NCBI RefSeq assembly: GCF_014201715.1
Contig: NZ_JACHFD010000007.1
Span: forward strand, 169,032 to 233,031
Origin: Haloferula luteola
GTDB taxonomy: Bacteria > Verrucomicrobiota > Verrucomicrobiia > Verrucomicrobiales > Akkermansiaceae
Reading direction: 5' to 3'
DNA: 64,000 bases
The notes below the pieces were generated by a model. The model did no database searches, was not told where the DNA came from, and was given only the letters and a program-made list of their open reading frames with translations. Each line of letters begins with the position of its first letter. The stretch's first letter is position 1. The position numbers and the translations under genes are program-made. Shown here piece after piece: positions 1-64,000 of the stretch.

Positions 1-1192
1 GGACGGCTTTCGCATGGTGAAACTCCCCGTCTTTGCCGGCTAGTATGAATCCGTTTGGGTGAAAGCCTTTGCTGACGACCAAGGGCTGGTCGAAAGTCAG
101 GTGCAGTTGAGAAGCTTCCGTATGGACCGATTCCAGTTGTGGCGCCTGGGATGGCAGGGATTCACCGAGTACCTCACGACGGGCAAGCAAAGCGGTACGT
201 CGCCCGATTTCGCGTTTTTGCCTCGGGTGAAGGTCAAAGCCATCGGTGGTATCGTAGGTGACTACTAACCAGGCGTGATCGGTTTGTTGGCAAGCTTTTG
301 CCTGGGCTTCGCGCAACCAGGAGAAATCGAGCCCGTTGATGCGGCCGCTAAAGGCGGGCAGCTGAATGATGAAGAAGGGCATTTCCGGTTGGTGCCACGC
401 CCGTCGCCAATCGCGCATCATCTGTTGAAGCAATTCTGCGTAGGCCTCGGGGTGCCCGGAATTCGATTCTCCTTGATACCATAGGGCTCCTTTGACGGTG
501 AGGGGGGTGATGGGATGGATCATCCCATTGTAAAGAACGGTCGGCGCCATGTCGAACATCGAGCCACTGATCTGCTCCTTGGGGACCTCGGGTTGGGAGG
601 CGAGCCATGCTTCCACCGCAGTGCCTCCAAAGCTGGCGTTCACCAGGCCGATCGGTACATGGGCCAACGTGGGATCCTCGCGCAGGGCCAGTCCGAACGA
701 CCAAGCGACGGCCGAGAAATCCGCCAAGGTGGTGGCGTCAGGGGCGACCCATTCTGCAGGGCCTTCATATCGGGGGGAATCCGCACCGCCGCGAGGGAGA
801 GTTAGCAATCTCACCTGGGTCGGGCGGGCGGCCAAGCATTCGCGGGCGCTCTCGATTTCACGAACACCCATTTGCATATTGGATTGCCCGGAGCACAACC
901 ACACGTCTCCGATCCATACGTCTTGGGCCGTTGAGTCCCCGGCGGTCAATTGGTAGGGACCACCAGCCGGGAAGGCGGACAAGACGGTCTTCCAGCGGCC
1001 GTGCTCGTCCACTTCGGTGGTGGCCGACTGCTCTCCGAGTCGAACTTCCAAGGTCTCGCCAGGATTTCCGCTGCCGCTGAGGCGGAGGGGTTGATCGCGC
1101 TGAAGCACCATGCCGGACGAAAACACGGGATCGAGCACCGCTGCGTTCAGGGTCGCAGCCAATAGGGGTAGGAGAGCCAAAGAGCGATTCAT
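1..1192 (-). CDS. Sialate O-acetylesterase-like (SASA) secreted esterase, 3' end outside window
   Basis: The minus-strand frame is open from ATG at 1190-1192 to the left window edge, so the C-terminus is missing. It begins MNRSLALLPLLAATLNAAV, a signal peptide for export. Next come FSSGMVLQRDQ and WLCSGQSNMQMGV, the start and the nucleophile-Ser block (GQSNM) of the SASA family. GALWYQGESN follows, as in sialate O-acetylesterases and related carbohydrate acetylesterases. The family removes O-acetyl groups from sialic acids or plant glycans; which substrate applies here cannot be read from sequence. It lies divergent to the metallophosphatase and close to other secreted glycan enzymes. Confidence 0.85.
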   Translation of the reverse strand, partial: MNRSLALLPLLAATLNAAVLDPVFSSGMVLQRDQPLRLSGSGNPGETLEVRLGEQSATTEVDEHGRWKTVLSAFPAGGPYQLTAGDSTAQDVWIGDVWLCSGQSNMQMGVREIESARECLAARPTQVRLLTLPRGGADSPRYEGPAEWVAPDATTLADFSAVAWSFGLALREDPTLAHVPIGLVNASFGGTAVEAWLASQPEVPKEQISGSMFDMAPTVLYNGMIHPITPLTVKGALWYQGESNSGHPEAYAELLQQMMRDWRRAWHQPEMPFFIIQLPAFSGRINGLDFSWLREAQAKACQQTDHAWLVVTYDTTDGFDLHPRQKREIGRRTALLARREVLGESLPSQAPQLESVHTEASQLHLTFDQPLVVSKGFHPNGFILAGKDGEFHHAKAV

Positions 1193-1350
1193 GGGGATGG
1201 GTTGGGCCAAGGTTCGACGTTCGATCACTGAACGAGTGATTCAGTGGCTGGCTTTCAGATATTTCTCTGGGTTCACGGGGGGCGGAGGATCGGGCGAAAT
1301 GTTGGAGCCGATGGGCGCGTAGAAATGGGCCTTTCAGCCCGACCAGCATC

Positions 1351-2364
1351 ATGTCTGACCTCGTCTCTTTGACCCGCCGCGACGCCCTCAAAACCACGCT
1401 TCTTTTCAGTTCCGGCCTGCTTGCGGGCATGCAGCCCTTCAAAGTGCACGCCGCCGACCGGCTGAAGTCCCAGGTCGGCGGCGAGGGTCTCCATTTTCTC
1501 ACGGTCGGCGATTTCGGCACAAACAATGGGAAGCAGCGGCAAGTGGCTGACTCGATGGTCGCATTTGCGGATCAGCTTGGTGCGCCCTTGGCGTCAGTTT
1601 TGGCGCTTGGAGACAACTTTTACGGTCACCTGACTCCCGATACCATTCACCCCCGATTCAGTGGCTACTATCCGAAGTCGAAATTGGATGCGCCGTTCTA
1701 TGCGGTTCTAGGGAATCATGATTACGGCCCGGGTTACGATTCGAAGCAGGGGCGTGCGAAGGCTGAGATGGAGCTCGCCTATTCGGTGGCGCATCCGGGG
1801 TCTCGGTGGAAGATGCCCGCGAAGTGGTATGCGCGGGAGTTCGGTCCGAAGGAGGATCCGATGGTGAAGATCATCTTCCTGGATGGAAACTATTTCGAAG
1901 GGGCCATGACTCCTCAGGAAAAGATCGCCCAGCGGCGTTGGCTAGCGGAGGAACTGGACCGGCCCACGAAAGCTCGTTGGATGTGGCTGGTGTCCCACTA
2001 TCCGGTGTTCTCCCATGCCAATCCTGGGCGGGAAGGCGAGCGCAAGCATCTCATGAAGGAATGGAAGGAGGCGTTCCACGATCCTCGGATTTCGCTCTAT
2101 CTCGCAGGGCACGATCATACCCTCCAGCATCTTCGCGCCGAAGGACTGAAGCAGGATTTCATCGTCTCTGGAGGTGGTGGTGCCAGTCGTCATGATGTGG
2201 CCGAGGCGGGTGAGGATTTCTCGATGAAGACCCGTGGCTTCAATCACATTCATGTGACCCGTGATCGGGTGGCGGTGAACTTTATCAATGCCGAGGGAGA
2301 TTTGATTCATGCCTTTGAGAGGGATCTTCTGGGGAAAATGAAGATTCTTCCGCTGAAGAGCTGA
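1351..2364 (+). CDS. Tat-exported metallophosphatase (purple acid phosphatase-like)
   Basis: The 337-residue protein has a twin-arginine leader (LTRRDALKTTLLF) followed by a hydrophobic stretch, so it is probably exported folded. The calcineurin-like metal-binding blocks appear in order: GDFG, GDNFY, GNHDYG, SHYPVFSHA and GHDHTLQH. These are the dinuclear-metal motifs of purple acid and tartrate-resistant acid phosphatases, which hydrolyse phosphomonoesters. The length fits the short bacterial form. The start is the first ATG before the Tat motif. It stands alone on the plus strand, divergent from the SASA esterase, with no regulator recognised. Confidence 0.88.
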   Translation: MSDLVSLTRRDALKTTLLFSSGLLAGMQPFKVHAADRLKSQVGGEGLHFLTVGDFGTNNGKQRQVADSMVAFADQLGAPLASVLALGDNFYGHLTPDTIHPRFSGYYPKSKLDAPFYAVLGNHDYGPGYDSKQGRAKAEMELAYSVAHPGSRWKMPAKWYAREFGPKEDPMVKIIFLDGNYFEGAMTPQEKIAQRRWLAEELDRPTKARWMWLVSHYPVFSHANPGREGERKHLMKEWKEAFHDPRISLYLAGHDHTLQHLRAEGLKQDFIVSGGGGASRHDVAEAGEDFSMKTRGFNHIHVTRDRVAVNFINAEGDLIHAFERDLLGKMKILPLKS

Positions 2365-2494
2365 TGGCTCCAAGAGGGGACCGAAGGCTTTCTGGCAATA
2401 AACCGCTAGCTCGGGTTTCCTGGCTCCTTCCGTCACGGATTCAAGAAGTCTGATGCACGGAGGAGATGGTATAAAATGTGCTTTTGCGGCAGGG

Positions 2495-3319
2495 ATGAAG
2501 ACTCTGCTGAAATGGCCGATGGTTGTGATTCCCGCTGTGTCTCTGTTGCCGGCGGCGACTCAAGTTCACCCGACTTATTTTTCCAAATCCAATGCGGATG
2601 CTCCCTATCAAGGGAGTGGAAATGAGCAACTGGTGGGATCCGATTATTTTGTGGCGACCCTCCAACCTTTTGATGAGGCACTGGGCACACTGATTTCGTT
2701 TTCGGTCAGTGCGGAAATGGATGCGGCGATTGGGGGCACCGTGGGAGAAAACGGGACTTCCGGTTCGACATCGGGATCCATCAGTGGGGATTTCTTTCTG
2801 AATGACCTGTATTTCGCCTCAGCCGGAGGAGGATATGGAAACGGGGGGCTGACCGGAACCAAGGTGGAGGTGCCTTTTTCGATCAGTCCGTTGGACGAAT
2901 TGTTTCAGGTCTCCGAGCCGTTTGATGAGGACTATATTGAGGTGGTGACGGGAGACTCTCCTTACCAGGTGATCTACGACAGTCCTATGAACGTGTTTTA
3001 TAACAACATGTCGGATCTCGTGGCCTCGGTGGAGGGAAACATTGTGGTGACTTATACGTACGAAACGAGTTCGGGGGAGATCCGAACGCTGCGGGTGGTC
3101 GGGATTTTGCGGAACGTCCAACGCGGTGAAGTGACGGTGGAGTGGACGTCTCAGCCGGGTAAAACCTACACCTTGGAAGCGGGGAGTTCGCTAACGGAGG
3201 GATCATTGATGGCGATCGATGCCTCGGTGGAAGCGAGTGAGGGCGAGACCACGAGCTACACTGAGGCCGTGGAAAGCAGTGTGAAATCGCGCTTTTACCG
3301 AGTTCGCGAGAACGAGTGA
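2495..3319 (+). CDS. Secreted protein of unknown function with FYRV-type C-terminal domain
   Basis: The start is placed at ATG 2495 (MKTLLKWPMVVIPAVSLL), which gives a clean signal peptide; an in-frame ATG at 2453 would add 14 unlikely residues. The body is rich in Gly, Ser and acidic residues and has no catalytic motif I recognise. The C-terminus reads VEWTSQPGKTYTLEAG and ends with SRFYRVREN. This immunoglobulin-like tail is common in secreted verrucomicrobial and planctomycetal proteins. Function is unknown; the mature protein has about 250 residues. A perfect hairpin follows the stop codon. Confidence 0.7.
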   Translation: MKTLLKWPMVVIPAVSLLPAATQVHPTYFSKSNADAPYQGSGNEQLVGSDYFVATLQPFDEALGTLISFSVSAEMDAAIGGTVGENGTSGSTSGSISGDFFLNDLYFASAGGGYGNGGLTGTKVEVPFSISPLDELFQVSEPFDEDYIEVVTGDSPYQVIYDSPMNVFYNNMSDLVASVEGNIVVTYTYETSSGEIRTLRVVGILRNVQRGEVTVEWTSQPGKTYTLEAGSSLTEGSLMAIDASVEASEGETTSYTEAVESSVKSRFYRVRENE

Positions 3320-3327
3320 CACGATCC

Positions 3328-3360
3328 GGAGGCGAAGAACTCGCGGATTTCTTCGCCTCC
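3328..3360 (+). terminator. Hairpin after the secreted protein gene
   Basis: A perfect 12-bp stem (GGAGGCGAAGAA with TTCTTCGCCTCC) encloses a 9-nt loop. It begins 9 bases after the stop at 3319. No T-run follows, so it may act as a weak intrinsic terminator or an mRNA 3' stabiliser. Confidence 0.65.
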
Positions 3361-3472
3361 AGTGAACTCTCTTGTCGGGTTTGGCAGACGAGAGTCGCAT
3401 GAGGAGATGGGCGGATCCTTTTCTGCCCAAGCTCACCTTCGTCCTTCGGAACAAGAAGGATGATGAACCCAT

Positions 3473-4378
3473 GTGTCCCTCAATATGAAGCCAACCCAGC
3501 GATTTCAGTTTTCAGGAGGGAGCCTCAGGGCTTCCTCGTTTCTTTCTCTTGCCCTTTTAGCGGGGGGGACAGTGCCATGTTTGAAGGGCGCGATCACCGC
3601 AGATTTTTCCGGCGGAAATGGCAGTGACTCTGTGGATCAGTTTACGGGAGTCGCTGGAGGCGGATGGGCGGGGGCCTGGCAATCCAACACCGCGGGGACC
3701 AGTGGGGGAACGAGCTTTTCGAGTTCAGTTCTCGGCAGCAGCCCCCTGAACTCAGGTGGGGATTATTTGAGCACCGTCCTTATCGGAGGCAGCGGGACGT
3801 CCAAGGGGGGTGTGCAGCGGGCCTACGAAACCTCAGGCTCGGTGGATTTGTCGGCTGTCCATCAGCTGTCTTTCGACTTCCGGATCGATAGTGATCTGAG
3901 CACCTTCACTTCGACCACGGACTATCTCCAGGCGTTTGATCGGCCCGCGAGTTCGGATTTTGGCTCGAATGGAACGTGGTTGATCCGGGCTGCCGGGGCA
4001 TCGGTGAATGGCATCAACGCCCTGAACTGGATGTTCTATGACGGTGGGCAGGATGGGGCGGGTTTCAATACGGCCAATTTCGTCGATTCAGGCGTCGCAT
4101 TGGCTTCGGGGACCGTGTATCATTTCGAGGTTTTTATCGATCCGGCGGCACTCGAGTATTCGGTGAGTATCAATGGCGGGCCGATCTCGGCCCCCTTGGG
4201 TTTCCGCACGGGGGATGCAGGCAACCTCGGGAACCTGAATTTTGGAGGTCAGGTATCGAGTGCAGGAGAAGAGATGGCATTTTCCTTGGATTCGGTAGCG
4301 GTGGTTCCCGAGCCGTCAGCCACGGCTTTGCTGCTCGTCGCGGGCTGTGGAATCGGATTGCGGCGTCGTCGGGGTTGA
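3473..4378 (+). CDS. PEP-CTERM sorting-domain protein
   Basis: The 301-residue protein has an N-terminal signal region (SSFLSLALLAGG) and a C-terminus VVPEPSATALLLVAG...GLRRRRG. That is the PEP-CTERM signal: a Pro-Glu-Pro box, a hydrophobic helix and a basic end, recognised by exosortase/archaeosortase. The Gly/Ser-rich body may be a lectin-like beta sandwich, but no family is certain. The listed start is GTG 3473, with AAGAAGGA about 13 bases upstream; ATG 3485 is an alternative. Its last 63 bases overlap the convergent AraC gene. No exosortase is encoded in this window. Confidence 0.8.
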   Translation: MSLNMKPTQRFQFSGGSLRASSFLSLALLAGGTVPCLKGAITADFSGGNGSDSVDQFTGVAGGGWAGAWQSNTAGTSGGTSFSSSVLGSSPLNSGGDYLSTVLIGGSGTSKGGVQRAYETSGSVDLSAVHQLSFDFRIDSDLSTFTSTTDYLQAFDRPASSDFGSNGTWLIRAAGASVNGINALNWMFYDGGQDGAGFNTANFVDSGVALASGTVYHFEVFIDPAALEYSVSINGGPISAPLGFRTGDAGNLGNLNFGGQVSSAGEEMAFSLDSVAVVPEPSATALLLVAGCGIGLRRRRG

Positions 4379-5290
4379 TGGCGCCTGGGGACCTTCCCGA
4401 TCCGTACTGGCGCTTTCGCGCCGGTAACGGGCGGGGGGCTTTCCGGTCACCCGGGTGAAAACTCGGGTCAAATAGTAGCGATTGGGGAAACCCGTTCGTT
4501 CGGCGATTTCATCGATGCTCAGGGGGCTTTGCTCGAGGAGTCGGGCGGCTTCCCGGGTTCGAACACGGGCGATGAACTGAGGGACCGTGGTGCGAAATTC
4601 GCGTTGAAACAGGGTTGCCAAGGCCCGGGGGGAGATGCCGGCGATTTGTGCGAGCCGTGGGACTTCCAAGGGCTCGGCAAAGTGATGAGCGATGTGTTCT
4701 GCGACTTTGAGGACTTGAGGAGATCGGGGGCGTTCGTCCCAGTCGATTTCCTGGCGGAGAAAAACGTCGTGCAAAAGGGCGGAGGCTTCGTGGAGGAGGT
4801 GAAATCGTCGTCGCGGAGACGGGTGAGACACCCATTGCGCCATGCGTTCTGCGCGAGCCCGTTCCGAGGCTTGGATGGGCAAAACGATGGAGTCGCCTTG
4901 GCGAAGGGAGAGGGCGATGGAAAAGGTGATCCAAAGATGGCGGACGGGGACGGAGCCCCGGGAGTCGAACACTTGATGATCGGGAATCAGAACGAGGTGG
5001 TCTGGAATCAAATCGATGGCATGATCGCGAAAAACGACACGGTGTCCTGGATCGAAGTTGTAGTAGAGTCGCCAGAAAGGACTCACCGTGTTGGGGAACA
5101 TCCAGCGTTCGTTTCGTGGTAGGTAGCCCACTTCGTGGATGAGGATTTGCCCTTCGGAGAGCGCTCCGCCGAGAGGGGTGTACTCGATGCCGACGCCTGA
5201 GTGGGGGTGCTCGTAGGCGCCTCGGTTGATTCCTTGCGGTGCTGAAAAAGACACAAATGAGGAGCTAAGTGGACATCGACGCCTTGTCAA
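4316..5290 (-). CDS. AraC-family transcriptional regulator
   Basis: The C-terminal third (about residues 205-300) is a double helix-turn-helix AraC domain, with LEVPRLAQIAGISPRALATL and then IDEIAERTGFPNRYYLTRVF. The N-terminal half resembles a cupin-like sensing domain (HPHSGVGIEYTPLGG). The gene faces away from the GH29 fucosidase starting at 5318, so control of that gene, perhaps by a sugar, is a reasonable inference. The start is uncertain: no ATG precedes the sensor domain, and TTG at 5290 is the first usable codon. The 3' end overlaps the PEP-CTERM gene. Confidence 0.85.
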   Translation of the reverse strand: MTRRRCPLSSSFVSFSAPQGINRGAYEHPHSGVGIEYTPLGGALSEGQILIHEVGYLPRNERWMFPNTVSPFWRLYYNFDPGHRVVFRDHAIDLIPDHLVLIPDHQVFDSRGSVPVRHLWITFSIALSLRQGDSIVLPIQASERARAERMAQWVSHPSPRRRFHLLHEASALLHDVFLRQEIDWDERPRSPQVLKVAEHIAHHFAEPLEVPRLAQIAGISPRALATLFQREFRTTVPQFIARVRTREAARLLEQSPLSIDEIAERTGFPNRYYLTRVFTRVTGKPPARYRRESASTDREGPQAPSTPTTPQSDSTARDEQQSRG

Positions 5291-5317
5291 ACCGCTGGCA
5301 GGCTAGGCGGCGGAATC

Positions 5318-6715
5318 ATGACTCGTTTCACCCTTTTGCTGGCGCTGCTTGGCGGCGCGATTTGGACTCCCGTGAAAGCCGCCGAACCCACCCGCAGCCT
5401 GCACGCGTTGCAGGAGGATTTTGTGAACTTGCGATTTGGTATGTTCATTCACTTCAACATGCCGACGTTTTTCCCGGGGGATTGGCCGGATCCGGATGCT
5501 TCTCCGGAGGCCTTCACGCCCCGGCATCTTGACTGTGACCAGTGGGCAGAGGCGGCGGTTTCCGCACACATGAGTTATGGTTGCCTGACCACCAAACATC
5601 ATAGCGGATTCTGTATTTGGGACACGAGGACGACGGATTACAGTTCGATGCATAGCCCAGTGAAACGGGATGTGGTGAAGGAGTATGTGGAGGCCTTCCG
5701 CAAGAGGGGGTTGAAGACGATGCTCTATTATTCGATGCTCGACACGCATCACCGGATTCGCCCGGGTCACATCAAGCCGGAGAATACGGAGATGATTCTG
5801 CAGCAGCTCACCGAGTTGCTGACGCATTATGGGGAGATCGATGCGTTGGTGATTGATGGCTGGGACGCGCCGTGGTCTCGGATTTCTTATGAGGAGATTC
5901 CGTTCGAGCGCATTTATCTGCACATCAAGTCCCTGCAGCCGAATTGCTTGGTGATGGACTTGAATGCCGCGAAGTATCCCGCGGATGCTCTCTTTTACGG
6001 GGATATCAAGCCGTACGAACAAAACGCTGGGCAGCACATCTCTAAGGAGACCAACCGGCTGCCGGCGATGTCTTGCTTGCCGTTGAATGGGGCATGGTTT
6101 TGGGAGCCGCGCTTTCCCGAGGAGCCGGTCAAAGATCCCCAGGAGTTGGTGGAAAAGAATTTGCGTCCCTTCAATGAGGCCTACTGCAATTTTATGCTCA
6201 ACGTTTCGCCGAATGCCGATGGCAAGCTTGATGACAATGCGTTGGTGGCGTTGAAGGAGATGGGCGAGATGTGGGAGCCCTCGAAAAAGCGAATCCGGGT
6301 TCCGGACGGGATCGCGCCGATTGTGGCGTCGAACTTGGCCAAGGGGCGACCGGCAGAGTCGAGTTGGAGCGATGACATGTGGATCATGGATTTTGCGAAC
6401 GACGATGATTTCGGGACATCGTGGATCTCGCACCCTTCCGTGGAGAAGCCATGGTGGGAGGTGGAGCTAGGGAAGGGAACCCGGTTCAACATGATCACTT
6501 TGTTTGAAGCCGAGCCGCGGGTCGAGTCCTACAAGCTTGAGTTCTGGGACGGAAGTCATTGGAAAACGTTGGCAGCAGGCCGCGGTGAGAAGCAGGGGAG
6601 GCTGACGGTGCATCGCTTTGAGGAGGTCGAAGCCGAGAAGGTGCGAATTGAGATCGAGAAGTTTCACGCGCCTCCGGTGATTGCTGAATTCGGGGTCTAC
6701 CACGAGACTCGCTGA
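5318..6715 (+). CDS. Secreted alpha-L-fucosidase (GH29) with C-terminal discoidin-like domain
   Basis: The 465-residue protein has the signal peptide MTRFTLLLALLGGAIWTPVKA. The GH29 barrel shows RFGMFIHFN near the N-terminus, YGCLTTKHHSGFCIWD, and ALVIDGWDAPW, where Asp180 fits the catalytic nucleophile. The last 130 residues (WSDDMWIMDFANDDDFGTSW onward) resemble an F5/8-type discoidin carbohydrate-binding domain. GH29 enzymes remove alpha-linked L-fucose from glycans. The gene is divergent from the AraC regulator and is followed by a terminator hairpin, so it is probably a single transcription unit. Confidence 0.9.
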   Translation: MTRFTLLLALLGGAIWTPVKAAEPTRSLHALQEDFVNLRFGMFIHFNMPTFFPGDWPDPDASPEAFTPRHLDCDQWAEAAVSAHMSYGCLTTKHHSGFCIWDTRTTDYSSMHSPVKRDVVKEYVEAFRKRGLKTMLYYSMLDTHHRIRPGHIKPENTEMILQQLTELLTHYGEIDALVIDGWDAPWSRISYEEIPFERIYLHIKSLQPNCLVMDLNAAKYPADALFYGDIKPYEQNAGQHISKETNRLPAMSCLPLNGAWFWEPRFPEEPVKDPQELVEKNLRPFNEAYCNFMLNVSPNADGKLDDNALVALKEMGEMWEPSKKRIRVPDGIAPIVASNLAKGRPAESSWSDDMWIMDFANDDDFGTSWISHPSVEKPWWEVELGKGTRFNMITLFEAEPRVESYKLEFWDGSHWKTLAAGRGEKQGRLTVHRFEEVEAEKVRIEIEKFHAPPVIAEFGVYHETR

Positions 6716-6769
6716 GCCGACTTCTCAGCGGGGGGGAACTGTGGGGAAACTGACACAGAATTCAGGTAG

Positions 6770-6794
6770 CGTCCCCCGTGACTGGGGGACGTTT
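6770..6794 (+). terminator. Rho-independent terminator after the GH29 gene
   Basis: The stem CGTCCCCC/GGGGGACG (8 bp, 6-nt loop) is followed by TTT and lies 55 bases after the fucosidase stop. It ends only 8 bases before the next start codon, so it could also act as a leader structure for that gene. Confidence 0.7.
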
Positions 6795-6802
6795 ATCGGG
6801 GG

Positions 6803-8293
6803 ATGTGGAGATGGTTGATGTTGGTAGGGATCCTCGCGGTGACGGGAGGGAGTTGCGGTGCGGAAGAAGGCACAGCGGCAGGCATTTTGAGTCGGGGAAC
6901 GTCCGCTGCGACGCCGTGGTTTGTGGTGGAAGGTAAGGAGCCGGGACCGTTGGTGGTGATCAGCGGCGGAGTGCACGGGGATGAGCCGGCGGGAGCGCGC
7001 GCTGCCGAACAGGTCCGCCACTGGAAGATCCAAAAGGGACGATTATTGGTGCTGCCGCGCGCGAATGTGACGGCGCTCGCGGCCGGAAAGAGGAAGATTC
7101 CTGGGGAAAATCGTGATCTGAATCGGAGTTTTCCGAAGGCTGGCGAGCAAGGAATGGCAGAGGGGACGATCGCGGAATCGATCTGGGAGTGGCTGCAAGC
7201 GCAGCGACCGGATTGGGTGATCGATCTCCACGAAGGCTACGACTTTCATGGACGGCAACCGGCGTCGGTCGGGTCGAGTATTATTGAGGCGGGAGGGAGT
7301 GAGGTGGAGGCGATGGTGCCGTTGATGTTGGAGGCGGTGAATGCGGAGATTGTCGATCCCCAGCGGAAGTTTCAGCACCTGCATCCGCCCGTGAATGGGA
7401 GTCTTGCGAGGGCTGCTGCGGCGCACTTGGGATGCCACGCAATGATCTTGGAAACCACGACGCGGGATCAGGCGCTCTCGCTTCGGGTGCGGCAGCATCG
7501 GACGATGCTGAAAGTGTTGCTGGAGGAGTTGGGGATGTTGGCAACGGATGCGCCAGATTATCCGCGTCCCCGGGAGGGAGCGTTTGCTGTTGCGTTGTTT
7601 GATGATGCGGGCGCGAGTGGATCGGGGCCGCAGCAGGTCGAAGCGACCTTAAGCAAGGTGCAGGGTGCCGAGGTGTGGAGGGTCGGCGGTGACGATGTGC
7701 GCGATGGCGCCTTGGCAGGTTTCGATTTGGTGGTGTTCCCAGGTGGGAGTGCCAGCCGCCAAGCCGAGGCATTGGGGGAAGGAGGTCGTGAGAAAGTCAG
7801 GACGTTTGTGCGGGAGGGAGGAGGGTATGCCGGAATTTGCGCGGGTGCCTATTTGGCGGCGACGAATTATTCATGGTCGCTGGGGATCAGCAATCATCGC
7901 ACCTTCTGCGAGATGAGAGAAGTGCCCGGTCAGGGGGAGAAGAGCATGTGGTACCGAGGTCCGTCCTCGACCGTGGAAATGGAACTGACGGAGGAAGGCA
8001 GGAAAATGATGGGGAACATTTCGGGCGAATTGGGAGTCCGCTATCACAATGGGCCGATCATGTCGCCCGCGGGCGAGAGCGATTTGCCGGAGTTTCGGGT
8101 GTTGGCGCGATTCCGAAGTGAGGTCTCCCATTATGCGGTGCAGGAAGGAACCATGGAAGGAACGCCAGCGATTTTAGCAACGGAATGTGGAAGGGGGCGC
8201 GTGGTGTGCATCAGCCCTCATCCTGAATCGACGCCGGAATGGCGTCCAATGATGGCTCGATCATTGAGTTGGGCGGGTCGACAAGATGGGTGA
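6803..8293 (+). CDS. Secreted fusion of M14-like zinc hydrolase and class-I glutamine amidotransferase-like domain
   Basis: The 496-residue protein has a signal peptide (MWRWLMLVGILAVTGGSCGA) with a lipobox-like Cys. Residues about 35-240 are an M14/AstE-like zinc hydrolase: GGVHGDEPAG supplies His and Glu ligands, NRDLNRSFP follows, and VIDLHEG supplies the third His. From about residue 250 a second domain starts (FAVALFDDAGASGSG), with VVFPGGSA and GYAGICAGAYLAA, the nucleophile-elbow Cys pattern of BPL_N/ThiJ-like amidotransferases. The family suggests a peptidase or deacylase joined to an amidase-like domain. The substrate is unknown; a role in peptidoglycan or glycan turnover is only inference. 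Confidence 0.75.
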   Translation: MWRWLMLVGILAVTGGSCGAEEGTAAGILSRGTSAATPWFVVEGKEPGPLVVISGGVHGDEPAGARAAEQVRHWKIQKGRLLVLPRANVTALAAGKRKIPGENRDLNRSFPKAGEQGMAEGTIAESIWEWLQAQRPDWVIDLHEGYDFHGRQPASVGSSIIEAGGSEVEAMVPLMLEAVNAEIVDPQRKFQHLHPPVNGSLARAAAAHLGCHAMILETTTRDQALSLRVRQHRTMLKVLLEELGMLATDAPDYPRPREGAFAVALFDDAGASGSGPQQVEATLSKVQGAEVWRVGGDDVRDGALAGFDLVVFPGGSASRQAEALGEGGREKVRTFVREGGGYAGICAGAYLAATNYSWSLGISNHRTFCEMREVPGQGEKSMWYRGPSSTVEMELTEEGRKMMGNISGELGVRYHNGPIMSPAGESDLPEFRVLARFRSEVSHYAVQEGTMEGTPAILATECGRGRVVCISPHPESTPEWRPMMARSLSWAGRQDG

Positions 8294-8349
8294 GAAAGTT
8301 GGAAATTCTGAGAGGGTTTCGGAAGGAAGGTGGGTAAAGATCGACTGCC

Positions 8350-9195
8350 ATGATGCAAATTTTGAGGAACTGCCTAGTCGCTGGATGGGTCTGCGGAGTT
8401 GTGGCCGGCGAGGAGCAAGCATGGGAGCCATTGTTTGTGGGTGTGGAGCACCGTGAGGTGACGCTGGAGAAACCTCGCAAGGTGAAAATCCATGAGGTGC
8501 GGGTCGATACTCAAGCCTCTGGAGTTCGGTTTTTTGTGACTCCCTCGAATGGAGACAAGCCGGGTGAGGTCGATGGAAGGGTGACGGGAGCCTTTTTGGA
8601 GGAGTTTGGCCTGGAGGTGGCAATCAATGGTTCGGCCTTCGATCCGGTAACCACTCCCGGCAAGCCTCTCGATATCCTGGGGCTTTCCATCGCAGATGGT
8701 GAAACGGTGAGTCCCGTAGATCTGGCGAGCGGGAATCCCGTTTTCTGGGTAGGGCGAGACGGGCGAGCGCATGTGGCGACGGACGAGGAGGCCATTGTTG
8801 AAGTTGCGAAGGACCCGCAAGTCGTGGTGGCATTGCAGGGCCACTATGGGAGGAATGCGGTGTTGGTGGATGATGCCAAGGTGGTGAGTGAGGGGCGCGA
8901 CATCCATCCGCGGACGGCCGTGGGGGTCTCGAAGGATGGTCGATGGGTGCATGGTGTGGTGGTGGACGGTCGGCAACCTGGCTATAGCGAGGGCATGTCT
9001 CTAGTGGAGTTGGCGGAGTGGATGAAAGAGGCCGGGATCTGGGATGCGATGAATCTCGATGGTGGGGGATCGACGACTTTGGTGATTGCGGATGAGGCCG
9101 GAAAAGCCCGGGTGCTGAATCGGCCATCCGGGAGGCGACAGCGGAGTGTGGGGAACCATTTGGGGGTTCGAGCGGCTCGATTGACCGAGCGATGA
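8350..9195 (+). CDS. Secreted phosphodiester glycosidase family protein (NAGPA domain)
   Basis: The 281-residue protein has a short signal sequence (MMQILRNCLVAGWVCGVVA). The rest matches the NAGPA/DUF2233 fold: LEVAINGSAFDP, PRTAVGVSKDG, VVVDGRQPGYSEGMSLVELA and MNLDGGGSTTL. The last block is the family's hallmark. Characterised members (mammalian uncovering enzyme) cleave N-acetylglucosamine-1-phosphodiesters; in bacteria they act on cell-wall or exopolysaccharide substrates. The gene follows the M14 fusion gene by 56 bases on the same strand, so the two may be co-transcribed. Confidence 0.85.
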   Translation: MMQILRNCLVAGWVCGVVAGEEQAWEPLFVGVEHREVTLEKPRKVKIHEVRVDTQASGVRFFVTPSNGDKPGEVDGRVTGAFLEEFGLEVAINGSAFDPVTTPGKPLDILGLSIADGETVSPVDLASGNPVFWVGRDGRAHVATDEEAIVEVAKDPQVVVALQGHYGRNAVLVDDAKVVSEGRDIHPRTAVGVSKDGRWVHGVVVDGRQPGYSEGMSLVELAEWMKEAGIWDAMNLDGGGSTTLVIADEAGKARVLNRPSGRRQRSVGNHLGVRAARLTER

Positions 9196-9247
9196 TCAAG
9201 AGGATTTTCTGCTGGAAGGTCTTCGGGAATTCCTTAGCGTGAGTGCT

Positions 9248-9868
9248 ATGGAGATCCTGAAGGGAGTCTTGGTAGGGGCCTTGGGTGGGTTGGTGAGTTC
9301 GTGTTTTGCACTGCGCGGGACGAAGCACACTTACGTTTCAGGTGGGCAGGCGACGGTGGCGGGTGCGGAGCTGACGATGGCATTTCGGCCGGAGGGGAGT
9401 CGATCCGGCTCGGTGATGGTTTCCGCGATGGTGGTGGGTGGAGGAATGGCAACGCTCGAAGGCCCCTTTTCATGGAGGGTGGTGGCTGTGGGAACCGCAG
9501 GGGTGCATGAAGGGCTGGTGGTGCATCGGGTTCGCACGCGCACGACGAAGTCTGGACGTGACGAGTGGTATCCCTCTGCGGAATTGGGACGGAAGGCGGA
9601 ATTCCGGCCATGGAAGGACCATGGGGGAAAGGTGCGCGCTCGGTACCCGATCCCCGGGCTGCTTAAGGTACAGCCCGAGGAGGACGGGAAGTTGGAGATG
9701 TGGGTGGATTTGAGTGTGAGAACGCGTTCGGGTGACACCCGAAAGACGGTTCACTTCGAGCTCGATCCCGCGGTGAAGGATGCGAGTCAGGTCGTCTTTT
9801 TGCCGAAGGAGGTGGTAGAGAGTTTCGGCCGGGAATGGGAGGATTGGGACGACCCGTTGTGGGAGTGA
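9248..9868 (+). CDS. Putative lipoprotein of unknown function
   Basis: ATG 9248 gives MEILKGVLVGALGGLVSSC, a signal peptide ending in a lipobox (LVSSC), so the mature protein would be lipid-anchored at Cys. GTG 9239 is an alternative start. The remaining 185 residues are mostly predicted beta strand (PEGSRSGSVMVSAMVVGGGM, VHFELDPAVKD) with no motif I recognise. It follows the NAGPA gene by 52 bases on the same strand and may end that transcription unit. Confidence 0.6.
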   Translation: MEILKGVLVGALGGLVSSCFALRGTKHTYVSGGQATVAGAELTMAFRPEGSRSGSVMVSAMVVGGGMATLEGPFSWRVVAVGTAGVHEGLVVHRVRTRTTKSGRDEWYPSAELGRKAEFRPWKDHGGKVRARYPIPGLLKVQPEEDGKLEMWVDLSVRTRSGDTRKTVHFELDPAVKDASQVVFLPKEVVESFGREWEDWDDPLWE

Positions 9869-9872
9869 TCCC

Positions 9873-10592
9873 TCACTTTTCTCCTAGGTAGCAGGCGAAG
9901 ACGCTGTTTCGGTGAAGAATATCCCAGTGGGAGAAGCCGCATTGCTCAAGCAACCGAATTTGATAGGGAAGGGAGCGTGGGGAGTCTTCTTGATCGATGT
10001 AGGCAAAGACCCGGTCGCGATAGTCTTCTCCGCCGAGCGTTGTGAGGTAATCCCCGTAGTTTTGCCACATCTTTGCTTGCACCCTCGGATCATCGAACTC
10101 GACGAGGTCGGCAACGTAGAGCCTTCCTCCCGGGCGGAGCCAGCGATGAAGTTGGCGAAACACGTGAGACCAATCGTCATCCTCCCGCAAGTGGTGCAGG
10201 ACGGCTCCGGCGAGGATGGCATCAAAGGAGTTCTCGGGAAGTTCGAGGTCGCGGAGATCGGAGGCGAGCGTGTGGATGGCTGTGGCGCCAGCATCGGCGA
10301 CGCGTTTTCGTGCCCGCTCCAACATCGGTGTGCTGAGGTCGACGAGGGTGCAGTCCATGGTTCCGCATTCCTGCATCACGCGCAGGGTGAAATTGCCGGC
10401 ACCACAACCGAGGTCGAGGAGGCGGTCTCCTGAGCGGAGGTGGGTGGAGGCGGTATGGGCCACGCGGTCGAGGACGAGGGGGGCATCGAGAGTGGCTTGT
10501 TGTCCGGTTTCTAGTTGGCTGAAGCGGTCGACATCGGCATCGAATCGGGCCCGGATTTCGTCGAGGGAGGATTTGCGTGAAAGGGGTGTCAT
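9873..10592 (-). CDS. Class I SAM-dependent methyltransferase
   Basis: The start is placed at ATG 10592 (MTPLSRKSSLDEIR); the open frame continues 21 codons upstream without sense. In the 239-residue protein the AdoMet site LLDLGCGAGNFT lies near residue 60, then CTLVDLS, a second motif FDAILAGAVLHHL, and LRPGGRLYVADL. This is the Methyltransf_11/25 pattern seen in UbiE-like and small-molecule methyltransferases. The acceptor is unknown. It is divergent from the LysR gene with a 70-bp gap, the usual layout for a LysR regulator and its target. Confidence 0.85.
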   Translation of the reverse strand: MTPLSRKSSLDEIRARFDADVDRFSQLETGQQATLDAPLVLDRVAHTASTHLRSGDRLLDLGCGAGNFTLRVMQECGTMDCTLVDLSTPMLERARKRVADAGATAIHTLASDLRDLELPENSFDAILAGAVLHHLREDDDWSHVFRQLHRWLRPGGRLYVADLVEFDDPRVQAKMWQNYGDYLTTLGGEDYRDRVFAYIDQEDSPRSLPYQIRLLEQCGFSHWDILHRNSVFACYLGEK

Positions 10593-10614
10593 GCAGAGAG
10601 GATGCCGTGATTTG

Positions 10615-10635
10615 GCTAATACCAGAATTGCTAAT
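10615..10635. promoter_or_regulatory. Candidate LysR operator in the divergent promoter
   Basis: Two direct copies of GCTAAT, 15 bases apart start to start, lie in the 70-bp AT-richer gap between the methyltransferase and LysR genes. The location is right for a LysR-type site, but the repeat is short and unproven. Confidence 0.3.
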
Positions 10636-10662
10636 TGAGCATCGAATTGATGCAAAAAACGT

Positions 10663-11571
10663 ATGAATCGACCGAGCGTTCGCGAGTTGGAATGTTTCGT
10701 GGCAGTGGCGGAAGAGTTGAGCTTCAGTCGCGCCGCGGTGAGGATGCATTTGAGTCAGCCTCCGTTGTCGAGGCAGGTGCGATCATTGGAGGAGCGACTG
10801 GGTTGCCGATTGTTTGAGCGGGATACGCGGAAGGTGACGCTGACTCCCGCGGGAGAGAAGTTGTTGCAAGAAGTCCGGCCGTGGTTGGGTGGATTGGATC
10901 GGATGGTGGACGAGGTGAAACGATTTGCGGCGGGGGAGACCACGCGTCTGCGTTTGGGATTTGTCGGTGCGCTTTTGGATGAAGATTTGGCGGGGGTGCT
11001 GGCTAAGTTCCGGGAGGGGCGGCCGAACTGTCAGGTGCAGCTGGAGGATCTTTCGCCGGCGGACCAAGAGTTGGCGTTGCAGGAGGGACGGATCGATGGG
11101 GCTCTGATTGGGGAGAGGCCGGCGAAGTTGTCTCAGGAATGGGTGTCGTTCACCTGGAAGCGTGAGCCATTGGTGGTGGTTTTGCCGAAGGGGCATCGCT
11201 GGGAGGATGAGCCATCGCTGAAGCTGGCGCAGCTGCGGGAGGAGCGTTGGGTGATGGTGGCGCGTGAGGGCGCCCCTGCATTTCGTCGGCAATTCGACGA
11301 GTGGTGTCGCCAGGCAGGTTTCGGGCCGCAGATCGTCCACGAGTCGAAACGGGTCGCTGCGGTGCTGACCTGGGTGGCGGCGAATCAGGGGATCAGCCTC
11401 GTGCCATCCGGGCTCACACGGATGCTCGATGCGGCTGTGGTGTTTCTCCCTCTGGTGGGAAAGCCCCGGCCGGTGTTGGCGCACGGCTTTGTCTATCGGC
11501 GCACGGCAAAGAACCCGGCGCTGCGGGAGTGGGTGAAGCTGCTGCGAGGATTTTCGATGGAGCCTCCTTAG
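10663..11571 (+). CDS. LysR-family transcriptional regulator
   Basis: The 302-residue protein has the N-terminal winged helix ECFVAVAEELSFSRAAVRM, LSQPPLSRQVRSLEERLG and LFERDTRKVTLTPAGEKLL. A periplasmic-binding-protein-like effector domain follows (TRLRLGFVGALL to LREWVKLLRGF). The full length matches the CbnR/BenM subgroup. It is divergent from the methyltransferase, its likely target, and convergent with katG, from which a shared hairpin separates it. The effector is unknown. An OxyR role toward katG is possible by position only; I did not identify an OxyR redox Cys pair. Confidence 0.88.
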   Translation: MNRPSVRELECFVAVAEELSFSRAAVRMHLSQPPLSRQVRSLEERLGCRLFERDTRKVTLTPAGEKLLQEVRPWLGGLDRMVDEVKRFAAGETTRLRLGFVGALLDEDLAGVLAKFREGRPNCQVQLEDLSPADQELALQEGRIDGALIGERPAKLSQEWVSFTWKREPLVVVLPKGHRWEDEPSLKLAQLREERWVMVAREGAPAFRRQFDEWCRQAGFGPQIVHESKRVAAVLTWVAANQGISLVPSGLTRMLDAAVVFLPLVGKPRPVLAHGFVYRRTAKNPALREWVKLLRGFSMEPP

Positions 11572-11580
11572 AGGATGGCG

Positions 11581-11610
11581 AGCCTTCCGGAGGGCCATCC
11601 GGAAGGCTTT
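11581..11610. terminator. Bidirectional terminator between lysR and katG
   Basis: A perfect 11-bp stem (AGCCTTCCGGA with TCCGGAAGGCT) with a 6-nt loop ends in TTT on the plus strand. It lies between two convergent stop codons and can serve both genes. Confidence 0.85.
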
Positions 11611-11622
11611 GCATGAGGTGGC

Positions 11623-14061
<2,439 letters not shown>

Positions 14062-14080
14062 TCATGCCAGAGGAATCGCA

Positions 14081-14086
14081 GGGAGG
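14081..14086 (+). promoter_or_regulatory. Ribosome binding site of the rhomboid gene
   Basis: GGGAGG lies 9 bases before ATG 14096. It favours that start over ATG 14087 (too close) and ATG 14102. Confidence 0.6.
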
Positions 14087-14095
14087 ATGGGAGCG

Positions 14096-14785
14096 ATGAG
14101 AATGGCGGTGCACGGATTCAAAGGTTTGATGCGCGAGCAGGGCGTGCTGGTGGGGTTGATGGCCCTGATGGTGGGCTCTTTTTTGGTGCAGATTTTCGGT
14201 CCGGCGCGCTACGAAATGGCAGGGGTTTTGGTGCCGGCAAAAGTGATCGACAGTTTTCACCATGTGCGTGCTGGCCAAGGAGATGTGGCCGATGCGTGGC
14301 AGTTTTTCACTTTGCTGAGTTATGCCTTTCTCCATGGGGACGGATTCCACCTGACGGGGAATCTTTTGTATTTCTGGGGGTTTGGCGCGTTGGTTTCGGA
14401 GCTGTTGGGATGGCGTTGGATGCTGGGGATTTTTTTCATGACGGCAGTAGCGGCTGGGTTGGTGCATCTTGGATTGAATCGGTCCGATTTGATTCCGACT
14501 CTGGGCGCTTCCGGGGCGGTCTCGGGGTTCATGGGTGCTTACCTGGGGATGGCGTTGCGGTGGCATCTGCCCAATCCTCACATTTGGCCGATGGCGGAGC
14601 CGGTACCTCCGCACTATCTGGCTCTCCTGGCGGGGGGATTTGTGGTGATGGACTACTACTCGCAGTTTTCTGGCTCGGAGGAGGGCATTGCCTTTGGTGC
14701 GCACATTGGAGGTTTCACGATGGGGTTGGTGTTGACGGCCTTGGTGGTCCCGAAGCCTGCCCTCGCAGGGAAGCGGATCGGGTAG
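14096..14785 (+). CDS. Rhomboid-family intramembrane serine protease
   Basis: The start is ATG 14096, chosen for the GGGAGG ribosome site upstream. The 229-residue protein has about six hydrophobic helices. It shows YAFLHGDGFHLTGNLLYFWG (the rhomboid HxxxxHxxxN block), the nucleophile motif GASGAVSG with Ser139, and the catalytic His203 in FGAHIGGF. Rhomboids cleave transmembrane substrates inside the bilayer; the target here is unknown. The gene is divergent from katG across about 220 bases. Confidence 0.9.
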   Translation: MRMAVHGFKGLMREQGVLVGLMALMVGSFLVQIFGPARYEMAGVLVPAKVIDSFHHVRAGQGDVADAWQFFTLLSYAFLHGDGFHLTGNLLYFWGFGALVSELLGWRWMLGIFFMTAVAAGLVHLGLNRSDLIPTLGASGAVSGFMGAYLGMALRWHLPNPHIWPMAEPVPPHYLALLAGGFVVMDYYSQFSGSEEGIAFGAHIGGFTMGLVLTALVVPKPALAGKRIG

Positions 14786-14921
14786 ATCGAGTGGAGGTTG
14801 AGGAAAATTTGTGCGGCATGTCGGGTGCCGGGCACAGAAACGGCACGAGGGGATCAATCCATTTGATTCCGGTCCGGCTTCCGGTTGCGATGTCTCAAAG
14901 GAGTACTTCCTACCCGTCGTC

Positions 14922-17900
14922 ATGTTTGCTCGGAAAATCCTGACTGCCCTCACCATGCTTGCCGCCGCTGCTTCCAGCGTATCTGCCCAGACGCCTCCCG
15001 ATTGGGAAAACAAAGAGGTGTTTCGCGTTCATAAGGAAGCTCCGCACGCGGTGAAGATGCCTTTCCCGGATGCGCGAAGTGCGCGCACGATGTCGAGGAT
15101 GGAGAGTCCGTGGTGCCAGATGCTGAATGGGGATTGGCAATTCTCTTGGGTGCCGGAGCCGTCCCAGCGTCCCATGGGATTCGAAAAGCCTGACTTTGAT
15201 GCCTCGGGGTGGGACACTTTGGCGGTGCCATCGTGTGTGGAAATGCACGGCTACGGCACTCCCATCTATGTGAGTGCCGGGTATGTTTTCAAGATCGACC
15301 CTCCCAAGGTGATGGAGGAGCCCGATCCGAAGTATACTACCTTCAAGGAGCGCAATCCTGTGATGTCGTATCGGAAGACTTTCACGCTTCCTGATGCGTG
15401 GGAGAACCGGCAGACGATGGTGGTGTTCAATGGAGTGATTTCCGCATTTTACCTGTATGTGAATGGGGAAAAGGTGGGCTACTCCCAAGATAGCCGCACT
15501 CCGGCCGAATTCAATATCACCCCTTACCTGCACGAAGGAGAAAACCTGATCGCGGTGGAGGTCTACCGTTACAGCGATGGAACCTATTTGGAGGATCAGG
15601 ATTTCTGGCGATTTTCGGGGATTTTTCGGGATGTGTATCTTTGGTCAGCGGCGGATCTCGATCTGAGGGATTTTGAGGTGAAGTCGGGTCTCACGGACGA
15701 TTTTGAGAGGGGCACCTTTCAGGTGAAAACGACGACTCATCAGGCTGGGGGAGAAGCGGCCGGGTATGCGATTGAGGGACAACTGACAGACAGGGATGGT
15801 GCCACGTTGACGACTTTCCAACTTGCGGGAACGGCGCCCGCCAGAGGGGAAGAGGTCCTTGAGTCGTTGCCGACGGAATTGGAGATCGAGCCATGGTCAG
15901 CGGAGAATCCGAAGCTCTACACACTGCTTTTGACTCTCAAGGACGCGGAAGGAAGGGAGGTCGCCCACTACGCGTCGCGGATCGGCTTCCATCGATCGGA
16001 GATTCGCGATGGCAATTTGTGGGTGAATGGCCAGCCGGTATTGATCAAGGGGGTGAATCGGCATGATCACGACCTACGGACGGCCCAGTATGTCACGGAG
16101 GCGAGCATGCTTGCGGATTTGAAGGCGATGAAACGCCTGAATATCAATACGATTCGGACGGCCCATTATCCCAACGATCCTCGCTTCCTGGAATGGGTGG
16201 ACGAGTATGGGTTCTACGTGATCAGTGAAGCGAACATCGAATCGCATGGCATGGGCTACGAGGAGGCTTCGTTGGCCAAGGATCCAAGTTGGCAAGCCCA
16301 GCATCTCGACCGGGTGAAGAACATGGTGGAAGCGTTCAAAAACCATCCATCGATCATTCTTTGGTCCTTGGGCAATGAGGCCGGCAACGGGATCAATTTT
16401 GTCCGTTGTGCGGAGTGGTTGCGTGAGCGCGACCCAAGCCGCCCGATTCATTACGAACAGGGCCGAATGGATGACTACGTGGATGTGTTTTCGCCGATGT
16501 ATTATCCGATCGGCCGACTGGAGTCCTGGCTGGAAGAGGAAAAAGCCAAGCCGCTGGGTGAGCGCCGACCGATGATCCAGTGCGAATATAGCCACGCCAT
16601 GGGGAACTCCTGTGGTGGTTTGGCGGATTATTGGGACGCGATTCGCCGCGAGCCGCTTCTTCAGGGCGGGAGTATCTGGGATTGGAAAGATCAGGGCTTT
16701 TTCAAGGAGATGCCGTTTCCTGGTGAGGGCAAACCGGCTCTCGCTGCCTATGATTCCGAGCGCTATTTGACGGCCGACGGTAAGCTTCAGGGTTTCGCGT
16801 ATGGTGGCGACTTCGGAGACTATCCGAATAGTGATAACTTTGCATTCAATGGTGTGGTTCAGGCGGATCTAACTCCCAATCCCCATGCCAAGGAGGTGTT
16901 TCATCAGTATCGCAATTGGGTGGTGACGGCGGTCGATCGCTCCCTTTCCAGTCCGAAGGTCAAGGTGCTGAATGAGCTGTTCTTCACCACTCAGGAGAAT
17001 CAGCCCTATCGTTGGTCTCTGTTGGAGGACGGCCGCGTCGTTCAGTCGGGCGAAGCGGTGCTGCCTCGGGTGGCACCCCAATCGGAAGTGGAGGTGACGG
17101 TTCCCGTGGAGGCATTCGAAGCCAAGCCGGGCGCTGAGTATTTCGTGCAATTCGAGTTTTTCCAGGGAGTGGATCGCCCATGGGCCACGGCAGACTATGT
17201 GGTGGCTGTGGAGCAGATTCCGCTGGATGGAGGCGTCCCTGCGAAATCAGAGAAGGTGTCGGGAGTGGCTCCGCAGATGGCGGTGAAGCAAGGTCGGACG
17301 ACGATCACTGGTGAGGGCTTTGAGGCGGTCTTCGACGACTCGACGGGGCAATGTGTTGCCTATCGGCTTGGAGGGCAGGAGATGCTGGCTGGCCCCTTGG
17401 AATTGAATTTCTGGCGCCCGCCGACGGACAATGATCGGGGCAGTACGATGCCGAAGGACTGCGAGGTCTGGAGAGCTGCGGGAGCAGGGGCGACGGTGAT
17501 TTCGCGAAGCCAAAAGGCCGAAGAGGGAGCGGTGGAATTGACCTATACATTGAAGATTCCTGTGGGCGAGAGCACGGCGGTGTGGAGCTATCGCGTTGCC
17601 AGTGGTGGAGCGCTTGAAGTGAAGCTTCATTTTACGCCGAAAGGGGAGAAGTTGCCGGTATTGCCGCGGGTGGGGATGAGCTGTGCTTTGATGCCCGAAT
17701 ATTCGGAATGGAGTTGGTATGGTCGCGGTCCAGAGGAGAACTACGTCGATCGGAATACCGGGACGATGGTGGGAGTATGGTCGGGGTCGGTGACGAAGCT
17801 CTGGTTCCCTTATGGTGAACCTGGCGAAACGGCCAACCGGACCGGGATCCGATGGAGTCGTTTTACACGGCCGGATGGCAAGGGCTTGGAGGTCCGTCCG

Positions 17901-18140
17901 AATGACGGTCAACTTCTGGAAATGGCCGCCTATCCATTCTTGCAAGAGGACCTGGAAGGCAAAGGACACCCGACCGATATTCCCTTGCGCGATCGGGTCA
18001 CGGTGCAGATCAGCCACGTTCAGATGGGAGTAGGGGGAGAGAATTCGTGGGGTGCCTGGCCATTGGCAAAATACCAGTTCCCGGCGGACCGGAGCTACGA
18101 CTACGCCTTTGTCATTGGGCCGATCGCGGAAGGGAGATAA
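14922..18140 (+). CDS. Secreted beta-galactosidase (GH2, LacZ-like)
   Basis: ATG 14922 gives the signal peptide MFARKILTALTMLAAAASSVSAQ and 1072 residues, the LacZ length plus leader. The order is a sugar-binding jelly roll (WQFSWVPEPSQRP onward), an Ig-like domain, a TIM barrel with GVNRHDHD, the acid/base Glu486 in WSLGNEAGNG and the nucleophile Glu555 in IQCEYSHAMGNS, then the C-terminal small-chain domain (FWRPPTDNDRG). It hydrolyses terminal beta-D-galactosides and is probably periplasmic. An upstream in-frame ATG at 14811 would destroy the leader. Confidence 0.93.
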   Translation: MFARKILTALTMLAAAASSVSAQTPPDWENKEVFRVHKEAPHAVKMPFPDARSARTMSRMESPWCQMLNGDWQFSWVPEPSQRPMGFEKPDFDASGWDTLAVPSCVEMHGYGTPIYVSAGYVFKIDPPKVMEEPDPKYTTFKERNPVMSYRKTFTLPDAWENRQTMVVFNGVISAFYLYVNGEKVGYSQDSRTPAEFNITPYLHEGENLIAVEVYRYSDGTYLEDQDFWRFSGIFRDVYLWSAADLDLRDFEVKSGLTDDFERGTFQVKTTTHQAGGEAAGYAIEGQLTDRDGATLTTFQLAGTAPARGEEVLESLPTELEIEPWSAENPKLYTLLLTLKDAEGREVAHYASRIGFHRSEIRDGNLWVNGQPVLIKGVNRHDHDLRTAQYVTEASMLADLKAMKRLNINTIRTAHYPNDPRFLEWVDEYGFYVISEANIESHGMGYEEASLAKDPSWQAQHLDRVKNMVEAFKNHPSIILWSLGNEAGNGINFVRCAEWLRERDPSRPIHYEQGRMDDYVDVFSPMYYPIGRLESWLEEEKAKPLGERRPMIQCEYSHAMGNSCGGLADYWDAIRREPLLQGGSIWDWKDQGFFKEMPFPGEGKPALAAYDSERYLTADGKLQGFAYGGDFGDYPNSDNFAFNGVVQADLTPNPHAKEVFHQYRNWVVTAVDRSLSSPKVKVLNELFFTTQENQPYRWSLLEDGRVVQSGEAVLPRVAPQSEVEVTVPVEAFEAKPGAEYFVQFEFFQGVDRPWATADYVVAVEQIPLDGGVPAKSEKVSGVAPQMAVKQGRTTITGEGFEAVFDDSTGQCVAYRLGGQEMLAGPLELNFWRPPTDNDRGSTMPKDCEVWRAAGAGATVISRSQKAEEGAVELTYTLKIPVGESTAVWSYRVASGGALEVKLHFTPKGEKLPVLPRVGMSCALMPEYSEWSWYGRGPEENYVDRNTGTMVGVWSGSVTKLWFPYGEPGETANRTGIRWSRFTRPDGKGLEVRPNDGQLLEMAAYPFLQEDLEGKGHPTDIPLRDRVTVQISHVQMGVGGENSWGAWPLAKYQFPADRSYDYAFVIGPIAEGR

Positions 18141-18215
18141 TGCGGGAGTTTCTGCGGGCAAGTGGCTTGACCGCAGCAAGGATTGACGGATGGGTGCGGG
18201 AGTCGCTGTTTCGCC

Positions 18216-19511
18216 ATGAATCTCTCCCACCCTCCTGCTTTCGTTGTCTCTTTGGGCTTGTCCCTGCTGGTTTCCTGTGTGCGCGGCGAGCAGGCGCGGG
18301 ATCCGGATCGGGCGGCGAAGGAAGAGCTTTCCCAAGAGCCCCCGGTGACGGTGAAAACTGCGGTGGGAGATCTGACGTTGCCGCCTCCTTATCAGACGGC
18401 TTCGGCGCGAAATTCGACGCGTCAGGTGGCTTGGCCGGAAGGGGTGACGCCGACGGCTCCGGAGGGATTCAAGGTCACGCGATTCGCGGATGCATTGAAG
18501 CATCCGCGCTGGGCTTATGTTGGCCCCAATGGGGATGTGTTCGTCGCCGAATCGAACACGCGGGGCAGTGCTGATCGCATCACGTTGTTGCGGGACCAGG
18601 ATGGTGATGGAGTTCCGGAGGAGAGAATGGGGTTCGTGGAGGGATTGAATCAGCCATTTGGGATGCTGATTCTCGGAGGACGATTCTACGTCGCCAACAC
18701 GGGGGAGCTTCTAAGTTTTCCCTACTCGGAGGGTTCGACGGAGCTGAAGGGGAAAGGGGAGAAGGTGTTGGATCTTCCCGCTGGAGGATACAACAACCAT
18801 TGGACGCGCAATTTGTTGGCCTCGAAGGATGGGAAAAGGATCTACATCACGGTGGGTTCAGGGAGCAATGTGGGCGAGAACGGGATGGACGATGAGGAGC
18901 GCCGGGCAGCGATTTTGGAAGTCCGTCCGGATGGTTCTGGTGAGCGGGTGTATGCTTCCGGGCTGCGCAATCCTGTCGGTCTGGACATCCAACCGGTGAC
19001 GGGGGAGTTGTGGACGGCGGTGAATGAGCGTGATGATTTGGGGGATGACTTGGTGCCAGATTACGTGACGAGCGTGAAGGAAGGCGGATGGTATGGGTGG
19101 CCGTATTCGTACTATGGATCTTTGAAGGACCCCCGGTGGAGCCATCTCCCACATGAGGAAAAGGTGAGTTCAGCGATCGTGCCTGACGTGCCGTTGGGGA
19201 GCCACACGGCGAGTCTCGGATTGGCGTTTTACACGGGGACGAGTTTTCCAGAGAAGTTTCATGGAGGCGCCTTTGTCGGGCAGCACGGTTCCTGGAATCG
19301 TTCGAAACTGGCGGGCTACAAGGTGGTGTTTGTGCCTTTTGATGGGCAAGGGCGGCCAGGGCAACCTGAGGATTTCTTGACGGGATTCATTGCGGATGAA
19401 GGGGCGAGTCAGGTGTATGGGCGGCCGGTAGGGGTGAGTTTGTTGCCGGATGGTTCGCTTTTGGTCTGCGATGATGACGCAGGGATCGTCTGGCGGGTGG
19501 CGGCGGAGTGA
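18216..19511 (+). CDS. Sorbosone/glucose dehydrogenase-like beta-propeller lipoprotein
   Basis: ATG 18216 gives MNLSHPPAFVVSLGLSLLVSC, a lipoprotein signal with Cys. The 431-residue protein matches the GSDH/L-sorbosone dehydrogenase beta propeller: PEGFKVTRFAD, PNGDVFVAESN, GGYNNHWTRNLL, YITVGSGSNVGENG, NPVGLDIQP, FVGQHGSWNRS and a C-terminal LLVCDDDAGIVWRV. Characterised relatives are PQQ-dependent periplasmic sugar oxidases, but many members are uncharacterised. It sits between two glycan hydrolases on the same strand, 75 bases after the GH2 gene, which suits sugar handling. Confidence 0.85.
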   Translation: MNLSHPPAFVVSLGLSLLVSCVRGEQARDPDRAAKEELSQEPPVTVKTAVGDLTLPPPYQTASARNSTRQVAWPEGVTPTAPEGFKVTRFADALKHPRWAYVGPNGDVFVAESNTRGSADRITLLRDQDGDGVPEERMGFVEGLNQPFGMLILGGRFYVANTGELLSFPYSEGSTELKGKGEKVLDLPAGGYNNHWTRNLLASKDGKRIYITVGSGSNVGENGMDDEERRAAILEVRPDGSGERVYASGLRNPVGLDIQPVTGELWTAVNERDDLGDDLVPDYVTSVKEGGWYGWPYSYYGSLKDPRWSHLPHEEKVSSAIVPDVPLGSHTASLGLAFYTGTSFPEKFHGGAFVGQHGSWNRSKLAGYKVVFVPFDGQGRPGQPEDFLTGFIADEGASQVYGRPVGVSLLPDGSLLVCDDDAGIVWRVAAE

Positions 19512-19547
19512 TAGCTTGGGAGGCCCAGATTCGTAGCGAGTCGGGTG

Positions 19548-20567
19548 ATGATGGGATTTGATGGATGCAGGGGATGGATGGTGACGGCGGCAGTCGTCGG
19601 TGGGCTGGGTGGAGTGGGGGTCGAGGCCGCCGAGGGATTGCCGGGAGGGCCGCTGGCACAGGCTGCGAGTCGTGGAGTCGTCACGCGCGATCCGTCGACA
19701 GTGGTGCAATCGGGCGATCGGTTTTGGGTATTTTATACGGGGCAGGGAGTGCACTCGATGAGCTCAAAGGACGGCGTGACATGGGAACCGGGGCCGCCGG
19801 TTTTCCGTGAGCCTCCTCCATGGATTGCGGAGGCGGTGCCGAAGAATCGGGGCGTTTACTGGGCTCCCGATGTGATGAAAGTGGGAGATCGTTTTTTGCT
19901 GTATTATTCGGTGTCCAGTTTTGGGAAGATGGACTCTGCAATTGGTCTGGCGACGAATTCGACGCTGGATCCTGCGAGCGCGGCATTTCAATGGACCGAT
20001 GAGGGAGAAGTGGTGCGATCGAGAGAAGGAGGGGACTTCAACACCATCGATCCCTCAATTTTTCATGATGCCGATGGTCGATTGTGGCTGGTCTTTGGCT
20101 CGCAATGGAGCGGCCTGAAGTTGGTGGAACTGGATCCGGCGACCGGGAAGCGAAAAGATGAGCAGGCTCCGATGGTGGCCGTGGCGGCCGGCGTTCCGAT
20201 TGAGGCGGCCTATCTCTACTCAAGGGAGGGGCTCTACTACCTTTTCGTGAATCGTGGTGACTGCTGCCGGGGAGACCAAAGTACCTATCACATTCAAGTG
20301 GGTAGGAGTTCGCAGATCGAAGGGCCGTATGTGGATCGCGAGGGGAAGGGGCTGCTTGATGGAGGGGGGAGCCTGGTGCTGGAGATGAAGGTGGGCCCGC
20401 TGACGGGGCCGGGGCATGCAGGGATCGTCGAGATGGAGGGGAAGAGCTGGTTCAGCTGCCATTTTGAGGCCGACGATCGGATGGGGGGAAAGGCGACTCT
20501 GGGGTTGATGCCGATTCGATGGAGCGACGACGGCTGGCCAGAGGTTTTGCCGCCGGAAGATTTGTAG
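19548..20567 (+). CDS. GH43 arabinan endo-1,5-alpha-L-arabinosidase
   Basis: GTG 19545, ATG 19548, ATG 19551 and ATG 19578 are possible starts; all leave a hydrophobic leader (MVTAAVVGGLGGVGVEAA). The five-bladed propeller signatures of GH43 arabinanases are complete: the general-base Asp in VTRDPSTV, the pKa-modulating Asp in NTIDPSIF, the acid Glu in PIEAAYLYSREGLYY, and FVNRGDCCRGDQSTYHIQVG. It probably cuts alpha-1,5-arabinan in plant or algal polysaccharide. It follows the sugar-dehydrogenase-like gene by 36 bases, so GH2, dehydrogenase-like and GH43 genes may form one unit. Confidence 0.9.
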   Translation: MMGFDGCRGWMVTAAVVGGLGGVGVEAAEGLPGGPLAQAASRGVVTRDPSTVVQSGDRFWVFYTGQGVHSMSSKDGVTWEPGPPVFREPPPWIAEAVPKNRGVYWAPDVMKVGDRFLLYYSVSSFGKMDSAIGLATNSTLDPASAAFQWTDEGEVVRSREGGDFNTIDPSIFHDADGRLWLVFGSQWSGLKLVELDPATGKRKDEQAPMVAVAAGVPIEAAYLYSREGLYYLFVNRGDCCRGDQSTYHIQVGRSSQIEGPYVDREGKGLLDGGGSLVLEMKVGPLTGPGHAGIVEMEGKSWFSCHFEADDRMGGKATLGLMPIRWSDDGWPEVLPPEDL

Positions 20568-20882
20568 TCTCGATCAGGAACCGTCGCTGGGCGTTTCAAA
20601 ACCCGAGAGCCACTCAACGAGAGTCTCCTGGAAATGCGGAAGGAGCCGGAAATCGAGGGGGGATGGTGTCGGGGCGTCAGGTAATGGCGACTTACGGAGA
20701 GGGGATTTCTCGGCGAGTGGGGAAAAAGGGCTCGGAAGAAGGGAGGATCCTTGAGAGGCTGGCCCCTCGTGGCCTGCCCCGGGGCAGGCATTGGTCGTTT
20801 GCGCGGCGGAGGATTGGGTTCGTCGGTCGAGTTGAAGCGCAGTGTCTGGTTTGCCGGTGGGCGGGCGAAAACCACCGATGAT
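20568..20882. other. 315-bp interval without a convincing gene
   Basis: I see no gene I can support here. A minus-strand frame ends at 20574 with FQETLVEWLSGFE, which could be a protein C-terminus, but it has no start or upstream domain. No terminator stem stands out. Confidence 0.4.
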
Positions 20883-21248
20883 ATGATGATGAAATTGTTT
20901 GTAGGAAATCTGAATCCGGAAACCCCACTCGGCGAACTCCGTGACGCGTTGGCGGAGTTTGAGCCGATCCTTGATGTGCAACGCCCTGTGGATCGGCAGA
21001 CCGGCAAGCCCCGTGGCTTCGCATTTGTGACCTTTGCCTCGATGGAAGCCGCCGCGAATGCGAAAGAGGTCATTCAAGGATTGGAGTTGGGAGGGCAGGC
21101 GTTGCGTGCGGATGATGCTTCCGATCGAGGCGGGGATGACCATCCCGCCGCGCGGCAGCGTCGGGTGTCGATGAAAGTCAGGGAGGAACGCGTGGATGAT
21201 CGGCCCACTCGCTCGGACGGCAGGAGAGTCCGCTACAAGTCGATTTGA
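20883..21248 (+). CDS. RNA-binding protein with one RRM domain
   Basis: Three ATGs in a row at 20883, 20886 and 20889 begin the protein (MMMKLFVGNLNPE), so the start is settled to within two residues. The single RRM has RNP2 as KLFVGNL and RNP1 as KPRGFAFVTF. The basic tail (ARQRRVSMKVREERV, RRVRYKSI) probably adds RNA affinity. At about 120 residues it matches the small bacterial RRM proteins found in cyanobacteria, Verrucomicrobia and Bacteroidetes, which bind mRNA and are often cold-induced. It is monocistronic. Confidence 0.92.
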   Translation: MMMKLFVGNLNPETPLGELRDALAEFEPILDVQRPVDRQTGKPRGFAFVTFASMEAAANAKEVIQGLELGGQALRADDASDRGGDDHPAARQRRVSMKVREERVDDRPTRSDGRRVRYKSI

Positions 21249-21322
21249 GCGGAGCGGAAGGATTCCCGTCTGGGGGTGTCGACATCCCTTGATCTTGCGA
21301 GAAAGCTCTGGATAGTCCGGCC

Positions 21323-22387
21323 ATGTTTTTGGGTCGGAGCATGGGGGTCACGCTGGCATGGCTGGCGGTGGCCCACGCTGAAGAGGCGCGACCGGTGACG
21401 GTCGTCACCGCGGAGCGGTCGCCTGTGGTTACCAAGTTGGAGCTCACGGGCACGGTAAGTGCCCGGCATCGATCGCGGCTGTCCGCCCGCACTTCCGGAT
21501 TGACCACAACGATGCACGTGGATGCGGGCGATCGGGTGAAAGCGGGGGATCTGTTGATGGAGTTGGATCCGGAGTTGGCGGAGATCGAGTTGGCGCAGGT
21601 GGAAGGGCAGTTGGATCAGGCAAGAATCGAACGGGATGAAGCGGAGAGGTTGTTGCGGGTCGGCCGCGAGTTGGCTGAGCGCGGGGCCTTTCCCAAGTCT
21701 GATGCGGACAGTCGTGAAAGCGTGGTGGAATCCCGTCGTGCAGCGGTGACGCAGCTGGAGGCGCAGGCAAAGCACCAGGCATCGGTGGTGGAGCGGCATC
21801 GACTGGTGGCCCCGTATGAGGGAGTCATTGGCGAGCGCCTGGCGGATGTGGGCGAATGGGTGGAAACCGGAACGCCCGTATTTGAATTGGTATCGCTGAA
21901 AGATCCTCGTTTCGACGTGCAGGTTCCCCAGGAGTTTTTTGGACGGGTTCGGACGGGTGCGGAGGTGGAGATTGAGTTGGATGCGTACGGAAGGCGTCCG
22001 CTGAAGGGACAGGTGGCGGCGGTGGTGCCGGTGAAGGACCCTGTGGCGCGGACGTTCTTGGTGCGCATCGAATGGTCGGAAGCTGAGGGGGGTGAAGCCC
22101 CTGGGATGTCGGGACGGGCGAGATTCCATTTTCAATCGGACGAGCCGGTGGTGCAGATCCCGCGCGATGCGTTGGTGAGGTCGCCGGATGGTGGTGTGAC
22201 CGTGTGGACGGTGCAGGAAAAGGAGGGGCACTCGGTCGTGGAAGCGCGACCGGTCAAGGTGGGCGAGTCCTTGGCAGAGCACGTGCAGGTTTTGGAAGGG
22301 GTCCCGGAAGGCGCCCGGGTGGTGGTGCGTGGCAACGAGTCGCTTCTCCCGGGGCAACGGGTGGAGGTGAGAGCGGAAACCCCTTGA
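21323..22387 (+). CDS. RND efflux periplasmic adaptor (membrane fusion protein)
   Basis: The 354-residue protein has a signal peptide (MGVTLAWLAVAHAEE, with ATG 21341 as an alternative start). The order is a lipoyl half-motif (LSARTSGLTTTMHVDAGDRV), a coiled-coil hairpin (AEIELAQVEGQLDQARIERDEAERLL to LEAQAKHQASVVERHRL), the second lipoyl half (VAPYEGVIGERLADVGEWV) and a beta-barrel region. This is the HlyD/AcrA family adaptor that joins an inner-membrane RND pump to an outer-membrane channel. The pump gene starts 12 bases downstream; no TolC gene is in the window. Confidence 0.93.
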   Translation: MFLGRSMGVTLAWLAVAHAEEARPVTVVTAERSPVVTKLELTGTVSARHRSRLSARTSGLTTTMHVDAGDRVKAGDLLMELDPELAEIELAQVEGQLDQARIERDEAERLLRVGRELAERGAFPKSDADSRESVVESRRAAVTQLEAQAKHQASVVERHRLVAPYEGVIGERLADVGEWVETGTPVFELVSLKDPRFDVQVPQEFFGRVRTGAEVEIELDAYGRRPLKGQVAAVVPVKDPVARTFLVRIEWSEAEGGEAPGMSGRARFHFQSDEPVVQIPRDALVRSPDGGVTVWTVQEKEGHSVVEARPVKVGESLAEHVQVLEGVPEGARVVVRGNESLLPGQRVEVRAETP

Positions 22388-22399
22388 TCCCACGTTCTG

Positions 22400-25300
22400 A
22401 TGTTTGAAGCGATTCTCAGACGGGGCACGATCGTCTCGGTGATCACGGCGATGATCCTGCTGATGGGGGTGATTGCTGCCCTGCGGGTTCCGATCCAGAT
22501 GATCCCCGATCTTGATGTGCGGATCATCTCGATCGAAACCGGCTGGCCGGGGGCCACTCCACAGGATGTGGAAAAGGAGATCCTGATCGAGCAGGAGGAG
22601 TATCTACGGGGGCTTCCCGACTTGAAGCGGATGACTTCGTTTTCTTCGACGGGTCGGGCGGAGATCGAGTTGGAGTTTCCCTTCGGCACGGACATCACAG
22701 AGGCCTTGCTGAGGGTGAACAATGCGCTGAGTCAGGTGCCGGCGTATCCAGAGAATGTGGATGAGCCGGTGCTGCGGACGGATTCGTTTTCCTACAATGC
22801 CTTCATGGCGTTCAACGTGGTGCCAGCAAAGGGGAATCCGAAGCACGTCGACATCAACATGATGCTCGATTTTGTAGAGGACAACGTCCGCCCGGTTTTG
22901 GAACGGGTGCCGGGGGTGTCGCAAGTGGAGGTGCGCGGGGGGGCTGAGCGGCAAATCCAAATTCAGGCAGATGCGGCGAAGTTGGCCGAGCGGGGATTGA
23001 CGTTGGGGGACCTGCGTGACGCCATCCGCACCCGCAATATCGACGTCTCCGCGGGTGATATCGATAGTGGAAAACGTCGCTACTTGCTCCGGACTGTCGG
23101 GCGTTTCGACACTCTGGAGGAGTTGGAGGATCTGATTCTTTCGCGGCGTGGGGATGCAGTCCTCAGGTTGTCGGATGTGGCAACGGTGCATCTCGATCAT
23201 GCCGAATTACGGGGAACCTCGTCGACCGATGGAGAAACCAATATCCGGTTGGGATTGATTCGGCAAACCGGCTCGAACGTGATCGCGATCAAGGAAGCGG
23301 TGCTTCCGATGTTGGATCAGATCAATGAGGACATCCTCGCTCCCGCCGGGCTACGGATGTACTTAAGCAATGACGATGTGCGCTACGTCGAGGACTCCGT
23401 GGGCAACGTGCGCAAGAACATCCTGATTGGGGCGATGTTGGCGGTTTTGGTGATGTTCCTCTTTTTGCGTTCGGTTTCGGCGACGCTGATTGGGATGTTG
23501 GGGATGCCGATTTGTACGGTGGCGGGTTTTCTGGGGCTCCTGATGTTTGGCAGGACGATCAACGTGATTTCCTTGGCGGGGATTGCCTTTGCCATTGGGA
23601 TGACGATCGATAATACGATCGTGGTGCTGGAGAGCATCGAGCAAGAACGGCAGAAGGGAAAAAGCCGCTTCGATGCAGCGCGGGATGGGGTGAGCCGGGT
23701 GTGGTCGGCGGTGCTATCGGGTACGATGACGACCATTTTGGTGTTTCTGCCTTTGTTGTTTGTGAGGGAAGAAGCCGGGCAGCTTTTCTCGGACATCGGC
23801 ATCGCGATTTCGTCATCGATTGTGGTGTCGATGGTGGTGGCGATCGCTTTGGTTCCGGTGGCATATGCGAATCTCGCCTGGCGGCGGGGAGGTGCGTCGG
23901 CCCCACCGCCGCCCCGGAAGCAGTGGTTGTTGGCGCCCCTCTTTGGGTTGATCGAGACGCCGTTGCGACGGCTTTCGTGTTTGGTGGTGACGTTGGGAAT
24001 GACGGTCGCAGCGATGGTGTTTTTGACCCCGCCTGCGGAGTATTTGCCTGAAGGGGAGGAGGCGAAGGTATTTGCGACGATGATCGCTCCTCCTGGATAT
24101 TCGTTGGAGGAGATGGACGGGATTGCGCGGGAGTTGGAGGCGGCTCTGTTGCCTGCTCTGGAGCAGGAGCCGGAGGCCTTTGATCGCGGGGAGACGGAGT
24201 TTCCGGCATTGACGCGAGTTTCGGTGAATGCGCAGTCGCAGTCGCTGCGGATCATTTCTGAAACCAAGAACCCAAAGCATATTGATGCCCTGATGGATCG
24301 TCTTGACGCGCGTTTCCGGACTTACCCGGGGATGCGAGCGTTTTCTTCGAGAGGTTCGATCATTTCCAGTAATGATGGCGGAACGCGGGCGGTGGCATTG
24401 AATATCAGTGGGCCAGGGCTTCCGGAGATCTATCGGACCGCTCTGGAGGTGTATCGTAGGGCAGGTGAGGCGATCGATGGTGCGCGGATCAATTCGATTC
24501 CGTCATCGCTGAAGCTTGGGCAACCGTTGCTAGAAATCCGGCCCAAGTGGGAACGGCTGGCGGAGATGGGATTTGACGCACCGGGGTTTGGGTTTGCGGT
24601 CTCGGCGCTGACAGATGGAGCGTTCGTCGACGAGTTTTTCCTGAACGACGACAAGGTGGATATTTTCCTCTTTAGCGATGCGCTCAATCGTCAGCAATTG
24701 GAGCGGCTTGAGGAGCTGCCGGTGCGGGCCCCTGTGGGTGCCGTCGTCCCATTGGGGGCGCTTGCCGACATTCGGGAAACCGTCGATACGGCGGAGATCC
24801 GTCGAGTGGATGGACGCCGCACGGTTTCGCTCTACGTCATTCCTCCGAGGTCGATGCCCCTGGAGACGGCAGTGAGCAAGATCCGAGAGGAAGTGGTGGC
24901 GCCGATGCGGCGGGAAGGCGGATTGCCGCATGGCGTGGCGGTGGATCTCACGGGAGCGAGTGATCAGTTGGAGGCGACGAAGGCTTCGTTGGCGGGCAAT
25001 CTGTGGATCGCGGTGGTGCTTTGCTATCTCCAATTGGTGATCATCTATCGTCATTGGGGATCGCCTTTTCTGATTTTGGCGACGGTGCCGTTGGGGATCA
25101 GTGGTGGAATTGTGGGGCTGTGGTTGCTGAATTTTGTGGGTGGGAAGCTACCCTTGTTAGGGATTCCCTTGATCACTCAGCCTTTTGACATGATCACGAT
25201 GTTAGGTTTTCTGATTCTTCTGGGCACCTCGGTGAACAACCCGATTTTGATCGTCGACCGGACCATGGAGAATCGTCGGGCGGGGATGGGTACGCTGGAT

Positions 25301-25597
25301 GCCGTGAAGGATGCGATTGCGGCCCGCTTGAGGCCGGTGATGATGACCACTTCGACCACCTTGATGGGTTTGGCTCCTTTGGTGTTTTTGCCAGGTGCGG
25401 GAACGGAGCTATACCGGGGAGTGGGGGCGATTGTGCTCTTTGGTTTGGCGTGCAGTTCCGTGGTGACGTTGACCTTTTTGCCGGCATTGCTCACGGCCGT
25501 GTTGCCCATGACGGATCGGCTGATGTCGCGATGGCGGGCTCATCGCCCGAGTCCAGAGCGCATGGCGGATTCCGGATTGGTATCCGGGAACCAGTAG
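22400..25597 (+). CDS. RND efflux pump inner-membrane transporter (AcrB/HAE1-like)
   Basis: The 1065-residue protein is the normal RND length. It has two halves of six membrane helices, each with a large periplasmic loop. Typical blocks include PIQMIPDLDVRIISIET, GWPGATPQDVEKEI, GIAFAIGMTIDNTIVVLESIEQE (helix 4 region) and LGTSVNNPILIVDRTMENRR near the C-terminus. It exports lipophilic compounds by proton antiport. The substrate cannot be predicted. It forms an operon with the adaptor upstream, and its last 58 bases overlap aroE in convergent orientation. Confidence 0.94.
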   Translation: MFEAILRRGTIVSVITAMILLMGVIAALRVPIQMIPDLDVRIISIETGWPGATPQDVEKEILIEQEEYLRGLPDLKRMTSFSSTGRAEIELEFPFGTDITEALLRVNNALSQVPAYPENVDEPVLRTDSFSYNAFMAFNVVPAKGNPKHVDINMMLDFVEDNVRPVLERVPGVSQVEVRGGAERQIQIQADAAKLAERGLTLGDLRDAIRTRNIDVSAGDIDSGKRRYLLRTVGRFDTLEELEDLILSRRGDAVLRLSDVATVHLDHAELRGTSSTDGETNIRLGLIRQTGSNVIAIKEAVLPMLDQINEDILAPAGLRMYLSNDDVRYVEDSVGNVRKNILIGAMLAVLVMFLFLRSVSATLIGMLGMPICTVAGFLGLLMFGRTINVISLAGIAFAIGMTIDNTIVVLESIEQERQKGKSRFDAARDGVSRVWSAVLSGTMTTILVFLPLLFVREEAGQLFSDIGIAISSSIVVSMVVAIALVPVAYANLAWRRGGASAPPPPRKQWLLAPLFGLIETPLRRLSCLVVTLGMTVAAMVFLTPPAEYLPEGEEAKVFATMIAPPGYSLEEMDGIARELEAALLPALEQEPEAFDRGETEFPALTRVSVNAQSQSLRIISETKNPKHIDALMDRLDARFRTYPGMRAFSSRGSIISSNDGGTRAVALNISGPGLPEIYRTALEVYRRAGEAIDGARINSIPSSLKLGQPLLEIRPKWERLAEMGFDAPGFGFAVSALTDGAFVDEFFLNDDKVDIFLFSDALNRQQLERLEELPVRAPVGAVVPLGALADIRETVDTAEIRRVDGRRTVSLYVIPPRSMPLETAVSKIREEVVAPMRREGGLPHGVAVDLTGASDQLEATKASLAGNLWIAVVLCYLQLVIIYRHWGSPFLILATVPLGISGGIVGLWLLNFVGGKLPLLGIPLITQPFDMITMLGFLILLGTSVNNPILIVDRTMENRRAGMGTLDAVKDAIAARLRPVMMTTSTTLMGLAPLVFLPGAGTELYRGVGAIVLFGLACSSVVTLTFLPALLTAVLPMTDRLMSRWRAHRPSPERMADSGLVSGNQ

Positions 25598-26394
25598 TGG
25601 AAAGCAGCGATGCCTTGGTGAAGGAGCATGAGATTGCCTTGGGCGTGGGGGGCTCCCACGGCCTGGGCTGCCCGGATCAGAGCGGTCGGCTGGTAGATGG
25701 TGTCGAAGACCGCGAGCTGGGGAGTGAGGAGTTGAACGGGAAAGGGGGAGGGATCTCCATCCTTCAGGCCGAGCGAAGTGGTGTTGACCAGGAGGTCGGC
25801 GGCGGGAGCGGATATTTCCTCGGCGGCCACGGTCTCGATCTGAAGTCCGGGATGGCGATCTCGAAGTTGTTGGGCGAGGGCCTCAATTTTGGAAAGAGTG
25901 CGGTTGGCGAGAATCAGCCGGGAGACACCGGTGCGGGCACAATGGGCGGCGATCGCGCCTCCGGCGCCTCCTCCAGCGCCCACGATCATCACGGCAAGTC
26001 CCGGCAAAGAAAGGCCGAGGGTTTCCCGAACGGCATGCTCGAATCCGATGCCGTCGGTGTTGGTGCCGCGCGTGGCATCAGGGTCGAAACGAACGGTGTT
26101 GACGGCTCCGAGATCGCGAGCCGTGTCATCGATTTCGCCACAGGCTGCGAGGGCATCGAACTTATGGGGAACGGTGACATTGCAGCCGATGAAGCCTAGC
26201 TCGCGCATGCGGGCGAAGGCCTCCCCCACTTGGCCGGGCTCGATTTCGAGCGCGATGTAGCGAGCATCGATGCCGGCCTCATCGAGAGCCGGCTGATGCA
26301 TGCGGGGGGAGAGTGAGTGGGCGATCGGCTTGCCGATGACGGCGAGCCGGGCCCCGGTGGCTTCGGGGAGGGTGGCGAGGGTGAAAGGCGGCAT
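25540..26394 (-). CDS. aroE: Shikimate dehydrogenase AroE
   Basis: ATG 26394 (MPPFTLATLPEATG) gives 284 residues. AVIGKPIAHSLSPRMHQPAL is the shikimate-binding loop with two Ser. NVTVPHKFD carries the catalytic Lys, GAVNTVRF follows, NTDGIGFE carries the Asp, and the NADP site is VGAGGGAGGAIAAHCA. The C-terminal MLLHQGIAAFHYW is typical. It reduces 3-dehydroshikimate to shikimate in aromatic amino-acid synthesis. It starts 22 bases after the gltX stop on the same strand, so the two are probably co-transcribed, and it overlaps the RND gene at its 3' end. Confidence 0.95.
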   Translation of the reverse strand: MPPFTLATLPEATGARLAVIGKPIAHSLSPRMHQPALDEAGIDARYIALEIEPGQVGEAFARMRELGFIGCNVTVPHKFDALAACGEIDDTARDLGAVNTVRFDPDATRGTNTDGIGFEHAVRETLGLSLPGLAVMIVGAGGGAGGAIAAHCARTGVSRLILANRTLSKIEALAQQLRDRHPGLQIETVAAEEISAPAADLLVNTTSLGLKDGDPSPFPVQLLTPQLAVFDTIYQPTALIRAAQAVGAPHAQGNLMLLHQGIAAFHYWFPDTNPESAMRSGLGR

Positions 26395-26416
26395 GGCTGC
26401 GAGGGCGGCGGGCCGG

Positions 26417-27727
26417 TCAGAGGGTGTTAGTGAAGTGATGAAGGCGGCGAACGCACTCCTCCTGGCCAAGGATGGCGAGAATGTCGCCGAGGTCTGGGCC
26501 GCCGCCTTTGCCACTGAGCGCGACGCGGGTGGGGAACATGAGTTGTCCGGGTTTGGCACCATGGGCTTTGGCCGTGTCTCCGATGGCGTGCTTGGCGGTC
26601 TCGGCGGTCCATTCGTCGAGCCCGGCGAAAGTTTCCGCAAGGGCGCTCAGCAGCGGCTTGGCGGTATCATGGCTGCGGACTTTAGCCAGGGGCTCGTCGT
26701 CGATCGTGATGTCGTCAAGGACCAGGAATCCTAGGGCATCGGGGATTTCCGAGAGCAGGCGGACTTTTTCGCGAACGGCGGTGAGCGCAGCAGGGAAGCG
26801 GGAGTTGATGGGCAGTCCCGCGTTTTCGACGAAGGGGGTGGCCGAGGCGGTGAGGGCTTCGGTGGAAAGGCGAGTGAGGTGCTGCTGGTTAAGCCAAGCG
26901 CACTTTTCGATGTCGAATCGGGCGGGGGAGCGGTTGACGTTTTCGAGGGAAAAGCGGTCGACGAGTTCCGCCAGGGTGAAGACTTCTTCGTCGGTTTTCG
27001 GATTCCATCCGAGAAGGGCGAGGAAGTTGACGACGGACTCGGACAAGAAGCCTTGCCGGGGATAGTCACCGACGGCGGCGCCTTCGTCTCGTTTCGACAT
27101 CTTCGATCCATCCGGATTGAGGATGAGGGGGATGTGAGCGTATTGCGGTGGAGTCGCGCCAAAGGCCTCGAAGAGTTGGAGGTGTTTGGGCGTATTCATG
27201 AGATGGTCCTCGCCGCGGATGACGTGGGTGATCTGCATTTCGAGGTCATCGACGACATTGACGAAGTGGAAGACATAGGAGCCATCGGACCGCTTGACGA
27301 CCATGTCAGGCGTGTTGTCGAGGTTGGTGTAGTCGATGGTGACTTCGCCACAGACCAGATCGGTCATGGTGATGGGCTTGCGCTCAAAACGGAATCGCCA
27401 GGCGCCGTCGTCTTCGTAGACGCGACCTTTTTCGCGGAGCACCTCGAACCAACGGTCGTAGATGGGGGTGCGTTCGGATTGGTTGTAGGGGCCGTAGTCG
27501 CCGCCATGGCCTTCGCCCTCATCCCAATCGAGGCCGAGCCAATGCATGCCGTCGAAGATGGCGGCGCGGGCGGCTTCGGTGTTGCGGGCGTGGTCGGTGT
27601 CTTCGACGCGGAGGACGAAGGTGCCGCCGTGTTTGCGGGCGAAGAGGTAGTTGAAAAGAGCCGTGCGGGCGCCGCCGACGTGGAGGTAGCCGGTCGGAGA
27701 CGGGGCGAATCGGGTGCGGACTTGCAT
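26417..27727 (-). CDS. gltX: Glutamyl-tRNA synthetase
   Basis: ATG 27727 begins MQVRTRFAPSPTGYLHVGG, with the class I HIGH motif as LHVGG. The KMSKS loop is GSKMSKRDEG near residue 225. RVEDTDHARNT and LDWDEGEGHGG are typical of GluRS. The enzyme charges tRNA-Glu in the cytoplasm. At 436 residues it is shorter than the usual 460-500, mainly through a compact anticodon-binding part. An in-frame extension to 28243 is low-complexity Pro-rich sequence antisense to the DUF58 gene and is not used. Confidence 0.94.
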   Translation of the reverse strand: MQVRTRFAPSPTGYLHVGGARTALFNYLFARKHGGTFVLRVEDTDHARNTEAARAAIFDGMHWLGLDWDEGEGHGGDYGPYNQSERTPIYDRWFEVLREKGRVYEDDGAWRFRFERKPITMTDLVCGEVTIDYTNLDNTPDMVVKRSDGSYVFHFVNVVDDLEMQITHVIRGEDHLMNTPKHLQLFEAFGATPPQYAHIPLILNPDGSKMSKRDEGAAVGDYPRQGFLSESVVNFLALLGWNPKTDEEVFTLAELVDRFSLENVNRSPARFDIEKCAWLNQQHLTRLSTEALTASATPFVENAGLPINSRFPAALTAVREKVRLLSEIPDALGFLVLDDITIDDEPLAKVRSHDTAKPLLSALAETFAGLDEWTAETAKHAIGDTAKAHGAKPGQLMFPTRVALSGKGGGPDLGDILAILGQEECVRRLHHFTNTL

Positions 27728-27865
27728 GCGGGGAGAGTCAGGAGGTCGGGCGGGGGGAGGCAAGACTTGAGAGTGAGGGATGAAGGAGGAATTCGTGGGC
27801 GATGACGGGGGCGCGGGAAAAATTGGCGCTTGGCAAGGGCGGTGAGCCAGCGGGAATTGGGAGGA

Positions 27866-28936
27866 ATGAGTGCGCGCGGTTACGGTTGGACAGCGGCGTC
27901 GGTGACGCTGGCTGTGGCCGGGCTGTGGTGGGGAAATGGGGTGATGCTGACTTTGGCGTTGGCGGGTTTGCTGGCGCTGCTGGTGGCTTGGGTAGTGGGT
28001 CGCTGGCAGGGCAGGGGGATCGAGGTGGAGTGGGAGGGGCCACGGGTGGTGGTGGTGGGGATGCCTGCCCGGGTGCGGATGAGGGTGCGCAAAAGGGCGG
28101 GCGGGGAGCTGCGAGGGTTGGATTTGTCGGGTGACGGGCCGGGAGGGGTGGCCTTTGGGGGAAGGGTTCCGGCGTTGTCGGCAGGGCAGGAGATGGAGGT
28201 GGACGATGGGTTTTGCGCGGTGCGCCGGGGAGTGAGGGCGCACCTAGGGTGGCGCCTGGCATGGTCCGATCCTTGGGGGCTTTTCGATTTCGAAAAGCGG
28301 GGGGATTGGGCGAAGGAGATGGTGGTTTTGCCGAGAGGGGTGCGTCCATTGCCGGGAGAGGTGCTCTCGGTGGGTTGGGGGGAAGCGTTTCCACCGCGAG
28401 GGTTGGCCACGGGCGAGCGAGGCGATTGGAGAGGATTGCGAGCGCATCGGCCCGGTGATTCCCCACGGGCGGTACGTTGGCCGGAGAGCCTGCGATCGGT
28501 GGCAAGTGGTGGAGGGTTGTTGGTGGCGGAGGAGGATCCGCCCGGGGGGGAAGTGGAGCAGGTGACGTTGATTTTTCACTCGTTGGCGGAGGGTGGATTG
28601 ATCCAGCCGGACCGCTTCGAACGGGCGCTCGCTCTTTGGTGGGGAGAAACGGAGCTTTTGGTGGATGCCGGGATCGTGGTGCGATGGACGGCGGACTTTC
28701 TTGAGTGGGTGCCGTTGGAGATTTCGCGCCGCGGAGATCTGGCGGTGGCGGGCGAGGTGGTGGCGCGGGCGCAACGGGCCAAGGGGACGCAGCGCCACGA
28801 AGTCGAAGGGCGGCTGCAGGAGGTGGCAGGGGCTTTGCGGATTTTTTCGGATGTGCCCATGGAACGCTGGGAGAGATGGGCAGGGGAGGCCCGGGTGGCG
28901 CGGGGTCCTGAAGTGAGAAAGGGAGGGCGGCGGTGA
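27866..28936 (+). CDS. DUF58 domain membrane protein
   Basis: ATG 27866, preceded closely by GGGAGGA, gives 356 residues; TTG 27830 and GTG 27842 are alternatives. Two N-terminal membrane helices (VTLAVAGLWWGNGVMLTLAL, GLLALLVAWVVG) are followed by a beta-rich part and the DUF58 block LRAHRPGDSPRAVRWPESL. DUF58 proteins usually sit with a MoxR ATPase and a TgpA-type transglutaminase. The TgpA partner follows with overlapping start and stop, but no MoxR gene is adjacent here. Confidence 0.88.
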   Translation: MSARGYGWTAASVTLAVAGLWWGNGVMLTLALAGLLALLVAWVVGRWQGRGIEVEWEGPRVVVVGMPARVRMRVRKRAGGELRGLDLSGDGPGGVAFGGRVPALSAGQEMEVDDGFCAVRRGVRAHLGWRLAWSDPWGLFDFEKRGDWAKEMVVLPRGVRPLPGEVLSVGWGEAFPPRGLATGERGDWRGLRAHRPGDSPRAVRWPESLRSVASGGGLLVAEEDPPGGEVEQVTLIFHSLAEGGLIQPDRFERALALWWGETELLVDAGIVVRWTADFLEWVPLEISRRGDLAVAGEVVARAQRAKGTQRHEVEGRLQEVAGALRIFSDVPMERWERWAGEARVARGPEVRKGGRR

Positions 28937-30594
28937 AGGGCTGGGCGATGATTGCGGGGCTTTTCGGGGCATTGGCCGTCCTGCTTGGATGGCCTGAAGA
29001 GGGGTCGCAGGTGGGGAGGGTGGCCGTGGCGGTGCTGGTGTGGGCCGCGGGTTGGAAATGGGCGGCGCGAAGGAGGGGGGAGGCGATGCGTCGTCGCTGG
29101 AGTGAGATTTGGCCTACGCGCTTGGTGGGACTGGGGATGTGGGTGGCGTTGGGTGGGTGGTTCCATTTCCTCCCGGTGCGGATGGAGACGTGGTGGGAGG
29201 CGATGGGAAGGAACGGTTGGCATGACGATTCGGAGGCCTCACCACGTGAGGCTTTGACGCCGCAGCCTCAGCCGCGGACGGGGAATTGGCTGTGGGATGA
29301 AGCTGGGCGTCGCACGCTTCCGGAGCGGACGCGGTTGAATCCTGGAAACCGGCCGGAAGTCTTTCTGCGGGCAGAAGGGGAGGAGGGACAGTTATTGTCC
29401 CATCGGCTCTATCTGAGTGCGTTTGCCTTGGGGGAATATCGTCAGGGAGGATGGTCGGCCGTTTCTGGAGGGGAAAAATCTTTGATGGCGGAGAATGACG
29501 GCTGGCTGAGGCTCGATTCGGGTCGCGGAGGGTGGGCGCATCGGGTCTTTCTAGGACGGAGTGGCGAGGATTCCCAGCCGTTGGTGGCCCTTCAAGGGGT
29601 GACGGCGGTTCGGGTGGGCGAAGTGGTGGTCTCCGCAGCGGGAGGAACCCTGCCGGGTGGCGAGGCGCGGGACTACGAGGCAGTGTCTAAAATGCGCACC
29701 TTGGACGATCCAGGTGGAAGGGTGGTCCGCGAGGCTCCCGATGGGGTGTATCGGGAAATGGCGGGTGGAGAGCTGGGCCGCCGGATCGGTGAGCTGGCCG
29801 CGCAATGGGCGGGGGATAGGGGCGGTTTGGAAGGTCTGCGCCGGGTGCGCGAGGGCCTGAGTGCGCAGGCACGATATTCTCTGACGGTCGAGAACCGCGA
29901 CGATCGAGATCCGTTGGAGAACTTCTTGTTCTACGAACGGCGGGGGCATTGTGAGTTTTTCGCGACGGCCGCGGCATTGATGGCGAGGGCGCTCGGGGTG
30001 CCGTCGCGGGTGGTCTATGGCTGGGCAGGGGGGACTTACTACGAGTCAGGAAAATGGTTCGTTTTCCGCGGGAGGGATGCGCACGCCTGGGCAGAGGTTT
30101 GGTTGCCAAACTACGGATGGGTGGTGATGGATGCGACCCCGATGCCGTCGACGGAGGCGGGGCGCCCTGCATTGGCAGCGGTGGACGAGCAGGCTCCCGT
30201 GCACGGTGGTGGTTGGCGAGAGGAGGAAGGGGGAGGCCGACTGTTGGGATGGGTGCTGGCGGTGATCCTGGGATTGTTCGCGTGGGCGGGGGTAGTGGCC
30301 GGGAGTCGCCGAGTTTTCCCAGAGCGGGAGAAGGGGCGGGTAGGATCGCCTGGCGGGCGCTATGAAGCGATCTTTCGGCAGGGATGTCGCCAAAGAGGCA
30401 TGCATGCCGGGCGGGCGGTCACCTTGCGGCAGTTGACGCGGGCATTGGGTGTCGATCGCCCAGAATGGGCCGACGAACTGGTGGCGTACCACTACGGCAT
30501 ACGCTATGAAGGTCGACCTCGGGACCGGGAGCTGGAACGGAGCTTGGCGACGCGGGTTAGGGCCTGGGAGCGCCTTAACGTTGCAGTTCGTTGA
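28933..30594 (+). CDS. TgpA-like transmembrane transglutaminase
   Basis: GTG 28933 overlaps the DUF58 stop (GTGA), so the two genes are translationally coupled. The 553-residue protein has N-terminal membrane helices, then a periplasmic transglutaminase core with RRGHCEFFATAAALMARALG (Cys), GRDAHAWAEVWL (His) and WVVMDATPMP (Asp), a complete triad. A membrane helix (WVLAVILGLFAWAGVVAG) and a cytoplasmic tail follow. P. aeruginosa TgpA is an essential envelope transglutaminase; the substrate here is unknown. The 3' end overlaps the convergent gene by 20 bases. Confidence 0.9.
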   Translation: MKGWAMIAGLFGALAVLLGWPEEGSQVGRVAVAVLVWAAGWKWAARRRGEAMRRRWSEIWPTRLVGLGMWVALGGWFHFLPVRMETWWEAMGRNGWHDDSEASPREALTPQPQPRTGNWLWDEAGRRTLPERTRLNPGNRPEVFLRAEGEEGQLLSHRLYLSAFALGEYRQGGWSAVSGGEKSLMAENDGWLRLDSGRGGWAHRVFLGRSGEDSQPLVALQGVTAVRVGEVVVSAAGGTLPGGEARDYEAVSKMRTLDDPGGRVVREAPDGVYREMAGGELGRRIGELAAQWAGDRGGLEGLRRVREGLSAQARYSLTVENRDDRDPLENFLFYERRGHCEFFATAAALMARALGVPSRVVYGWAGGTYYESGKWFVFRGRDAHAWAEVWLPNYGWVVMDATPMPSTEAGRPALAAVDEQAPVHGGGWREEEGGGRLLGWVLAVILGLFAWAGVVAGSRRVFPEREKGRVGSPGGRYEAIFRQGCRQRGMHAGRAVTLRQLTRALGVDRPEWADELVAYHYGIRYEGRPRDRELERSLATRVRAWERLNVAVR

Positions 30595-31450
30595 GCGACT
30601 TCTGCTGGTACTGCTGGTCGCGGAGTTTGCGGAGGTATTCGAGGTAACGGCGTTTGGCCTCGAAATCGGTGCCATCGGCGGTGACTCCGGGGCTTTGCTG
30701 CCCGTATTTTTTCCATGGTCCGTAGGGGACCTGGGCGTCCTCGACAAAACGCCAATGGCATTTTTCTCCCGACTGGAGGTCGAGGTAGTCGCGAACGGCG
30801 GGAGAGATGTCGATGGCGGCGTCCTTGTTGTTGTGGTTTTTTGGGCGGGAATTGCCGAAGACGTAGTTCCAATCGTCTGTGACGAAGGGACCGCAGTCTT
30901 CCCACTGGGCGTAGCAGCTGCGACCTCCATGGTAGATTTGCAGCCAGCGGCCCTTGAGCACGGTTTTTCCGGGTTCGGGGTTGTGCCGGCGGAACCACGG
31001 AATGACTCGCGCTGCTTCCGGCTTATGGGCGCCGTGACGCAGGATGTCGTTGTAGGGGAGCGCGATGTAGAAGGGATTCAACTTAGGGAGAAATCCCTTG
31101 GGGCGGAAATCGGAGGCGTTGTGGTTGGCGACGCGGGCGGCAGGTTCCGGGTTGTCGTAGCCGCCGTAGTTGGCCATCCAGTTTTGGTCCCAGGAAGATT
31201 TGCAGTTGGGAACCGGATTGTTCTGGGTGGGCTGCTCGCCGATCCAAAACACGGTGGCCGTGATGTTTTGCCGCCATGGATAAAGCTGGCCGTTAGGTGC
31301 CACCGGGGTGCGGCGGGACGGGATGGTTTGGCGGGCGGTGGGAATGATGACCCGGGGCATCGCCGACGAACTGGCAGCCGTTTGGGCATCCGCGCTGGAG
31401 AGCAGCGGGAGCCAGGTGGCGAGAGCGAGGATGAAGATGGGGCGAAGCAT
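30575..31450 (-). CDS. Secreted conserved protein, possibly double-psi beta-barrel
   Basis: The 291-residue protein has the signal peptide MLRPIFILALATWLPLLSSADAQ. The middle contains LPYNDI, GRSCYAQWEDCGPFVTDDWNYVFG and AAIDISPAVRDYLDL. This Asp/Cys-rich layout recalls the RlpA-like double-psi beta-barrel, but I cannot confirm the family. The C-terminus is charged and probably helical (EAKRRYLEYLRKLRDQQYQQ). Two Cys (SCYAQWEDC) could form a disulphide in the periplasm. It stands alone, convergent with the TgpA gene. Function unknown. Confidence 0.65.
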   Translation of the reverse strand: MLRPIFILALATWLPLLSSADAQTAASSSAMPRVIIPTARQTIPSRRTPVAPNGQLYPWRQNITATVFWIGEQPTQNNPVPNCKSSWDQNWMANYGGYDNPEPAARVANHNASDFRPKGFLPKLNPFYIALPYNDILRHGAHKPEAARVIPWFRRHNPEPGKTVLKGRWLQIYHGGRSCYAQWEDCGPFVTDDWNYVFGNSRPKNHNNKDAAIDISPAVRDYLDLQSGEKCHWRFVEDAQVPYGPWKKYGQQSPGVTADGTDFEAKRRYLEYLRKLRDQQYQQKSLNELQR

Positions 31451-31478
31451 TCCGAATGGGTCGACGTGGGGGAGCGGT

Positions 31479-33173
31479 CTAGAACCGCCGCAGCACAGTG
31501 TTTCTCGTCAGAGAGTCGTCGCTGCGCGGGTAGTCTAGCGTATAGTGCAAGCCCCTTGATTCGCGGCGCCGGATCGCGCTATCGACGATGAGCGAAGCGA
31601 CGTCGACGAGGTTGCGCAATTCGAGGATATCTGCATTCACGCGATGGCCCCAGTAGAACTCGCGAACTTCCTTTTTGAGGTTGCGCAGGCGGGTGGCGGC
31701 TCGGCGTAAGCGATTGTTGGTGCGCACGATGGAAACGTAGTCCCACATCAGGCGGCGGAGCTCATCCCAGTTGTGGTAGATGACGACCTGCTCGTCGGGT
31801 GGGGTGGTGTCACCGTGCTCCCATTCCGGAATGGGCGGGGCATCGGGCACGGGTTTTCCGGGGGCGTGATGACGCAGGATCCGATCGAGGGCGCGGCGGG
31901 CAAGCACGTTGGCTTCCAGCAGGGAGTTGGAGGCCAGGCGGTTGGCCCCATGCAGGCCGGTGCATGCCACTTCCCCGATGGCGTGGAGTCCGCGGATGGT
32001 GGTCCGGCCGTCGAGATCGGTTTTGATCCCGCCACATTGGTAGTGGGCGGCTGGAACGACGGGAATCGGTTGCTTTTCGGCGTCGAGGCCGAAGGAAAGA
32101 AGCTTTTCGTGAATGAAGGGAAAGCGATCGCGGAAGAATCCGGCGGGTTTGTGAGTGATGTCGAGATAGACGCAGGGAGCACCGGTGCGCTTGATTTCCC
32201 GGTCGATGGCCCGAGCGACGATGTCCCGAGGGGCGAGGGAGCCCCGTTCGTCGGAGCGTTTGACGAAATCTTCACCCTTGGAGTTGATCAGGATCGCCCC
32301 TTCGCCACGGACGGCTTCGGAAACGAGAAAGGATCGGGCCTCGGGTCCACTGGCCGCGGGGTTGTAGAAGCAGGTCGGGTGGAACTGGATGAATTCCATG
32401 TTCTCGATCGTCGCGCCAGCCCGCCAAGCCATCGCGAGCCCGTCGCCGGTCGAAGAATCGGGATTGGTGGTGTAGAGATAGACTTTTCCACAGCCGCCAG
32501 TGGCGAGGATGACACGATCGGAGCGGAATACTTGAACCTCGCCGGTGGTGCGATCGAGCACATAGGCACCTAGGACCCGGTCGTCGGTGACCATGCCGAG
32601 TTTTCCCGTGGTGATGAGGTCGATGGCAAAGTGATCTTCCAGCAGTGTCAGGCCGGGGGTTTGGCGTGCGGTCTCGACGAGGGAAGTGGCGATTTCCAGT
32701 CCGGTGGTGTCTTTGGAATGGAGGATGCGGCGGTGGCTGTGCCCTCCTTCTTTGCCGAGGGCGTAGCGATCTTGATCGTGATCAAAGTCGGTGCCGGCGG
32801 CGACGAGATCTTCGATGGTGGCCGCGCCTTCGGTGATGATGGTGCGAACTGCGTGTTCATCGCAGAGCCCGGCACCGGCGTCGAGGGTGTCGGCGACATG
32901 GGATTCGATGGAATCCCCTGGATCGCGAAGTCCTTCGGGCAATACGGAGGCGATGCCTCCTTGGGCCCACGCGGTGTTGGATTCGAGCAATTTGCCCTTG
33001 GTGATCACGGTGACGGATCCGTGAGCGGCAGCACGGATCGCAAACGAAAGGCCGGCGATGCCGGAGCCGATGACGAGAAAGTCGGTGGTCAAGGGAGTGC
33101 GAGGTTCGGTGGTGGGCTGGTTGCCGGAGAGCTCCGTGTTGACGAGGGGGGAGGGCGGCGATTGAACCGCCAA
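31479..33173 (-). CDS. nadB: L-aspartate oxidase
   Basis: The 564-residue flavoprotein begins with an FAD site (DFLVIGSGIAGLSFAIRAA), then SNTAWAQGGIA, EGGHSHRRILH, ILATGGCGKVYLYTTNP and the active-site block IQFHPTCFYNP. AAHYQCGGIKTD and GEVACTGLHGANRLASNSLLE complete the succinate dehydrogenase/NadB family pattern. It oxidises L-aspartate to iminoaspartate, the first step of NAD synthesis. Start TTG 33173 is the first usable codon and lies 60 bases after panC on the same strand. An alternative start inside the first 30 residues cannot be excluded. Confidence 0.93.
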   Translation of the reverse strand: MAVQSPPSPLVNTELSGNQPTTEPRTPLTTDFLVIGSGIAGLSFAIRAAAHGSVTVITKGKLLESNTAWAQGGIASVLPEGLRDPGDSIESHVADTLDAGAGLCDEHAVRTIITEGAATIEDLVAAGTDFDHDQDRYALGKEGGHSHRRILHSKDTTGLEIATSLVETARQTPGLTLLEDHFAIDLITTGKLGMVTDDRVLGAYVLDRTTGEVQVFRSDRVILATGGCGKVYLYTTNPDSSTGDGLAMAWRAGATIENMEFIQFHPTCFYNPAASGPEARSFLVSEAVRGEGAILINSKGEDFVKRSDERGSLAPRDIVARAIDREIKRTGAPCVYLDITHKPAGFFRDRFPFIHEKLLSFGLDAEKQPIPVVPAAHYQCGGIKTDLDGRTTIRGLHAIGEVACTGLHGANRLASNSLLEANVLARRALDRILRHHAPGKPVPDAPPIPEWEHGDTTPPDEQVVIYHNWDELRRLMWDYVSIVRTNNRLRRAATRLRNLKKEVREFYWGHRVNADILELRNLVDVASLIVDSAIRRRESRGLHYTLDYPRSDDSLTRNTVLRRF

Positions 33174-33233
33174 GGAGCCGGATTCGCCAAGGTTTTTAAA
33201 GTGGGGGGAGGGGGCGAACGTGGTAGCTTGAGG

Positions 33234-34058
33234 TCATCCGAGGGCAGGGAGCAGGAGATTGTCGATGAGCCGCACCTCGCCGTAGAACACGGCGGTGGCC
33301 AGGAGTGTCGGACGCGATCGGTCGCTTGCTGGCAGCAGAGTCTCTGCATCGACGAGTTCCAGATAGTCGATGCGGTTCAGGGGCGATTCGATGGCGGCGC
33401 GGGCGGTGGCGAGGAGCAAGGTGGGCTCCGTGGTTTCGGCGGCTGCTAGCAACGCGCGGCGAATGCGCGGGGCATCGGCTCGCTGAGTTTCGCTCAGACG
33501 GGCATTGCGGGAGGACATCGCAAGGCCGTCGATTTCGCGCACCGTGGGCGCGGCGATGATTTCGACTGGCACATCGAGATCGCGCACCATGCGGCGAATG
33601 ATGGCCAGCTGTTGATAGTCTTTTTCTCCAAACACCGCGGCGGAGGGTTGGAATTGATGGAAGAGCTTCAGAACCACCGTGCAGACGCCATCGAAGTGTC
33701 CCGGGCGAGTGGCGCCACAAAGGGTGGCCGAGAGGGAGCTTTCCATCACGGTCACTGAGCGATCGGGAAAATACATCGAGTCGGCCGAGGGAGTGAAAAC
33801 GAGGTCAACCCCGGCTGCGCGGCATTTTTCGAGATCGGATTCGAGGGTTCGGGGGTAGGCTTGGAGGTCTCCGGGGCGGTCGAACTGGATGGGATTGACG
33901 AAAATCGAGACGGCGACCTGACCCTTGGGGCCGGCCGAGCTGCGGGCGCGCTGAACGAGGTCGAGATGGCCGGCGTGGAGGGCTCCCATGGTGGGTACCA
34001 GCACGGGGGAGGAGGAGAGGGCGGAGCGGAGCTCGCAAACAGAGGAAACGACACGCAT
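33234..34058 (-). CDS. panC: Pantothenate synthetase (pantoate-beta-alanine ligase)
   Basis: The 274-residue protein has the full set of motifs: VPTMGALHAGHLDLVQRA (HIGH-like), SIFVNPIQFDRPGDL, YPRTLESDL, ATRPGHFDGVCTVVLKLF, VFGEKDYQQLAIIRRM and REIDGLAMSSRN. It joins pantoate and beta-alanine with ATP, the last step of vitamin B5 synthesis. ATG 34058 is the start. It precedes nadB on the minus strand and is divergent from ompH/skp. Confidence 0.96.
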   Translation of the reverse strand: MRVVSSVCELRSALSSSPVLVPTMGALHAGHLDLVQRARSSAGPKGQVAVSIFVNPIQFDRPGDLQAYPRTLESDLEKCRAAGVDLVFTPSADSMYFPDRSVTVMESSLSATLCGATRPGHFDGVCTVVLKLFHQFQPSAAVFGEKDYQQLAIIRRMVRDLDVPVEIIAAPTVREIDGLAMSSRNARLSETQRADAPRIRRALLAAAETTEPTLLLATARAAIESPLNRIDYLELVDAETLLPASDRSRPTLLATAVFYGEVRLIDNLLLPALG

Positions 34059-34177
34059 GAGCGGCAGATCTTGGTCACGAAGGAATTTGGCCGCAAGGGC
34101 CGGGAGTGGACGTTGACGAGGGCCAGAAATCCGTTCAGGGTGCCCGGGAACCCCAGCGGGGAAATCCCATCCACCTT

Positions 34178-34795
34178 ATGATTCGTCGCCTTACCCCTTT
34201 CCTTGTCGCCGCCGTTTTGGGTGGCACCGCCCTCGCGCAGGACGCCAAGCTGAAGATCGCCACGGTCGACATGCAGCAGCTTTTCAAGGAATACTACCGT
34301 ACGGAGGAAGCCCAGCAGCAGGTCAACGTTGAGCGTGCTCGGATTCAGAAGGAGCTCAATGAGCGCCAAACCCGCGTGCAGGAGATCGAAGAGGAGCTCA
34401 AAAAGCTTCGCAAGATGATGGAAGATCCGTCGATCAATGACTCCAAGAAGCAGGAGATCCAGCGGGATTGGGGCATGAAGCAGAACGAAGGCATCGCCAT
34501 CGACCGTGAGCGCCGTGAGTTCCAGCAACGCCGCACGCAGGCCCTCAATGAGAAGATGGTGCAGCGCATGAAGGGCATCCTTGAGGAAATCCGCAAGCTG
34601 GTCGAAGAGCAGGCGAAGAAAGAGGACTACGACTACGTGTTCGACAAGTCGGGCCTCAGCACCTCTCAAGTGCCATTCCTTCTCTACACGAAGGATGCCA
34701 CCGACATCACTCCGACGCTGTTGGTCGACCTGAACAAGGACGCCCCGAAGGATGGAGCCACGACTCCGGCAGCCACGTCTGGCGAAGGCGAGTGA
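34178..34795 (+). CDS. OmpH/Skp-family periplasmic chaperone
   Basis: ATG 34178 gives a signal peptide (MIRRLTPFLVAAVLGGTALAQ) and a 205-residue protein. The mature part begins LKIATVDMQQLFKEYY, the OmpH/Skp opening. A long charged coiled coil follows (VERARIQKELNERQTRVQEI to QRMKGILEEIRKLVEEQAKK), ending in a small beta part (YVFDKSGLSTS). Skp trimers hold unfolded outer-membrane proteins. lpxD follows after 10 bases, the same skp-lpxD order as in the bam-lpx region of many Gram-negative bacteria. Confidence 0.9.
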   Translation: MIRRLTPFLVAAVLGGTALAQDAKLKIATVDMQQLFKEYYRTEEAQQQVNVERARIQKELNERQTRVQEIEEELKKLRKMMEDPSINDSKKQEIQRDWGMKQNEGIAIDRERREFQQRRTQALNEKMVQRMKGILEEIRKLVEEQAKKEDYDYVFDKSGLSTSQVPFLLYTKDATDITPTLLVDLNKDAPKDGATTPAATSGEGE

Positions 34796-34805
34796 ACTTC
34801 CCTGC

Positions 34806-35837
34806 GTGAGCCAACTGATTCTTTCCGAGCTCGCCCGGCAGGTCGACGGTGACGTCGTCCGGGGCGAGCTTTCGCTTTCCATCACCGGGATTGCGGCTCT
34901 TGATGAAGCCGGGCCGGGAGATGTTTCGTTCCTGGGGAACGAGAAATACCGCCAGCAATTCCTGGAAACCCAAGCTTCCGTGGTGCTGGTGCCAAGAGGA
35001 GTGACCGAAGGCCCCGATCACTTGGCATTGATCGCCTGTGACAATCCGTCTTTTGCATTTGGATGGGTGGTGAAGCATTTCACCGAATCGCTGGCCCGGG
35101 TGTTTGTACCTGGGATTCACGAGCGTGCGGTGGTCGATCCGACCGTGCAGTTCGACCCGGAGCGAGTCCGCATCCATGCGGGGGCGGTGGTCCAAGCCGG
35201 CGCGAAGATTGGCGACGGAACCGAAATCGGCCCCAATGCCGTGGTCGGCGAGAATGTGGTGGTGGGGCGTGATTGCCTGATCCACGCGAATGTTTCGATC
35301 CGCGAGCGATGCCTGGTTGGGGATCGGGTGATCCTTCAACCCGGAGCTGTGATCGGTTCGGATGGTTTTGGCTACGAGACGGTCGCCGGGAGACACGTGA
35401 AGATCGACCAGATTGGAATCGTGGAAATTCAGGATGATGTGGAGATCGGCGCCAACACGACGATCGACCGAGCGCGCTTTGGACGCACGGTGATCGGCAC
35501 CGGCTCGAAGATCGACAATCTGGTGCAGGTCGGTCACAACGTGCAGATCGGGCCCCACAATTTTTTCGTATCACAGAGCGGCATTGCCGGGAGTTCGCGG
35601 ACGGGGGCTTACGTCATTGCCGCCGCGCAAGCGGGCATCGCCGGGCACGTTCGAGTGGGCGATCAGGCGATTCTTGCCGCGCGCACGGGCGTGACCGCGA
35701 ATCTGGAGGGTCACAAAACCTACGGCGGTTATCCGGCCCAGCTGCAGATGGATGAGCAGCGGCAAAAGGCGTTGCTGCGCCAGTTGCCCAAGCTGTTCAA
35801 GCGGCTGAGGAAATGGGACGGCTCGTCCAATCCGTAA
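34806..35837 (+). CDS. lpxD: UDP-3-O-acylglucosamine N-acyltransferase LpxD
   Basis: GTG 34806 (VSQLILSELARQVDG), 10 bases after the skp stop, is the best start; the in-frame ATG at 34752 lies inside skp. The 343-residue protein has an N-terminal uridine-binding domain (GPGDVSFLGNEKYRQQF). Left-handed beta-helix hexapeptide repeats follow from about residue 100 (VVDPTVQFDP, IGDGTEIGPNAVVGENVVVG, VQVGHNVQIG with the catalytic His). It adds the N-linked acyl chain in lipid A synthesis, so this cell has an LPS-type outer membrane. Confidence 0.95.
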   Translation: MSQLILSELARQVDGDVVRGELSLSITGIAALDEAGPGDVSFLGNEKYRQQFLETQASVVLVPRGVTEGPDHLALIACDNPSFAFGWVVKHFTESLARVFVPGIHERAVVDPTVQFDPERVRIHAGAVVQAGAKIGDGTEIGPNAVVGENVVVGRDCLIHANVSIRERCLVGDRVILQPGAVIGSDGFGYETVAGRHVKIDQIGIVEIQDDVEIGANTTIDRARFGRTVIGTGSKIDNLVQVGHNVQIGPHNFFVSQSGIAGSSRTGAYVIAAAQAGIAGHVRVGDQAILAARTGVTANLEGHKTYGGYPAQLQMDEQRQKALLRQLPKLFKRLRKWDGSSNP

Positions 35838-35847
35838 TGGCTGCGCA

Positions 35848-35879
35848 CCGGGAGCAAGAGCTTGTCCTCGTGCTCCCGG
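35848..35879. terminator. Bidirectional terminator between lpxD and proS
   Basis: The stem CCGGGAGCA/TGCTCCCGG (9 bp) with a 14-nt loop lies between two convergent stops. No T-run follows. Confidence 0.6.
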
Positions 35880-35898
35880 AGATGCTCGTTCGGTGAGC

Positions 35899-37416
35899 TC
35901 AGTAGCTGCGGCCCCAGATCGCGCGTTGGCGAGTCGGCTTGCCAGTCAGCAAACATGGGGCTTCGTCGCCATCCTGTTGGTCAAGAGGCAGGCAACGGAT
36001 GGTGATCTTGTGCTTTTTGCTGAGTTCGTCTTCCTCCTCGGGCGTTCCGGCCCAAGGGGTGATCAGCCAACCCGGGTTCTCCGTCTCCCAGTGGGTTTCG
36101 AAGGTCGCCAATGCATCGCAGGGGACGATGTTTTCGTCACGGAAACTCGAAGCGCGCTCCAGGAGGGTGTCGTGGATGGCTTGGAGCAAATCCGCGGCGT
36201 CGCGGATGAAGGCTTCCTTTTCGAGGAACTCTTTCTCCTGGGCTGCCCGGTCTCGACGATTGAGGCAAACCTTGCGGCTTTCCACATCGCGGGGACCGAT
36301 TTCGACGCGCAGGGGAACCCCTTTTTTCACCCACTCCCATTTCTTCTGTCCGCCCTGGATGTCGCGGGAGTCGACGTGAACGCGCAACGGCTCACCATGA
36401 AATCGTTCTCCGCGCAGCGTTTCGGCGAGCGCCTCGCAGCAATCAATGACTGCCTGCTTGGAGTCTTCTTTCGGGGTGACCGGAATGATGATGATTTGCT
36501 GAGTGGCGACGCGGGGAGGCAAAACCAGCCCATCGTCGTCGGAGTGGGCCATGATCAGGGTGCCGATCATGCGGGTCGAGACGCCCCAGGAGGTGGTGTA
36601 GGCGTGCTCGACTTTGCCATCGCGACCGGTGAACGAGATATCCTGGGCTTTGGAGAAATTCTGGCCGAGGAAGTGTGAGGTGCCCGCTTGGATCGCTTTG
36701 CGGTCCTGGACCATGGCTTCGACGGTGAGAGTCATGTCGGCACCGGGGAATCGCTCGTTCTCGGTCTTCTCGCCGGGGATCACGGGAATGGCGAGGTGGT
36801 CGCGAAGAAACTCGGCATAGACCTGATGCATCAGGCGGGTTTCGGCGATGGCCTCTTCCTTGGTTTCGTGAGCCGTGTGACCTTCTTGCCAAAGGAACTC
36901 GGCAGTGCGCAGGAAGAGGCGTGGCCGCATTTCCCAACGCATCACATTGGCCCATTGGTTGATGAGCAGCGGGAGGTCGCGGTAGCTCTGGACCCAGCGG
37001 GAAAAGGCAGCGCCAATGATGGTCTCGGACGTCGGCCGGATGACATACGGTTCGGCGAGCTCACCGGTCGGAATCATCTTGGTTTTGCCGGTCTCTTCAT
37101 CTTTGACAGCTTCGAGGCGATGGTGGGTGACCACGGCACATTCGGTGGCGAAACCCTCGGCGTGCTCGGCCTCCTTTTCGAGATAGGAGAGGGGAATGAG
37201 CAGCGGGAAGTAGGCGTTCTGGTGGCCGGTTTCTTTGAAGCGGCGATCAAGCTGCTGCTGGATCAGCTCCCAGATGCCGTAGCCCCAAGGCTTGATGACC
37301 ATGCATCCACGAGTTTCCGAGTTTTCCGCGAGGTCGGCGGCCTTGATGACCTGCTGGTACCATTCGGGAAAATCTTCGGCGCGAGTCGGAGTGATGGCGG
37401 TCTTGGGAGCGGACAT
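35899..37416 (-). CDS. proS: Prolyl-tRNA synthetase, archaeal/eukaryotic type
   Basis: The 505-residue protein has class II motifs: GCMVIKPWGYGIWELIQQQLD (motif 1 region), WANVMRWEMRPRLFLRTAEFLWQEGHTAHET (motif 2) and the C-terminal motif 3 region. It lacks the large bacterial editing insertion and ends in Tyr (RAIWGRSY), both marks of the archaeal/eukaryotic ProS clade found in some bacterial phyla. It charges tRNA-Pro. ATG 37416 is the start; the gene is convergent with lpxD. Confidence 0.95.
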   Translation of the reverse strand: MSAPKTAITPTRAEDFPEWYQQVIKAADLAENSETRGCMVIKPWGYGIWELIQQQLDRRFKETGHQNAYFPLLIPLSYLEKEAEHAEGFATECAVVTHHRLEAVKDEETGKTKMIPTGELAEPYVIRPTSETIIGAAFSRWVQSYRDLPLLINQWANVMRWEMRPRLFLRTAEFLWQEGHTAHETKEEAIAETRLMHQVYAEFLRDHLAIPVIPGEKTENERFPGADMTLTVEAMVQDRKAIQAGTSHFLGQNFSKAQDISFTGRDGKVEHAYTTSWGVSTRMIGTLIMAHSDDDGLVLPPRVATQQIIIIPVTPKEDSKQAVIDCCEALAETLRGERFHGEPLRVHVDSRDIQGGQKKWEWVKKGVPLRVEIGPRDVESRKVCLNRRDRAAQEKEFLEKEAFIRDAADLLQAIHDTLLERASSFRDENIVPCDALATFETHWETENPGWLITPWAGTPEEEDELSKKHKITIRCLPLDQQDGDEAPCLLTGKPTRQRAIWGRSY

Positions 37417-37605
37417 GGGTGGATGTGGCTAGAGAATCAGCGCGGTGCGCGGCGCGGAATTAGAGGAAACGCGCAGCGGCGTCGATAGCGGTTTTTTTAG
37501 ATGGATCGTTCCAACGAGTCGACATCCGGAAGTGACCGGTGAAGTGCTTGCCACGGTGGCGGGTTCTTCCGCCGTGCGCTGGTTCGCGCAGGGAGCTCAA
37601 GTCCC

Positions 37606-38895
37606 CTAAGGCCCGACAGCTTGGTGGATCTCTTCCTCAGAGTATCCGAGCGAAGGCAGACTCTTAAGAAGTTCGTTGAATCCTATCGGGCGCGTCGATT
37701 GGGCTGAGATTTCCCGGAGAAAGGCGCGTTGAGCCTCGGGAGAGAGGCGGACAAACAATTCCTGACGGAGCCCTCCCGCAGAGGGTCCTGTGGTTTGGAG
37801 CGAGGCGGGGAGGATTTGGCGAATGACCTCGTCGGCATTCGCATCGCGGGAGACGGAGCCAAGAAAGGTGTCCAAGGTTTCGCTGTCCGGCTTCTGTGAA
37901 AGGGCATTGAAAATCCTCTCGGCAGAAGCGTCGGTATCGGAGCGCGCCCGGTAGAAATCGGCCAGGAAATCTCCATAGCCGACCGTGTCGCTGGTCTGGG
38001 CAAGGCCTTGGAAGAATTGGGTCAAGGGCTCGAAATAGTGAAGTTTCTCAGTCCACCCGGCTCCTTCGGTTTCCAGAGCCCACTCCAAGGCCTCCTGAGG
38101 GGCAACGAGGCTCCATTGGTAGATCAAGTTCGGAGGGATCATGGTGAGCTTTTGATCCTCATCCAACGAGGTGGCGGCGGAAGCGAAGCCGTCCATGCAG
38201 CTGCGAAAGTCGAAACCTTCAGGGAAGTCGATGGGGTTTCCTGTGGGACCCTGGTGGCGACTGGCGCTGGCTTGGCAGAGCCGGATCAGCATCTCTGGGC
38301 TGTGCTGGGCCGCCAGTGAGAAGAGGTCGTAGGAGAAAGGTTGGAAGCGCGCGGAACGATCGTAGTGAGCCTCCCAGAAGGCCACCGCTGCAGGAAGGTC
38401 CTGCAACCCCAATCCTTCCACGATCGCTTGATGATAGAACTGCCGGTCGTCCGGGGAGGCCTGCGAGGCGATCCACGCAAGCGCTGCGTCGGAGTTCTGG
38501 GCGTACCACCTCTGAATCAAATGCTTCAGGTAGCTTTTTTTCTGGAAGTCCAGGCCCAGCAATCCCCCTTGATCGGCCAGCCAGCCGATGATCTCGGGGT
38601 AGTCGGCGGGATCCCATGCCTCCATGGCTTGCCGGAATGCTTCCTGGTCGATGGTGTCGGAAGCGAGGAGGCTGCGAAGTTGTGGGACCTTCGAGTGAGG
38701 TGCTTTTTCCCGGGCAAGATTCGATGAAGGAAGCTCGTCCGCCGGAGTCGACGGGGAACTCGAGATCGCTGCCGGTCCGGTCCAGCGCCCGATCAGCAGG
38801 CCGAGCGTGAGGGAGAGGAGGCTGGCGATGATCAGCGCTTTCAAAGATCGAAAAAATGAAGGGGCACTTACCGTCTGGCCAAGGGGATCACTCAA
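37606..38895 (-). CDS. Membrane-anchored protein of unknown function
   Basis: The best start is TTG 38895, which overlaps the stop of the upstream membrane-protein gene and gives LSDPLGQTVSAPSFFRSL and 429 residues; the earlier in-frame start lies inside that gene. One N-terminal membrane helix (ALIIASLLSLTLGLLIG) is followed by about 370 mostly helical residues with repeated W/Y-A-x-x-D patterns (DSDAALAWIASQASPDDRQF, LPAAVAFWEAHYDRS, PQEALEWALET). These suggest TPR-like or HEAT-like repeats. Similar proteins are frequent in Verrucomicrobia, but I know no function. It is coupled to its upstream neighbour. Confidence 0.7.
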   Translation of the reverse strand: MSDPLGQTVSAPSFFRSLKALIIASLLSLTLGLLIGRWTGPAAISSSPSTPADELPSSNLAREKAPHSKVPQLRSLLASDTIDQEAFRQAMEAWDPADYPEIIGWLADQGGLLGLDFQKKSYLKHLIQRWYAQNSDAALAWIASQASPDDRQFYHQAIVEGLGLQDLPAAVAFWEAHYDRSARFQPFSYDLFSLAAQHSPEMLIRLCQASASRHQGPTGNPIDFPEGFDFRSCMDGFASAATSLDEDQKLTMIPPNLIYQWSLVAPQEALEWALETEGAGWTEKLHYFEPLTQFFQGLAQTSDTVGYGDFLADFYRARSDTDASAERIFNALSQKPDSETLDTFLGSVSRDANADEVIRQILPASLQTTGPSAGGLRQELFVRLSPEAQRAFLREISAQSTRPIGFNELLKSLPSLGYSEEEIHQAVGP

Positions 38896-40240
38896 AGAAC
38901 TTCTTGAGTGCTCGTTGTTCGTCGGGATCGAGGGACTCGCGCCACACACGATCCCCCCCCGCACCGGCTTGGCTCACGCTCCCGCCTGCTTGAGGGGCTG
39001 TCGCAGAATCGTCGACCTCGTGTTGCCCATTTTGAAGCTCCAGCAAATCCCCTGGAAGGGTGCGCGAGAGATCCATGGCCTGAAGGGTTTCCAAGGCACC
39101 GGTTTTGATCGATGGGCCTTCGTTGCCGAGCACTCCTCCGGCTTCACCCGGTCCGCGAGATACGCCGCCCGAGCCGGACCCACTGCCATCCGGGCCGATG
39201 GGGCCTTCGCCCTGCCCGGGTTGATTTCCGGCCATCAGCTCATCCATCCACTCCTCGCCCTGTCCGCTGGAGCCCTCGCACTGACCGGACTTGGCCGCGG
39301 CTGCCGTTTTTTGAAGGTTTTCGCGCAACTGCCGCATCTGTTCCTCGGTCAATTGGCCCAGCTGGCTGGGATCGAGTTGCTGAAGTTGGTCGAGAAGTTC
39401 GGAGTTGGGTTTCAGCGCCCCGCTTTGGAGCCCTTGCAGGGCGTTGTCGAATTGCTGCAAAAGCTCGTCTTTGCGCTGAGTCGATAGCTTGCCTGCACCC
39501 TGCTCCAGATTGGCGAGAGCATGATCCGCCTGGGTGGCTTCGCGGGAAAGACGCTCCAGCTCGGATTGATGTTGGCGCTCCAGAGCGTCCGTGGCTTCCA
39601 GCGAGGCGTGATCGAACCATTCGTCGGGATCCTTTTCCCGCAGGGCCTCAAGTTTCTTCTCCATCTCCTCGATGTAGTCCTCATCGATCACATCCTCCTG
39701 ATCGAGGCGGTCAAGGTCAGCCTGGATATTTTCCCATGCCAAGGGGGCCTCGGGAGGAGTCGAGTCGGCACCCGGCAGGGCGGAAACAGGAATCCAATGC
39801 CCGGCGAGCAAGAGAGCAAGAGCCGCCAAGGGAGGGGCCGTCACCCGCGTCCAATTCCACGACAGGCCGGCATCAATTTGCGGTGGAAGCGCTGGCCAAC
39901 GTCCCACTCCGCAGCGGGCGGTCGTGAGCGCATTGCGCAGGCTCATGGTGTCTTCGATGCGCACCAAGGCGTGATGAGGAGATTCGAACCGGCGGCGGGC
40001 GGTCCACCAAGCAACGATGGCAAGCAGGAGCACCCATCCTACCGAGCTGGCCCACCACACGGGGGATTCGACGGCTGGCCAGTGACGGCGGAGCCACAGC
40101 AAACTTAGGGTGGCGATCCCGCTGCCGATCACCAGCGGTGCGGAGAGGGCTTGCAGCCACCAGCCCAGATTGATTTTGCGCGAAGTTCGGGCCGCGGCCC
40201 GGAGCCACTGGTCCTGGAGAGACTTCGATTCTTCGGACAT
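38888..40240 (-). CDS. Membrane protein with long Gln/Glu-rich coiled region (DUF4175-like)
   Basis: ATG 40240 (MSEESKSLQDQW) gives 450 residues. Two membrane helices near residues 30-80 and a third near 140 (PPLAALALLLAGHWIPV) precede a cytoplasmic or periplasmic coiled coil rich in Leu, Gln and Glu (DEDYIEEMEKKLEAL, QHQSELERLSREATQ, LLDQLQQLDPSQLG). A Gly-rich low-complexity stretch follows, then a short conserved-looking end (RVWRESLDPDEQRALKKFFE). The layout recalls the DUF4175 family linked to MoxR/DUF58 modules. Function unknown. The downstream gene overlaps its stop. Confidence 0.7.
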   Translation of the reverse strand: MSEESKSLQDQWLRAAARTSRKINLGWWLQALSAPLVIGSGIATLSLLWLRRHWPAVESPVWWASSVGWVLLLAIVAWWTARRRFESPHHALVRIEDTMSLRNALTTARCGVGRWPALPPQIDAGLSWNWTRVTAPPLAALALLLAGHWIPVSALPGADSTPPEAPLAWENIQADLDRLDQEDVIDEDYIEEMEKKLEALREKDPDEWFDHASLEATDALERQHQSELERLSREATQADHALANLEQGAGKLSTQRKDELLQQFDNALQGLQSGALKPNSELLDQLQQLDPSQLGQLTEEQMRQLRENLQKTAAAAKSGQCEGSSGQGEEWMDELMAGNQPGQGEGPIGPDGSGSGSGGVSRGPGEAGGVLGNEGPSIKTGALETLQAMDLSRTLPGDLLELQNGQHEVDDSATAPQAGGSVSQAGAGGDRVWRESLDPDEQRALKKFFE

Positions 40241-40370
40241 GATCGGGGACTGTAGCGGCTCCGTTGGGGGGAGCGATGGAATTTTCGGTGAAATCGGCGC
40301 GAAGGAAGGAGGCTTTTCCGGGCTTGGCATCGGCGGAGGAGCCCGATGGAATCGCGGCCCGAACTTTGCC

Positions 40371-40871
40371 GTGAAATCCTACGAAATTTATTCCGCCATC
40401 GATCCTTCCGTCGTGCATGCCATGCTCGATTGGTTCCGCGACAACGACCGCAATGTCTACAAGACTGCCGTGGCGACCCTGGCCCAATCGCGCAAGCTGC
40501 GCCCGGTTTTCATCCAAAAGAAAGCCCTCCCCGAGCAGTATGCGTGGATTCTGAAGACTCTTCAGACCAAGTCGGCGGAGGCGATTGGTGAGCACCTGAT
40601 GCAGGCCTGGTTGATGGCCGGAAACCAAGAACTCCTGGCTGCATTCTGCGACGCCATGGGCATCGAACACGACGGCAAGGGCTCCGTGACCGGTGAACTC
40701 CCCGAGGAACTGGATGCCGCCAAGCTCGACGCGGCGGTCGATTCCCTGATGGAGCGCTTCGATCCGAAAATCGTCACCGTTTACCTCCAATTCTTCAACC
40801 TCCAGAACTCGGGCGGTTGGGGGGCTCTCAGCTCCAAGTTGGAGTCGGACGAACGCCTCAAACTGGCTTGA
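40371..40871 (+). CDS. Conserved protein of unknown function
   Basis: GTG 40371 opens the conserved-looking part (KSYEIYSAIDPSVVHAMLDW) and gives 166 residues. The open frame extends upstream to 40110, but that stretch is antisense to the neighbour and Gly-rich. The protein is soluble and helical with DNDRNVYKTAVATLAQSRKL and LMQAWLMAGNQELLAAFCD. No active-site motif is visible. It is divergent from the membrane-protein gene and followed by a strong hairpin. Confidence 0.65.
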   Translation: MKSYEIYSAIDPSVVHAMLDWFRDNDRNVYKTAVATLAQSRKLRPVFIQKKALPEQYAWILKTLQTKSAEAIGEHLMQAWLMAGNQELLAAFCDAMGIEHDGKGSVTGELPEELDAAKLDAAVDSLMERFDPKIVTVYLQFFNLQNSGGWGALSSKLESDERLKLA

Positions 40872-40886
40872 TGCCTCTTTGGTGAA

Positions 40887-40911
40887 GGCACCGGGCGCAG
40901 GCTCCGGTGCC
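40887..40911. terminator. Bidirectional terminator hairpin
   Basis: GGCACCGG pairs with CCGGTGCC across a 9-nt loop, between the convergent stops at 40871 and 40929. Confidence 0.7.
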
Positions 40912-40928
40912 CACCAATGCGCCGCGGA

Positions 40929-42059
40929 TCAGGCGCCGTAGAGGGCCTCGATCAACCCGGTGGCACGGATGCCCGGCATCACGCTGAGCTCCATCTGGTT
41001 CATCACGTAGGCGAAACTCAGACCGCTTTCTGGATCGGCAAATGCGTGGCTGCCGCCGGCTCCCGGGTGGCCGAAGCCACGCGTCGCCGGACCGTACAGA
41101 TGTCGGCATTTGCGGCCGATTTCATCGAGGGGATCGAGCTGGCACCCGCAGGAAAAGGCCGTCGGCTTGAGCAAAACCAGATCTTCGCCATCGACCCGAC
41201 GGGTGGCCAGTGCCGCGAGGACCTCCGTACTGAAAGGGCCGTCGATTTGCCCGGAAATCACCTGGTAAAATCGAGCGAGTGCCGAAGCGGTGCCGATGCC
41301 TCCCATCGCGGGAAAACCCGCTGACCACGCCTTCGGATCGTTCATTTCCCGCACCGAGCGGACGTCGCGCGGCGACGAGAAAGCCCGGTGGGTGAGGCTG
41401 TCCTGCTGCTGGAAGGCTTGATAGAAACCCTCCTGGAAATCAGCGGGGCTGGCCTTGCCGGGATAGAGTGTCGCCACCCGGGCGTGTTGCGACTTTGGCA
41501 ATCCAATCCAGAAATCCAACCCCAGAGGCTCGGCAATGTGGGTCCGCCAGTAGCGGGCAAGGGGATGCCGGGTGAGCCGCCGGACCGGTTCGTCGAGCAA
41601 GGCGCCGAAAGTGCGGGGGTGATAACCGTGACCTTCACCCGGTCGCCACGCCGGTTTTTGCGCTTCGACCGCTGCGACGATTTCATCGTGTCGCCACAGG
41701 CTCGCCGGCTGGTCCAGCGCTGCGAGGCCGCATTGGTGGGACAGCATTTCAGCAAAGGTCGCCTCCGGCAGGGGGAAGCGGGGCCAGACTTCCCCGACAG
41801 GAGTCTCCGGACCGAGGCCAAACGCATCGAGCGCCAAGAGCAGAGTGGCCGCTGCGGGCGCCTTGGTCGCCGAATAGACCGGCACCATCGTCTGAGTCGT
41901 CCACGGCCGCTCGCGACTGGTGTCGCACCAGCCTCCGGCCTCATGGAGGACTTCCTCCCCGTCGATCCAGATCGAAACCGACGCCCCTAATTCGCCGCGG
42001 GAACGGAAATTTTCCTCAAACTCCGCGAGCAACGCTCCCAAACCAGCCGGTGATACCAT
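40929..42059 (-). CDS. Serine hydrolase of the beta-lactamase/class C family
   Basis: The 376-residue protein has the SxxK motif as VYSATKAPAAATLLL (Ser near residue 63), a Tyr motif GYHPRTFG, and a C-terminal GHPGAGGSHAF in place of KTG. This is the EstB/DD-peptidase-like serine hydrolase group (Pfam beta-lactamase). Members are esterases, amidases or peptidases rather than true beta-lactamases. No signal peptide is visible, so it is probably cytoplasmic. ATG or GTG near 42059 is the start. Confidence 0.88.
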   Translation of the reverse strand: MVSPAGLGALLAEFEENFRSRGELGASVSIWIDGEEVLHEAGGWCDTSRERPWTTQTMVPVYSATKAPAAATLLLALDAFGLGPETPVGEVWPRFPLPEATFAEMLSHQCGLAALDQPASLWRHDEIVAAVEAQKPAWRPGEGHGYHPRTFGALLDEPVRRLTRHPLARYWRTHIAEPLGLDFWIGLPKSQHARVATLYPGKASPADFQEGFYQAFQQQDSLTHRAFSSPRDVRSVREMNDPKAWSAGFPAMGGIGTASALARFYQVISGQIDGPFSTEVLAALATRRVDGEDLVLLKPTAFSCGCQLDPLDEIGRKCRHLYGPATRGFGHPGAGGSHAFADPESGLSFAYVMNQMELSVMPGIRATGLIEALYGA

Positions 42060-42112
42060 CGCACCGCGAAAGTCTGGAAGCTTGCCCGGATCTGCAAGGA
42101 ACTTTGAAACAT

Positions 42113-42628
42113 TCAGTCGAGCACCGTCACGGCGAGGTCCTCGCCCAAGGTTTCGATGCTTTGCGTCAGCGCACCCGGAGACACATCCGGTGGCAAGGAA
42201 ACCGTGACGGTGGCGTGGAACAGCGGATGGCCCGCCATCGGGGCGCTTTCCAGCTGGGTATGAAGATCCTCAAGGTTCGCACCGACACTGGCAATCGCCG
42301 CAGAAAGCTGGCGCACAATGCCCGGGCGGTCATTTCCCACCACATCCAGATGGATGAAATCGTGGTGTTCTTCTCCCGCGAGCGACTCACGGCGGGTCTG
42401 AATGGCCAACCCTTCCAGCGCCTCCAGATCCGCCATCAACCCCTCGACCTCAGCTTCCGAGCATTCGACTCGCACAATCCCGGCAAACTGCCCCGCCAGT
42501 CGAGCCATCCGGCTCTCCAGCCAATTGCCCCCATGAGCAGCAATCGTTTCCGAAATCGACTTCACGATGCCCGTGCGATCGGGCGCAAGCACAGTCATGA
42601 CAACGCAGCAATTCATGTCCGGCATCAT
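42113..42628 (-). CDS. Tandem ACT-domain protein, GcvR-like regulator
   Basis: The 171-residue protein consists of two ACT domains: VVMTVLAPDRTGIVKSISETI at the N-terminus and LDVVGNDRPGIVRQLSAAIA from about residue 95. This double ACT form is that of GcvR, which represses glycine cleavage through GcvA in enterobacteria. ATG 42628, 42625 or 42616 could start it. It lies near purU, whose N-terminus is also an ACT domain, so a link to glycine and one-carbon metabolism is plausible, but no GcvA is present. Confidence 0.82.
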   Translation of the reverse strand: MMPDMNCCVVMTVLAPDRTGIVKSISETIAAHGGNWLESRMARLAGQFAGIVRVECSEAEVEGLMADLEALEGLAIQTRRESLAGEEHHDFIHLDVVGNDRPGIVRQLSAAIASVGANLEDLHTQLESAPMAGHPLFHATVTVSLPPDVSPGALTQSIETLGEDLAVTVLD

Positions 42629-42764
42629 TCACGGTCCGATCGCCTAGCGCGACTTCATTTTCCCATGATCGCCGCGCAATGAATGCCCTCCGGAAAAGCT
42701 CTTTGATTAAGAAAAATTGATAATTGACCCATTCGGGATAATCGGCGAAAACTTCGTCAAATTT

Positions 42765-42770
42765 TTGGAG
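42765..42770 (+). promoter_or_regulatory. Ribosome binding site of the 42777 gene
   Basis: TTGGAG lies 6 bases before ATG 42777 and supports that start over the upstream TTG at 42717. Confidence 0.5.
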
Positions 42771-42776
42771 TTCGCC

Positions 42777-43322
42777 ATGATTTTGCCAGACACCCTAGCG
42801 CCCTTGCCGGTGGCGGAAGATGCCAGCAAGCCGGAGGTGGAGAGTGAGTTCGTCACCGAGTCCGCCATCCGTCAGTTGCTGGTGGGGTCGATGGCATTGG
42901 GGAGTCGTGAGCGAACGGGCATCGAATCGACCGAAGACTTCGCCTTTCCCGGACGGGTCGATTTCGGTGACGAGGTGCTTTTTGCCGTCCGCGATGGAGA
43001 AGGGAAAGTGACACCGATTCTTCCAGCGGGCCCGCATCCGGCGTTTGTACCGAGGGAAAGCTCCATGAGCGCACCGGTAGTTGCGGACCCAGGGGTCCGG
43101 TCAGTCGCGGCTTCGCCGGCAGAGCGAGTTGCCGGGAAAAAAACCTCCCTATGGATTTTAGGCAGTGCTGCCGCTGCCGGGTTCATGCTGGTGATCGGCT
43201 GGAGAGTGCTGCCACTGGATGCTTCGGAACCGGTGCCGACTCGTCCGCCGTCGGAAGTGCGGGCCGATTCACCCTCGGCACCGCTGATCGTCCGGACGGA
43301 TGCGGAGGCTGGCAGGCCCTAA
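42777..43322 (+). CDS. Small protein with one C-terminal membrane helix, unknown function
   Basis: ATG 42777 gives MILPDTLAPLPVAEDASK and 181 residues. The first 110 residues are soluble and contain SEFVTESAIRQLLVGSMALG and GRVDFGDEVLFAVRDGEG. A single membrane helix near residue 130 (SLWILGSAAAAGFMLVIGW) is followed by a Pro/Ser-rich tail with no motif. The N-in arrangement suggests a tail exposed outside the membrane. I do not recognise the family. purU begins 41 bases downstream on the same strand. Confidence 0.6.
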   Translation: MILPDTLAPLPVAEDASKPEVESEFVTESAIRQLLVGSMALGSRERTGIESTEDFAFPGRVDFGDEVLFAVRDGEGKVTPILPAGPHPAFVPRESSMSAPVVADPGVRSVAASPAERVAGKKTSLWILGSAAAAGFMLVIGWRVLPLDASEPVPTRPPSEVRADSPSAPLIVRTDAEAGRP

Positions 43323-43363
43323 GCTTGTCATGATGCCGCTGGAACGCTTCCGTCACCGCCGGC

Positions 43364-44224
43364 ATGACTCGACCCGGCCTCATTCTCAAACTCCGCTGCC
43401 CCGATCAACCTGGGATCGTGGCAAAAATCTCCGGCTATGTGGCGGGCTATGCGGCGAACCTCATCGAGTTTGCCCAGTTTACCGACAAGATGAGCGGGCG
43501 CTTCTTTGCCCGATTGGAGATCGAGACCGGTGGCCTCGAAGTCGAGGTCGAGGATTTCATCGATGGCTTCGGCACCCTTGGCAGGGCCCTCAAGGCGGAG
43601 TGGCACTTTCGGCGTCTCCCCTACAAGATGCGCACTGCCGTGTTGGTGACCAAAACCGACCACTGCCTCAACGAGGTCCTGTGGCGGACGCGGCTCGGGG
43701 AATTGCCGATTGAGATCACCTCAGTGGTCGGCAACCGCGACGATTGCCGGGTTCCTGCGGAGCAGGCTGGGCTGCCCTTTCACCGGGTCGAGATGGATGG
43801 CTCTCAGAAAGGCGAGGGCTTCGAGCGCATTCGCTCCATTCTCCGCGACGAAGCCGTGGAATTGGTGGTGCTTGCGCGCTTCATGCAGATCCTTCCCAAT
43901 GATTTCTGCCGGGAATTCGAAGGCCGGGTGATCAACATCCACCACAGCTTCCTGCCGGCCTTCATCGGAGCAAATCCCTACAAACAAGCCTACGAACGGG
44001 GTGTCAAACTCATCGGGGCAACCTGCCACTACGTCACGGCTGACCTGGATGCGGGACCGATCATTGAGCAGCAAGTTGAGCGCGTTCAGCATTTCCATAC
44101 GCCTCAGGACCTCGTCCGTCTTGGGCGCGACTGTGAGCGGGCAGCTCTTGCGCGGGGAATTCGTTACCACGTTCATGACCGCACCATCATTGATGGGCAC
44201 CGTGCCATTGTTTTTCCTGATTGA
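43364..44224 (+). CDS. purU: Formyltetrahydrofolate deformylase
   Basis: The 286-residue protein starts with an ACT domain (ILKLRCPDQPGIVAKISGYVA). The formyltransferase fold follows: RTAVLVTKTDHCLNEVLWR, VVGNRDDCRVPAEQAGLPF, LARFMQILPNDFC, INIHHSFLPAFIGANPYKQAYERG with the catalytic His, and GATCHYVTADLDAGPII with Asp. It hydrolyses 10-formyl-THF to formate and THF, balancing the one-carbon pool. ATG 43364 starts directly before the ACT domain. tRNA-Ser follows 73 bases after the stop. Confidence 0.96.
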   Translation: MTRPGLILKLRCPDQPGIVAKISGYVAGYAANLIEFAQFTDKMSGRFFARLEIETGGLEVEVEDFIDGFGTLGRALKAEWHFRRLPYKMRTAVLVTKTDHCLNEVLWRTRLGELPIEITSVVGNRDDCRVPAEQAGLPFHRVEMDGSQKGEGFERIRSILRDEAVELVVLARFMQILPNDFCREFEGRVINIHHSFLPAFIGANPYKQAYERGVKLIGATCHYVTADLDAGPIIEQQVERVQHFHTPQDLVRLGRDCERAALARGIRYHVHDRTIIDGHRAIVFPD

Positions 44225-44297
44225 TCCAATTTCGCTGAACGAGAGCTTTACAAGGGGAATTGGATTGCTACAAACCGCCCGCCGCCTCGCGGCCCAA

Positions 44298-44389
44298 GGA
44301 GAGATGGCTGAGCCCGGTTTAAGGCACACGACTCGAAATCGTGCGTAGGGTTAAACCTACCGTGGGTTCGAATCCCACTCTCTCCGCCA
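44298..44389 (+). tRNA. tRNA-Ser(CGA)
   Basis: The 92-nt gene includes the encoded CCA. The acceptor stem GGAGAGA pairs with TCTCTCC. The anticodon stem CACGA/TCGTG encloses the loop CTCGAAA, so the anticodon is CGA, reading UCG (Ser). The long variable arm (CGTAGGGTTAAACCTACC) is that of a class II tRNA, and the T loop is GGTTCGAATCC. Its last 8 bases are part of the recombination core that starts the accessory region, so the tRNA stays intact after integration. Confidence 0.97.
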
Positions 44390-44391
44390 TG
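44382..44391 (+). other. Attachment-site core 1 (tRNA-Ser 3' end)
   Basis: CTCCGCCATG comprises the last 8 bases of tRNA-Ser plus TG. The same 10 bases recur at 54824-54833 and 63800-63809, each at a boundary of the accessory region. The 3' end of a tRNA is the classical target of tyrosine recombinases. Confidence 0.7.
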
Positions 44392-44426
44392 ACCCCATCC
44401 CTGCTCGCAGGGATGGGGTCATGGCG
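44385..44426. repeat. 42-bp near-perfect palindrome overlapping the tRNA 3' end
   Basis: Two 20-bp arms (CGCCATGACCCCATCCCTGC and its complement) with a 2-nt loop TC start inside the tRNA CCA. GTTTCT-like bases follow, so it can terminate tRNA transcription. Its position on the att core also suggests a role in recombination through a cruciform. The copy at 63803-63844 has loop GA. Confidence 0.85.
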
Positions 44427-44487
44427 TTTCTGGGAGGTGGCAGTCCCTCGCGGAGCGCAGTGCAGGAGGGTTTGAAAACGGAAAGCT

Positions 44488-44611
44488 GAACGGATCGGCG
44501 ACGGATGCCCGCGCGCCAAACGAGCCCATCTGGTTTGGTGTGAAGAGCGCCGCCGACAAGGGCAATCCCTCCCGGTTCACCATCCAGCCACGTGGATTCT
44601 CGCGCTTCTAG
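44488..44611 (+). pseudogene. Possible gene-tail remnant
   Basis: One frame ends at TAG 44611 and reads APNEPIWFGVKSAADKG then PSRFTIQPRGFSRF. This looks like a real protein C-terminus, but the frame runs back into the repeat without a start codon. I do not recognise the family. It may be the end of a gene cut at the left edge of unit A. Confidence 0.3.
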
Positions 44612-44754
44612 GGTTCCTCCGGTAGGCCGGCCGGCTCAACATTGCGGCGAACAAGGCGGTTTGTTCTAGGAAGTTCGGATCTCCAGTCGATACCCGATGG
44701 GCTGGTGCTCATTCGTGTGAATTTCTTGAACAGGCCGGGTGTGAAAGGATTGTG
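44612..44754. other. Interval without a gene, left edge of unit A
   Basis: I see nothing that can be supported here. Together with the remnant and repeat to the left, 44392-44754 holds no intact gene. Confidence 0.4.
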
Positions 44755-45295
44755 ATGGCTCTATTGAATCAGGTCCAACTCAAGGTCGAGACCGCCGACG
44801 GCGAGCGGCTCATGAACGGCGAGCTTGTCACCGTTAAAGCGGGTATAGGCGGATGTCAGCATCCGGTTGGATGACGGACGCATCCTCCCACCGGATTTCC
44901 GGCAGTTCGTGCGTGGCTACGCCGTCACCTCCTACGCCTCCCATGGGAAGACGGTGGATTATGTCCTGTTCTCGGATTCCTCCATCAAGGCCGCGACCCA
45001 TGCGCGGCAATGGTATGTGACCATTTCACGCGGCCGCCGCGGCGTGAAGGTCTTCACCACGGACAAGAAGCAGTTACGGGAGAACGTCACCCGCTCCGGC
45101 CAGAACGAGCTGGCGCTCGATCTGGTGCGCGGCAACGCGGAATCCGTCATCGCCGCCCGCCGCAAGCGGCAATTTTTAGGCCAAGGCACGCTGCAAGCGT
45201 TGGCGGAGGAGTTCGCCCGAGGGATTCGAGCATTCACGGGCTTCCGCGCGCGGGCCATGCACCGGAAACAAATCACCCCATCCATCAAGCCATGA
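44755..45295 (+). pseudogene. C-terminal remnant of a MobF/TraA-type relaxase-helicase, frameshifted
   Basis: The first part (from ATG 44755) reads LKVETADGERLMNGELVTVKAG and then runs to a stop in frame. A second frame, shifted by one base near 44850, continues as RLDDGRILPPDFRQFV, RGYAVTSYASHGKTVDYVLFSD and QWYVTISRGRRGVKVFTTDK, to TGA 45295. These are helicase motif V-VI blocks at the end of MobF conjugative relaxases. The nicking domain and most of the helicase are absent, so this is a decayed fragment showing that unit A descends from a mobilisable or conjugative element. It overlaps the next gene as ATGA. Confidence 0.75.
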
Positions 45296-45684
45296 TCAAA
45301 TCATCAGACACAAATGAATCGGACCCGGCGGAACGCTCGGGGGCACGCCCCGGCAAATGCTGGCACCGCGAGGAAGGAACGCAGACAATCCGGGTAATCA
45401 CGGAGGACAAGGGAAAATTCGTGTTCCCGTATTTCTACTTCGTTCGCGGCCATCTGGAGGACACCGACGACGGGAAAGAACTGCCCACCCTGCGTTTCCC
45501 ATCCGACACCGTGGAAATCCGGGGCAAGCGGCTGGAGCCGCTGGAGAAAGCCTTGGACGATCTTTCGTTGGTATGGGTCCGCGTGCTTCCCTCCCGCTAC
45601 GCGCCTCTGGCTTCGGAAGGCTCCCCCGTGGTGACGGAAATTGTAGTTTGTCCCACGAAAGAAACGTCGACCGCTGAACCCTGA
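45292..45684 (+). CDS. Conserved protein following the relaxase remnant
   Basis: ATG 45292 overlaps the relaxase stop (ATGA), so the two were once co-translated. The 130-residue soluble protein contains KGKFVFPYFYFVRGHLED, TLRFPSDTVEIRGKRLEPLEKALDDLS and VLPSRYAPLASEGSPVVTEIVV. I recognise no domain. Its coupling with the relaxase suggests an accessory gene of the former plasmid or conjugative element. It appears intact. Confidence 0.6.
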   Translation: MIKSSDTNESDPAERSGARPGKCWHREEGTQTIRVITEDKGKFVFPYFYFVRGHLEDTDDGKELPTLRFPSDTVEIRGKRLEPLEKALDDLSLVWVRVLPSRYAPLASEGSPVVTEIVVCPTKETSTAEP

Positions 45685-46300
45685 AGGTCGATGGGGCAGG
45701 CCGGACTTTTGGACTAGGCCGATAATGTCCCGGCTGCAGGAGACTCGTGCTTGATGCGACTGGCTCATCGGAAGTAAACGAGAGAATGTCAGTTCTAGGA
45801 AACATCCTGCTTTACGATAATTTCGGTACCGCGCAGCTACCGGCCGTGACTACTGGATCTCCCCATCGCGGTTCCATTCTTTGGTCACGATTTCAGAAAC
45901 CTCGTAGGAAGACAGCCCTTGGAAAACCGGACTTAACAATAGTCACTTCCGAGCCTTTACCAACGTCACCGACTTCAGGGACAGCCTCGTCCAGTCGAGT
46001 TGAAGAAGTGGACAGACGCGCCCGGAACCTGTTCTACTGCACTACACCCTAGTCGGATCGGCGACATTTGGGGGAATTTTTCTCAGATGCACGACCCGCA
46101 CAGCGGAATCCATCGCCCAGAGCCACTTGAACGGAACTGATCTCAACAAACTGACTTCCACTAAGATCCTTAAGCACAAACAATTCGATTTATTCACTTG
46201 ATAACGTTTATCATGAAACAGGCCGGGACCAATTTCTAGGTTTCCATGTTCCTCAACAAAGCTAGAGAATCATCGATAGATCTTGCACACCTAATTCATC
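45685..46300. other. 616-bp leader before the primase-RT-nitrilase gene
   Basis: I find no convincing gene here. A 101-residue frame at 45747-46052 has no recognisable features. The base composition becomes AT-richer toward the start codon, and an inverted repeat lies at 46199-46213. Several RT-based defence genes carry a non-coding RNA in this position, so a structured RNA is possible, but I could not fold the region. Confidence 0.4.
46199..46213. promoter_or_regulatory. Inverted repeat upstream of the primase-RT gene
   Basis: TGATAA-CGT-TTATCA (6-bp arms, 3-bp spacer) lies 87 bases before the ATG at 46301 in AT-rich sequence, a likely operator or promoter element. The downstream winged-helix gene is a candidate regulator. 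A similar 15-bp inverted repeat lies upstream of the trypsin-PLD gene. Confidence 0.4.
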
Positions 46301-49300
46301 ATGCCAGCCAAACGCAATTCACCGTCCGGTTCAGATAATAGTAGCACTCGCAATGATGCGATCAACAAGCTGGCAGCTGAGGCGAATCTCTCGGACGTGG
46401 CGGAATGGTTAGACTTGCGAGTAGTGGGACGTGGAACCCGATCGCCGAAAACTCTATGTCCGTATCATGAAGATCAAAGGCCATCGATGTACCTCTATCC
46501 CGCAAGTGGTAGCGGGCGTCCTCAGTTTCATTGTTTCAGCTGCGGGGCTCACGGGGATGTTTTTGATCTGATCAAGCGCCAGAAAAACATAGATTTCCGA
46601 GGTGCGCTCCAATGGCTTGCAGACTGCTACCGTGTCACCCTTCCCAGCAGCCAATCAACGACTCGCAAAGAGCGTATTACTCCTCGATCACGCGGCCTTG
46701 AGATTGGATTATCTTTATATCGCCGCCAAACAACAGAGGAAAAATCTGCGCTTCGGACATGGGCTTCGGCGCGCAGAATGAAGATCGGCTTCCTCCAATC
46801 CGCTGACGTGTTCGCTGTTTGCCCCCCGAAGATTTCCAAGAGTCTTGCCGTGGCCGATAGAGAACAATTCGATTCGCTCGATGCTGCGGGATTGATCTTG
46901 CGAGAATCGATAGCCCGTCGTGGAGAAACTGTCCCGCTACCCGTGGAAATGGGCCCACGGGATTTCTACAATTCTCCGCGTATCCTGTTCACCATCCATG
47001 ATGATCGAGGCAAGGTCGCCGGTTTTGCGGGGCGCTCGATTGGTAAAGAACTTCCAAAGTATCTCTTTTCACCTGGGTTTCCTCGGGGAAGCACCCTCTA
47101 CCGCTTCCACAAAGTAAGGGCGGCGCGCCCAGCCCGTCGATCTAAGGAATCCGAAACGACTGTCCATATCTTTGTTGTTGAAGGCTTGATGGACTCACTC
47201 CGTTTAGAGGCCCTCGGACTCCACGCTGTCGCCCTTCTTGGAAGCCAAATCACTGCCGAGCAAGTGGCTTTGCTCACGGAATACGCGCGCGATCTTGATC
47301 GTGACGACCTTCAACTTGCTATCCACCTCCTCCTCGATTCCGACGAGGCTGGGAGGCGCGGAACAGTTAGCTCCACAATAAAGCTTCTAGCGGCCAGCGT
47401 GGAAGCTCCGGGAATGCTGCTGGACGTACTGACGCCAAGTAAGCCTCACACTGTGAACGAGGCGCAGGCACATGATCCAGATGAGTGGTTCCGTGAAGTT
47501 AACGACTTTGATACGGCACACGCACTACTCAGCACATGGTGTGAGTCGCCAATGAAAATTCTGTTGGCTTGGTCGTTGGAGGTGGAACCGGTGAACCTAG
47601 ACTCGACCTGGGGAAAGCTTCCCGACGCCCAACGGATACAGGCGTTTCGCGATATAGAACGGCGTCTAGACCGCGCTCGCTGGCTTGAAATTCTTGATCG
47701 AGTCCCTGCATTTGAATGTCATCTTCCAGGATCGCCCAACGCTGAATCATTGTGGGAACAACCCCTGCGTAGATTCTTGAGCGCCTCCCGGGGTAGAAGT
47801 ATGATTCTTGCCGCGTCGGCAAAGACTGTGCCAAAAGATGACAATGGCCGACTCATCCGTGCTCTCCAAATCGCGGAGGCAAGCACACAGAGGCGAGAAT
47901 TTCCCGTCGATGAGGGAAGCTGGGACAGGCTTCAGGCCGCTCTCGACGCTACTATCCCATATCTCCGCGAGTTGCTGTCCGTCGCCAACGACAGCGGAAA
48001 AGTCGATGCCGACGATATGATTTCAGTATTGGTGCCGAAGGGGGAGAATAAATTTCGACTAAAGGCTTTACCGAGCCCGGAAATTTTAACGATGCAGCAA
48101 TACGTTCTCAATGAGCTGTTACGTGAATATGCAGATTGCCCCCGCTTCCGGAGCTTCATCCCGGGGGTTCGCTTTTCGACCAGCAGCGGAACCCGTCGTT
48201 TGGAAACGACAGGAGCGGATCGCTTGGTCCCCGTCGGTGGTGAAACCGTAAGCTTTGCTTACACGCTCGACATGGATGTCATCGAGCATCGGGCACCTCC
48301 ACGGCGCACCGGGATGTTCCGATCTTACTTCGAGTGCTGGCGTGATTTTATCTCCTACATCGATACGCGGGTGGCCGCATTCCCACCCGGTAAGTTTCAC
48401 GTTGCTAGACTCGACGTGCGTAGCTTTTACGACACCGTTACCCGACCAGTGGTGAATTCTGTGCTGCTCCCCGCAGTCACGGATGCCTTGGCGGAGCTAG
48501 CTGACAGTACAGAGGAAAATAATGCGGAGGCGTGCGCTAAGCTGTTCCTGCCCAGCATCAAGGAGTCGGCGAAGCGAGCTGGAGCGATGGTTGATTGGCT
48601 TTGTGACCAGAGTTTTGGCTACAAGTTTGAGAACCCAGGCTCGATTGAGCCTGAGGAACAACCCCACGGCTTGCCACAAGGCCCAGACCTGTCGGCATAT
48701 TTGGCTAATATTTCGCTGTTTCCACTTGATCGCGCACTAAGCGAATTGGTCGCTAAGTTCGACCGTCAGGCTAGTGAAGAACAGGGTGAGTCGACCCGTG
48801 AAGGACAGGTTTCCTCAGTACGGGGGGCTGTTTATGCACGTTACGTGGATGACATGGTGATCATCGCTCGGTCTGGACAAGATCTCGCACGGCTACGAAC
48901 TGCCATTGAGCAGCAGCTTGCCTTGGTTGGCATGGAGTTGAGTCCAAAAACGGAACCTCTGCCAGTCATGGATGAAGCTAAAGTTCGGGAGTGGCTAACT
49001 GATAGGCGTGGGGCCGGGCTCGGGGTTTCCGGTCCATTCGAAGGACCGCCGGGCAATGCACCGCTCTCCCTCCTTGAGCCACTTGCCGATGCCGGTGAAA
49101 CCGACAGAAGTGATTCGCTGCGGATACTCCATGATCCGCGCCTTGATGATCCCGATACCAAACCCGAAGAACTGGAAAGTGCAGTGGAGGTAATTCTCTC
49201 TGCCCCTGAGTCAGACTTGCGGCATGGTGACAAGGCAGGTGCCGCGCGTCTTTTGTGGCGTTCCGTAATTCAGGAAGGATATAAATCCGCCCTTTACGCA

Positions 49301-52300
49301 TCGGATGCTGCAGAGGCGTTCATTAACGGATGGCCCCGTAAGACCCTGACGGTATCCGATCTCCTTGCATGGCTGGACGGTGTCGAGCGCCTTTTAATTT
49401 CCCGTCCGGACCGTAATCCGACCTTTTCCGAACAGAAACATCAAACACTCCGCGCCATACGGGAAGGTATGGCCGCGCTAGTTCACGCGGGACTTTGCGA
49501 GATATTGATCGGCCGCGTGATTCCAGATGGAGAGCCGTCTCGTTTCGAGCACATGCTTGATTTCAAGAAGCTTGTGATCCGCCGTGCCGCAACATTGGTT
49601 CAACGACCAATATTACTATCACCGATCACGATCTTGGCGGGTGAGTCACGCGCGAAGACTCGGTTGCTCATTTCGTTGGCGGAAGCTCAAGGACAACCCG
49701 GCCTCATGGACCGAGCCGAGTGGAGGACGGGCAATACTGCTCTTGGCATTTTATTCCATGAGTCGGTCGCTCGCCTAAGAATCGCAAATTCCCAGGAGCC
49801 GAATAGTCTCGATCCCCTCATGCCCGTTAGCCAATCGATGGCTACATGGCGGCAGCGAGGTAGGACGACTCACTCATTAGAAAATATATTGAATTTTTGG
49901 ATGCCCGACGCGCCGTACATTGATGATCCGGCAACCGCTGAATTAGCTCTTAGTTCTCTCATAAATCTTGCACCGAAACGTGCAGTGGACCTGATCAGCA
50001 GCCGGCCTGTGTTGACGAGATTCGCTCTTAATGGCTCTAACGGATCAGAAATTCGACTGATTCCGACACCGCCCGGACTTGATGTGCCAGGGTTGCTTGG
50101 CCTGCGTGACGAAGGCGCTACCGTGGTGCGCGCGGACTTTCGTGAAGAAGACCATCGGCAATTTTGTCCTACTCAGCTTTCATGGACTGAAAACGGTGGC
50201 GGGGAAGCCGGTCAATGGAAACGACTAACTGGGTCACTCTCCCCATATCAGTATCTCCCTCCTGCCGAAAGGAGTGAAGCAAATCCACTGCTCACTCGCT
50301 GGTTGGCCAAGGCATTCCGAAGTCTTGTCGCAGTTGCGGATCAGGACGACCAAACGCAATTGTGTCCACCGACTGCATCAAACTTACTCGGCCCAATGAT
50401 CGGAGCGGATAACTCCGAGAGTAAATGGGGGGTGCTTGGCTTTTGTGTACCCGTCGCCAAAGTAAGTGCGCAGGCTTTTCTTCGACAGGGTGACGGTGGC
50501 TTAGTGCTTGAACCGGTGCTTGAGCTTCACGACCATCTCTGGCGAGTCGGTACAGCGCTCGCGGATTGGCTGGGACGTGCTCCGAGTTCACGCCAACTTG
50601 CTACGCAGCGTCTTGCCGCACCGGCGTTGGTGCACGAAGAGGGTGAGGATTGGGCGCGCGAGGCGATGCTTCGCTTCAGCCTCTGCCGCCTGCGTGGGAA
50701 GTCGTTACCCGCTCGGCCACTTAGGATTTCGCCACAGACAGGTTTGCCAGTGACTGTCGAGCGAGTGCTCAAAAGGCTGGAAAATTTCCCATCGGACCAA
50801 GAAGAATTTACTGGCAACCGCGGCGTGGCACATTTGCTTGCTACACTTGCCGAAGGTCGCGCCATTCAAACCCGAATCGATGCACGAATCGATCCTGAAA
50901 TAGCTGGAGGAGCCACATCGTTGCTTGCAGAAATGGCTCGCGGACAATTCCGATCTGATGAGGAACTTGCGCATCATCTCCCATCATCTGGGACGCTACT
51001 TGCAGTGTGTGCCCCTAGACGGAGACCGGCACGGGCACTATTCGCGCTTTCTAATAGGATTTCGGATCTAGCGGCGTTGGATCCGATGCGCGACGATGAT
51101 CCTACACTCGGAGCTCTCGCCAGCGGCACAAGACTACTATCAATAGAATTGCAACTTCGTAGCCAAGCTTTGGAGCTCTGGTCGCTCCTCGACGTCGCGG
51201 CCCAGTTGAAATTTCAAGAATCACCGCCAAGCCTCGCTGATTGGAATCTCGACTCCACAGCGTTACTTCATCTCGAACAACCATCTACGTTGCACGGAGC
51301 GAGGGCTCCCACGGATTGGAGGAATGTTCGCGAGCTTTTTCAAAAGCTTCATCTCGCCACTAACGAAGGTCAACGCGTTGACTGGGGCGCTCTTGCTGGA
51401 TTCACCCCCTTAGGCTGGACTGTGGTGCTGGGTGCCTTGACCGGCGCGCTCTCAGGTGATTGGCGTGGTGGCCTAATCAGTGATGAGAAACTTGGAGCCG
51501 AAGTTAGACCGAAACTTCAAAGACTCGCTGGGGGATTGGCTCTCACAGCGGTCGACAGCGATGACATACCATGGGGCGGATTTGAGAAGGTGATCGCCGC
51601 TTGGAACTCCACATTCTTGGGCGAAGCTTTTGTCACTCTGGACCAGCTTGACACCGCAACTGGCTTGCGCGTTGAGACGCACAAAAGCTCTCGCTTTTAT
51701 CTCGAAGCTAGCCGGCGGCGGCCCACGGAAGTGCAGGCATCCGACGGCCGCCGAATGTTACCAGGATGGGCAATTACTTGGGCTAAAGCGTACGACGAGA
51801 GCCGCGGTGGAATTGAAAGAGTTGCTACATCGAGCGGTGAAGATCGAGTCGTTTTCCGGTGGAGTGAAACATGGCGAGGGGACCAACTTATAGGCATTGG
51901 CGTGGTGCAACCAGCCATGGTAGCACTTGCAGGAAGCTCCTTCGGAACAGTGCCGTCCCCGAGCGAGAATGAGACTCCGATAGCTGCCTCTAAACTGCTG
52001 GAAACAGATGTTCATACACCACAACCAATCAATGATGAAATCACTGTAGAACCAGCGCCGACGGACACTCCTTCCCAGGTCGCTCCTGTTGCGGTCGCTC
52101 CTGTTGCGGTCGCTCCTGTTGCGGTCGCTCCTGTTGCGGTCGCTCCTGTTGCGGTCGCTCCTCACCCATCCGCCGAATGCAGTCCACTGTCCAACCGTGA
52201 GTCAGGTAAGACTGAGGAAGATATTTTAGCGACGTATATCGAGTTGGAGAAAATGCAGGATGCGTCATGGCGCTCTCGCGGAGAGAAATCGCCAAGTTTT

Positions 52301-53818
52301 GTGCGAGTAGCTCTTTTCCAATGGGAGGTAGATGAAACCTATCGCCATCCCGGTTTCGATTTGTGCAACGGGTCAGTCCACGAGTTCAAACCCAAGAAAC
52401 CCGAGACTTGGACAAAGCATTCCTATGGACAAAGTTGTGCGGAGAGCCGGCGGAGGGCCTTGCTCAAAGCGGCGCTGAAAGCATGCAATCACTTCAATGT
52501 CGACGTTCTGCTTTTACCAGAGTATTCAGTGCGCCCCGAAACTGTGGAGTGGCTCTCGATGCAAGCACCGGCACTCGCTCCGAAGACTTCGGTTTGGGCC
52601 GGGACATATCGCCTCCCTCCAGGGATGCAGAAACCGACTGATTCACGTGAATGGAGTGCGATACACGAAGTAGTCCTTTCCGATCCAGCCGGGAAACGAA
52701 TTTCCCGCCTCAAGAGATACCCAGCTGCTGCTGCAAACGAGGTCTTCCACCCCGGAGGTGATGAAATGGATGCTCTGATAGAGCAAAAACTGGGTGATGC
52801 AAAATCACATATTTTTGAGCTGATTTGCTCGGAGGTTTTTCTTGTCACCTTTCCAGCAAATCTTTTTCCGCTGGCCCGATTGCGTCGTGATTTACTACGA
52901 AAATTTGGAAGCAACGTGGGAGGTAAAGGAGTAGATGATATGATAGAAAAGGATGTCATGACAGACATTAAGAAGTTCGCCGTCTCGACAGCCATCAGTG
53001 AAAATCTGGGAACACGGCGCACGATCCTTCTCGTGCCCGCGATGACGAGCCGCACCGCGGATTATTCCGTTCTTGGCCAAGCTGCATTCCTTTCTTCCGG
53101 CCTTACTACCGTGTTCTGCAACGCGGTATGCGGCCAATATGGTCATGGCCAAAGTTGCTTTGTTGGTCATAATGGATGGTTGGATGAAAAACCGTCTACA
53201 GGTCTTCCCTCAACTTCCCCGTATCATGGCCCAGAGCCAGGGATCTTCCATTTGGATCACGAGAATCGGGGCCGCCTTGGTAAAAACGAGCAAGCGTTGG
53301 TCATTGCAGACATTGATCCGATCTACGGAGCAGAGGGCAAGCCTCGCCCTCAGACGCTTCTCAAACCGCTCCAGCTTGTTGCTCACTTGCCTGTTATCGA
53401 AACATTGCTTCCAAAGTTCGACCCTTCACCGACCGCATGTCGCTGTAGGAGATATGAAAGATCTATCAGAGAAGTCGGCGAGTTCATGCCCGGTTTACAG
53501 AAGGTCTTGAAGTCAGGAATCGACGCCAACTGGAAGAACACGAGCGAAGACATCAACCCGGGCGTTTTGGAATCCGCCTTAGATGCTCTCGCGAAATGTG
53601 CAGGCCTTCCCTTTGGCACGAAAGAGTCCAATCGAGGATGGTTGACACGTCGGAAATCAGCTTACCTCGCTAATCATATGTCTGATCCCCAGCCTTGGCC
53701 ACCTCCCGCTGCCCTTGATTGGTTGTGGGTTGATTCAAAGTCCGAGAGCGATGGATTACCTGAAATTGAAACTCCTCCATATGCCGCCCCGCCCGGCGGT
53801 GAAATGCGGGTCGGATAG
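46301..53818 (+). CDS. 2505-residue fusion: DnaG-type primase, reverse transcriptase, unknown middle, nitrilase
   Basis: The domains run in this order. A CHC2 zinc finger has Cys53, His56, Cys78 and Cys81. A DnaG core has RILFTIHDDRGKVAGFAGRS (from residue 227) and PKYLFSPG. A TOPRIM domain has Glu294 (FVVEG) and Asp346/Asp348 (LLLDSDEAG). A reverse transcriptase has motif A LDVRSFYD (Asp705), motif B GLPQGPDLSAYLAN (about 790) and motif C YVDD (848-851). About 1000 residues follow with no recognised motif. PVAVA repeats span about 1927-1954. From about 1998 comes a nitrilase with Glu2074 (LLLPEYS), Lys2138 and Cys2176 (ICSE). All catalytic residues are present. RT-nitrilase proteins are known antiphage factors (DRT1/UG1); the added primase is what stands out. 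Base composition is AT-richer than the flanks, which suggests transfer. Confidence 0.9.
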   Translation: MPAKRNSPSGSDNSSTRNDAINKLAAEANLSDVAEWLDLRVVGRGTRSPKTLCPYHEDQRPSMYLYPASGSGRPQFHCFSCGAHGDVFDLIKRQKNIDFRGALQWLADCYRVTLPSSQSTTRKERITPRSRGLEIGLSLYRRQTTEEKSALRTWASARRMKIGFLQSADVFAVCPPKISKSLAVADREQFDSLDAAGLILRESIARRGETVPLPVEMGPRDFYNSPRILFTIHDDRGKVAGFAGRSIGKELPKYLFSPGFPRGSTLYRFHKVRAARPARRSKESETTVHIFVVEGLMDSLRLEALGLHAVALLGSQITAEQVALLTEYARDLDRDDLQLAIHLLLDSDEAGRRGTVSSTIKLLAASVEAPGMLLDVLTPSKPHTVNEAQAHDPDEWFREVNDFDTAHALLSTWCESPMKILLAWSLEVEPVNLDSTWGKLPDAQRIQAFRDIERRLDRARWLEILDRVPAFECHLPGSPNAESLWEQPLRRFLSASRGRSMILAASAKTVPKDDNGRLIRALQIAEASTQRREFPVDEGSWDRLQAALDATIPYLRELLSVANDSGKVDADDMISVLVPKGENKFRLKALPSPEILTMQQYVLNELLREYADCPRFRSFIPGVRFSTSSGTRRLETTGADRLVPVGGETVSFAYTLDMDVIEHRAPPRRTGMFRSYFECWRDFISYIDTRVAAFPPGKFHVARLDVRSFYDTVTRPVVNSVLLPAVTDALAELADSTEENNAEACAKLFLPSIKESAKRAGAMVDWLCDQSFGYKFENPGSIEPEEQPHGLPQGPDLSAYLANISLFPLDRALSELVAKFDRQASEEQGESTREGQVSSVRGAVYARYVDDMVIIARSGQDLARLRTAIEQQLALVGMELSPKTEPLPVMDEAKVREWLTDRRGAGLGVSGPFEGPPGNAPLSLLEPLADAGETDRSDSLRILHDPRLDDPDTKPEELESAVEVILSAPESDLRHGDKAGAARLLWRSVIQEGYKSALYASDAAEAFINGWPRKTLTVSDLLAWLDGVERLLISRPDRNPTFSEQKHQTLRAIREGMAALVHAGLCEILIGRVIPDGEPSRFEHMLDFKKLVIRRAATLVQRPILLSPITILAGESRAKTRLLISLAEAQGQPGLMDRAEWRTGNTALGILFHESVARLRIANSQEPNSLDPLMPVSQSMATWRQRGRTTHSLENILNFWMPDAPYIDDPATAELALSSLINLAPKRAVDLISSRPVLTRFALNGSNGSEIRLIPTPPGLDVPGLLGLRDEGATVVRADFREEDHRQFCPTQLSWTENGGGEAGQWKRLTGSLSPYQYLPPAERSEANPLLTRWLAKAFRSLVAVADQDDQTQLCPPTASNLLGPMIGADNSESKWGVLGFCVPVAKVSAQAFLRQGDGGLVLEPVLELHDHLWRVGTALADWLGRAPSSRQLATQRLAAPALVHEEGEDWAREAMLRFSLCRLRGKSLPARPLRISPQTGLPVTVERVLKRLENFPSDQEEFTGNRGVAHLLATLAEGRAIQTRIDARIDPEIAGGATSLLAEMARGQFRSDEELAHHLPSSGTLLAVCAPRRRPARALFALSNRISDLAALDPMRDDDPTLGALASGTRLLSIELQLRSQALELWSLLDVAAQLKFQESPPSLADWNLDSTALLHLEQPSTLHGARAPTDWRNVRELFQKLHLATNEGQRVDWGALAGFTPLGWTVVLGALTGALSGDWRGGLISDEKLGAEVRPKLQRLAGGLALTAVDSDDIPWGGFEKVIAAWNSTFLGEAFVTLDQLDTATGLRVETHKSSRFYLEASRRRPTEVQASDGRRMLPGWAITWAKAYDESRGGIERVATSSGEDRVVFRWSETWRGDQLIGIGVVQPAMVALAGSSFGTVPSPSENETPIAASKLLETDVHTPQPINDEITVEPAPTDTPSQVAPVAVAPVAVAPVAVAPVAVAPVAVAPHPSAECSPLSNRESGKTEEDILATYIELEKMQDASWRSRGEKSPSFVRVALFQWEVDETYRHPGFDLCNGSVHEFKPKKPETWTKHSYGQSCAESRRRALLKAALKACNHFNVDVLLLPEYSVRPETVEWLSMQAPALAPKTSVWAGTYRLPPGMQKPTDSREWSAIHEVVLSDPAGKRISRLKRYPAAAANEVFHPGGDEMDALIEQKLGDAKSHIFELICSEVFLVTFPANLFPLARLRRDLLRKFGSNVGGKGVDDMIEKDVMTDIKKFAVSTAISENLGTRRTILLVPAMTSRTADYSVLGQAAFLSSGLTTVFCNAVCGQYGHGQSCFVGHNGWLDEKPSTGLPSTSPYHGPEPGIFHLDHENRGRLGKNEQALVIADIDPIYGAEGKPRPQTLLKPLQLVAHLPVIETLLPKFDPSPTACRCRRYERSIREVGEFMPGLQKVLKSGIDANWKNTSEDINPGVLESALDALAKCAGLPFGTKESNRGWLTRRKSAYLANHMSDPQPWPPPAALDWLWVDSKSESDGLPEIETPPYAAPPGGEMRVG
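52079..52162 (+). repeat. 15-bp tandem repeat encoding PVAVA units
   Basis: The unit GTCGCTCCTGTTGCG repeats five times perfectly, followed by a partial copy. Each unit adds five residues in frame, forming a flexible Pro/Ala/Val linker before the nitrilase domain. Copy number can change by slippage without breaking the frame. Confidence 0.95.
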
Positions 53819-53884
53819 AGGGAAGTAGGGGCTTTGCACCCGTAAGGGAACGGGAATGTGCGTGCTTTATGGGAAACTCCCGGA

Positions 53885-54316
53885 ATGGCACGAATGGCTC
53901 CACACGAATACGAAGTCTTGAGCCGGGAAGAACGGCTTCGGCGGATCGGTGCGCTGTTCTACAAAGCCGTGGTGATTTCGCTGGCGCGTAAACAAGCTCT
54001 TGCCGAGGAGGCTGGCGGCGATGCTCCAGATGGAACGGCTGTGCTGGCAGCGGGTTTATTGTCGGAGGAGGACTTGGCCCTTCTCCGGCGATATGCCGGG
54101 CTGGGAGAGATTGCCCCACGCGATGCGACGGAATTTTGGGGCGTGTGCCGAACGACGGCTTACCGGCGATTGTTGAGCTTGGAACAGAGAGGTTGGATTG
54201 TGAGGCATGGGGCCACTACGGCCACCCGCTACACGTTCACCAAGCAAGCTCGCGCCCTTCTGGAACGAGATAAACAAGCCAAACAAGACCGCGATGACTC
54301 GCGGGCCAGCATGTGA
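53885..54316 (+). CDS. Winged-helix (MarR-like) DNA-binding protein
   Basis: ATG 53885 (MARMAPHEYEVLSREE) gives 143 residues; GTG 53858, preceded by AAGGGA, is an alternative. The C-terminal half reads FWGVCRTTAYRRLLSLEQRGWIVRHG, then TRYTFTKQARALLERD, a winged helix with its wing. It starts 66 bases after the giant gene on the same strand and could regulate it; an autoregulated operon is inference. The N-terminal helix (LRRIGALFYKAVVISLARKQ) may dimerise. No domain suggests another role. Confidence 0.7.
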   Translation: MARMAPHEYEVLSREERLRRIGALFYKAVVISLARKQALAEEAGGDAPDGTAVLAAGLLSEEDLALLRRYAGLGEIAPRDATEFWGVCRTTAYRRLLSLEQRGWIVRHGATTATRYTFTKQARALLERDKQAKQDRDDSRASM

Positions 54317-54359
54317 TGCCAGCCCGCAAGCACATTTGCGCAACAAGATCGTGCCGATT

Positions 54360-54773
54360 TCAACCGGCGCGTCTTTCCGCTCCGGCCTTCATCCCCTCGA
54401 AAACCTCGCTCTGCCGGGTAGAGGGCAGCTTGGCAACGGACATCAGCCGCCGGATGGCAAAGGATTTGATTAAGACGGGCGAAGTCAGGGAAGCTAGGTA
54501 TTGCTGTGCGTCCTCGGGCAACCGGAGCAAGCTGAACATTTGCGTGATGCGAGCCTTGCTAAGGCCTTCTGCTTCACCGATTTGCACCTTCGTCAGCCCC
54601 TTGTCGCCGTTCAAGCGTTCCTGCCATTCGAGCACCTTGCAAATCGGATGTCGCGTGGAAGACTCACGGCCTTCGCCGTTCGTCTGGCAGTCGCCGCCGA
54701 AGCCGCTTGACCGCCATGTAAAGCGGAATGGCTCCGCGACGAACGGGGCGAGCCGATGCTGAGGCAAAGGCAT
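54360..54773 (-). CDS. Small HTH protein at the right end of unit A (ParB-HTH-like)
   Basis: ATG 54773 (MPLPQHRLAPFVAEPF) gives 137 residues, but the frame and similarity to its paralogue continue upstream toward the att core (RTSF), so the start is uncertain. The core is VLEWQERLNGDKGLTKVQIG, LSKARITQMFSLLRLPEDAQQYL, the helix-turn-helix seen in ParB/KorB-like proteins. The gene at 63330-63755 is its paralogue, with the same core and the same place next to an att core. Its position suits an excisionase or element regulator. Confidence 0.65.
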   Translation of the reverse strand: MPLPQHRLAPFVAEPFRFTWRSSGFGGDCQTNGEGRESSTRHPICKVLEWQERLNGDKGLTKVQIGEAEGLSKARITQMFSLLRLPEDAQQYLASLTSPVLIKSFAIRRLMSVAKLPSTRQSEVFEGMKAGAERRAG

Positions 54774-54818
54774 CCCCACAATCAGAGGAATCCCGAAACT
54801 GGTTCGCAGATTAGACTC

Positions 54819-54833
54819 GCCCGCTCCGCCATG
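54819..54833 (+). other. Attachment-site core 2 between units A and B
   Basis: GCCCGCTCCGCCATG is identical to 63795-63809 and contains the 10-bp core shared with the tRNA-Ser 3' end. It separates the HTH gene of unit A from the first gene of unit B. Confidence 0.65.
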
Positions 54834-54851
54834 TGCTCCCAAACGGGAGCA
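54834..54851. repeat. Hairpin directly after att core 2
   Basis: TGCTCCC-AAAC-GGGAGCA (7-bp stem, 4-nt loop) abuts the core. A hairpin also follows cores 1 and 3 but with different sequence, so the shape rather than the sequence is conserved. Confidence 0.7.
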
Positions 54852-54897
54852 GTATTTGCTGGCGATTATTCCTGCATCAAGTGGGAAAGAACGCCTG

Positions 54898-55815
54898 TCA
54901 GAGGCGCGCGAGCAAGCCGGTCAGATCCTTACTGTGCCCGGCTTGTGCACCGCACTGGCGGATCCTCCCAAATTCATACGGGTAGGTGTCGAAGGGCGCT
55001 TCGCGGTGGATCAGGTGAAGCTGCATGCCGAGCTGGCAGGGCAAGGAGAGATCGAGCTCCCAGACATCGCCGCAGACGAGCGTCTTCTCGAAGGCGGAGA
55101 GGTCATTGCCAAGCGCGCGGCAAAGCGCCTCGTAGTAGCGACCACGACGCAGGTAGGTCGGCCGCGCGAAGTAGGGGCAGGCACTCTCGGAGACGGGCAC
55201 CTCGTCAAAGCGCTCCCGCAGGTCCCCGGGCAAGTCGCCTTCAGTTCCCCAGTCCGGCTCCTTGATCAGGAATTTGCCTGCATCGCTGAAAACGTCGACG
55301 TTTGCCCGGGTGTTGGGATCGCCCTCCAGGAGCTTGTCGAGGCGGCCGGTCACATATTCCGAGCTGGAGTTGGAGACGAAGTGGATCTTGATGCCCTTGT
55401 CCGTGATTGTCTTCAGGACCTGCAGCGTTTCGTTGCGCCACGGTGCAGAAGCCTTCTTATACACGTCGCTGTGCAAGGCCACGGTGGCGGGCAGCTTGAT
55501 CTTCCGCTGGCGGCAGATGAGCTTTGCGGTCTCGTCCGCAAAGATGTAGGGATCCGAGGCGATGGGCGCAGAGGGCGTGGTGCCGACACTCCAGCCTTCC
55601 GCCGGGGATCTGCTGCGGACGGCATCCTCGGCGGCGGCCCACTCCTCCTTCGTCACCGCGCAGAGATCCGCGCCGGAGACTTGGTACGCCGGATCCAGCT
55701 TCTGGACCTGGGTGGAGAAGTTCTCCCGGTAGGCCTCGGAGAATGCCTCGTAGACCACCGGGATCTGCGTGCAGGTGCCGTCGAAGTCGAAGATGATGTG
55801 TTTTATGGGTTTCAT
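54898..55815 (-). CDS. HAD-superfamily hydrolase
   Basis: ATG 55815 (MKPIKHIIFDFDGT) places HAD motif I (DFDGT) at the start and gives 305 residues; ATG 55845, 3 bases after the DyP stop, would add 10. Motif II is HFVSNSSSEY and motif IV is VCGDVWELDLSL. A large cap lies between I and II (residues about 20-150). HAD enzymes are mostly phosphatases; the substrate is unknown. It is the last gene of a minus-strand run after the GRE and DyP genes and probably shares their transcript. Confidence 0.8.
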   Translation of the reverse strand: MKPIKHIIFDFDGTCTQIPVVYEAFSEAYRENFSTQVQKLDPAYQVSGADLCAVTKEEWAAAEDAVRSRSPAEGWSVGTTPSAPIASDPYIFADETAKLICRQRKIKLPATVALHSDVYKKASAPWRNETLQVLKTITDKGIKIHFVSNSSSEYVTGRLDKLLEGDPNTRANVDVFSDAGKFLIKEPDWGTEGDLPGDLRERFDEVPVSESACPYFARPTYLRRGRYYEALCRALGNDLSAFEKTLVCGDVWELDLSLPCQLGMQLHLIHREAPFDTYPYEFGRIRQCGAQAGHSKDLTGLLARL

Positions 55816-55848
55816 GCGTGGAAGGGGGAAAAGGATTCGGTCCATCGA

Positions 55849-57060
55849 TCAGTCGAAGAGCCCGGCCCCGACGAACGAGCCCTGCGCTGCATTCGGCGGG
55901 CAGAAGTAGTAGCCGCCGGACAGGGCCTTCGCGACTTTGGACTTGAACAACGGATCCACGCCGTAGTCGGTCGTGGGAAAGTTCGGCGCGCTCTGCCACA
56001 TCTGGACAGCCCAGTCGCCCTGCTTCTCCAGGGAGCGCATGTAGGAGAAAAACAAGCGCCCCGCGACGACCGGCGTGTCATTTCCGATGAAGATGTAGCC
56101 GCGCCTCAGGAAGCGGCGCTCTTCATCGCGGACCCCGAGGATGTCCTGGTGATCGCCGCGGCGCGGCTGGACCTTCAGGATGTGGCCCTTTCCCGGAATG
56201 ATATCGCCGTTCTCCACGTTGCGTCCGATGATGCCCGATTGCTCCTCCGGGGTCATCGACTCGAAGAGCGGGCGATCAAGCTGGATCTCCTTCCACAGCA
56301 GGTAGCTGCCGTCCACGCACCAGGCGGGCTCCATGTCCTCCGGCCTGATGAAGACCAGCTTGTCGATGTCTCCATTCACGTTCGTCAGATTCGCCGCACC
56401 ATCGGCGACACGCAGGTGGTCGCGGTAGTCCAGCCGCTGGTAGCCGGAGACGGATCGCTTGTAGGTCAGCCGCTTGTCCGGCTTTTTCGTCTTCGGGTCG
56501 TGCCACCGGCCGTCATGCAGCTCCATTAGCAGCGAGTCATTCACCTGGTCCGCATCACTGGCGATGATAACGACGAGATCGGAGATGAATTCCGAGGGCT
56601 CGAAATCATCGACCTCCGTCTTCGGCATTTCGCGCAGCCACTTCGGCTTTTTGTGGCGGAGACCGAAGCGGTCGTCTCCGTGTGCGGAAAGGAACAGGCC
56701 GGTGCCAAAGCCGATGGTGACGGTCACCCGGCGCGAGTCGGGCCGGGGGATCCACAGGTCCATCTCGGACTCGGGCGGCTTCTCTGCCATCTCCTTCCGG
56801 GCGTATTTGCTGAGATCCTCCAGCAGCGTCTTCAGGTCGTCCCGTGTGCAGACGTTTACATCGAAGAAGATGGCGGTGATCCAGTCCTGCGTATCCACGC
56901 GGCCGGCGAAGTCCTTCACGTAGCCCGCGCGCTTTTCCTCCGGCACATAGCATGGGGTCTCCACGGGCCACTGCGGATCCGCGATGCCGGGCTGGCGGGA
57001 TCCATTCAGGTCAGGATAAGGGCGCTTCGGGCGCTCCTCGCATTTCGGAGAGTTGCTCAT
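55849..57060 (-). CDS. DyP-type haem peroxidase
   Basis: ATG 57060 overlaps the stop of the upstream GRE gene (ATGA), so it is translationally coupled; 403 residues. The signatures are VTIGFGTGLF, then the DGAANL block (Asp220) in place of the usual GxxDG, VDGSYLLWKEIQLD, the proximal His304 in GDHQDIL, RRGYIFIGND, and GRLFFSYM with FFCPPN-like YFCPPN. There is no Tat signal, so the protein is cytoplasmic. DyP peroxidases oxidise dyes, lignin-type phenols or unknown substrates with peroxide. Coupling to a GRE homologue is unusual. Confidence 0.85.
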   Translation of the reverse strand: MSNSPKCEERPKRPYPDLNGSRQPGIADPQWPVETPCYVPEEKRAGYVKDFAGRVDTQDWITAIFFDVNVCTRDDLKTLLEDLSKYARKEMAEKPPESEMDLWIPRPDSRRVTVTIGFGTGLFLSAHGDDRFGLRHKKPKWLREMPKTEVDDFEPSEFISDLVVIIASDADQVNDSLLMELHDGRWHDPKTKKPDKRLTYKRSVSGYQRLDYRDHLRVADGAANLTNVNGDIDKLVFIRPEDMEPAWCVDGSYLLWKEIQLDRPLFESMTPEEQSGIIGRNVENGDIIPGKGHILKVQPRRGDHQDILGVRDEERRFLRRGYIFIGNDTPVVAGRLFFSYMRSLEKQGDWAVQMWQSAPNFPTTDYGVDPLFKSKVAKALSGGYYFCPPNAAQGSFVGAGLFD

Positions 57061-59597
57061 GGCGTGTAAAGGGGACGGCGGCGATGCTGGTTCTGGTGAT
57101 CCGGGAAGAGCGTGACGAAGAACTCCGACCACCCGCCCATGCGGACGCGCACGAGATTGTACTTCTCCGGTGAGGTCTGGGCTTCGAGCAGAGTCTTTGG
57201 ATTGGCCACGGTGAAGGTGGCGACGGAGCCTTTCCCTCCCTGGGCAAATTCTCCTAACAGGGCCGCCAGTTTATCCGGTGGGAAGTCCTCAGGCAGGTTG
57301 TAGTCCACGGCTCCGCCATCGCCCAGGCGCTCCATGCACTCGTCCGAGTAGCTCGCGAAGCCCTTCGCGAGCGCGGCGGTGCGCCGGTGCAGCATGGGGT
57401 CCTCTTCCGAATGAAGGGGGGCCGGCGACAGGTCGGAGGCGATCGGCTGGCGGGACTTGCGACCATCCGCCGATGCCCCCAGCCAGGAGCCGGAAAAGAC
57501 GTACTGCTCGAAGGTGCCGACCCCGGGCGCGAAGATCAGTTGGAAGTCCTTGCCCGGCGAGCTCCACCTTGCGGCCAGGTCCTTCAGCCGCCCGGCATGC
57601 ACCGGGTGCTCCGCCGCATCCCGCACGGCATTGCAGAAGGAGTCGATTAGATACCACGCGATCTTGTCGACCTCGGCATGGCCGTAGCCGAATTTGTCCT
57701 GCTTCTTGCACAGGGCGTGGATCTCCTGGATGCGCTCCGGCGAAACGTAGCGACCGAAGGCGGGCTGCTTCGCGCCGTCCGGCCCCAGCAGGGCGTCGCC
57801 CCAGTTGGTGGTGAGACAGGTCAGGAGTTCCTCCAGGGTGAATTTCTTCTCCTCGAAGACGAGCTTGCGGATCACGTGCAGCGAGTCCGCAGCAGTGCTG
57901 ATGCTGGTGAAGAGCGGCGAGAAGATGTGGTAGTCGGTGCCGCCGGCCGTGAGATCCCTCCCGCTTTCCAGGCAGCCGCCGATGAAGGCGGACAGCAGCG
58001 GGGAAGGGCAGACAGCTTCCTTGTTGCCATAGTTCAGCGTGAGGTTCTTCACGTAGCGGTGGCAGCCCAGCTCCAGGTGCTTTTCCAGGATGCGCTTGAA
58101 TTCATCCCAATCCTTGATGTCGGAGGCGGCGGTGGAGCGCCACGACTCCTTCGAGCCACGGAGATTTATCGGTCCGGTGCCAGCGATGCCGGCGCCGCGG
58201 TTGAGCGTCTTCTCGATCAGATCCGTGGCGGAGACGAAGCCGAAGCTGAACTCCGACTTCCCGGCCACCATCGTTTCATAGCAGCCATCGCACGCGTAGT
58301 CCCGCGCATCGGCCAGGGTGATGACGTTGTTGGAGTTCTCGGTCAGCGCCTTCACGATGCACTCGTCGCTGAGCAGCACCGGATGGGCACCGCCGCTGAG
58401 GAGTGCCGCGGCGGCCAGATCCAGCACGTCCTTCGGCGTCTGGCCGTTCACCCGCAGGTCCAGTGTGGGGCTATTCAGCGGCAGCCGCCGCGAGCTGTTC
58501 AGGCAGAGTCTCGTGACCGGATTGCAGGCGTCCTGCGGATCGCCGTCTTTCGGAAGCAGGCCGCCGATGGTGATCTGCTGCATCCACTGGTTCAGCAGGC
58601 CGCCCTGGTCGTAGTTCGAGGAACCCCAGAAGCCGGTCAGCACGCCATCGCACGCCGTGAAGCGATTCTCTGCATGGCGGTAGTTCAGGATGGCGGGCTC
58701 ATCCAGCTTGATCCAGAAGCCATCCAGGATCTCCTGCGCCTGATCCAGCGTGAGCTGCTTCGCCTCCAGCTCCTTTTCCAAGATCGGCCACAGGATCTGG
58801 TCCAGCCGGCCGATGGGCACGATCTCCACCGTCCAGTGGAAGGCACAGTGAAGGAGGTGGATCGCCTGCACCGCATCATGGAAGGACTCCGCGGGAAACT
58901 CCGGCACCCGCTCCAGGCGGGCAGCGGACTCCACGAGCGATGGCCGCCGTGCGTCGTCCGCGGGCAGGGTGTCCACCATCTTGCGGATGCCATGGGCATA
59001 GGCGTGCGCGAATTCCACGACGCCCTCCAGCGACTCGATCACGGACAGGTAGAAGTCGCGCTCGCGCGCACCCTCACTCGCCGCCGCCTTCGCCTTGCAA
59101 TCATCGATCATCTTCCGCAGGCCCACCCGCACCGTCCGTCCATGGTCCGGCGCGATGTGTCCCATCGGCGACATCTCGTTCAGGAAATCCAGCATGCCGG
59201 CCAGCTCCTCGTCTTCCTTCAGGTAGCGGACGAATTCCTTTCCCTGGCCGACGGAGAATGGCGGCATCGTGCCGAAAATGAGATCATCCGGATCCAGCTC
59301 GAAGCTGCCCGCCGAGGCAGCGACATCATCGCGGACGATGATCTGGAGCATGCGGCGCACGGCCTTGCCTTTGCGGACCATGACGGATTCGCCGCTGAGC
59401 GCCTTGCGCTCGGCGGGATCCCCGGTGGGGCCCGGGATCAGATGACCCACCTGTTCCTCCGTCAGCCAGCGGGGCTTCTCCCGCCAGCGCTGGAAGAGAC
59501 GGCGCAAGAGGCGGCAGATGCGCGGCGAGGGCAGATCCGGATCGCCCGGTTTCAGGTGCTCCAGATGGCGCCAGTAATCGACATCGTTGTGAATCAT
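57057..59597 (-). CDS. Glycyl radical enzyme homologue (PFL-like) with altered Gly motif
   Basis: ATG 59597 (MIHNDVDYWRHLEHLKPGD) gives 846 residues, full length for a pyruvate formate-lyase/GRE. The thiyl Cys is Cys439 in YACDGCYETMV. The C-terminal glycyl loop reads VRVRMGGWSEFFVTLFPDHQ with Gly822; most GREs have RVxGY, so Tyr is replaced by Trp. GREs need a radical-SAM activase and anoxia; no activase is encoded in the window. The fold is secure but the reaction is unknown; a GRE-derived enzyme without radical chemistry is possible. It lies upstream of and overlaps the DyP gene. Confidence 0.82.
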   Translation of the reverse strand: MIHNDVDYWRHLEHLKPGDPDLPSPRICRLLRRLFQRWREKPRWLTEEQVGHLIPGPTGDPAERKALSGESVMVRKGKAVRRMLQIIVRDDVAASAGSFELDPDDLIFGTMPPFSVGQGKEFVRYLKEDEELAGMLDFLNEMSPMGHIAPDHGRTVRVGLRKMIDDCKAKAAASEGARERDFYLSVIESLEGVVEFAHAYAHGIRKMVDTLPADDARRPSLVESAARLERVPEFPAESFHDAVQAIHLLHCAFHWTVEIVPIGRLDQILWPILEKELEAKQLTLDQAQEILDGFWIKLDEPAILNYRHAENRFTACDGVLTGFWGSSNYDQGGLLNQWMQQITIGGLLPKDGDPQDACNPVTRLCLNSSRRLPLNSPTLDLRVNGQTPKDVLDLAAAALLSGGAHPVLLSDECIVKALTENSNNVITLADARDYACDGCYETMVAGKSEFSFGFVSATDLIEKTLNRGAGIAGTGPINLRGSKESWRSTAASDIKDWDEFKRILEKHLELGCHRYVKNLTLNYGNKEAVCPSPLLSAFIGGCLESGRDLTAGGTDYHIFSPLFTSISTAADSLHVIRKLVFEEKKFTLEELLTCLTTNWGDALLGPDGAKQPAFGRYVSPERIQEIHALCKKQDKFGYGHAEVDKIAWYLIDSFCNAVRDAAEHPVHAGRLKDLAARWSSPGKDFQLIFAPGVGTFEQYVFSGSWLGASADGRKSRQPIASDLSPAPLHSEEDPMLHRRTAALAKGFASYSDECMERLGDGGAVDYNLPEDFPPDKLAALLGEFAQGGKGSVATFTVANPKTLLEAQTSPEKYNLVRVRMGGWSEFFVTLFPDHQNQHRRRPLYTP

Positions 59598-59719
59598 GAG
59601 ACTGCGTGAAGGGAAAGCGGAGAAAGGTGGGAAGGATGGCGCGATGCGACCTCGGCATGTTGCCGGGTTTCGCGACAAGGAGAACGAGGCTGCTCCGGCC
59701 TTGGGTCTAACAATTGCAA

Positions 59720-60115
59720 CTACGTCTCGCTGTGGAGGACCTGGGCGAGGATGATGGCGTTCCCATCCGGATCCAGCACGGTCAGCAGCCGGACATTCTC
59801 ATAATTGATGATCTCGCCATCGAAGGTGACGCCTCGCGACCCGAGCACTTCCTTCACCTCCTCCAGCGGACGGACCGCCTTGAGTTCGATGTTGATCGCG
59901 CCGCGCGTGCCCGCGGGCACGGTGCCGGGCGGATTGGCGATGTGGAGACCGATGATCAGGCCGTCACCGGCATCGATCTCCGCCCATTCGTTCGCGATGC
60001 GGACCTTGAGCGGGAAGCCGAGGGACTCGGTGTAGAAGCGGACCGCGCGGTCCATGTCCGTGACATAGACCGAGGCATTTCCTCCGGAGAGCAGGGGTGG
60101 GATGGGGGATGGCAT
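59720..60115 (-). CDS. VOC-family (glyoxalase/bleomycin-resistance) protein
   Basis: The 131-residue single-domain protein begins MPSPIPPLLSGGNASVYVTD. It shows the VOC pattern DMDRAVRFYTESLGFPLKVR, AINIELKAVRPLEEVKEVL and the C-terminal VLDPDGNAIILAQ. VOC proteins bind a metal and act as isomerases, dioxygenases, fosfomycin-type transferases or binding proteins; the subtype cannot be assigned. It lies 49 bases after the trypsin-PLD gene and 122 bases before the GRE gene on the same strand. Confidence 0.88.
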   Translation of the reverse strand: MPSPIPPLLSGGNASVYVTDMDRAVRFYTESLGFPLKVRIANEWAEIDAGDGLIIGLHIANPPGTVPAGTRGAINIELKAVRPLEEVKEVLGSRGVTFDGEIINYENVRLLTVLDPDGNAIILAQVLHSET

Positions 60116-60164
60116 AGTGGTGGAACGGTGCGGGGAGTTCGTGTCGTTTCGTGGTGGCTGGCGG

Positions 60165-63035
60165 CTATCCTAAGTCGGAGAGCCGAACGGTTTCCCAACC
60201 GGCCGAACGCACGAACGCGGCACGGCTCTCCGTCCCGCCGCCATTCGGCGCCCTGCGCACTCTGCGAGCCGGCCCCACGCTACGCTCGGCGAGCGTCTTC
60301 CAGTCGTACCAGAATAGCTCGGCAAAGTACTTGGTGATTTCCTCATGCTGGAAGATCAGGCTGGCATCCCGGTTCACCAGAGCTCCTTCGTTGGTCCAGT
60401 TGTGACTTCCGACCAGCACTTTGTCGCGGTCCACGACGATGCCCTTGGTGTGGCAACGGCTTTGGGTCTTCACGCGGGTCATGTCGAAGCCCTTCTCACT
60501 CATCCTCTCAAGCGCAGTCTGGGGATTGAAATCGCCACGAATGATGATCCGGACATCGATCCCTTCCTGCTGCTTTCTGAGCAACTCGCTGAAGAGGTCG
60601 ATGAAGCGGGGATCATTCTTATCTCGTCCACGCGGGTCCAGTCCCAGGATGCTCAAGGACTGGTTCTGGAAGAGAATGCGCTCCTCAGCGGACCGGAGCA
60701 GCCGGAACACCTCATCATAGTAGTTGTCCGGCGTCAGCAGGGGCATCACTTTTACCTTCTCCGTGACGATCAGCGGGGCGCGGTGAAAGGGCCTCGCGGC
60801 CGGCACGCGCGCGACTGCCGCCGCTTCCTCGACCAGGAATTGCGGCTCCTCCGGTGTCACGAACTCCCTTGCTTCTTCGGCCGCCGCGCAGTCGAAGTCA
60901 TAGCGGATAAAGCTCTCGAACTGCGACGCGAGGTTTTCATTTTCGATGACGATGTTCCACTCGCGGTTGAGCTCCTTCAGGGACCACCAATCGCCGGATT
61001 TCGGAGCTTCCACATATTGGTTGGAACTCTGGAGGTTGCCGCTGGAGAGCCAGAACGCACTTCCATCCCGCACGATCACCTTGATGTGGTAGTGGGACGC
61101 GAACTGACCGCCCTTTCTCACAGACGCGGGAACGTGGGTGAACCGCTTGCCGAGTCCTTCGGCGAAGTACTCCAGGACTTTCGTCTCCCGCCAATCGTCG
61201 CCCTTCACCCCCTTGCCCTCTTCCATTGCCTCGCCTTCCTGCATGATGAGCTGCAGCGTCTTCGGAGAGTCTTTGACGGCATCGAGGATGCCCTCCACGA
61301 CATGAGGAGCGGTCATGTCATACATCGCGACGGTCAGCCGCTCATTGGTATCTTTGAGGAACTTCTCAAGCTCGCTCCAGGAGGCGTCAGGGCTGGCGTG
61401 GCAAACGACCCGCATCTCCTCTTCGACGAACTCCAGTTTGAAGTCTTCAGGTGGCACATAGGCGATCGCCGCGATCTCAGGCAACTCGAAGGATTCATCG
61501 GCGACCAAGTCGATCAAGCCGGGGTCTCGGACCTCCACCGGCACTCCCAGCACGGTCGAGGGCAGCGAGATGCGCGCGCGCTCCGTGCTGTCCTTTAGGA
61601 TCACCACCACCGCAGGTTCATCAGTAATCCAGCCGTTGCGGAAAACATAGCCATCCCGGACATCCAGAAGGGAATCGGCCTGAGACCCGAGTAGACGCTT
61701 CGTCTCAGCCACCGCCTGCGACACGGATGCCTCGCCAGCGGCTGGAATGGCTCCTTGTGCGAGTGGTTGAACGCCGCCAATCGGCCTCACCACCGGCGTG
61801 CCGAGGGTCATGCCGAGCTCGACCGGGATCTCAAGATTGAATCTCACTGTGTTACCTGCTTGTTGGGGTTGCTGCTGCTGTGGCGAGACCTGCACCGGGT
61901 CTTTGCTGTTGGGTTGGTTGTTGGAAGCCGGACGGACGGGATTGACGGGGGTGGCTTCGCCCGCGAGGCCTCTTAGTACGCCGGACACTTCGCGGATGGC
62001 ACCGATGGCCGCGCCGAAATTCGCGCCACTGAACGCGGTGCAACCGCCATTGGTATGAACCCCGACGATTTCGCCGTTCTCGGCAAGAATGGGGGATCCT
62101 GAAGAGCCGCCCAAGGTGTCCATGCTTTCATAGACGATGCGCCCTCCGACATTAGAGTGCATCGGGCCGGCTTCAATCATTTTCGGCTTGCCCATGGGGT
62201 GCTGGATCATGGCCAGCATCGCACCTGCTTCCGTCAAATCTCGCTCAGCCAGTAGCAATTTCCCATAAACTTCCCCGGGCAGTTTTCCCGTGGAGTTCCT
62301 GCCCAGTCTCACGATAGCGAAGTCGACTTTTACGGCTCGGTCATTGTCATTGCCGTATTCCACTAGTTCCAAGACCGGAAAGTCGTCGCCTTTGCGCACC
62401 ACACCAGTGCTCCCGTCCTTCTGATAATTGAAATTCACCCTCATCAGCGTGGCGATCTCCTTCGGGGCGATAATCTCCCCGTTCCGCCGCGGTCGGGACC
62501 AGTCCCCGCCAGTTTGTCCAAAGCAGTGAGCCGCCGTCAAAAACAGATCGTTGCTAATGAGCCCTCCGCTTCCCCAACGTTCTCCGGCAACATTGCCGGG
62601 ATCATCCCGATCTCCTGTAAATCGGCTAGGGAGGTCATCCAGCCATTGAAGTTGGCCAACGGGCTTCTCATACTGACGGCAAAACTCCACAGACACCCCG
62701 AGGGTTCCTTTATAATGCTCGACGTCTTCCGTGTCATCCTTTTTTCCACAGATGGATTCGAAGGCTGCCTGTTCGATTCCCGCATCCAACAACTCGATCT
62801 TATTACTGAGTTCTTCCCTCAGCTTGAGCATCCGATCCAGTGCGGGGCTAGTAGAACCTCCGCCGGGTCGGGTTTCGCGTGGCGCCACCGTGTCTTTTTT
62901 GGCATCGGCGATCATCAATTCGACGGATGAAACCCTTTCATTAGTGGCGTCGCTAAGGGAGGGAAACTCCCGTTGCAGTGCATCAATCAGTTGTTCCTTT
63001 GGACGGCGGGGCAGTGCGACAGGCTTTGGTTTCAT
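60165..63035 (-). CDS. Fusion of trypsin-like serine protease and tandem phospholipase D-like domains
   Basis: ATG 63035 (MKPKPVALPRRPKEQL) gives 956 residues without a signal peptide. After a helical N-terminus comes a trypsin-like protease with His170 (LTAAHCFG), Asp238 (VDFAIVRL) and Ser312 (GGSSGSPIL). A Gln/Pro-rich linker (about residues 395-420) leads to two PLD domains. The first HKD has His650 and Lys652 in HYHIKVIVRDG; the second has His862 and Lys864 in CHTKGIVVDRDK followed by GSHNW. PLD domains cut DNA or lipid head groups. A cytoplasmic protease joined to a PLD suggests a conflict effector released by cleavage, but that is inference. Confidence 0.88.
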   Translation of the reverse strand: MKPKPVALPRRPKEQLIDALQREFPSLSDATNERVSSVELMIADAKKDTVAPRETRPGGGSTSPALDRMLKLREELSNKIELLDAGIEQAAFESICGKKDDTEDVEHYKGTLGVSVEFCRQYEKPVGQLQWLDDLPSRFTGDRDDPGNVAGERWGSGGLISNDLFLTAAHCFGQTGGDWSRPRRNGEIIAPKEIATLMRVNFNYQKDGSTGVVRKGDDFPVLELVEYGNDNDRAVKVDFAIVRLGRNSTGKLPGEVYGKLLLAERDLTEAGAMLAMIQHPMGKPKMIEAGPMHSNVGGRIVYESMDTLGGSSGSPILAENGEIVGVHTNGGCTAFSGANFGAAIGAIREVSGVLRGLAGEATPVNPVRPASNNQPNSKDPVQVSPQQQQPQQAGNTVRFNLEIPVELGMTLGTPVVRPIGGVQPLAQGAIPAAGEASVSQAVAETKRLLGSQADSLLDVRDGYVFRNGWITDEPAVVVILKDSTERARISLPSTVLGVPVEVRDPGLIDLVADESFELPEIAAIAYVPPEDFKLEFVEEEMRVVCHASPDASWSELEKFLKDTNERLTVAMYDMTAPHVVEGILDAVKDSPKTLQLIMQEGEAMEEGKGVKGDDWRETKVLEYFAEGLGKRFTHVPASVRKGGQFASHYHIKVIVRDGSAFWLSSGNLQSSNQYVEAPKSGDWWSLKELNREWNIVIENENLASQFESFIRYDFDCAAAEEAREFVTPEEPQFLVEEAAAVARVPAARPFHRAPLIVTEKVKVMPLLTPDNYYDEVFRLLRSAEERILFQNQSLSILGLDPRGRDKNDPRFIDLFSELLRKQQEGIDVRIIIRGDFNPQTALERMSEKGFDMTRVKTQSRCHTKGIVVDRDKVLVGSHNWTNEGALVNRDASLIFQHEEITKYFAELFWYDWKTLAERSVGPARRVRRAPNGGGTESRAAFVRSAGWETVRLSDLG

Positions 63036-63329
63036 GGAAGTGGATTTTCCGAGGTGGGAGGAAAAAGTTATTCGGTTGCAGCCTGTGGTGCTGATGACTA
63101 ACACGGACTGCTGTTGCGGAAAGATTTTTAGTTAAATAATCATCACATATTCAAAATATGCAGTGAAAAAGTCGAGGTTTTTTCGTTACATCTGTTGACT
63201 TTTCATTCGCAACCTTCCTGTCGTTTCAATCCAACTATGAAACGCATGAAACGCATCGTGCGGGACGGGGAGGCCGGAGACTCCAGCCCATGATCCCGCA
63301 CCGCACGGCCCGCCGTGGAACGATTCTCT
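63036..63329. other. AT-rich leader before the trypsin-PLD gene
   Basis: The stretch 63105-63235 is clearly AT-rich and probably holds the promoter of the minus-strand unit B genes. A 16-codon plus-strand frame starts at 63237 with a doubled ATGAAACGC; I do not consider it a gene. Confidence 0.45.
63146..63160. promoter_or_regulatory. Inverted repeat in the unit B promoter region
   Basis: CATATT-CAA-AATATG (6-bp arms, 3-bp spacer) lies about 110 bases upstream of the trypsin-PLD start. Its shape matches the inverted repeat before the primase-RT gene, with different bases. Confidence 0.4.
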
Positions 63330-63755
63330 TCAACTGCTCAACCCATGCCGCTCGCAATCCGCCCGCATTCGTTGGAACGCCTCCGCCCGTTCAGGGGCGG
63401 GAGTCTTGGCGACGCCCATCAACTGGCGGACGCTGAAAGCCCTGATGAGCGCGGGGGCGGTGAGGTCCGCGAGGTAGTCTTGCGCGTCCTTGGGCAGATG
63501 CAGAAGGCTGAACATCTGCGTCATTCTCGCTTTGCTAAGTCTCTCTTGCTCACCAATTTGAACTTTGGTCAGTGCCTTGTCCTCATCCAGCCGCCGCTGC
63601 CAGTCGAACACTCTCCAAATGGGATGCCGCGCCACTTCGTGATTTTCCTGCGAGGTGTCCTCCGGCAACCCGCCCTGCGCCGTGGATTTCAGCGAAAACT
63701 GGAAAGGCTCCGCCACGAAAGGAGGCAGGTTGTGCTGGTAATAGGGAAGGCCCAA
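63330..63755 (-). CDS. Small HTH protein at the right end of unit B (paralogue of 54360-54773)
   Basis: The first listed start is TTG 63755 (GLPYYQHNLPPFVAEPF), giving 141 residues; as in its paralogue, the frame continues toward the att core through RTSF. The shared core is VFDWQRRLDEDKALTKVQIG and LSKARMTQMFSLLHLPKDAQDYL, a ParB/KorB-like helix-turn-helix. About half the residues match the unit A copy by eye. Each lies about 50 bases from an att core and points inward, so it probably belongs to the recombination or maintenance machinery of the units. Confidence 0.65.
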   Translation of the reverse strand: MGLPYYQHNLPPFVAEPFQFSLKSTAQGGLPEDTSQENHEVARHPIWRVFDWQRRLDEDKALTKVQIGEQERLSKARMTQMFSLLHLPKDAQDYLADLTAPALIRAFSVRQLMGVAKTPAPERAEAFQRMRADCERHGLSS

Positions 63756-63794
63756 AACGAGCTTGAGCCAGAAGGAAGTTCGTAAAGTATGAGT

Positions 63795-63809
63795 GCCCGC
63801 TCCGCCATG
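63795..63809 (+). other. Attachment-site core 3, right end of unit B
   Basis: GCCCGCTCCGCCATG is identical to 54819-54833 and contains the tRNA-Ser 3' core. A 42-bp palindrome and the right copy of the 106-bp repeat start here. Confidence 0.7.
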
Positions 63810-63905
63810 ACCCCATCCCTGCGAGCAGGGATGGGGTCATGGCGTTTCTGGGGGGAGGCAGTTCCTCGCGGAGCGCAGCGCAGGAGGGTTTGAAAACGGA
63901 AAGCT
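63800..63905 (+). repeat. 106-bp direct repeat, right copy
   Basis: This stretch matches 44382-44487 without gaps and with 6 mismatches. The match stops exactly where an insertion sequence begins, so the original repeat may have been longer. The palindrome spans 63803-63844 with loop GA. Confidence 0.9.
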
Positions 63906-64000
63906 TGTAGTGCTCCCTTGGAAGTTGGACAGCCTTGGTTTTTATTCAGGCTGCGGTGTTGCATTGTGCTTGGTGGTATTGGGTTGGTGACTTGTATTTG
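63906..64000. mobile_element. End of an IS3-family insertion sequence, cut by the window edge
   Basis: The end TGTAGTGCTCCCTTGGAAGT, followed by TGGACAG, has the form of IS3-family (IS150-like) terminal repeats. A transposase C-terminus reads inward from it on the minus strand. The rest of the element lies beyond the window. Confidence 0.65.
63946..64000 (-). CDS. Transposase (IS3-family OrfB) C-terminal fragment
   Basis: The minus-strand frame entering at the window edge reads KYKSPTQYHQAQCNTAA and stops at 63946. The YKSPTQYH pattern resembles the last residues of IS3-family OrfB transposases. The stop lies 40 bases inside the IS end, as usual. Only 17 residues are visible. Confidence 0.55.
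   Translation of the reverse strand, partial: KYKSPTQYHQAQCNTAA

Follow-up and report, generated by a model that had tools for sequence, protein, structure and literature searches.

We identified a single gene on the + strand at positions 46301–53818 of the window, the whole stretch of 64,000 nucleotides from Haloferula luteola analysed here, that encodes a 2,505-residue protein of the UG29 group, in which a DnaG primase, a reverse transcriptase (RT) and a predicted nitrilase are joined in one chain. We propose, at a probability of about one half, that this single protein uses its own S910 as the starting point of DNA synthesis and couples the resulting DNA to the nitrilase as an effector. 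The proposal is based primarily on a conserved hydroxyl residue in the loop that follows the RT, and on the way in which two related defence proteins are reported to start DNA synthesis.

The preliminary description of this DNA had read the gene as one uninterrupted frame of 2,505 codons, which the open frame confirmed. Following the chain from the N terminus, the protein is composed of the DnaG primase, the RT, a helical region, a small beta-rich domain, a linker and the nitrilase, and all the coordinates given for these parts are on the + strand. The CHC2 zinc ribbon is of the DnaG type (residues 18–117; 46352–46651), matched Pfam PF01807 with an E-value of 2.4e-14 and carries the conserved ligands C53, H56, C78 and C81. 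It is followed by the DnaG RNA-polymerase core (residues 128–497; 46682–47791), which contains the TOPRIM acids E294, D346 and D348. The RT spans residues 514–940 (47840–49120) and includes the GLPQG (790–794) and YVDD (848–851) motifs. The helical region (residues 955–1790; 49163–51670) was delimited from the DSSP assignments of two predicted models, which leave out residues 1021–1339, and from an alignment with Abi-P2 that extends to residue 1020; it is perhaps an alpha-repeat domain as in other UG/Abi RTs. The beta-rich domain (residues 1789–1884; 51665–51952) was assigned from the DSSP of model m037f399cc4da. In the linker before the nitrilase, which is predicted to be disordered (pLDDT <50), Tandem Repeats Finder located a 15-bp tandem repeat (52078–52162; 5.7 perfect copies, 100% matches) that encodes VAPVA-type repeats; because the repeat unit is in frame, a change in copy number would keep the reading frame of the UG29 gene. 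The C-terminal part is predicted to adopt the nitrilase (carbon-nitrogen hydrolase) fold over residues 1998–2351 (52292–53353), with E2074, K2138, E2147 and C2176 as the putative catalytic residues.

We assigned this last part to the nitrilase superfamily on the basis of its predicted fold together with the conserved Glu-Lys-(Glu)-Cys residues. The Pfam CN_hydrolase profile gave no match at E ≤ 1 in the UG29 protein, such weak profile similarity being compatible with membership. Class 3 of the UG/Abi RTs is defined in the accessible text of PMC13275509 by an RT fused to a nitrilase or to a phosphohydrolase, and the UG29 protein combines an RT with a nitrilase domain. The combination of DnaG-type primase, RT and nitrilase that had been proposed for this protein is thus supported by the Pfam CHC2 match, the conserved residues and the predicted nitrilase fold.

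The same architecture had been thought undescribed. This part of the preliminary description does not hold: PADLOC-DB 2.0.0 (2023) lists the whole design as RT_UG29 (PDLC03767), and the search for proteins with the same domain order that had been suggested returned many database homologues, which, if they carry a name at all, are mostly called ‘CHC2 zinc finger domain-containing protein’, ‘toprim domain-containing protein’ or ‘DNA primase catalytic core’. The RT_UG29 model matched the window protein in one stretch over residues 18–2495 (E 0; 1,591 bits; model positions 3–2278 of 2,280), and it matched four other members over their length, namely P0024 (1,590 bits), P0030 (1,881 bits), the Polaromonas plasmid protein (2,734 bits) and P0083 (2,249 bits). 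It also gave matches in 11 of 14 control genomes, presumably to ordinary DnaG, and so only full-length matches count. By sequence, the window protein is clearly a member of UG29, a group already listed as a candidate phage defence.

Two protein searches yielded 61 and 69 proteins, or 108 distinct ones (P0001–P0108). After P0107 and P0108 were left out as not belonging to UG29, 106 UG29 proteins were retained, 92 of them at least 2,250 residues long; the 14 shorter ones entered the analysis of position 910 only. Each search scored only the 7,990 or so candidates with the most words in common, and the count of 106 is therefore a minimum. Identity among the relatives falls to 25–30%, and the members named come from Prosthecobacter, Gluconacetobacter, Hoeflea, Devosia, Shinella, Sphingomonas, Ramlibacter, Stenotrophomonas and Vibrio. 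Two of the shorter proteins, P0061 (1,477 residues) and P0069 (2,053 residues), lie on megabase contigs, so that truncation at a contig end is improbable for them; they could represent decayed copies or annotation errors. We found no publication on the function of UG29 in a literature search that did not reach the study naming the UG groups, reportedly that of Mestre and others in 2022. The accessible text of a further study describes nitrilase fusions in UG1 and UG5 and a primase fusion in UG10, and places dnaG among the domains found near RT genes (PMC8934634).

The catalytic residues of all three enzymes are highly conserved. Residues E294, D346, D348, D705, Y848, V849, D850, D851, E2074, E2147 and C2176 are invariant in the 92 long UG29 proteins, R245 is likewise present in 92 of 92, and K2138 is kept in 91. 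Among the zinc ligands, C53 is found in 88 of these proteins (4 gaps), H56 in 85 (3 Asn, 4 gaps) and C78 and C81 in 90 each (2 gaps). Because the TOPRIM, RT and nitrilase residues are nearly invariant, all three enzymes appear to have been kept, their activities being suggested by this conservation. The primase part aligned with the DnaG of Aquifex (2au3) at a profile E-value of 2.4e-48, and its GF-x-R, PKY, EGxxD, DxDxAGR and DPD stretches are in register with solved DnaG chains. It combines the CHC2 zinc ligands, the DNAG_N motifs and the TOPRIM Glu and DxD by which DnaG primases are recognised. Based on the conserved active site and on the motifs in register, the module looks competent rather than vestigial. 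The host genome also contains a separate 649-residue frame with a DnaG-type match.

The residue that we consider a candidate priming site, S910 (codon at 49028–49030), is located in a loop that links the RT to the helical region and is modelled with a pLDDT below 50 over residues 906–920. This position is occupied by Ser in 87 and Tyr in five of the 92 long proteins, and by Ser in 100 and Tyr in six of all 106, with no other residue present; P0106 is one of those in which the alignment places Tyr. Its surroundings vary, as 20 of the 29 other positions within 895–924 hold 8 to 15 residue types. Out of 1,933 well-occupied columns, position 910 alone combines at least 90% Ser plus Tyr with at least three of each. 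From the YVDD box to residue 1400, no other Ser, Thr, Tyr or His is conserved at a level of 80% or more. In a tree of residues 290–985 from the 106 proteins, the change from Ser to Tyr has a Fitch count of 3 and the Tyr proteins occupy three separate positions, the smallest mixed clades around them having supports of 0.99, a moderate 0.86 and a weak 0.21; the tree of the 92 long proteins alone gives two changes.

The restriction of position 910 to these two residues suggests that a hydroxyl matters there. AbiA primes DNA synthesis on tyrosines of an unseen loop that connects the RT domain to the helical one, according to the accessible text of PMC11077055, and DRT1 is described in that of PMC13275509 as priming on S402, in a stretch after the RT that is absent from the cryo-EM map. 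By analogy with these two proteins, we predict on balance that UG29 builds DNA on residue 910 by protein-primed synthesis. The preference for Ser and Tyr could also have a structural or catalytic cause unrelated to priming: column 2013 in the C-terminal part is the other all-hydroxyl column that includes Tyr (S 52, T 35, Y 5), and R903 in the same loop is also well kept (R 81, K 10, N 1). The place of priming is not fixed across families, since AbiK is reported to prime in its N-terminal fingers (PMC11077055) and DRT9 in its C-terminal tail (PMC12483538), both in the accessible text of these sources; S402 of DRT1 is said to lack conservation among the other DRTs of class 3 (PMC13275509, accessible text).

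Among 387 genomes of the phylum, full-length UG29 was found in the window's own genome only; some match was present in 372 of the 387, the best one elsewhere reaching 1e-26 and, among the matches listed, lying in the primase part. When only the last 1,166 residues were searched, the window's own genome was the sole match among 145 in the host family, and the genome of an outside locus (L001) the sole match among 297 in its phylum. The accessory distribution in the host family also counts in favour of our proposal. Two of 72,556 plasmid records carry UG29, and three other UG29 queries gave the same two. A viral origin was considered and rejected: viral contigs contain at least 347 relatives, the best 80 of which all match in the primase part, and no relative came up when the C-terminal alignment was used instead. 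In the phage collection, cyanophage AS-1 was the one record with a match, a short one in the RT.

The two plasmid copies are located on a Sphingomonas aerolata plasmid (NZ_CP098765.1, locus L106), where the match reaches the end of the record and no gene is listed, and on the Polaromonas naphthalenivorans plasmid pPNAP05 (NC_008761.1, locus L107; WP_011798575.1). We scanned ten neighbours at the three outside loci with PADLOC models (five at L001, three at L106 and two at L107), of which four matched. Both plasmid copies have genes matching defence models within 4 kb. On the Sphingomonas plasmid, Lamassu LmuB (680 bits) and LmuA (547 bits) are found approximately 3.4 to 7.2 kb upstream of UG29, and a weak LmuA-like gene (22 bits) lies directly upstream. 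On pPNAP05, a NACHT gene approximately 4 kb upstream gave partial matches to DUF626_VIII (70 bits), PDC-M54A (52 bits) and Avs4 (50 bits). No PADLOC model was matched by any of the five L001 neighbours or by the endonuclease adjacent to the Polaromonas copy. The listing of UG29 as a candidate defence and the proximity of both plasmid copies to Lamassu and NACHT genes support the earlier suggestion that the protein is likely antiphage.

In the window, the gene is located in an accessory region whose left edge is a tRNA-Ser(CGA) (44298–44389 (+); ARAGORN). Over the 20 kb downstream that were compared in three same-genus loci, DNA homology to the window ends at this tRNA or within 40 bp of it. 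The 62 window ORFs that start beyond the tRNA had no match in these loci, and the positive control purU matched in all three; purU adjoins this tRNA in four of 16 same-genus loci scanned. The GC content is 0.53–0.56 over 46–54 kb versus 0.59–0.63 for several kb on either side. The 3′ end of the tRNA-Ser has no second copy in the window that would form an attachment-site repeat, and so an integrated element was not delimited. The right edge of the region was likewise not found; even the gene at 55849–57132 is present in the window's own genome only among 18 same-genus genomes. Between the tRNA and the UG29 gene lie a weakly helicase-like fragment at 44867–45295 (+) (Pfam UvrD_C_2, E 0.11, below the cut-off) and a small ORF at 45292–45684 (+), which are perhaps remains of a mobile element. 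A small winged-helix-like ORF at 53858–54316 (+), 40 bp downstream of the UG29 gene, has a weak PF25213 match below the cut-off; it was rejected as a companion gene, given that tblastn at 1e-4 found no match at L001, L106 or L107. As for a noncoding RNA partner, a scan of 44000–56000 with Rfam at gathering scores identified only the tRNA, a result that applies to listed RNA types.

We hypothesise that the RT would start on the hydroxyl of S910, or of Tyr in some relatives, and would thereby produce protein-bound DNA without an outside primer. By analogy with DRT7, the DnaG module would then act on the tethered single strand, most likely by making RNA primers for a second strand; DRT7 itself is presented, per preprints cited in the accessible text of PMC13213688 and PMC13174585, as an RT-primase that makes duplex-like DNA. 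The DNA-bearing oligomer would hold the nitrilase poised, as reported for DRT1, in which RT and nitrilase mutants both lose defence and the nitrilase cysteine is needed (PMC13275509, accessible text). Phage replication would release the nitrilase, an essential metabolite would be hit, and the infected cell would die before phage release.

The preliminary description had assigned the parts differently: DnaG would make a short RNA primer, the RT would extend it into cDNA and the nitrilase would act as effector, with no protein priming. We retain the nitrilase as the probable effector and depart from the primer step, because residue 910 points to protein priming. The presence of a complete primase on the RT's own chain, with its active site conserved, does speak for such a primer; on that account, however, a position restricted to Ser and Tyr has no evident role. 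DnaG copies DNA templates, so that before a first strand exists there would be nothing for it to prime on. Together with the priming of AbiA and DRT1 on a residue in a comparable loop (PMC11077055 and PMC13275509, accessible text of both), this makes RNA priming of the RT unlikely in our view. It also seems improbable that the module serves as a sensor of phage single-stranded DNA or replication machinery, or as a TOPRIM nuclease, and in this way controls the RT or the nitrilase. Some nucleases do have a TOPRIM fold. The DRT1 trigger is said to need the T4 single-stranded DNA helicase Dda (PMC13275509, accessible text), yet the zinc ligands, EGxxD, DxD, DPD and R245 are all kept in UG29, which is more than bare binding or a nuclease needs.

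Finally, UG29 might have no part in defence and instead serve a mobile element in its replication or maintenance, like plasmid primases. The two homologues on plasmids, and the position of the window copy after a tRNA-Ser with a weakly helicase-like fragment nearby, fit this explanation. We regard it as very unlikely all the same, because plasmid records with UG29 are so few, phage records match no further than the one short RT stretch, and the plasmid copies are located near Lamassu and NACHT genes; moreover, we know of no place for a nitrilase in replication.

A further family of DnaG–RT fusions, lacking the UG29 helical and nitrilase domains, was noticed alongside UG29. P0107, P0109 and P0110 (1,888–1,891 residues) and P0111 (1,556 residues) combine a DnaG module with a UG-type RT. 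The UG29 helical and nitrilase profiles score at most 3 bits on these four proteins, and the UG29 RT profile scores 63–70 bits. For the three that were scanned with PADLOC (P0107, P0109 and P0111), no model matched at full length: RT_UG29 ranked first with 178–203 bits, its best stretch covering only the first 360–560 residues, and the best models for the RT part were RT, UG21, UG19 and UG10_large. P0107 has no Pfam match beyond residue 765. In a tree of 128 DnaG modules (25 from UG29, four from the P0107 family and 99 from other genomes and viral contigs), UG29 formed one clade (0.97) and the P0107 family another (1.0); these were not grouped together, and basal supports were moderate. Based on the separate clades, the fusion of DnaG with a UG/Abi RT may have happened more than once; such recurrence, if true, would support a working partnership between the two. 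All four proteins carry a Tyr (KKYDLG) approximately 50 residues C-terminal to the YVDD box, around where S910 lies in UG29, which we treat only as a lead. A fuller scheme can be put forward tentatively, and we consider it possible though doubtful: the RT would be primed on its own Ser or Tyr 910, DnaG would start the complement, and the tethered duplex or RNA–DNA hybrid would lock the nitrilase until disturbed by a phage; DnaG would have become coupled to UG/Abi RTs at least twice (in UG29 and in the P0107 family), in parallel to PrimPol in DRT7.

UG29 would thus present in one protein three enzymes that are separately known in defence, namely the RT (Abi/DRT), the primase (DRT7) and the nitrilase (DRT1). 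The family is already listed in PADLOC-DB; of interest here are the design with three enzymes, the priming prediction for position 910 and the possibly recurrent pairing of DnaG with an RT. If the prediction is true, it offers a one-residue test of protein priming for which natural Ser and Tyr versions exist. If the primase makes the second strand, a chromosomal-type primase, beyond PrimPol, would have been turned into an immune DNA-writing device, and the pairing of primase and RT would be a recurrent solution. The substrate of the DRT1 nitrilase is an open question in the accessible text of PMC13275509, and UG29 provides a second, distant nitrilase for finding it.

The relation of the RT to UG/Abi RTs that had been proposed is supported by the PADLOC models, without an exact place being fixed. 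After RT_UG29, the best models for the window protein were Drt1a (37.6 bits), RT_UG10_large (37.0), RT_UG19 (35.8) and Drt3a (35.7), with others close; the runner-up differs among UG29 members (Drt3a, UG10_large, UG35 or Drt1a), and so no single place among the UG/Abi RTs was assigned. The best fold matches of the modelled RT were RTs of the group II-intron type, R2 and DGR RTs, which ranked above the UG/Abi ones; DRT1 and DRT7 structures were absent among the fold matches listed, an uninformative absence given that the structure set ends in April 2026. The Drt1a match is a single stretch over residues 672–873, with nothing beyond the RT. Among the matches listed for the window protein and the members scanned, Drt1a and RT_UG5-nitrilase matched within the RT only, so that no sequence-level kinship with the DRT1 nitrilase was seen. 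A search for Drt1a in 288 genomes of the phylum gave no matches, and no control matched either.

Of the characterised and listed systems, RT_UG29 itself shares with the window protein the model match in one stretch and the catalytic residues of the three parts, with no difference seen in these comparisons. To our knowledge, AbiA, AbiK and Abi-P2 have neither a primase nor a nitrilase, unlike UG29. In contrast to bacterial DnaG, the UG29 primase is fused to an RT and a nitrilase, and a general Pfam scan of the UG29 protein detected no helicase-binding domain of replicative DnaG at E ≤ 1. DRT7 (UG10) resembles UG29 in joining a primase to a UG/Abi RT within a single chain, and UG10 models find their best stretch on UG29 proteins inside the RT. 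The primase of DRT7 is of the PrimPol type, whereas that of UG29 is a DnaG (CHC2-TOPRIM) primase, and UG29 additionally has the C-terminal nitrilase. DRT1 (UG1), like UG29, comprises an RT, a helical region and a C-terminal nitrilase fold in one chain, and in both proteins the RT is followed by a disordered loop bearing a hydroxyl residue (S402 in DRT1; S910 in UG29). Unlike DRT1, UG29 begins with a DnaG primase, is approximately twice as long and contains an extra beta domain and linker.
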